This document shows, piece by piece, positions 1 through 32,390 of a DNA stretch of 32,390 nucleotides. Under the pieces are notes generated by a model. That model saw only the letters and a program-made list of their open reading frames with translations, did no database searches and was not told where the DNA came from. The position numbers were made by a program, and so were the translations under genes. The DNA comes from Ignavibacteria bacterium CG2_30_36_16. GTDB lineage: Bacteria > Bacteroidota > Ignavibacteria > Ignavibacteriales > Ignavibacteriaceae. Numbering within the stretch: position 1 is the first letter of the stretch; each line of letters starts with the position of its first letter. Location: positions 1-32,390 of the forward strand of contig MNYQ01000241.1 in the NCBI GenBank assembly GCA_001873185.1. The letters run 5' to 3'.

Positions 1-121
1 TTTGTCCATCGCTAAAAAAATAGTTTATAAAAAAAACGAATATAGTTCAGCATAAAGCTAAAGTAATTTGATAATTAATATTGGCTCTAACTAATATTAA
101 AAAGAATTATACACTACCAAA

Positions 122-300
122 CTATAATAAATTGACCGCATCCCTCAAATTTTGTTGCTGAAGATGATTGTAAATTTGAGTCGTTGCCAAATCCTCATGG
201 CCCAAAAGTTCTTTTATTACAAAAAGTGAAACACCTCTTTGAACCAAAAGGGAAGCGAAGGAATGGCGCAAAGTGTGGAAGTGGATTTGTCTTGTCCGGC
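122..300 (-). pseudogene. C-terminal remnant of a tyrosine recombinase/integrase
   Basis: Reverse strand reads ...[58 protein letters not shown], with the catalytic HxLRH, LLGH and TQIYxH motifs. An in-frame TAA lies just upstream (about 302-307) and there is no N-terminal domain. Confidence 0.85.
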
Positions 301-347
301 ATTAAGTTTACAGAAGAGATAGTAAAAACTTAGTGAAGGAAAAGGAA

Positions 348-650
348 ATGAAAACAAAAACATTAGTAAAATAGAGTTGGGCATTTAAGCAGAAAGTAGT
401 AAGAGAAATAGAGGAAGGCAAACTAAGCTAAAGCGGAGCCTGCAAACTTTACAACATAAAAGGTGGCAGCACACTGCCGCAATGGATAAAAAAAATAGGA
501 AAGAATCATTTGTTGAACAAGATAGTCAGGATAGAACTGACTGATGAAGTAAATATGTTGAAACAGAAAGAAAAAGAAAAGCGGGAATTAGAATCAGCAT
601 TTGCGCAGGCCCATTTGAAAATAATGAGCTTAGAGTTGCAGATATATTAA
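348..650 (+). pseudogene. orfA-type (IS3-like) transposase remnant with two in-frame stops
   Basis: Frame from ATG 348: MKTKTLVK*SWAFKQKVVREIEEGKLS*SGACKLYNIKGGSTLPQWIKKIGKNHLLNKIVRIELTDEVNMLKQKEKEKRELESAFAQAHLKIMSLELQIY*. HTH followed by a coiled coil, typical of IS3-like OrfA; stops at 372-374 and 429-431. Confidence 0.75.
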
Positions 651-717
651 TTCGCAAATTCAACGGCTATCTATTATATTTGAATTCGTTTTTATAAAGA
701 AGAATGGGCGGATCAAA

Positions 718-1500
718 TTGAAGATACTTGTGTGTAACGACGACGGTATAGATTCCGTTGGTATTTATGAACTTGTTAATGAACTAAAAAAAACAGCCGA
801 GGTTACTGTAGTTGCGCCGCTTAAAGAGCAAAGTGCAGTTGGACATGGAATAACTATGCAGCTTCCTCTTCGAGTTATTAATTATTATAAAAATGGTAAT
901 TTCTTCGGCTATGCTGTTGATGGCACTCCTGCAGATTGTGTAAAAATTGGTATTAGAAATATAATGAAAGAGAGTCCCGATCTTGTTATTTCGGGTATCA
1001 ATCATGGTTCGAATACTGCAATCAATATAATTTATTCGGGCACTGTTTCAGCGGCTCGTGAAGCGGCTATAATGGATGTTCCCGCAATTGCTATTTCGGT
1101 TACGAACCATACAGCAAAGCAGTTTGGTTTTGCGGCAAAAGTTGCGCAGATGCTTACACAAGAAATTGCAAACAGGGGTTTACCTAAAGGCACTCTCTTA
1201 AATGTTAACGTCCCGGATCTTCCCGAAGAAGAAATTTCCGGTATGCTTTTAACGAAACAGGGTAAATCAAAATGGGATGATATTTACGAACAACGCAAAG
1301 ACCCATACGGGCGCGATTACTACTGGCTAACCGGCAACTTGATGGAAATAGATATAGAACTTGATACTGATCAGGCTGCCGTAAAAAACAAATATGTTTC
1401 TGTTACACCTATCCATTTCGATTTGACCGACTACGACACTTACAGCCGGATGAAAGAATGGAAACTTGAGGAGTTATTAAATGCAAAACAAAAAAAATAA
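718..1500 (+). CDS. surE: 5'/3'-nucleotidase SurE
   Basis: MKILVCNDDGIDSVGI, SGINHGSNTAINIIYSGTVSAAREA: SurE signature. TTG start. Confidence 0.95.
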   Translation: MKILVCNDDGIDSVGIYELVNELKKTAEVTVVAPLKEQSAVGHGITMQLPLRVINYYKNGNFFGYAVDGTPADCVKIGIRNIMKESPDLVISGINHGSNTAINIIYSGTVSAAREAAIMDVPAIAISVTNHTAKQFGFAAKVAQMLTQEIANRGLPKGTLLNVNVPDLPEEEISGMLLTKQGKSKWDDIYEQRKDPYGRDYYWLTGNLMEIDIELDTDQAAVKNKYVSVTPIHFDLTDYDTYSRMKEWKLEELLNAKQKK

Positions 1501-2353
1501 ATTGTACCACATTGACGCTTTCACAAGCGAACCTTTTTCCGGGAATCCTGCTGCCGTAACTTTTGGCGATGACCTGAACGAGGAGGAAAAACAATCTATT
1601 GCCCGCGAAATGAATCTATCCGAAACCGCTTTTGTTTCAAAATCGGATAAGGCTTCTTTCAAACTGCAATGGTTCACGCCTTCAAACGAAGTACCGCTAT
1701 GCGGGCACGCAACCATAGCCTCACTTCATTTCTTGAGTGAAAACGAATTAATAAAAGACAATGAAGAAATTACTTTTGAAACTTTATCGGGAATTCTCCG
1801 CTGCCGTTTTGAAAACGGAAAGTATTTTATGCAAATGCCGGTCTTTAATGTTAAGGGTTATAATGATGAAATAATTGAAGTGCTTGATGCATTAAATCTT
1901 CCGGAAGATAGAGTAGACCCTTTTGTTGAGACAGTAATACTTGAAAACGGATACCTTTACATTTGTGTTAATAATTTAAAATCGCTCAGCGAAATAAAAC
2001 CTGAATTCAACAAGCTTAAGGATCTTTCGGCTGAAGAGAAAAAATTTGAAGGTGTGGCGGTTTACACTCTCGAAACAATTGATTCATCATCTTTTGCACA
2101 TATAAGGTTTTTTTCTCCGGCTCACGGAATTAACGAAGACCCGGTTACCGGCTCTGCAAACGGTCCTTTGTTTACAGTATTGAAGTATCTGAATGTAATT
2201 GATCAAACCGAGGAAGAAGCTTATGTTCAGTTTGAGCAGGGTGATTTTATAAATCACAAAGGTCGTGTTGGCGTTACTTACTATGCATCAACAAATGAAC
2301 TTTATATTTCGGGTAAAGCCGTTACTGTTCTGAAGGGAGAATTGTCCTTTTAA
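1481..2353 (+). CDS. PhzF family phenazine biosynthesis-like isomerase
   Basis: YHIDAFTSEPFSGNPAAV, LCGHATIAS, EDPVTGSANGPL motifs. Overlaps the surE 3' end by 20 nt. Confidence 0.92.
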   Translation: MQNKKNKLYHIDAFTSEPFSGNPAAVTFGDDLNEEEKQSIAREMNLSETAFVSKSDKASFKLQWFTPSNEVPLCGHATIASLHFLSENELIKDNEEITFETLSGILRCRFENGKYFMQMPVFNVKGYNDEIIEVLDALNLPEDRVDPFVETVILENGYLYICVNNLKSLSEIKPEFNKLKDLSAEEKKFEGVAVYTLETIDSSSFAHIRFFSPAHGINEDPVTGSANGPLFTVLKYLNVIDQTEEEAYVQFEQGDFINHKGRVGVTYYASTNELYISGKAVTVLKGELSF

Positions 2354-4500
2354 TGTTCGGTTTCGAAAAAGTAAATTTAACATTTTCTATTAATGCGGTG
2401 TGGTTTGTCATCGCATTTTTATTATTAGCCGGTTATACTTTTTATATTTACCGCTATACCGTGCCACAGGTACGCCCTTTTACAAAAATTGCTTTGGTAA
2501 CTTTAAGAATATTTGCGCTGACAGCAATTTTGTTTTTTATATTTGAACCAGTACTTACTTTAACTAGTAAAACAATTCTTCAACCCGTTAATCTTTTTTT
2601 TATTGATAATTCCAGATCGATAAAAATTGATGACGGCACAAACAGGGAAGTCAAAGTAAAACAATTTACCGATAACATGCTGAACTCAAATGTACAGGCA
2701 AGCAGTGGATTATACATTTTCGGCAATAAAGTTGAAACCTTAAGCGGTGATTCTATACGTCGAATTAATTTCAATGAGGGTTCAACTAACTTCTCAAACA
2801 TAATTGCAAGTGTAAAAAAAGACGAGCGAAATATTGCTTCTATTACTATTGTAAGCGATGGCGTAGTTACTTCGGGGGCAAAACCTGTGTATGAAGCAGA
2901 GAAGCTTAACATCCCAATTTTTACTGTCGGTTTGGGAGATACTACGGTTAAAAAAGATATCCGGATCAGAAATGTTTTATACAACGAATTTATTTACATC
3001 GAAACACCGACCACAATTTTGGCAGAAATAAGCAGCAATGGTTTTGAAAGCAAACAGGTAATTACATCGTTGTTTGAAAATGATGTTGTTGTTGAGCAAA
3101 AAAACATTGTGCTGTCGGGTGAGGGTTTTCAAAGTATAAATTTTGAATATAAACCTCAAAAAGGCGGGGAAAAAAGGATGGCTGTTACTGTCACCACTCT
3201 TCCCGAAGAAGAGAATACTGCTAATAACAAAAAAACATTTTATATAAACGTTCTTGATAATAAGTTAAAAGTGCTGCTTATCTCCGGGGCGCCTTCGAAC
3301 GATTTGTCTTTTATCCGCAGCAGCCTTCAACTTAATAAAAATATTTCGATAAACTCCATAACTGTATACGGACAAAACAAAATTCTTGAAGGCATTAACA
3401 CAAACACGGCTATTGACAGTGCCGATATCCTTTTTTTAATCGGATTCCCTTCAAAGCAAACTCCACAAACGCTTCTCCAGAAGACGATTGATGCAGTAAA
3501 CAATAAAGATAAACCTTTCTTTTTTCTGATTGAAAACTCAACCGATTATGAAATGTTAAAGCAATTTCGAAATTCTCTTTCATTCAGCATACAGCAAAAT
3601 GCAGTTAGAAATTATGAAGTTCAACCGAACATTAATGCGGGCGAAACTGATAATCCACTTCTTAAAAATAATGCCGAAAATTCTGTTGCCGCATGGAACA
3701 GTTTGCCTCCGGTTTTTCAGCCTCCGCACGAGTTTAAGGCTAAACCCGGAAGCAGTATTTTATCCGACGTTAGAATTAATAATGTGCCGGTAAACAAACC
3801 GCTGATTTTAACACGACGAATAAGCAACAGCCGCAGTATCAGTGTGCTCGCTTATGATATTTGGAAATGGAAGCTTCAAACATCTTCGAAAAATTTAAAT
3901 TTATTCGACAGCTTTATTCAAAATTCCATTCAATGGCTTAATACAGGAAACGAGCAGAAGCAAGTAAGAATATCTACATATAAGAGATTATATTCGCTGG
4001 GAGAAACAGTTGAATTTACCGCACAAGTTTATAACGAAACATTTAATCCTGTGTCGGATGCTGAAGTGAGAGTTACAATTAAAGGACATGATAGATCAGA
4101 GATTCTACTCAACCCGCGCGGGAGCGGTTTGTACGAAGGTTCATTCAACTCAAATACGCCGGGTGATTATTTATACGAAGGTACTGCAAAATTGAACAAT
4201 CGAAATCTTGGGAGCGACCGGGGCAGTTTTAACATCGGCGCTTTCGACGTTGAAAAAATTGAAGACCGGATGGATTATGAATTTTTAAATTCTCTTTCTG
4301 AAATATCGGGCGGTAAATTTTATTTTGCAGGACAGGATGATGATTTATTCTTCCGGCTAAAAAACATTTCCGAACACTCTTCAAAAGAAAAAATAACGAT
4401 AAAAGAATTGAGCCTTTGGGCAAACGAATGGATGATGATTGCGGCAATTTTATTTTTTTCGGTTGAATGGTTTATCCGTAAACGAGCCGGAATGCTTTAG
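2353..4500 (+). CDS. Membrane protein with VWA-like domain (glutamine-amidotransferase-like, BatA/YegL type)
   Basis: N-terminal and C-terminal TM segments; VWA-like region with FIDNSRSI (DxSxS) and IVSDGVVTSG; TAATG overlap with phzF. Confidence 0.7.
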   Translation: MFGFEKVNLTFSINAVWFVIAFLLLAGYTFYIYRYTVPQVRPFTKIALVTLRIFALTAILFFIFEPVLTLTSKTILQPVNLFFIDNSRSIKIDDGTNREVKVKQFTDNMLNSNVQASSGLYIFGNKVETLSGDSIRRINFNEGSTNFSNIIASVKKDERNIASITIVSDGVVTSGAKPVYEAEKLNIPIFTVGLGDTTVKKDIRIRNVLYNEFIYIETPTTILAEISSNGFESKQVITSLFENDVVVEQKNIVLSGEGFQSINFEYKPQKGGEKRMAVTVTTLPEEENTANNKKTFYINVLDNKLKVLLISGAPSNDLSFIRSSLQLNKNISINSITVYGQNKILEGINTNTAIDSADILFLIGFPSKQTPQTLLQKTIDAVNNKDKPFFFLIENSTDYEMLKQFRNSLSFSIQQNAVRNYEVQPNINAGETDNPLLKNNAENSVAAWNSLPPVFQPPHEFKAKPGSSILSDVRINNVPVNKPLILTRRISNSRSISVLAYDIWKWKLQTSSKNLNLFDSFIQNSIQWLNTGNEQKQVRISTYKRLYSLGETVEFTAQVYNETFNPVSDAEVRVTIKGHDRSEILLNPRGSGLYEGSFNSNTPGDYLYEGTAKLNNRNLGSDRGSFNIGAFDVEKIEDRMDYEFLNSLSEISGGKFYFAGQDDDLFFRLKNISEHSSKEKITIKELSLWANEWMMIAAILFFSVEWFIRKRAGML

Positions 4501-4502
4501 GC

Positions 4503-5189
4503 ATGAACTCATTTATAATTTCCGTTTTTGATTTTATACTCCCCCGATTTTGTGTCTCTTGTAAATGTGCTTTAAACACAGAAGAAAAAATTGTTTGCAG
4601 TTCGTGCTGCATAAATATTAAGCTTGCCGGCAATAAATTAATTGAATCCGAATACGTTAGAAATTTTCATAAAGACAAAATCATTTCAGGTTTTCAATCT
4701 CTTTATATTTTCGAAAAAGATAAAGAGCTTCAGCAGATCATACACGCACTTAAATACAACAAGCGATTCTTAATCGGGATATTCCTCGGCAATTTGATGG
4801 GAAAATTTTTAGAACCTAAAATTAGACTGTGGAATATAGATTGCATTGTCCCTGTTCCACTTCATAAAATTAAAATGCTCGAAAGAGGTTATAATCAATC
4901 GTATTTCATTGCAAAAGGGCTATCTCATCATCTAAAAATTCCAGTCAAAATAAGCGTAATAAAACGAATCCGTTATACACAAACTCAAACAGCACTCACA
5001 AAAAAAGAACGCCAATCAAATATTCAAGATGCATTTGCCATTGCTTCTCCCAAGCAAATAAGCGGCAAAGTAATTTTGCTGGTCGATGACGTTATAACAA
5101 CCGGAGCAACAGTTACCGAATGCGGGAGAGAATTACTGAAAAGTGAGGCAAAAAAAGTTTATGCGGCATCTGCAGGGCTTGCCGAATAA
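4503..5189 (+). CDS. comF: ComF family protein / phosphoribosyltransferase
   Basis: Cys-pair N-terminus (CVSCKCALN...CSSC) and PRPP-binding motif VILLVDDVITTGAT. Confidence 0.9.
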   Translation: MNSFIISVFDFILPRFCVSCKCALNTEEKIVCSSCCINIKLAGNKLIESEYVRNFHKDKIISGFQSLYIFEKDKELQQIIHALKYNKRFLIGIFLGNLMGKFLEPKIRLWNIDCIVPVPLHKIKMLERGYNQSYFIAKGLSHHLKIPVKISVIKRIRYTQTQTALTKKERQSNIQDAFAIASPKQISGKVILLVDDVITTGATVTECGRELLKSEAKKVYAASAGLAE

Positions 5190-5393
5190 AACATACCAAT
5201 CTTAATTCGGTTTATAAGTCTGGTTTACTTTATTAGGCGAATGTTTGGTTAATCTCGTTTTTTTATCATTCAACAAATTCAAAGCAATAACGGTCATCTT
5301 GGTTTTGTAATATAAATGTAAAAGAAAGAAACTTATCTTTCTCGTTGGTTGTTATTTCCTTATTTTTTAGATATACTTAAGGAAAGATGAAGA

Positions 5394-6374
5394 ATGGAAT
5401 TTATGAATATATCAAGATTTGAAGTGATCAAACATCTTGAAGGATACGTAGGTAAAATATTTAATGAGTATATGAAAGATGTAGAAAATAGCTGGCAGCC
5501 AGGTGATTTGCTGCCTAACTCCACATCCGAAAATTTTTTCGATGAAGTCAGGCAAATACAGGAAAGAGCGAAAGGATTAGTTTATGATCTTGTAGCTGTT
5601 CTTGTAGGCGATACAATAACCGAAGAAGCGCTCCCTACTTATGAATCATGGCTTTACCAGATTGATGGAATAAAAGAAATTGGTTACGACAGCAATTGGA
5701 ACAAATGGATCCGCAGCTGGACGGCGGAAGAAAACAGGCACGGCGACCTTTTGAACAAATATCTTTTCCTTTCCGGAAGAGTAAAGATGAGAGAGATGGA
5801 AGCATCGACTCAATATTTAATTGCCGATGGATTTAATATTCAAACCGGACATGACCCGTATAAAAGTTTTGTTTATACAAGTTTTCAGGAAGTTGCCACA
5901 AATATTTCTCACAGAAGAGTTGGAACACTTGCAAAACAGCAGGGCGATAGTTTTCTTGCCAAAATTTGCGGCTTAGTTGCCGCCGACGAATCACGTCATG
6001 CAAAGGCTTATTCATCATTCATATCAAAAATTTTTGAACTTGATCCATCGAATATGATGATTGCTTTTGAAGATATGATGAAGAAAAAAATTGTGATGCC
6101 CGCCCATTTATTGCGTGAAGCGGGTGTTGAAATTGGTAAATCATTCGGGCACTTTACAAATGCAGCTCAGCGTCTCGGTATTTATACTGCGCACGATTAT
6201 TCAAATATTCTTGCATCTCTGATAAAAGAATGGGAAATTGAAAAAATAGAAAGTTTAAGTGATGCGGCGGAGAAAGCAAGAGAATATCTTGTAAATCTTC
6301 CGGGCAGATTAAATAAAATAATTGAAAGACTTAAAATTCCACAGCTTGAGTATAAATTTAGCTGGATTGCTTAG
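5394..6374 (+). CDS. Acyl-ACP desaturase (soluble diiron, stearoyl-ACP desaturase family)
   Basis: Diiron ligand motifs ITEEALPTY, EENRHGDLLNKYL, YTSFQE, ADESRHA; MPAHL and AQRLGIYTAHDY. The start may be the ATG at 5403. Confidence 0.93.
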   Translation: MEFMNISRFEVIKHLEGYVGKIFNEYMKDVENSWQPGDLLPNSTSENFFDEVRQIQERAKGLVYDLVAVLVGDTITEEALPTYESWLYQIDGIKEIGYDSNWNKWIRSWTAEENRHGDLLNKYLFLSGRVKMREMEASTQYLIADGFNIQTGHDPYKSFVYTSFQEVATNISHRRVGTLAKQQGDSFLAKICGLVAADESRHAKAYSSFISKIFELDPSNMMIAFEDMMKKKIVMPAHLLREAGVEIGKSFGHFTNAAQRLGIYTAHDYSNILASLIKEWEIEKIESLSDAAEKAREYLVNLPGRLNKIIERLKIPQLEYKFSWIA

Positions 6375-6525
6375 CTCCGCAGAAAGCAATTAATAAAATT
6401 TAATTTGCCAAAATCCGTCAGCTAATGGATAAGCGTCATCAATTTGGGTAAGTTCAATTTAAAAGATATTTCCGTTTATTTTTGAATCCTTTCGTTTAAT
6501 CTTTCATCCTAAAGCAAGTAATTTA

Positions 6526-6987
6526 TTGGAGAAAAAATTGAAAAAAATATTGCCCCTTTCGTTTCTATTTTTGTTATTCTTTTTTACTTCGGGCTGCAGC
6601 CAGAATAAAGAAGATCTAAAGTGGACGGGAAATTTGGAAGATGCTATGAAAATAGCTAAAGCAGAAAATAAAACGGTACTCGTAAACTTTACCGGTTCTG
6701 ATTGGTGCCAGTGGTGCAAACGCCTTAGTGGTGAAGTTTTCACCCAAAAAGAATTTGCACAATTTGCAAAAGAAAAACTTGTGCTTGTAAAAGTTGATTT
6801 TCCAAGAACAATTGAGCAATCACCGGCGTTGGTGAATTACAACCGCAATCTTGCGCAGAAATATGGAGTGCAGGGTTTTCCGACAATCGTTCTTTTAGAC
6901 AAAAACGGAAGTGTTTTAACTTATACAGGCTACCGTGAAGGCGGGGCTCAAAGTTACGTTGAACATATTCGTTCTTTCATTATGTAA
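6526..6987 (+). CDS. Thioredoxin-fold lipoprotein
   Basis: Lipobox-like FFFTSGCSQ; GSDWCQWCKR (CxxC); GVQGFPTIVLLDKNG (cis-Pro). The true start is probably TTG 6538, preceded by GGAG. Confidence 0.85.
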   Translation: MEKKLKKILPLSFLFLLFFFTSGCSQNKEDLKWTGNLEDAMKIAKAENKTVLVNFTGSDWCQWCKRLSGEVFTQKEFAQFAKEKLVLVKVDFPRTIEQSPALVNYNRNLAQKYGVQGFPTIVLLDKNGSVLTYTGYREGGAQSYVEHIRSFIM

Positions 6988-7008
6988 ATTTTCATAGTAA
7001 CCCTATTT

Positions 7009-7043
7009 AAAATCCGTTTGGGGAATTTCTCTTAGCGGATTTT
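7009..7043 (+). terminator. Possible intrinsic terminator/hairpin after the thioredoxin-like gene
   Basis: Inverted repeat AAAATCCG (7009-7016) / CGGATTTT (7036-7043) followed by T-rich DNA. The loop is long (19 nt), so this is tentative. Confidence 0.35.
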
Positions 7044-7064
7044 TAAATTAAACTCTTTCCGTTG

Positions 7065-7072
7065 TATCTTTG
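7065..7072 (+). promoter_or_regulatory. Possible Bacteroidota-type -7 element (TAnnTTTG) upstream of msrA
   Basis: TATCTTTG 19 nt before the TTG start. No convincing -33 element seen. Confidence 0.3.
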
Positions 7073-7090
7073 TCATATTAGTGAGTTAGG

Positions 7091-7786
7091 TTGAAAGTGA
7101 AAAAAGGAAAAGATGATATGCTGACAGGAAAATGGTGGACTATTATTTTTATTGCAACGGGTTTTGCAGTTTTTTATTTGCTGTTTCCGTATCAAACAAA
7201 AAGTAATGAGATGGAGAAGAATTACACGATGATTGAAGAAACTAAATTGGATACCGCTACATTTGGTTCAGGCTGCTTTTGGTGCACAGAAGCAATTTTT
7301 GAAAGATTAAAAGGAGTAATGAAAGTTACTTCCGGTTATTCCGGAGGAAATGTTCCAAACCCCGGTTATGAAGCTGTGTGTACCGGTAAAACCGGGCATG
7401 CCGAAGTGACGCAAATTTTATACGATCCTAATGTGATAACTTTTGTTGAGTTGCTGGAAGTGTTTTGGAAAACTCACGATCCAACAACATTGAATCGACA
7501 GGGAAATGATGTAGGTACTCAGTACCGAAGTGTAATATTTTTTCATAACGATGAGCAGAAAAAATTAGCTGAAAAGTATAAACTAAAACTAAATGAAGCG
7601 AAGATTTTTGATAACCAAATCGTTACCGAAATAAGCCCTTTCAAGAAATTTTATCCCGAAGGAGATTATCATCAAAACTACTATGAAAAAAATCCCGATC
7701 AGGGATATTGTTCTTTTGTAATAACGCCGAAAGTTGAAAAATTTAAAAAGGTGTTTAAAGAAAAATTAAAAGCGGAGTACAAATAA
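7091..7786 (+). CDS. msrA: Peptide-methionine (S)-S-oxide reductase with N-terminal membrane anchor
   Basis: FGSGCFWCTEAIFERLKGV, YSGG, GHAEVTQI, and an N-terminal hydrophobic segment WWTIIFIATGFAVFYLLF. Confidence 0.93.
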   Translation: MKVKKGKDDMLTGKWWTIIFIATGFAVFYLLFPYQTKSNEMEKNYTMIEETKLDTATFGSGCFWCTEAIFERLKGVMKVTSGYSGGNVPNPGYEAVCTGKTGHAEVTQILYDPNVITFVELLEVFWKTHDPTTLNRQGNDVGTQYRSVIFFHNDEQKKLAEKYKLKLNEAKIFDNQIVTEISPFKKFYPEGDYHQNYYEKNPDQGYCSFVITPKVEKFKKVFKEKLKAEYK

Positions 7787-7963
7787 TCTGTGTATCCGGT
7801 TTCTTCTTTAATGGAATGAAGTAACTTTTAATCTCTTTGATTCTATACTAAAGGAACTCAGCCCAGTTCATTCCCTTTGCGGAAGACTTGTCTGCGCTCG
7901 GTGGGAGAAAAGACTTTTTAGAAATTAATTCTTTTAAGTATATGTGCATTCATTCAAACATGA

Positions 7964-8111
7964 GTGCATCTCTAATCCGTTAGTTAACGAACAATGACAC
8001 AAGAGAAAAGTCATTGCGAGGGCAGCAGCACGAAGCAATCTAAATATTCTACTTTGGGATTGCTTCACTCGAAGACTCGTTCGCAATGACACTTTGTTTT
8101 TGGAGATGCCC
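7964..8111. repeat. MITE-like element containing a GCAATGAC/GAAGCAATC palindromic repeat (copy 1)
   Basis: Ends GTGCATCTC (7964-7972) / GAGATGCCC (8103-8111), flanked by ATGA (7960-7963 and 8112-8115). Internal inverted arms GTCATTGCGAGGGCAGCAGCACGAAGCAATC (8010-8040) / GATTGCTTCACTCGAAGACTCGTTCGCAATGAC (8058-8090). Confidence 0.7.
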
Positions 8112-8142
8112 ATGAAATAATATTTCGTCAATTATCTATTAG

Positions 8143-10599
8143 TTACCTCAAATCACTTACAATTAGTTTTTGCACCATTTCAGAAATCATGTCATACGAC
8201 ATCCCATTAGGATATACCGGTTTGTGAAATTTCACATTGATTTTTTTCCACGGTTTTGGAATTATGCTCCCTCGCGGTAATGCTTCGTTAGCCCCTTTGA
8301 TTGTAACCGGCACGATGGGGACGTTCAACTCACTGCTAAGTATTGCAAACGTTTTTTTAAATTCGCCAACCTCGCCTGTGTAAGTACGCGTTCCTTCCGG
8401 AAAGATGATGATGTTCTTCCCTTTTCTTAATACTTCAGCCAGCTTTTGTATTGACTCTTTTAAATCTCTATTGATATCCATAACAATAACATTATTTCTA
8501 TTTGCAAACGATTTAAGCCATTTAAATTTAACGTGTTTCTCTTTTGCGTAGAAATATGTGTTTTTCATTATTTTGTTCTTTAGAAATACCGAAACAAACA
8601 GTCCGTCATAAAAACTTTGATGGTTAGGCACCAGAATAAATGGTCCGTTCTGCAGGTTCTCCGTGCCTTCACTCTTTATTCTGAAATAGATTTTGAACAA
8701 GACTTTTGAAGCATTTTTCAACAAATTTTGAGTGAACCAGCTTTTGGGAAGTTTTAAATCAACTTTCTCTTTTAATATCTCCGCCCACTTAACTGCTTCT
8801 ACAGAAAGTTTGTTTTTCTTTTCTTTCATAAATCTGGAAAGTTTTTCTACGGTAGGATGTTGTAGAAAAGTATCTTCGGGTATTTTTATTCCGAAAGTAG
8901 ATTCGAGAAATGTTTGAAAGCTAACCTTGTCGAGGGAATCCAATCCGAGGTCAATTTCAATATGATCATCGGGATAAATTTCGGTTTTTTTCTGTTCTTT
9001 TAGGAAATCACGAATAACAATATATTCTTCAAACTGTGGTTCTGAAGTTTTATTTTTTTTAGATTTTTGTCCCTCGGTTACTTCGGCAAGTTTAAATCGC
9101 TGAATTTTTCCAAGCCTGGTTTTAGGAAGCTCTTCCTTGAATAAAATAAACTTTGTGATTTTTTTATACGGAGCTGCTGAGCGGTTGTATTTATCCACTA
9201 CTTCCCAGCGAAATTTTTCTTCAAGATTTAATACGCCCTCTTCTCTCAACACCTTATAGTTTGGAAACAATGCCGCATTAAGCTGATCGTTTTGCATAAA
9301 CACGCCGGCTTCGGCAACAAAATTAGATACTGCTAAAATCTTTTTTTCTACTTCTTCGGGATTAATATTTTTGCCGTTGGAAAGAATAATAATTTCCTTT
9401 GATCGTCCTGTAATATGAAGGAACCCTTCATCGTCAATGTCACCAAGATCCCCTGTATAAAGCCAACCATCTTTTATTACCTGTGCGGTTTCTTCGGGAC
9501 GATTATAATAACCTTTCATTATATTTCTTCCTTTTGCGGCTATTTCTCCATCAACAATTTTAATTTCGAGCCCCGGCATAACCTCTCCCGGAGAACCGAT
9601 CTTCCATCTCCCCGGGCGCGTGAATGTAATCATTGGAGCGGCTTCAGTCATCCCGAAACCTTCCAGCATTTCGAAACCAAGAGTTTTATAATCGTTTGCC
9701 ATGTCTTCATCAAGTTTGGCTCCGCCGCAAACCATGAACGCAACCTTGCCGCCAAACTTATCGTGCACTTTCTTAAATATTTTTTTTGAAAAAGATTGTG
9801 AATTAACAAGGTGCGCTATTCTAAACAATGCTTTCGCAACCCCGTTAGAGTTTATTTTATCCATCACACCTTTGCGAATAGCTGCGTAAAGACGCGGTAC
9901 ACCGATGATGATCGAAATATTATTTTTTTGCAGTGTAGAAATAATATCTTCGGAAACCATTGATGGCGAAAATCCGATTGTAGTATGCACTTTAAGAGGA
10001 ATGATTACAGTGCCCATTAGCGGTAAAATATGATGGAACGGCAGCAGTGCAAGTACATTACGGGACTCACTGTAAATGGATATGTGTTCGCTAACAGCTT
10101 CAATGTTAGAAAGAAGATTATCATAACTTAACATAACACCCTTTGGCGTTCCGGTGGTTCCGGAAGTGTATACTATAATTGCGGTTTTAGTAACATCATA
10201 ACCGCCAATCTCTTCTGCAGAATATTGCTGATGTTTGTCACTAATTTCATCTAAATTAAAAACCGTCAACGAATAATTCAGAAGCGGCAGAATATTAGCA
10301 AATGAGTTTTTTGTTTCGTTTGAAATAAAAATAACTTCAGGACGGCAGTCGTTTAATATATAAGCAACCTCATCAACCGTCGACATAAAATCTATTGGAA
10401 CTGCGATTGATTGGTTTTTCCAGATTGAATAGAAAGCGTAAACCCATTCCGGACGATTGGGAGAATAAATGGCGGCTTTTCCTTCTTCATTTTTTGCGAA
10501 TAAAGACGAATAGTAATTTATATTTTGAAGAAGCCGGCGATAAGAAATTTTATCTTCGTGCCAAGCTATTGCTGTTTTTTCCGAATCTTTTATAAACAA
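8143..10599 (-). CDS. Fused AMP-dependent acyl-CoA/acyl-ACP synthetase, acyl carrier domain and PlsC 1-acylglycerol-phosphate acyltransferase
   Basis: AMP-binding core IVYTSGTTGTPKGVMLSYDN, LYTGDLGDIDDEGFLHITGR; ACP-like LGLDSLDKVSF; PlsC NHQSFYDG and FPEGTRT. TTG start. Confidence 0.9.
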   Translation of the reverse strand: MFIKDSEKTAIAWHEDKISYRRLLQNINYYSSLFAKNEEGKAAIYSPNRPEWVYAFYSIWKNQSIAVPIDFMSTVDEVAYILNDCRPEVIFISNETKNSFANILPLLNYSLTVFNLDEISDKHQQYSAEEIGGYDVTKTAIIVYTSGTTGTPKGVMLSYDNLLSNIEAVSEHISIYSESRNVLALLPFHHILPLMGTVIIPLKVHTTIGFSPSMVSEDIISTLQKNNISIIIGVPRLYAAIRKGVMDKINSNGVAKALFRIAHLVNSQSFSKKIFKKVHDKFGGKVAFMVCGGAKLDEDMANDYKTLGFEMLEGFGMTEAAPMITFTRPGRWKIGSPGEVMPGLEIKIVDGEIAAKGRNIMKGYYNRPEETAQVIKDGWLYTGDLGDIDDEGFLHITGRSKEIIILSNGKNINPEEVEKKILAVSNFVAEAGVFMQNDQLNAALFPNYKVLREEGVLNLEEKFRWEVVDKYNRSAAPYKKITKFILFKEELPKTRLGKIQRFKLAEVTEGQKSKKNKTSEPQFEEYIVIRDFLKEQKKTEIYPDDHIEIDLGLDSLDKVSFQTFLESTFGIKIPEDTFLQHPTVEKLSRFMKEKKNKLSVEAVKWAEILKEKVDLKLPKSWFTQNLLKNASKVLFKIYFRIKSEGTENLQNGPFILVPNHQSFYDGLFVSVFLKNKIMKNTYFYAKEKHVKFKWLKSFANRNNVIVMDINRDLKESIQKLAEVLRKGKNIIIFPEGTRTYTGEVGEFKKTFAILSSELNVPIVPVTIKGANEALPRGSIIPKPWKKINVKFHKPVYPNGMSYDMISEMVQKLIVSDLR

Positions 10600-10699
10600 T
10601 GCGGTTCATTCCTTCATTAATAATTTTGTATCTAATAATATAAACTCAAAAGTCAATAGTCAATAGCAACGCACCATTAAACTGATTAACAACCTTCGA

Positions 10700-11008
10700 T
10701 TATTCCACTTCTTCCATCACAATTCTTGCGGTTGCAATTTTGCCTGCGAATTTTTTTGCATGTTCTCTCTGCATAGAGGCGGCGAAATTTTCTTTATATG
10801 CAAGATAGTCATCAATGCTTTTGCATTCGTATTGAATAACATATGTTTTGTTATCCCCCTCTGTTGATGGAATGATTGTTTTATAAATTTTATATCCGCT
10901 AAAGAAACCCGTCTTAAGAACGTTTTGAATATGAATGTGCAGCATCCAGTCAAACCACTCTTCTTCAAATTCTCTCTTGATAATAACAGATACACTATAT
11001 ATAACCAA
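10700..11008 (-). CDS. DUF4286 family protein
   Basis: MVIYSVSVIIKREFEEEWFDWMLHIHIQNVLKTGFFSGYKIYK...YVIQYECKSIDDYLAYKENFA matches the DUF4286 pattern as I remember it. Confidence 0.7.
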   Translation of the reverse strand: MVIYSVSVIIKREFEEEWFDWMLHIHIQNVLKTGFFSGYKIYKTIIPSTEGDNKTYVIQYECKSIDDYLAYKENFAASMQREHAKKFAGKIATARIVMEEVE

Positions 11009-11223
11009 TATAATTCCTTATCGTTTTCGTTTTTATTTAAATAGGATATCATGATCCATTAATGAAATAGTTATCTTAATTTTCATAAGTCCTTGGGTTA
11101 GAGCATGTACTAACTATTAAATAATTATTTGTAAAACGAATATTAATTGTCTAAATAATAAATTTAAAATCACTATCTAAATATAACTCAACTCACTAAC
11201 ATTTATATCCTCTAATGCTCAGT

Positions 11224-12819
11224 TCATTTTGCCCAAATAGGATATGTATTCAAATCGAATAACACCGATCCAATTAGATAGACAAGTAAACTCACTATAA
11301 TTACTCCAGCAATGTTTATCATAAACCCGGCTTTTACCATGTACTGTATTTTCATTTTGTCGCTCGCAAAAATAATTGTATTTGGCGGAGTAGCAACCGG
11401 AAGCATAAATGCCATTGAAGAAGATAACGTTGCTGTTATCATCAACAATAAAGGATTAAGCCCTATAGCAACCGACACAGACGCCATTATAGGAAGTATC
11501 ATCTGCGTTGTTGCTGTGTTGGATGTTAGCTCAGTTAAAAAGTTTATTGTTAGCGCAGTTAGAAGAACAATTATCACCGGCGATAAATAACCGAGACTAT
11601 TAAATTGTATTCCAATATAGTCAGATAAACCGGAAGATGAGAATCCTTTTGCAAGTGCAAAACCTCCGCCAAAAAGTAGGATAATTCCCCATGGAACTTT
11701 GTTAAATGCAGTTACATCAAGTAATGCCGTTTTCCCGGCATTTGTTTTTTTTGACGGAATTAAAAACAGCAGCAGCGCCACTGATATGGCAACAGTACCG
11801 TCATTTATAAAATCGGGTACGGCGCAAATATTTTGCCAGCCAGGAATTTTAATGAACCCAAGATTAAGTTCGCTTCTAAAAATCCACAGTAATGCAGCGC
11901 TGCCGAAAAGGAGCGCAATAGTTTTTTCTTCAAAAGTTATTCTGCCAAGTTTTAGGTATTCATTGCGAATAAAATTTTTATCTATCTGAATTTTAACATC
12001 GAACTTGAAAAAAACCTTAATCAATAAAAATGCTACAAACATCAGCATAATTAGTGCGATAGGTACGGCAAGTATCATCCAGGAGCCAAACGAAATTGCC
12101 GGAGCTTCCGGATAAAGTATCCCGAATATTTTTACAAATGCAAGATTAGGAGGCGTGCCTATTAGTGTTCCAATTCCGCCAAGGGTGCACGAATATGCGA
12201 TTGCAAGTAAAAGCGTTATTGCAAAATTTTTAGTGCTTGCCTCGCCAAATTCTTTTTCCATTTTGTTGATGATTGCAAGCCCGATTGGAAGCATCATTAC
12301 AGCAGTTGCCGTGTTTGAAATCCACATTGAAAGAAATGCTGCGGCTGTCATGAACCCTATTATTATTGAGGACGGGCTGCCTCCAAAGAGTGTGATTATT
12401 TTTAATGCAATCCTTATATGAAGCCCCCACTCTTCCATCGCAATGGCAAGTAGAAAACCGCCGAGGAATAAAAATATTACAGAGTTGATATAAGACGAAG
12501 CAGTTTCTTCACCGCCGAGAAGTCCGAGCACGGGAAATAGAATTAAAGGAATTAAAGAAGTGGCTGCGAGCGGAACAGCTTCTGTGATCCACCAAAAAGC
12601 CATTAAGACAACAACCGCTGCCATTTTTGTAAGCTCTGGCTTTTGCGGATCGAGGTCTAAAAAAATTAATATTGCCGCAGCCGATATAATGCCGGCGACA
12701 AGACCGATCATTTTTATTTTATTCATATTGTTGAAACGGTTAATTTTATTCATGTGGAAAATAGCAAATATTTTTAACTTATTATTTGTTATTGAATAAT
12801 TCATATTTTTTATATTCAA
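11224..12819 (-). CDS. SLC13/DASS family anion:sodium symporter
   Basis: Polytopic protein with GGIGTLIGTPPNLAFV, ILLFGGGFALAKGF, LTELTSNTATTQMILPI and MLPVATPPN motifs. The start may be internal (MNKIKMIGLV). Confidence 0.9.
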   Translation of the reverse strand: MNIKNMNYSITNNKLKIFAIFHMNKINRFNNMNKIKMIGLVAGIISAAAILIFLDLDPQKPELTKMAAVVVLMAFWWITEAVPLAATSLIPLILFPVLGLLGGEETASSYINSVIFLFLGGFLLAIAMEEWGLHIRIALKIITLFGGSPSSIIIGFMTAAAFLSMWISNTATAVMMLPIGLAIINKMEKEFGEASTKNFAITLLLAIAYSCTLGGIGTLIGTPPNLAFVKIFGILYPEAPAISFGSWMILAVPIALIMLMFVAFLLIKVFFKFDVKIQIDKNFIRNEYLKLGRITFEEKTIALLFGSAALLWIFRSELNLGFIKIPGWQNICAVPDFINDGTVAISVALLLFLIPSKKTNAGKTALLDVTAFNKVPWGIILLFGGGFALAKGFSSSGLSDYIGIQFNSLGYLSPVIIVLLTALTINFLTELTSNTATTQMILPIMASVSVAIGLNPLLLMITATLSSSMAFMLPVATPPNTIIFASDKMKIQYMVKAGFMINIAGVIIVSLLVYLIGSVLFDLNTYPIWAK

Positions 12820-12917
12820 TTTTTTATCTTTTATTCTTCCAGCTTCTCGCCAAACCCATCAATTACAGAATATCCAGTTAATTTCAAAATTGGATTTTTC
12901 CTACAAGGATTCTTGTT

Positions 12918-12925
12918 TATATTTG
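12918..12925 (+). promoter_or_regulatory. Possible Bacteroidota-type -7 element (TATATTTG) upstream of gatB
   Basis: TAnnTTTG match 25 nt before ATG 12951, in the divergent intergenic region. Confidence 0.4.
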
Positions 12926-12950
12926 CGCCATTCAAAATTGATAAAGATAA

Positions 12951-14399
12951 ATGGACGCTAAATATGAAGCTGTAATAGGGCTGGAAGTTCACGCACAGCT
13001 GCTTACAACATCAAAAGTTTTTTGTGGATGCTCTACAAAGTTCGGCAACGAACCGAATACTAATGTTTGCCCCATTTGTCTTGGGCATCCTGGCGTTCTT
13101 CCGGTATTAAATAAAAAAGTTGTTGAATTTACAACGCTGATGGGTTTAGCAACAAATTGCAAAATCAATTCTAAATCTGTTTTTGCGCGCAAAAATTATT
13201 TTTATCCAGATCTTCCAAAAGGTTACCAGATTAGTCAATATGAGTTGCCAATTTGTGAGCACGGATGGATAGAAGTAACAACAACTGACAAAGAGAAAAG
13301 AAAAATCGGCATCACCCGGATACATATGGAAGAAGATGCAGGTAAATCTATTCACGATAGAGGAAACGAAACGCTTGTAGATGTTAACCGCTGCGGTGTT
13401 CCGCTTATGGAAATAGTTAGTGAACCCGAATTAAAAACGGCTGAAGAAGCTTATTTATATTTGAGTAAGATAAGGCAGATAGTTCGGTACCTTGGAATTT
13501 GTGACGGTAATATGGAAGAAGGTTCTTTGCGATGCGATGCGAATATTTCGATAAGATTAAAAGGCGACTCAGTGTTGGGGACTAAAACAGAAATTAAAAA
13601 CATGAACTCATTCCGGAATGTTGAACGCGCCATAAACTACGAAATTGAGAGGCAGATAGATCTTGTTGAAAACAATGAAAGAGTTGTTCAGGAAACGCTT
13701 TTATGGAATGCTGATTTAAATGAAGCGTTTTCAATGCGCAGCAAAGAAGAGGCTCATGATTATCGTTATTTCCCCGACCCGGATCTGATGCCAGTTTTTG
13801 TCGATGATATTTGGTTGAAAAATATTTCCGCAAGTTTGCCTGAACTGCCCGATATAAAAAAAGAAAGATTTGTTCGGCAGTATTTGCTTCCAGTTTACGA
13901 CGCTGAAATATTAACTCAGTCAAAACCGATAGCCGATTATTATGAAAAAGTTGTGTCGTATACAGATGATTTCAAGAGCGCGAGCAACTGGATTATGGGA
14001 GACGTTCTAAAAATTCTTAATGAAGAAAAAAAAGAAATACCCAACTTTTCAATTTCACCGGAATTTCTTGCTGAATTAATTAATCTTATAAAAAGCGGCG
14101 CTATAAGTGGTAAAATTGCGAAAGATATTTTTCCGGAAATGTTAGCCGGTAATATCAGCCCAGCCGCTATTGTTAAAAAGAAAAATCTTTTGCAAGTTTC
14201 CGATGTAAAAGTTATAGAAAAAACTGTTGACGAAATATTATCGTCGCACCCGCAGGAGGTTGAAGAATATCTCTCCGGCAAAGAAAAAGTAATAGGGTTT
14301 TTTATCGGTAGAATAATGAAACAAACAGCCGGAAAAGCGAATCCGCAGATAGCAAATAAAATTTTACATGAGAAGTTAAACTCTCTAAAAAATAATTAA
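12951..14399 (+). CDS. gatB: Asp-tRNA(Asn)/Glu-tRNA(Gln) amidotransferase subunit B
   Basis: YEAVIGLEVHAQLLT, CPICLGHPGVLPVLN, DLPKGYQISQYELP, DYRYFPDPDLMP; C-terminal GatB/YqeY domain. Confidence 0.98.
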   Translation: MDAKYEAVIGLEVHAQLLTTSKVFCGCSTKFGNEPNTNVCPICLGHPGVLPVLNKKVVEFTTLMGLATNCKINSKSVFARKNYFYPDLPKGYQISQYELPICEHGWIEVTTTDKEKRKIGITRIHMEEDAGKSIHDRGNETLVDVNRCGVPLMEIVSEPELKTAEEAYLYLSKIRQIVRYLGICDGNMEEGSLRCDANISIRLKGDSVLGTKTEIKNMNSFRNVERAINYEIERQIDLVENNERVVQETLLWNADLNEAFSMRSKEEAHDYRYFPDPDLMPVFVDDIWLKNISASLPELPDIKKERFVRQYLLPVYDAEILTQSKPIADYYEKVVSYTDDFKSASNWIMGDVLKILNEEKKEIPNFSISPEFLAELINLIKSGAISGKIAKDIFPEMLAGNISPAAIVKKKNLLQVSDVKVIEKTVDEILSSHPQEVEEYLSGKEKVIGFFIGRIMKQTAGKANPQIANKILHEKLNSLKNN

Positions 14400-14410
14400 A
14401 GGAGAATAAA

Positions 14411-15343
14411 TTGTCTTTCAAATCAGGTTTTAAAAAATTTATAGGAATAAAAACAGAAGAAGAGCTGAACAAGCAAAAAACTCCGAAAGAGAAAGTGCGG
14501 GATTTTATCGAATCTCTCCTATTCGCAGCTATTGCCGCGTTCTTCATAATTACGTTTGTTATTCAAAACACACGCATTCCAACAGGCTCTATGGAAAACA
14601 CGATTCTCGTGGGTGATTTTGTTCTCGTCAATAAATTTATTTATGGTTCTTCTTCGCCAAAATATATACCGTTTACCGAGATCGAACTCCCCTACTTCAC
14701 TTTGCCATCTTTAAGAGAACCACGAAGAAAAGATATTGTTGTCTTTGAATACCCGGGTCACCGGGATCAGCTTCGCGCGGATGAACTGGGAGTTAATTAT
14801 GTTAAAAGATGTATCGGACTTCCAGGCGATACGGTTCAAATCATTAATAAAGTAGTTTATGTAAACGGAGAAAAAAATTGGATCCCGCCGCACATCAGAT
14901 ACGGATATGAATTGCGTCCTCCAACCGTTAAACGCCCGGATATATTTCCACGGGGAATGAGCTGGAACGAAGATAATTGGGGACCAATTATTATTCCGAA
15001 AGAAAATTACACAATTAATTTGACACCGGAATCGGCATACAACTGGGCAACTACAATCGATCGTGAATTTGGCAGAAGAGTTGTAAAAATTGAAAATGGC
15101 AAAGTGCTAATAGATGGCAAGCCTGCAGAAAAATATACGTTCAAAAAAGATTACTTCTTTATGATGGGAGATAATCGTGACGACAGCGCCGACAGCCGTT
15201 TCTGGGGACTTGTTCCGCGAGATTTAATTGTTGGACAAGCTTTTATTACTTTATTCTCTTGGGACAGAGATATTCCGTTTACAGATTTTTTCAGACTTCT
15301 CGGTTCTATCCGGCTAGACCGCGTCTTAAAATTGTTGAACTAA
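14411..15343 (+). CDS. lepB: Signal peptidase I
   Basis: RIPTGSMENTILVGDFVLVNKF (catalytic Ser), YVKRCIGLPGD (Lys), GDNRDDSADSRFWGLVP. TTG start with AAGGAG upstream. Confidence 0.96.
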   Translation: MSFKSGFKKFIGIKTEEELNKQKTPKEKVRDFIESLLFAAIAAFFIITFVIQNTRIPTGSMENTILVGDFVLVNKFIYGSSSPKYIPFTEIELPYFTLPSLREPRRKDIVVFEYPGHRDQLRADELGVNYVKRCIGLPGDTVQIINKVVYVNGEKNWIPPHIRYGYELRPPTVKRPDIFPRGMSWNEDNWGPIIIPKENYTINLTPESAYNWATTIDREFGRRVVKIENGKVLIDGKPAEKYTFKKDYFFMMGDNRDDSADSRFWGLVPRDLIVGQAFITLFSWDRDIPFTDFFRLLGSIRLDRVLKLLN

Positions 15344-15421
15344 TATTTTGTACGAGGAAAATTATACGATAATTACCGGTGTAAACTTTTTGCGCCTACT
15401 TAAAATTAAACTGAATTAACT

Positions 15422-16684
15422 ATGCCAATTCTTGATCTTCAATATGAGAAATATAAGCTAAGCAACGGTTTGCAAGTAATACTTCATAAAGATAATGCAG
15501 TTCCTCTCGTTTCTGTTAATCTGTGGTATCATGTTGGTTCTGCTGATGAACAGCGCGGTAAAACCGGGCTTGCACATTTATTTGAACATATGATGTTTCA
15601 AGGCTCGCAGAATGTGCCGAAAGAAATGCATTTTAAATACATTCAAGAAGCCGGCGGAGTATTAAACGGATCGACTAATTTTGACCGAACAAACTATTAT
15701 GAAAAAGTGCCGTCAAATTTTTTGGAATTGGCTCTTTGGCTTGAGTCAGATAGAATGGGATATTTTCTTCCTGCACTTACTTTAGAAAAATTAAACAATC
15801 AAAAAGATGTTGTAAAAAACGAGCGCCTGGAAAGGTATGATAATCAACCATACGGGCTTGCATGGGAAATTTTAATATCGAATATCTACCCTGATGTTCA
15901 TCCATACAACTGGGCTACTATCGGTTCTATTAATGATATTGAAAATTATTCCCTTGAGGATGTTTCCACTTTTTTCAATTTATTTTATTCCCCTTCTAAT
16001 GCTACGCTCGTTGTTGCAGGCGATTTTGAAGAAGCCAAAGCAAGAGAAATGATTGATAAATATTTTGGTTCGATAAAATCTACTAATTCTGTTTCACACC
16101 CAAGTGTAAAACCGTTTAATATTAAAAAGGAAATTTTTATCGAGCGTAAAGAAAATGTTCAACTTGATAGAATTTATTTTGCATGGAACTCGGACAAAGC
16201 TTTTGGTGCGGATGATGCGGCGCTTGATGTTTTATCCGATATTCTCGCCGGTTCAAAAGGTTCAAGGTTATATAAAAAAATTGTTCACGAACTTGAAATT
16301 GCACAGGATATAAGTGTATTTCAATACTCCGGTAAACTTGCCGGGCACTTGATGGTTGTTGCAACAGCGAAGCCGGGCAACGACCTTGATAAAATTAAAA
16401 AAGAAATTATTTATGAATTAGATATCCTTCGAATAAACGGGGCAACTGAAAAGGAATTAACGAAAACCAAAAACAGTATTCGTTCGGGATTTATTTATTC
16501 GCTGCAAAATCTTGATTCGCTCGCAGATCAATTAAATTTTTACAATTTTTATTTAGACGAGCCAAATTCTTTCAGCAATGATCTTAAACGATATGATGTT
16601 GTTACAAATGAGCATATAAAAACTGTAGCGGAAAAATATTTAACTGCTCCATTTGTTGAATTAAGAATTACCCCCAATCAGTAA
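15422..16684 (+). CDS. M16 family zinc peptidase, putative catalytic subunit
   Basis: HLFEHMMFQGS (HxxEH) and NERLERYDNQPYG. Confidence 0.93.
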   Translation: MPILDLQYEKYKLSNGLQVILHKDNAVPLVSVNLWYHVGSADEQRGKTGLAHLFEHMMFQGSQNVPKEMHFKYIQEAGGVLNGSTNFDRTNYYEKVPSNFLELALWLESDRMGYFLPALTLEKLNNQKDVVKNERLERYDNQPYGLAWEILISNIYPDVHPYNWATIGSINDIENYSLEDVSTFFNLFYSPSNATLVVAGDFEEAKAREMIDKYFGSIKSTNSVSHPSVKPFNIKKEIFIERKENVQLDRIYFAWNSDKAFGADDAALDVLSDILAGSKGSRLYKKIVHELEIAQDISVFQYSGKLAGHLMVVATAKPGNDLDKIKKEIIYELDILRINGATEKELTKTKNSIRSGFIYSLQNLDSLADQLNFYNFYLDEPNSFSNDLKRYDVVTNEHIKTVAEKYLTAPFVELRITPNQ

Positions 16685-16686
16685 GG

Positions 16687-18063
16687 ATGAGAATGAGTTT
16701 AAACAGAGCAGTAAAACCTTTCCCGAAAGAAGAAATATCGTTTTCACTCCCCGAAATTGAAAATTTTTGTCTCTCGAACGGCTTAAGAGTTCTTCATGTA
16801 AAAAAAGATACTTTGCCAATCATAAATATCAACCTGGTGTTTTATGCCGGTTCAAAATATGATCCTTCCGGTAGAAAAGGGCTTGCTAATTTGTTCGGGA
16901 TGGTAGCAGATGAAGGCGCCGGTATTTACGATACGCTTGCTTTGAGCGATGAACTTGATACTCTCGGTACATCTTTGAACATCAACAGGGATAGCGATTC
17001 GATTTACTATTCTCTTCAAACTCTAACTGAGCACTATGCAAAATCGTTAGATTTGTTTTGTGATGTCTTGCTTTCGCCCCGTTTTGAAGATGCTGCTTTT
17101 GAAAGAGAAAAAAGAAAAATCTTAACCCGGATTTTACAAATTAAAGACGCTCCGGATGAACTGGCAGATATTGCATTTGAACGAATAATTTATGGTGACG
17201 ATAATCCCTACAGTCATCCTGTTTTTGGTTATGCAGATACAGTTCAACAGATAAATAATGCTGAAGTAAAAGATTTTTATAAAAATTTTATTTTCCCCTC
17301 TAACGGATTTCTTGTTTGCGTCGGCAATATTACAGCGGATCATCTTAAAAAAAGTTTCGAGGATAAATTAAATACATGGACTATAGAGGGAACGAATAAT
17401 TTCACTTTGGTTAACTCAAAAGAAACTGCCCCAAAAATTTATCTTCTTCACAAAGAAGGCACAGTTCAAAGCGAAATTAGATGCGGGCATCTAACTTGCA
17501 AAAGAAATGAAATGGATTATTTTCCAAAATCAATTTTAAATATGATTTTGGGCGGACAGTTTTCAAGCAGGATCAATTTAAATCTTCGAGAAGACAAAGG
17601 TTATACTTACGGCGCTCTTTCCCGTTTTAATTATCATAAAGATGCGGCACATTTTTATGTTTCTACTTCTGTGGGCGCTGAAAACACAGCTAATGCTCTT
17701 ATTGAGATTGATAAAGAAATAAATAAAATTAAAGACGGTATTAGCGGCGAAGAATTAAAATTTGCCAAGTCGTCAATGATTAGAAAATTTCCCTCGAACT
17801 TTGAAACTTTAAGACAAATTAGCGTTAATCTAATCGGCAAGGTTGTCTATGGTTTGAAGAACGACTACTTTAACACATACATAGACAGTATTTTGAAAGT
17901 GACGAAAGAAGACGTAAATAAAGCTGCCGCTGATAATATTTTTCCTGAAAACATAAAATATGTTATTACCGGCGATAAAAATATTATCCGACCTCAATTA
18001 AAAAACATCATGTTTGCCGACGTTGTAGAAATAAATTCTGATGGCGAGGTTATAGAAGGTTGA
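16687..18063 (+). CDS. M16 family peptidase paralogue lacking HxxEH (putative non-catalytic subunit)
   Basis: The equivalent of HxxEH reads GLANLFGMVADEGA; C-terminal SRINLNLREDKGYTYG retained. Starts 2 nt after the upstream stop. Confidence 0.9.
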   Translation: MRMSLNRAVKPFPKEEISFSLPEIENFCLSNGLRVLHVKKDTLPIININLVFYAGSKYDPSGRKGLANLFGMVADEGAGIYDTLALSDELDTLGTSLNINRDSDSIYYSLQTLTEHYAKSLDLFCDVLLSPRFEDAAFEREKRKILTRILQIKDAPDELADIAFERIIYGDDNPYSHPVFGYADTVQQINNAEVKDFYKNFIFPSNGFLVCVGNITADHLKKSFEDKLNTWTIEGTNNFTLVNSKETAPKIYLLHKEGTVQSEIRCGHLTCKRNEMDYFPKSILNMILGGQFSSRINLNLREDKGYTYGALSRFNYHKDAAHFYVSTSVGAENTANALIEIDKEINKIKDGISGEELKFAKSSMIRKFPSNFETLRQISVNLIGKVVYGLKNDYFNTYIDSILKVTKEDVNKAAADNIFPENIKYVITGDKNIIRPQLKNIMFADVVEINSDGEVIEG

Positions 18064-19075
18064 GTTTTTCTTTAACTGCGAGAGAAGGATTTATAAACTT
18101 ATAACCAATCTTTCTCAACTTTACAATAGCTTGCTGAATAATAAAATAGTTTTCTGCATCGATTAAAAATAATCTCGGCGCCTCGTTCCCCTCATGCATA
18201 ACCCTAAGAAAAGTTTCGTTTATATCTTCGCTGCTGCCCTGAAGAAAAGCAGCGTCTCCTTTTCTTATCAGCATAATTTTTCTCCCCGTAATTTCATCTT
18301 TGATAAAATTAAATATCGAAGAATTATACAGGTCGCTTTCTTCATCGACCATTATTAATGAGGCGTCTTTAAATTTACCGGCAATGTTTTTTAGAACTTC
18401 GCTAGTGCGTGTTTTATTAAAATTACCCTTTAACTTAAATTCTAAATCGGTAATATTATCGTCAAGAAAAACAATATATTCTTTGCCATTACCTTTCAAT
18501 TTCTTAATGATATCGCCAGCCTCTTTATCGGGAGTAATTAACGCAGCAAACTGTTCGGGTGTTGTTAACAGAGCAGCTAATTCTTCCGCAGTTAACGAAA
18601 AAATATTAGTTAAAATAACTGCGCCGGTTTTCTTCTCCCGTATAATTTCGGAATTATAATAAAATTGCGCAATCAGTTTTAATTTTCTACCGGAAGACAT
18701 TTCTAAATTCGTTTTGCCGTTAATTCCTTTCTCATCAACAGAAACAGTTATTAACTCCGAATCAAACATCTCATTTATTTCACTTAAAACTACAGCAATT
18801 GGTAAGTCAGCGGGAATTTCTACTTTATAATTATACTTAAGAGAATCGTTTTTTTTATTCCTGTTTGCAGTTTTGGACTTAACCCAACTTTCTTTAATAC
18901 CCAAATTTTTTAGAGATGATAAAAAATTTAAATTAATTTGATCGGCGCTTAACTGGGGTAAAGGCTTATCTTCCCTTTTCAATAAGTAATCTGCAGCTAT
19001 ATTTGCGACGATAAAAAAAATAGCAGCAACAAATAATGTCACTGCCGCATTAGTTCGCGATAAATTTAATTTCAT
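18050..19075 (-). CDS. Hypothetical single-pass membrane protein, possibly divergent polysaccharide deacetylase (YibQ-like)
   Basis: N-terminal TM; later region (AVILTNIFSLTAEELAALL...FAALITP...) is reminiscent of the YibQ/DUF610 fold. The family call is inference. Convergent overlap of 14 nt with the M16 gene. Confidence 0.55.
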   Translation of the reverse strand: MKLNLSRTNAAVTLFVAAIFFIVANIAADYLLKREDKPLPQLSADQINLNFLSSLKNLGIKESWVKSKTANRNKKNDSLKYNYKVEIPADLPIAVVLSEINEMFDSELITVSVDEKGINGKTNLEMSSGRKLKLIAQFYYNSEIIREKKTGAVILTNIFSLTAEELAALLTTPEQFAALITPDKEAGDIIKKLKGNGKEYIVFLDDNITDLEFKLKGNFNKTRTSEVLKNIAGKFKDASLIMVDEESDLYNSSIFNFIKDEITGRKIMLIRKGDAAFLQGSSEDINETFLRVMHEGNEAPRLFLIDAENYFIIQQAIVKLRKIGYKFINPSLAVKEKLNLL

Positions 19076-19090
19076 TTTAGAAAGCGCTAA

Positions 19091-19873
19091 TTATTTATTT
19101 TTGAACAGGGGCTTCCGTTTTTCGAGAAAAGCTTTTGTCCCTTCTTGAAAATCTTCTGTACCGCAGCAAAGTGCAAACATAGCCGCTTCATAAATCTGCC
19201 CCTCTTTAGAAGAAACTTCATCAACTATGTTGACGGATTTAACCGCAAGACGAATAGCCTGCTGCGCTTTGGCAGCAATTTTATTTGCCATTTCCAGAGC
19301 TTTATCCATCAGTTCACTTAGCGGATAAACATGATTAACTAACCCGATTCGAAAGGCTTCGTTTGCATCAATCATGTCGCCGGTCAAAATTAATTCCATT
19401 GCTCTGCCGGAATTTACTAATCGAGTTAAACGCTGTGTTCCGCCATAGCCGGGAATAATTCCAAGATTAACTTCAGGCTGCCCAAATTTTGCATTTGCCG
19501 AGGCAAGCCGGATATGACACGCGAGAGAAAGTTCGCATCCACCGCCGAGAGCAAATCCGTTAACGGCGGCAATAACCGGCTTATCAAGGTTTTCAATTAA
19601 GTTAAAAATTTGCTGCCCACGTTCGGAAAATTCTCTGCCTTTAATTATATCTAAAGTATTTAGCTCTGCGATATCTGCGCCTGCAACGAAAGCTTTTTCA
19701 CCCTTACCGGTCAAAACTACAACTGCAATATTTCCATTGCTTTTAATCCAGGTAAACGCACCGAACAATTCATCCATCGTAAGCATGTTAAGTGAGTTTA
19801 GTTTATCGGGTCGGTTAATTGTAACAACGGCTACATTATCTTTGACGTCGATTAATAAATTTTGATAATTCAT
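19091..19873 (-). CDS. Enoyl-CoA hydratase/isomerase (crotonase family)
   Basis: FVAGADIAEL, AAVNGFALGGGCELSLACHIRLAS, FGQPEVNLGIIPGYGGTQRLTRLV. Confidence 0.95.
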   Translation of the reverse strand: MNYQNLLIDVKDNVAVVTINRPDKLNSLNMLTMDELFGAFTWIKSNGNIAVVVLTGKGEKAFVAGADIAELNTLDIIKGREFSERGQQIFNLIENLDKPVIAAVNGFALGGGCELSLACHIRLASANAKFGQPEVNLGIIPGYGGTQRLTRLVNSGRAMELILTGDMIDANEAFRIGLVNHVYPLSELMDKALEMANKIAAKAQQAIRLAVKSVNIVDEVSSKEGQIYEAAMFALCCGTEDFQEGTKAFLEKRKPLFKNK

Positions 19874-19881
19874 AATACCTC

Positions 19882-20472
19882 TTAAAAAATTACGTATAAT
19901 GGAAGTCTTATTTTTAAGTCCAAAGAAACGAATTGATTTGTCTGAAAATAATTATACGATGCAAGAATCTCCATCATGAACATTGAGATACCTGCACCGG
20001 CGCTAATTCCTAACTTCGAATTATCTTCCACGTAATTGCTTTTATTGGCAGATGGTTTAAATTCGTGAAGTTTTTCAAAATAATTGTAGGCTACGGACAA
20101 TTCAACAAGCGGCATAAATAAAAATATGTTTTCCATAATCGGTTTGAAGTAATATCGTGCACCTAAATTGATTGGTATGCTTACGGTAGAAAAAGTTGAA
20201 TAATCTGTCGCCTGATAAAAACTTTGCGAGCCGGGATATTGTTCGTACCCGGCTTTGGCAAATAGAAAAACCGGTATGTATTCATTATCTGTATATGATA
20301 GTTCTAAATTAAATCCATATCCTATATCTGACGAATTTGCAAATGCGCTTAATGGCAGCCGCGGTCCCACTCCGAATGATATGAAAATACCGCGGGCTTT
20401 TTCTGCCGGCATTCCGCCTGCAAATAAATATTCAATCGTTAACAATGAAATTAGCAGGAGTTTTTTAATCAT
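19882..20472 (-). CDS. Hypothetical secreted/outer-membrane beta-barrel-like protein
   Basis: Signal peptide-like N-terminus and alternating aromatic/hydrophobic beta-strand pattern (e.g. GYGFNLELSYTDNEYIPVFLFAKAGY). Confidence 0.6.
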   Translation of the reverse strand: MIKKLLLISLLTIEYLFAGGMPAEKARGIFISFGVGPRLPLSAFANSSDIGYGFNLELSYTDNEYIPVFLFAKAGYEQYPGSQSFYQATDYSTFSTVSIPINLGARYYFKPIMENIFLFMPLVELSVAYNYFEKLHEFKPSANKSNYVEDNSKLGISAGAGISMFMMEILASYNYFQTNQFVSLDLKIRLPLYVIF

Positions 20473-20502
20473 TTAATTGCAATTTTATTACTGACTAAAA
20501 TA

Positions 20503-20510
20503 CAAAATTA
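20503..20510 (-). promoter_or_regulatory. Possible TAnnTTTG -7 element upstream of the 19882-20472 gene
   Basis: Reverse strand TAATTTTG 30 nt upstream of the start. Confidence 0.35.
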
Positions 20511-20532
20511 TCTTTGTTTTAAAAAACCGGAG

Positions 20533-21333
20533 TTAACTTTTCTTTGTTAATGCGCCGAAGAGAGAATTTACTATCAAAGAGAAAAAGAAGAATGCTGGCA
20601 TAATAAATCCACTAAGCTTTTTTCCCACACTAAAAAACCCTTCCCAGCTATCGTATCTTGAGGCAAAAAGAAGATTAACAATTCTTGCAGACTCAGTACC
20701 GAAGGCAAGATTTATAATCCACAATGAAAAAAAAGTATAGATTATAAAGAAATATATGCTGCTAAATTTGTTCAGCGCGATGCTCAAGCTAAGTATAAAT
20801 AGGACAAATGAAACAGGTTCTAAATAGCTAAATGCTGCTATGTCAATTGGAACAAATAAATAAACAAAAAGAAAAAATAAGATTAAAAAATTGTTAATGA
20901 ATGATTTGCCTGCCACGGATAAGAAAACAAAAAGCATAATTAATTGAGGAATATTCCATATCAAATAAAGCGGGAAATCGACTATAGATGAGAGACCGAA
21001 CTCATAAAAATATTCCGGGTCATTCAATTCAACATCGGTAAAAAAGTAGAGAACTGCGGCTGTTATAATTACTGGAATTACAAGTGTTAAAAAGGGAAGC
21101 AACTTTCGGAAATAAGGGGGATTGCGGAAAGCATCAATTAAAAACTCAACTTCAATTTTTTTTATTATAAATAGAAAAGGTAGAACCGCAGCAAGATGAA
21201 ATCGAAAACCAATAAGTATTATATAATCTGGAAGTTCGAAATATCTTAATAGAAAACCTGCGGCATTAACAATAAATATAATTAGTATTAGCCGCAGGAT
21301 TGAAATGTTCTTAATCAAGTTGTTATTCTTCAA
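20533..21333 (-). CDS. Hypothetical polytopic membrane protein
   Basis: Long ORF with multiple hydrophobic segments; overlaps the upstream DUF2231 ORF by 11 nt. Confidence 0.7.
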   Translation of the reverse strand: MKNNNLIKNISILRLILIIFIVNAAGFLLRYFELPDYIILIGFRFHLAAVLPFLFIIKKIEVEFLIDAFRNPPYFRKLLPFLTLVIPVIITAAVLYFFTDVELNDPEYFYEFGLSSIVDFPLYLIWNIPQLIMLFVFLSVAGKSFINNFLILFFLFVYLFVPIDIAAFSYLEPVSFVLFILSLSIALNKFSSIYFFIIYTFFSLWIINLAFGTESARIVNLLFASRYDSWEGFFSVGKKLSGFIMPAFFFFSLIVNSLFGALTKKS

Positions 21334-21811
21334 TTTCCATTTTTTTTAAGTCGGTGCCTAAACCATGTTTGTAAACAAGTTTGCCGCCATGTTCACCGGT
21401 TTCGTATAAAAAGTATCCGCCGACGAATGCTAAAATAAGAATGACATACATAAAATACCCCGAAAACTTTTTCTTAAATACTAAAAAAGTTCTAATTACT
21501 AACAGAACCGAGAAATACCAAACTGTAATATTTGCATAATTCTCATGTTCGCCAATTGCATTAAACGGAATGATCGCTCCTTTTTCTTCCCACGAATGCG
21601 CAAGCGCTTCTGCATTGCTGCCGGTGAACACGGCTACTAATGCCGCAATCACCCCAAGGAAGAGAAGAAGATGAGCGGTCTTTAGGAAAAACTCCCTTTT
21701 AAAAATCACACCGATTGATTCGAGCAAAATGTATAAAACCAAAAAAGCAAGCGGGAAATGAATTACTTTGACGTGCAATAGAGCTAAATCTTCCATTATA
21801 GTTCCTTTCAA
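21323..21811 (-). CDS. DUF2231-like membrane protein
   Basis: LHVKVIHFPLAFLVLYILLE N-terminal helix and four TM pattern typical of DUF2231. Confidence 0.7.
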   Translation of the reverse strand: MKGTIMEDLALLHVKVIHFPLAFLVLYILLESIGVIFKREFFLKTAHLLLFLGVIAALVAVFTGSNAEALAHSWEEKGAIIPFNAIGEHENYANITVWYFSVLLVIRTFLVFKKKFSGYFMYVILILAFVGGYFLYETGEHGGKLVYKHGLGTDLKKMEIEE

Positions 21812-21879
21812 GATTCTTCAATTATGGGATGATAAATATTGATTAGTTAAATAGTAAAAAACAAATCGATTTTGTGACA

Positions 21880-22632
21880 TCATCCGCATAAAACCGAACC
21901 GCCGTTAACATTTAATATTTCGCCGTTGATGTGCCTTGCCATTTCGCTTGCAAGAAATAAAACCGGTCCGGCAATATCTTCTGCGGTTGCAATCCTTTGC
22001 ACAGGAATTTCTTTGCGCACTTTTTCCATATATTCTTTATCGGAGAAAACATCATCGGTCATGTCGGTCATTACCCAGCCCGGAGCAACGCTGTTTGTGT
22101 TTATATTATATTTGCCAAACTCTGCGGCAACTGATTTTGTGAAAGAAATCATTCCTCCTTTTGAAGCTGCATAGTGGGAGTAGTTTGCCTCGCCTCTTTG
22201 ACCGGCTGTTGAAGATATATTTATTATTCTACCGAAATTATTTTTTTTCATAATCGGCAAAACCGCTTTTGTGATGATGTACATTCCGGTTAAATTTATT
22301 CTTAGTGTGCGTTCCCAGTTTTTAAGACTCATCAAATCGGCTTCGTCTTTTTCCCACACGCCTGCGTTATTCACGAGAATATCAACACCGCCAATATCAG
22401 CTATTATGCGGTTTACTAAGTCCGTCGCATCTGTTTCTGTTGCCAAATCAAATTGATATAATTTTACTTTCTCTTCGCCAATTTCATCAATTAACTTTTG
22501 CGCTTTTACTTCACTTGAAGCATAAGTAAATGCCACATGTGCGCCTACCCGGGCAAATAGTCTAACGCAAGCAGCTCCAATTCCTCTTGAGCCGCCGGTA
22601 ATTAGAACACTCTTTCCAGTTAAATTAATCAT
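21880..22632 (-). CDS. SDR family oxidoreductase, FabG-like 3-oxoacyl-ACP reductase
   Basis: VLITGGSRGIGAA, NNAGVWE, ISSTAGQRGEANYSHYAASKGG (SYK), SVAPGWVMTDM. Confidence 0.93.
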   Translation of the reverse strand: MINLTGKSVLITGGSRGIGAACVRLFARVGAHVAFTYASSEVKAQKLIDEIGEEKVKLYQFDLATETDATDLVNRIIADIGGVDILVNNAGVWEKDEADLMSLKNWERTLRINLTGMYIITKAVLPIMKKNNFGRIINISSTAGQRGEANYSHYAASKGGMISFTKSVAAEFGKYNINTNSVAPGWVMTDMTDDVFSDKEYMEKVRKEIPVQRIATAEDIAGPVLFLASEMARHINGEILNVNGGSVLCG

Positions 22633-22634
22633 TT

Positions 22635-23363
22635 TTAATACCTTACTTTATATAAAAACAAACCATGCGCAGGCACCGATTCGCCCGCAGTCTCACGATT
22701 TCGACTTGCGAAAATGTTTTCGATGTAATCACTTGAATAATTATTTTTTTCGGCATTCAGCAGTGTTCCGGTTATTGCTCTAACCATTCCATGCAGAAAC
22801 CGATTCCCTTCAATTTTAAAAATTATAAAATCCTTCTTCCGCCGCCACGAGACTTCATAAATAGTGCATATTTTATTTTCTGTTTCGGTACGAGTCCTGC
22901 AAAATGAGGTATAATTTTTTTCGCCTAAAAAAGATTTACAAAGCTGGTTTAAATAATCTATGTTGTAATCTCTGCCGCTTCTAAAAGCATATTTGTTCCA
23001 GAATGGATTTTTTCCTTTAACTATAAAATAGAGGTAGCTTCGTCTCACGGCATCAAAACGGGCGCTGAATGATTCATCAACCAGTTCAATTTTTCTTACC
23101 GCAATATCAAAAGGAAGCACTGAATTAAGCGAGTGTAAAAATCTATATCCATTTATTTTATTCATCGTTAAAAAATTAGCCGTTTGTCCTATGGCATGAA
23201 CTCCGGCGTCAGTTCTTCCGGACCCGATTAGATTCACTTTTTCTTTCAGAAGTATTTGTAACGCGTCAGAAATTTTTTGCTGCACCGTAACCGCATTTTT
23301 CTGAATCTGCCATCCTGCGTATTCCGTGCCGTCATAACTTATTATGATCTTATAGTTGTTCAA
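22635..23363 (-). CDS. truA: tRNA pseudouridine(38-40) synthase
   Basis: ISYDGTEYAGWQIQ, LIGSGRTDAGVHAIGQ, FLHGMVRAITGTLL. Confidence 0.96.
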   Translation of the reverse strand: MNNYKIIISYDGTEYAGWQIQKNAVTVQQKISDALQILLKEKVNLIGSGRTDAGVHAIGQTANFLTMNKINGYRFLHSLNSVLPFDIAVRKIELVDESFSARFDAVRRSYLYFIVKGKNPFWNKYAFRSGRDYNIDYLNQLCKSFLGEKNYTSFCRTRTETENKICTIYEVSWRRKKDFIIFKIEGNRFLHGMVRAITGTLLNAEKNNYSSDYIENIFASRNRETAGESVPAHGLFLYKVRY

Positions 23364-23713
23364 TTTTTACCAAGTATTAATTCGATAATGTATGTTTATA
23401 TAATTTAAGAATTTTATTGTAGAACACGTTTAGTTATTGAATCCATGATAAGAGAAATACCAAATAGAAAAATCCGCATTTCATCTACTAAGATTCTTCC
23501 TTCATTAGATGTCTCTTTCTTTAAGAATGAATTTAGACGTTTCCTCAATGTTCTTATCAGCAAGCTGCCCATTTAAACAATATGACTTGTAAGTAAAACT
23601 AAAAAAAATTCTTAGCGATGTGCGTAAATACAAATTGGGACAGCTAATCTTCACAAAGCAAAGGAATTGTTTTTAAAAACTGCATATAGAGAGGATTAAT
23701 TTTTAGTGTTTTT

Positions 23714-25039
23714 TTAAGCCGCTAATAAAAAAGCAAGGTACACTGCCGAAACGATTAGAAGCGCTCCTAAACCTCTCAAAGTATATTTTTTAATTTCTCC
23801 TTTGCCGATGGTTAATGTAATTATGAGCTTAACAATAGTGTTAGAAATCAAAGCAATTATTATAGCTGCTACTGCAATATCTGCGCTCAATGTTTTTGAA
23901 GAAAGTTTAAGCAGCGAAAGCACTATCGCATCTACCGATGTTAATCCAGCCAATGCGCTTGCGGCATAAATTCCACCGGAGCCAAGGTATAACTCTGCAG
24001 CTTTTGAAAGAAAAATCACTGCTCCGAAAATCAATCCGAAAAACAACGCCGATTTTAATTCAAAAGGATTTTTTAATTCAATTTCTTCATGAGCCTGTCC
24101 ATTTAACCTACTTTTCATTATATAACTAACGACTGTTCCTGTAACAGTGAATAAAAGAAGAGGCACCCATATGTGTGCAATCATAGAACTATCCAATATA
24201 AGAATAACAAAAAACACACGGGGATACATAACAGTAGATGCCAGAATAATCCCCGCAGCAAGATTCTTTCCTAGTTCTTCATTTGCCTTGCTTCTTCTTG
24301 CAAGAGAGAAAGCAACCGCCGTGCTCGAAACAGCGCCGCCCATCAAACCGGTTAATTGTATTCCTTTATTTCTACCAAAAAATTTGATGATTAGATATCC
24401 GGCAAAACTTATTCCGCTAATGAAAATTACCATTAGCCAAATGTGCCTTGGATTTAAAATATTTAACGGATCTACCGCTCTATCGGGCAACAGAGGAAAA
24501 ATTATAATTGAAATAACTGCTAGTTTAAGCGCTGCAAAAATATCTTCTTCGCCAAGTTTATTGACAAATGAATGAAGCTGTATCTTCAGTGATAAAAACA
24601 CTGTAACAATAACAGATACAATTGCGGCAATTATTATAAAATTCCAGTAAACAAGTCCGCCCAGAATAAAAACCAGTAATTCGGACATCTCACTCGTCCC
24701 GCCCGGTTTTCCTCCCCTTGCCGAAAAAACATGCGAGGTTGTAACAAGCGCAGCAAATCCTGTAAACACTGCAATATAGACCCAAAATGATGTGAATGAC
24801 GAAATTAGTGCAGCTAAAAAACCAGCGATTGATATTAATGGGAAAGTTCTTATTCCCGCAAACATCTTTTCTTCCTTTGGACGGGAGTGTTCCCGTTCTA
24901 TGCCCACTAATACGCCGATAAGAATTGCTATCCCTAATTTTTGAATAAGAATATACAAATCATCCGTCCCTAGAGCCATGCCATTTGAAAATATTTGCTC
25001 CGGAAATTGAATAACTGAATCTTTCGCTGTTTCGGTCAT
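23714..25039 (-). CDS. MgtC/SapB family membrane protein with DUF4010-like C-terminus
   Basis: IGVLVGIEREHSRPKEEKMFAGIRTFPLISIAGFLAA (MgtC) followed by a polytopic GLMGGAVSSTAVAFSLARRS region. Confidence 0.88.
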   Translation of the reverse strand: MTETAKDSVIQFPEQIFSNGMALGTDDLYILIQKLGIAILIGVLVGIEREHSRPKEEKMFAGIRTFPLISIAGFLAALISSFTSFWVYIAVFTGFAALVTTSHVFSARGGKPGGTSEMSELLVFILGGLVYWNFIIIAAIVSVIVTVFLSLKIQLHSFVNKLGEEDIFAALKLAVISIIIFPLLPDRAVDPLNILNPRHIWLMVIFISGISFAGYLIIKFFGRNKGIQLTGLMGGAVSSTAVAFSLARRSKANEELGKNLAAGIILASTVMYPRVFFVILILDSSMIAHIWVPLLLFTVTGTVVSYIMKSRLNGQAHEEIELKNPFELKSALFFGLIFGAVIFLSKAAELYLGSGGIYAASALAGLTSVDAIVLSLLKLSSKTLSADIAVAAIIIALISNTIVKLIITLTIGKGEIKKYTLRGLGALLIVSAVYLAFLLAA

Positions 25040-25287
25040 TAAGTTTATCCAGGATTAATTTTATTTAAATTTTTTACGACTATAATATATAAAACCTCTT
25101 AAATAATAAAAATTTTAACGTCGTCCGATGAACGACGAACGACAACAAAATCTAACCGCAGGAAATGGTTTCTACACGTTCGAAAAAAACATTGTGATGA
25201 AAAAGGTTATTTCCCGGATGTTTCCATATATAAAAGTATTATTTTATTTTGTAATTGTAAAAACCTCATATTGTAATAGATATATTA

Positions 25288-27957
25288 TTGATGAATAGAA
25301 ACGTAACCGATAAAAACATGAGCGCCGCTGGCAGCGATGAGCGCCGGGCTTATCAAAAATATAAATGGCTTTTTGATAATTCAATAGATGCCGTCTTCGT
25401 TATGAAGGATGGGCTTTTTATAGAATGTAATCCGCATACGTTACAGCTTTTTAACTGCAAAGAAGAAGAAATATTAAATACATCGCCTGTGTTGTTTTCA
25501 CCGGAGTTTCAACCATCCGGTGAAAAATCTTCCGACAAAGCTAAGAGAATGATAGACATAGCGCTTAAGGAAGGTGAACATACTTTTGATTGGACTCATA
25601 AAAAAAAATCCGGGGAATTATTTGATGCATCCGTTTCATTAAAAACCTTAAATTTTGATGAAGATATTTTGTTAATGGCTGTTGTACGGGATATTAGCGA
25701 ATCAAAATTTGTAGTAAATTTTAAAAATCTTGCTGATGAATCTCTCATTGGTGTTTATTTAGTTCAAGACGGAAAATTTATCTATGCGAACAATGCTCTG
25801 TTAAAAATTTTTGGTTTAGAAAATAAAAATGTAAAAGATAATATTTTAGTTGAAAACGTTATCCATCCCGACGATAAAGAAGTTGTAACGTCTAACATTC
25901 AACTAATATTAGATGACAAAATTGATAAACTCCACTATGAGGCTAAGATTGTTTGTCCTACCGGAGAAATCAGAATTGTTGAAGTTTTAGGATCCGCAAC
26001 AATTTTAAATAACCATCCCGCTATTATGGGTTCACTCATCGATATTACCGAAACCAAATCGACTCATGAAAAAATTCGTCTGCTTGCGCATGCTTTAAAG
26101 AGCATCGCACAGGCAGTTTCGGTGACTGATGCTCACAACAAAATTCTTTTCGTTAACGATGCTTTTTTAAGAATGTACGGTTACGAGAACGAAGACCTTG
26201 CAGGCTGGAAAATTGAAGATGTACGGTCCGATAAAAATCCGGCAGAATTAGGCGAAACAATAAGAATTGCTACTTTAACCGGTGGCTGGGAAGGAAAAAT
26301 CTGGAACAAGCGTAAAAATGGAAGCGAATTTTTAGCCTATCTTTCAACTTCAATTGTTAAAAATGATGACGGAAATACGATTGCTCTGATGGGTGTGGTT
26401 ACGGATATTACCGAAAAGAAAAAATGGGAAGATCAAGTAAATCTTCTGACCACGGCTCTTGAATCTGCAGCGAACGGAATAGTGATTACAGACAGTAATG
26501 CGGACGTCATCTGGATTAACGATTCATTTACAAATTTAACAGGTTACCGTTTTGCAGAAATTGTTGGTAAAAATGTTCGGATATTAAAATCGGGAGTTAT
26601 GGATAAGAAATATTACTATAATTTATGGGAGATTATTAAATCGGGAAAAGTTTGGCAGGGCGAAATAATAAATAAAAAGAAGAACGGCGACCTGTACACC
26701 GAAGAAATGACAATAACACCTGTACGCATAGACGGCGAAGAAATTACTCATTACATAGCGCTAAAGCAGGATATAACCGAACGTAAAAAATATGAACTCG
26801 AATTGAAAGAAACTAAAGAAGCTGCGGAAGCGGCTAATAAATTAAAATCTTCGTTTCTTGCCAATATGAGTCACGAATTAAGAACGCCTATGGTTGGAAT
26901 TTTAGGTTATGCCGACATTCTAAACCATGAGTTGGAAGCTACGGAATTTAAAGAGATGGCTTCAAATCTGTACGAAAGCGGCAATAGGCTGATGGATACT
27001 TTAAACCTAATTCTGCATCTTTCAAAACTTGAAGCAAATAAATTAGAGATCGAAGCTAAAGTTGTAAATGTTGATGCTGTAATTCAATCAGTTGTAAAGC
27101 AATTCCAAAAAATGGCAGAGCTGAGGAACTTGTATATCAACTACTCCCCTGCGCCTCACATACACTGTTTCTTAGAAGCAAAAATGCTTAAAGATGTTTT
27201 GACCAATCTGGTTAGTAATGCTATCAGGTTTACAAATAACGGTGGAGTAACAATTGAATTAAAAAACTCCGGCTCTCTTGCAATAATCAACGTTAAAGAC
27301 ACCGGTATCGGTATTAGTAATGAGGTTCAAGAATTAATCTTTGAGGAATTCAGGCAGGCGAGCGAAGGAATTAATAGAAGATTTGAAGGGACAGGACTTG
27401 GTTTGACAATAAGTAAAAAATTTGTTGAACTAATGGATGGTAAAATAAGTGTCGAAAGTGAAGAAGGAGCAGGATCAACTTTTACTGTTGAACTTCCTCT
27501 TTATATTGAAAATAATGAAACAGATAAAACTGAGTATCGTGCTAATACTCCGTCAACAATTAAGGATGAAACTAATCATCCCTTAAAAAAAGTATTGCTT
27601 GTAGAAAACGACAGGTCAAGCCGCGAAATTACACGACTTTTTTTAAAGAAATTATGCTTGCTCGATTTTGCGGAAGATGCTGACACAGCAATTCGTTTAG
27701 TGAATGAAAATATTTACTCCGCTATATTAATGGATATAAATTTAGACAGTGGCGTAAGCGGTTTAGATGTTACAAGATCAATTAGAAAAATTGCCGGTTA
27801 TGAAAACACTCCGATTATCGCACTAACTGCATATGCCCTTGAAGGAGATAAAGAGGCTTTTATTGATGCAGGTTGCTCGGGTTATTTGTCAAAACCTTTC
27901 GATCGAAAAACAATTACCCAAATGCTGATGCATATCCTTGAAAAAAATCAAAAATAG
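25288..27957 (+). CDS. Hybrid sensor histidine kinase: about four PAS domains, HisKA, HATPase, receiver
   Basis: Repeated PAS/PAC patterns (MAVVRDISESK, MGSLIDITETK, MGVVTDITEKK, IALKQDITERK); SHELRTPMVGILGY; NLVSNAIRFT; DTGIGIS; GTGLGLTIS; receiver with ILMDINLD and LSKPF. Confidence 0.95.
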   Translation: MMNRNVTDKNMSAAGSDERRAYQKYKWLFDNSIDAVFVMKDGLFIECNPHTLQLFNCKEEEILNTSPVLFSPEFQPSGEKSSDKAKRMIDIALKEGEHTFDWTHKKKSGELFDASVSLKTLNFDEDILLMAVVRDISESKFVVNFKNLADESLIGVYLVQDGKFIYANNALLKIFGLENKNVKDNILVENVIHPDDKEVVTSNIQLILDDKIDKLHYEAKIVCPTGEIRIVEVLGSATILNNHPAIMGSLIDITETKSTHEKIRLLAHALKSIAQAVSVTDAHNKILFVNDAFLRMYGYENEDLAGWKIEDVRSDKNPAELGETIRIATLTGGWEGKIWNKRKNGSEFLAYLSTSIVKNDDGNTIALMGVVTDITEKKKWEDQVNLLTTALESAANGIVITDSNADVIWINDSFTNLTGYRFAEIVGKNVRILKSGVMDKKYYYNLWEIIKSGKVWQGEIINKKKNGDLYTEEMTITPVRIDGEEITHYIALKQDITERKKYELELKETKEAAEAANKLKSSFLANMSHELRTPMVGILGYADILNHELEATEFKEMASNLYESGNRLMDTLNLILHLSKLEANKLEIEAKVVNVDAVIQSVVKQFQKMAELRNLYINYSPAPHIHCFLEAKMLKDVLTNLVSNAIRFTNNGGVTIELKNSGSLAIINVKDTGIGISNEVQELIFEEFRQASEGINRRFEGTGLGLTISKKFVELMDGKISVESEEGAGSTFTVELPLYIENNETDKTEYRANTPSTIKDETNHPLKKVLLVENDRSSREITRLFLKKLCLLDFAEDADTAIRLVNENIYSAILMDINLDSGVSGLDVTRSIRKIAGYENTPIIALTAYALEGDKEAFIDAGCSGYLSKPFDRKTITQMLMHILEKNQK

Positions 27958-28178
27958 AATTTGATGATTTTTTCTGCATGAAGTGGTCTGTTCGTTTTCA
28001 GTTTCCTAATTTTTAATCTCTGCTTTTCTTTCTTTGATTAGAAAAGTGTATCGTCTATTCTAAATAAATTCATATTACAAATTTTAAAACTTTATATAAA
28101 CTGTTTTAAGTTTATCATTATATTTACGATGTGAAAGATTTAAAATATTTATAAAGTACCTGAAAATAATTTTAACTT

Positions 28179-30530
28179 ATGCAGCCACAGGAAGACAACA
28201 CGACAACAGATTTTATCCGGCTAAAGGAAGAAATCAAAATACTTACTTCCGAGAACGAATCATTAAAACAAACTGCGTCTAATTTAGAGAAACAACTCAA
28301 TCAATTCGTATTAGTATTTAATAATTCTCCCGAAGCAATTGTCTTCCTTGATCTAAAAGGTAACATTCAAAAAATTAATACTCGTGTTCAAGAATGGCTT
28401 GGTTATCCGCCCGAAGAAGTTCTTGGAAAAAATTTGCTGATGCTTCCTTTTCTTTCTATAAAAAGTAAAGCAATTGTTCTTAAAAATTTTACTGACAGAC
28501 TTCGGGGTAAAGAAGTAGGTACGTATGAACTTGAATTTATTACCGCTTCGGGTGAATTGAAAATCGGCAGACTTTCCGGGCAAATAATTAAAAATGAAAA
28601 CGGGAAAATTGCAGGCGATCTTGTGATGGTGCTTGATATTACAAAACAACTTAAATATGAAAATGAATTAAGAGAGAGCCGCGAAACTTTTAAAACTCTG
28701 ACTGATACAATCGAGTCGGCTATTTTTATTGTGCGCGAAACAAAGTTTCTATACATCAATAAATTTGGCGAAAGACTTTTTGGTTATACTTTGGATGAAC
28801 TCCGTCAAAAACATTTTTGGGATATCGTTCATCCAGATGATAGGGCAATGGTTAAAGAGAGAGGATTTGCACGTCAAAGAAAAGAAAATGTCCCCTCAAG
28901 CTACGAGTTTCGCATAATCACTAAAACCAATGAAACAAGATGGATGCATTATACCGGCGCTTATCTTGAGTTTGAAGGCAAACCCGCTCTGATAGGCAAT
29001 GTTTTTGACGTTACAGAAAGTAAACTTTCCGAAGAAAAACTGCGCGATAATTTTGTGAGGTTTCAAACAATATTCAACAGCAGCGCATTCGGAATTGCTC
29101 TTGTTGATCTTAAGGGGAACATAATTGATGTGAACAATTCTATTTGTAAAATGTTCGGTTACACTGCTAACGAAATGAAAATACTGAACTTTGTAAAAAT
29201 ATCTCACCCGGAAGATACCAAAAATGATGCGGCAATGTATATGGAGCTTCTTGAAGGGAAAATTTCTCATTATCAAAGTGAAAAAAGATACATAAAAAAA
29301 GACGCAACTGTAATGTGGGCTAAAATTACGGTCTCTCTTATCAGAGGGAAAGAGGGTAATCCTGAGTACGCGTTAGGAATGGTTGAGGATATTACAGAAA
29401 AAAAACAGATGCAAGAAAAACTCACGCGAGAGCATTTCCTTTTTACCACTTTGATGAAACATATTCCCGATTCAATTTATTTCAAGGATGAAAAGAGTAG
29501 ATTTATTGCAGTTAATGAGGCAACAGCAAAAAAAATGGAGCTTGACAATCCGAAGCAATTAATTGGGAAAAGCGATTACGATTTTTTCACTCACGATCAT
29601 GCTGATCAAGCTTTCCATGACGAACAGGAGATGATGAAGCAAAGCAGATCTATCATTGGCGTTGAAGAAAAAGAAACCTGGCGGGATGGAACGGTTACCT
29701 GGGTTTCATCTACAAAAATTCCTTTACAAAATGAAAAAGGAGAAACAATCGGAACATTTGGAATATCGAGGGACATAACAAGCAAAAAGGAAATTGAAGA
29801 AAAACTTAAATCTTACACTGAAGAACTTAAACAACTTAATGCAAATAAAGACAGATTTTTCTCAATCCTCGCTCATGATCTACGCAGCCCGTTCACCGCT
29901 TTACTCGGTTATTCCGATATAATCTGCACAGATTACAAATCGTTATCCGAAGACGAATTAGTAGAGTTTGCTGGAAATATAAATATGGTTGCAAAAAATG
30001 TGTATGGACTTCTCGAAAACCTTTTAGATTGGTCCCGTATTCAAACCGGAAGAATTGAATACAAGCCGGAAGTAATTAACTTCTCGGCTATCGGAAAAAA
30101 TGTAATAAAATTATTTAATGATTCGGCTAAAAATAAAACTATTACATTATCACTCGAATGTGAGGAAGAAGATAAATTGTTTGCAGATGAAAATATGCTC
30201 CATACAGTGCTTAGGAATCTTGTTTCTAACGCAATAAAGTTTACCCGACCGGGGGGCGAGATAAAAATAAAGTTGCAGCCTTTCGATGAACACTTCGCAC
30301 AAGTTTCCGTTATAGATAACGGCGTTGGCATTTCCGACAAGGACAAAATCAAGTTGTTCGATCTTTCAATTTCTTTTACTACGACAGGCACATCAAAAGA
30401 AATTGGCACCGGGCTTGGTTTAATTTTATGCAAGGAGCTTGTTGAAAAGAATGGCGGCAAAATATGGGTTGAAAGCAAACATGGTGAAGGAAGTAGTTTC
30501 AATTTTACTGTCCCAAAAGTTGAAGCATAA
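28179..30530 (+). CDS. Sensor histidine kinase: about four PAS domains, HisKA, HATPase
   Basis: MVLDITKQL, IGNVFDVTESK, LGMVEDITEKK, FGISRDITSKK PAC ends; SILAHDLRSPFTALLGYSD; NLVSNAIKFT; DNGVGIS; GTGLGLILCKEL. Confidence 0.95.
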   Translation: MQPQEDNTTTDFIRLKEEIKILTSENESLKQTASNLEKQLNQFVLVFNNSPEAIVFLDLKGNIQKINTRVQEWLGYPPEEVLGKNLLMLPFLSIKSKAIVLKNFTDRLRGKEVGTYELEFITASGELKIGRLSGQIIKNENGKIAGDLVMVLDITKQLKYENELRESRETFKTLTDTIESAIFIVRETKFLYINKFGERLFGYTLDELRQKHFWDIVHPDDRAMVKERGFARQRKENVPSSYEFRIITKTNETRWMHYTGAYLEFEGKPALIGNVFDVTESKLSEEKLRDNFVRFQTIFNSSAFGIALVDLKGNIIDVNNSICKMFGYTANEMKILNFVKISHPEDTKNDAAMYMELLEGKISHYQSEKRYIKKDATVMWAKITVSLIRGKEGNPEYALGMVEDITEKKQMQEKLTREHFLFTTLMKHIPDSIYFKDEKSRFIAVNEATAKKMELDNPKQLIGKSDYDFFTHDHADQAFHDEQEMMKQSRSIIGVEEKETWRDGTVTWVSSTKIPLQNEKGETIGTFGISRDITSKKEIEEKLKSYTEELKQLNANKDRFFSILAHDLRSPFTALLGYSDIICTDYKSLSEDELVEFAGNINMVAKNVYGLLENLLDWSRIQTGRIEYKPEVINFSAIGKNVIKLFNDSAKNKTITLSLECEEEDKLFADENMLHTVLRNLVSNAIKFTRPGGEIKIKLQPFDEHFAQVSVIDNGVGISDKDKIKLFDLSISFTTTGTSKEIGTGLGLILCKELVEKNGGKIWVESKHGEGSSFNFTVPKVEA

Positions 30531-30598
30531 TTTTTTTTTCGATAATCTATCAGTAAAAAGCAGGAGCAAAACAATTTTGCATGAAAAAATAAACTTCT

Positions 30599-30780
30599 GG
30601 ACATCTCTAAAAATCCGTTATCTAATGGATCGCAATGACTTTTCTCTTGTGTTATTGCGAACGAGTCTTCGAGTGAAGCAATCTGATTCTTTTGTTGAGA
30701 TTGCTTCGTGCTGCTGCCCTCGCAATGACTGTTCTTTTGTGTCATTGCGAATCCCGCATGCGGGAAGTGAAGCAATCTTT
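30599..30780. repeat. GCAATGAC/GAAGCAATC palindromic repeat cluster (copy 2, three alternating units)
   Basis: Units GTTATTGCGAACGAGTCTTCGAGTGAAGCAATC (30651-30683), GATTGCTTCGTGCTGCTGCCCTCGCAATGAC (30699-30729), GTCATTGCGAATCCCGCATGCGGGAAGTGAAGCAATC (30741-30777). Begins GGACATCTC, as in copy 1; right end not recognisable. Confidence 0.75.
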
Positions 30781-30846
30781 TGTTTTTAATTCAAAATTGA
30801 TATCACTTCATCCGGCAGCCGCCAATCTGCATAAGGTGACCTAATA

Positions 30847-30961
30847 ACTAACTTTACGCATGAAGTTCTCACTCTTGCTCGTGATCGTAATCTTGCTCGG
30901 TTTTAAATCCGATAAAGAGCACGATTACGGTCAAGATCAAGACAACGTGCGTAACATGACT
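30847..30961. repeat. MITE-like element A with TTACGCA ends and hexamer-repeat hairpin core
   Basis: Ends ACTAACTTTACGCA (30847-30860) / TGCGTAACATGACT (30948-30961), flanked by TAATA (30842-30846 and 30962-30966). Core contains GATTAC/GATCAC/GAGCAA-type hexamers in inverted arms around TTTTAAAT. Confidence 0.7.
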
Positions 30962-32064
30962 TAATAATTCTTCTCCGCTATTGCTGTCCATTCATGCGTC
31001 TGAATTTGAAATTCTTTGTACGATTCATAAACCTTTTTACTTTGCGCATCTGCATTAGTAATTTCGTTAAACACTTGTAAAGCGAATTCCTTTAACTTGT
31101 TCAACACATCATCTGGAAAATCTTTTAAGTTTATTTTGTCTTCGTTTTTCAATTTCAAAAGATATTCAGCGTTTTTTTGCTCGAATCCTGAAAGCAACTG
31201 CATAGTTACCGCAGAAGCTGCACATCGTATAATTGATTGAAGATCTGCAGGTAAACTTTCATAAGCATTTTTATTTACAATTAATTCTAAAGTACCGGTT
31301 GGTTCCTGCCACCCGGGCGAATAATAATATTTCGCAATCTTATGAAATCCCATTAGATAATCGTGATAGGGACCAATCCACTCAAGTGCATCAATTACTC
31401 CACGCTCAAGGTTTGTGTAAAGTTCGCTGCCGGGGGAAAGAATTGCTGAAGCTCCCGCTTTTGTTATTACCTTTCCGCCGAGACCGGGCATTCGAATTTT
31501 TAATCCTTGTAAATCTGCTAACGAATTTATTTCTTTATTGAACCATCCTCCCATCTGTCCGCCTGTATTTCCGCAAACAAAAGGAATAAGATTATGCGGC
31601 GCATAAGTTTGTTCCCATAGTTGAATTCCGCCTCCATCGAATAGCCATGCGTTAGTCTGTTGTGTGTTCATACCGAAAGGTATTCCGGAAAAAAATTGAG
31701 CGGCAGGAATTTTCCCCGCCCAATAATAAGGTGCACCGTGTCCCATTTCAGCAACGCCTTGAGAAACCGCATCAAACGTCTCTAATGCAGGCACAAGTTC
31801 ACCGCCGCCATAAACCTGTATCTTCAATCTTCCGCCGGACATTTCGTCAATCCATACCGCCATCTTATCGGCATACTCGCCAAGCAGCGGAAAATGTGGC
31901 GACCAGGTAGTTACCATTCTCCAGTTAAAAGTTTTTCCGCTATAACCGGAAGTATTATTTTTTTTCTCATTGTTTCCGCACCCGGGAATTCCCGAAGCGA
32001 CAGTAAATGCAGCCGCAGAAAAAGTTGCTGCTTTAATAAAATCTCTGCGTTCTAATTTTTTCAT
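30961..32064 (-). CDS. TRAP transporter substrate-binding protein, DctP family (apparently an orphan)
   Basis: RRDFIKAATFSAAAF Tat-like/lipoprotein signal; WSPHFPLLGEYADKMAVWIDEMSGGRLKIQVYGGGELVPALETFDAVSQGVAEMGH; WIGPYHDYLMGFHKIAKYYY. Confidence 0.93.
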   Translation of the reverse strand: MKKLERRDFIKAATFSAAAFTVASGIPGCGNNEKKNNTSGYSGKTFNWRMVTTWSPHFPLLGEYADKMAVWIDEMSGGRLKIQVYGGGELVPALETFDAVSQGVAEMGHGAPYYWAGKIPAAQFFSGIPFGMNTQQTNAWLFDGGGIQLWEQTYAPHNLIPFVCGNTGGQMGGWFNKEINSLADLQGLKIRMPGLGGKVITKAGASAILSPGSELYTNLERGVIDALEWIGPYHDYLMGFHKIAKYYYSPGWQEPTGTLELIVNKNAYESLPADLQSIIRCAASAVTMQLLSGFEQKNAEYLLKLKNEDKINLKDFPDDVLNKLKEFALQVFNEITNADAQSKKVYESYKEFQIQTHEWTAIAEKNY

Positions 32065-32203
32065 TGCATGCCTTTTTATTTAAGAAACTGACTGATTTTG
32101 AAATTAAATTTTTGAGTTAACTTATCTAATACCTATTTGCATTAAAACTTGATTTGCGATTTTTTTATATGTCTTGAGCGACTTATTAATATTAACATAA
32201 TTA

Positions 32204-32347
32204 ACTGAAGTTACGCACTTTGTGATTTCTTAGTGTCTTTGTGACTTGGTGGCAAAAAGAAAGTATAAAAAATGAGCCACAAAGGCACTAAGTCACCAAG
32301 TTTCACTAAGAATATTTTATGAAATTCAACTCATGCGTAACTTCAGT
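32204..32347. repeat. MITE-like element B with perfect 14-bp TIRs and CACnAAGn-repeat hairpin core
   Basis: ACTGAAGTTACGCA (32204-32217) / TGCGTAACTTCAGT (32334-32347), perfect inverted repeat flanked by AATTA (32199-32203 and 32348-32352). Core arms CTTAGTGTCTTTGTGACTTGGTGGC / GCCACAAAGGCACTAAGTCACCAAG. Confidence 0.8.
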
Positions 32348-32390
32348 AATTAATGTAAATAAAAATATAAAATTAAACGATATTATACCT

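Follow-up and report, generated by a model that had tools for sequence, protein, structure and literature searches.

Short hairpin elements near a dctP-like gene in an Ignavibacteria genome very probably share only their 13-bp ends with YREK DDE insertion sequences

Two short palindromic sequences lie on either side of a solute-binding protein gene in Ignavibacteria bacterium CG2_30_36_16 (assembly GCA_001873185.1, contig MNYQ01000241.1), raising the question of whether they are mobile elements and, if so, how unrelated interiors came to carry the same ends. The stretch analyzed, here called the window, comprises 32,390 nucleotides. An initial annotation described the two sequences as MITE-like elements with matched asymmetric ends, inverted around the gene and moved by one transposase. 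We conclude that they are very probably MITEs that share only 13-bp ends with insertion sequences encoding a YREK DDE transposase, insert at 7-bp targets, carry hairpin cores and would be moved in trans. The features of the locus are listed below; the gene label dctP is that of the initial annotation, and we take it as putative.

30630-30827, no strand: core of element C, CATTGCGA...GAAGCAATC hairpin repeats
30752-30765, no strand: mini-palindrome TCCCGCATGCGGGA inside the hairpin repeat of C
30828-30840, minus strand: right end of C, GTCACCTTATGCA
30841-30847, no strand: 7-bp target copy CTAATAA, between C and A
30848-30960, plus strand: element A, 113 bp long, of the STCACC-TTACGCA subfamily; its ends are degenerate and its core is an imperfect inverted repeat
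30961-30967, no strand: right 7-bp target copy TTAATAA of A, including the dctP stop codon
30961-32064, minus strand: dctP-like solute-binding protein gene (ORF of 367 aa), between A and B and part of neither
32198-32204, no strand: left 7-bp target copy TAATTAA of B
32205-32346, plus strand: element B, 142 bp long, with a perfect 13-mer at each end and inverted arms (CTTAGTG/CACNAAG) as its core
32347-32353, no strand: right 7-bp target copy TAATTAA of B

The sequence confirms that A and B stand where they were first described, with TTACGCA ends and unrelated palindromic cores. Both elements are real, but their limits were redrawn, from 30847-30961 to 30848-30960 for A and from 32204-32347 to 32205-32346 for B. 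The end is also longer than the 7-base TTACGCA: in both elements it is a 13-mer of the form [C/G]TNANN-TTACGCA. B has CTGAAGTTACGCA at both ends, and the ends of A, CTAACTTTACGCA and GTCATGTTACGCA, are a degenerate form of STCACCTTACGCA. Two end subfamilies can be distinguished, CTGAAG-TTACGCA (B) and STCACC-TTACGCA (A and C). CTGAAGTTACGCA occurs 14 times in the genome and STCACCTTACGCA has 76 exact ends; the reversed pattern of each has none. Among 80 genomes of the family, CTGAAG-type ends are present in 24 and STCACC-type ends in 31, and for either type the reversed-pattern control gave a single match, in one genome.

The proposed asymmetry of the ends did not survive comparison with other copies. 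The signature GTTACGCAC[T/G]TTGT had been read as common to A and B, but the other four copies of A in the genome have TTACGCAAAGTGTCTTG or a near variant at the right end, and alignment of all five copies shows that CACGTTGT is a divergence private to the window copy. The opposite pair of ends has little in common beyond TTACGCATGA. The matched asymmetric ends in opposite orientation are therefore probably a coincidence.

The frequency of end pairs was compared with chance in a 0.48 Mb sample of the genome, made up of the window and alternate contigs from C1 through C79, truncated at 20 kb. Nine elements were found in which a TTACGCA end pair is flanked by a 7-bp duplication (at least 6/7 identical), and 25 permuted 7-mers gave 0 or 1 element each (mean 0.12). 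Pairs of TTACGCA are thus commoner than expected. All nine fall outside genes, as far as a crude gene call based on ORFs can show. The length of the duplication was analyzed at 88 closest exact-end pairs; these, like the 78 elements discussed below, come from loci fetched for carrying the ends and describe the elements, the test against chance being the sample with permuted 7-mers. The duplication is perfect over 7 bp at 51 of the 88 pairs. At least six of seven positions match at 64 pairs in register, versus 9 or fewer in any shifted register, and the consensus is TTANTAA (57 perfect cases). The peak at 7 rules out the 5-bp duplications suggested at the outset.

Element A is flanked by CTAATAA and TTAATAA, which are identical at six of seven positions. 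Because its ends and one flanking 7-mer contain mismatches, A is probably old. Its other copies lie at loci L001 to L004 (L001, L002, L003 and L004), and the L001 copy, which represents its core cluster, has a fold z of -7.5. In the window, A sits at a convergent gene pair, beside the dctP stop codon. That codon is contained in the right 7-mer, so that insertion kept the stop of the gene intact. Stop-codon targeting as a rule was rejected: a long frame stops at the target copy in only 6 of 114 tested flanks, so the position of A is not representative. Matches to the dctP-like protein are present in 17 other genomes of the family (E <= 1e-60), the best being 53-72% identical, with the 72% match partial. 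At these orthologs the flanks looked too diverged for the alignment of empty A or B sites. In one of them (L179, genome G003), the 3' end of the gene is adjoined by a different solo hairpin, GTCATTCCCACGAAAGTGGGAATC. No Rfam family was found across the window.

Element B is better preserved. Its flanking 7-mers, TAATTAA and TAATTAA, are identical at all seven positions, and it is found at nine places in the genome, eight as long matches (90-100% identity) and one truncated; the intact copies are flanked by duplications of 7-8 bp. One of the nine lies on contig C150, where the window locus was assembled a second time with the same insertion in place. Positions 3028-3202 of this contig (G000:C150) are 99% identical to window positions 32190-32365, over B and its flanks. 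C150 is apparently a strain variant of the locus at the right end of the window, and would extend it.

Element C lies directly to the left of A, and its right end abuts the 7-mer that also bounds A. Its left end was not found. The core, which was also read as a CATTGCGA...CAATC hairpin repeat, is 87% identical over 151 bp to the core of another element in the same genome and was aligned with L155, L153 and L136. The mini-palindrome TCCCGCATGCGGGA within it has 6 copies with at most one mismatch in the 0.48 Mb sample, none in long ORFs. An element is likewise stacked against A at L001/L155, and at L004 the neighbor is a different one. Tandem pairs in which two elements alternate with three identical 7-mers occur at L043, in the same genome, and at L346. 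These pairs fit a history in which one element came first and another then inserted into its target copy; we infer this order of events from the arrangement.

That the swarm moves is well supported at the level of sequence comparison, by duplicated target bases and by one empty site. The empty site concerns an element of a relative, not A or B: for the element at 10389-10510 of L344 in genome G017, the orthologous site in G021 is empty and has a single 7-mer. The global alignment score of the two loci is 61.5 when the element and one 7-mer are removed and 35.5 when both are kept. The right flank alone scores 19.5, a modest match compared with a maximum of 17 in 1000 shuffles. For the elements on contig C59, empty sites were sought in a genome of the same genus, where the element region was unmatched.

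What could move such elements is indicated by four autonomous elements, apparently intact, that have the same ends and each encode a DDE transposase; they were found in the relatives G020, G011, G070 and G078:

G020:C4, 5892-6965: 1074 bp, CTGAAG ends, perfect duplication TAAATAA (7/7)
G011:C345, 4664-5838: 1175 bp, CTGAAG ends, duplication 6/7
G070:C224 (L303), 1418-2592: about 1175 bp from the end positions, CTCACC ends, duplication 6/7 by inspection
G078:C21 (L301), 765-1945: about 1181 bp from the end positions, CTCACG ends, duplication 6/7 by inspection

When the printed ends of the MITEs and the autonomous elements are compared, similarity stops at the 13-mer plus a few A. The residues Y272, R275, E279 and K286 (Y-2-R-3-E-6-K) are invariant in all four transposases. 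Relative to the G070 protein, identity is 73% for G078, 59% for G011 and 28% for G020. An IS701_2 model (NF049921, NCBIfam transpos_IS701_2) fits the transposases far better than IS4 models do: G070, G078 and G011 score 326.7, 338.5 and 328.8 bits against a cut-off of 250, and G020 scores 186 bits, below that cut-off. Among solved structures only weak matches to Tn5 were obtained (E = 0.2). Close matches to the G020 transposase come, in a named collection, under the title 'MAG: Bacteroidetes bacterium'. The window's own genome, whose assembly is 88% complete, yielded no member of this transposase group; repeats often drop out of assemblies. Because the end subfamilies of A and B differ, the proposed single transposase is better read as a group of related transposases (59-73% identical, one about 28%). 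A 339-bp element at L311 (779-1117, G028:C211) has CTCACG ends and a transposase fragment beside a CTCGTCTCGGAGACG hairpin, and is possibly an intermediate between insertion sequence and hairpin MITE.

In contrast to the ends, the cores are diverse. The loci fetched from this and related genomes yield 78 elements with 26 unrelated core clusters (BLAST matches joined by single linkage, at 75% identity and 60% coverage of the shorter core). With the 7-bp duplications, the relative's empty site and the autonomous carriers, this upholds the modular non-autonomous family proposed initially. Most of the cores fold. With one representative per cluster, the median z is -4.3 and 81% fall below -2; control DNA of equal length, from outside the elements at the same loci, has a median z of 0.13 with 4.6% below -2 (Mann-Whitney p = 2e-14). 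A homologous 96-bp core is found under both end classes in G017, 97-100% identical within a class and 75-79% between classes. In the printed sequences of this core, compared by eye and uncounted, a change in one arm (TTGTTTC to TTGATTC) is mirrored in the other (GAAACAA to GAATCAA).

The elements lie between genes, and A in particular at a convergent pair beside the dctP stop, as ancestral terminators or regulatory hairpins would if they looked element-like by chance. Such an origin is highly improbable, and for the class it is refuted by near-identical copies at unrelated sites, the 7-bp duplications and the empty site in a relative. No terminator-like site was found at A or B, which speaks against a terminator function for either. 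REP and REPIN sequences are palindromic repeats that have neither terminal-inverted-repeat ends nor target duplications. A and B resemble them in being small, intergenic and palindromic with paired inverted arms, and similar solo hairpins are common in the genome. Their 13-bp inverted ends, their 7-bp target duplications and the existence of DDE insertion sequences with the same ends make it very doubtful, however, that A and B are palindromes of this type moved by a RAYT (Y1) transposase. For the solo hairpins, a REP/REPIN origin is possible.

A further explanation holds that the hairpin cores are the real mobile units, which land in or are captured by TTACGCA elements, with the ends as one vehicle. 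It accounts for the B-like, CATTGCGA and CCGTTAGCTAACGG hairpins, which also occur solo, with TTACGCA ends absent nearby. It would also account for L124, where a 20-bp mini-hairpin, CCTGCCTGACGGAAGGCAGG, sits in the GTCATTCCCAC hairpin loop and is missing from the related core of L084 (both in G005), and for L265, L264 and L298, where one host repeat has different mini-hairpins at the same place. The solo hairpins could, however, be relics of decayed elements, and they have no established target duplication or boundary. At 32 mini-hairpins, flank complementarity (-5.6) is not clearly greater than that of permuted pairs (-5.0, sd 0.6). We regard this explanation as rather unlikely.

In the reading we favor, a transposase would act in trans, by cut-and-paste, on DNA between two such 13-bp ends, with one member of the group acting on STCACC-type ends (A, C) and another on CTGAAG-type ends (B). 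New elements may form where a palindromic repeat that already exists becomes flanked by end-like 13-mers; its palindromic form would then be maintained by selection or by homogenization of the arms. The hairpin bias could thus reflect palindrome capture, selection for structure or arm homogenization. A more specific version, which we offer tentatively, is that dispersed hairpin repeats and nested mini-palindromes are repeatedly captured between 13-bp ends, and that the hairpin is needed for the success of an element, for example through cruciform formation, arm homogenization or shielding of neighboring genes. If such hierarchical capture takes place, it would provide a mobilization route for some unexplained bacterial hairpin repeats.

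The swarm that includes A, B and C consists of type II MITEs, and the transposase group they go with is IS4/IS701-like. In type II MITEs, conservation with autonomous insertion sequences is limited to the terminal inverted repeats (PMC10969869). The elements here are likewise short and non-coding, with similarity to insertion sequences confined to the ends; A and B measure 113 and 142 bp, and the swarm is intergenic, with 13-bp ends, target duplications and an empty site in one relative. What separates them from type II MITEs as described (PMC10969869) is that a single end system serves 26 or more core clusters across the family, unrelated to one another and mostly hairpins, and that one element can stack in tandem in the target copy of another. 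Among the open-licence papers searched, none was found that describes such a combination. TIMEs, which are miniature elements derived from Tn3, are also non-autonomous, with conserved ends, mosaic cores and AT-rich targets, but they have 38-bp Tn3-family ends, 5- or 6-bp duplications and cores of functional modules (PMC4133298) in place of the 13-bp ends, 7-bp duplications and hairpin cores seen here. The BrickBuilt MITE of Porphyromonas gingivalis is similarly intergenic and has a repeat core bounded by small inverted repeats; that core is a tandem 23-bp minisatellite (PMC4596501), whereas the swarm has many unrelated hairpin cores.

The placement of the transposases is mixed. By score, three of the four carriers belong with IS701, exceeding the curated cut-off of NF049921 (326.7-338.5 versus 250 bits). 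IS701 elements, however, make 4-bp duplications, mostly lack the tyrosine of YREK and are 1400-1550 bp long (PMC2266710), whereas the carriers here have 7-bp duplications, a complete Y-2-R-3-E-6-K and lengths of 1.07-1.18 kb. ISPepr1, a subgroup of IS4, has 5'-CT ends, AT-rich duplications of 7-8 bp and YREK, at 1500-1600 bp (PMC2266710). The carriers share the 5'-CT ends, which are near YT-AA-YTT---A, the 7-8 bp AT-rich duplications and YREK, but they are shorter, and their transposases are nearer to IS701_2 than to IS4 models. In their 7-bp duplications, full YREK and CT ends the carriers are a better fit to IS4/ISPepr1 than to IS701; their length fits neither. This suggests IS4/ISPepr1-like features in a transposase group that is filed under IS701.

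Many bacterial genomes contain families of short intergenic hairpin repeats for which, to our knowledge, no spreading route is known. The hairpins described here are bounded by the same ends that identified insertion sequences carry, with target duplications and, in a relative, an empty site, which makes their movement testable. What sets the swarm apart is the variety of unrelated hairpin cores that one minimal end system carries; some of these cores also occur solo. Judging from the sequences, this suggests that a 13-bp end can suffice to mobilize unrelated cores.

Solo and nested hairpins also appear elsewhere in the material. At 7975-8103 of the window, a solo CATTGCGA / CCGTTAG hairpin repeat is 83% identical to an element core, with no TTACGCA ends nearby. 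A preference of mini-hairpins for hairpin tips was considered and was not significant over 32 sites. Mini-palindromes were also noted at L273, L289 and other loci, and those of the TCCGTTAGCTAACGGA and TCCCGCATGCGGGA types often sit within other repeats. TCCGTTAGCTAACGGA has 27 copies with at most one mismatch in the 0.48 Mb sample, all of them outside long ORFs.
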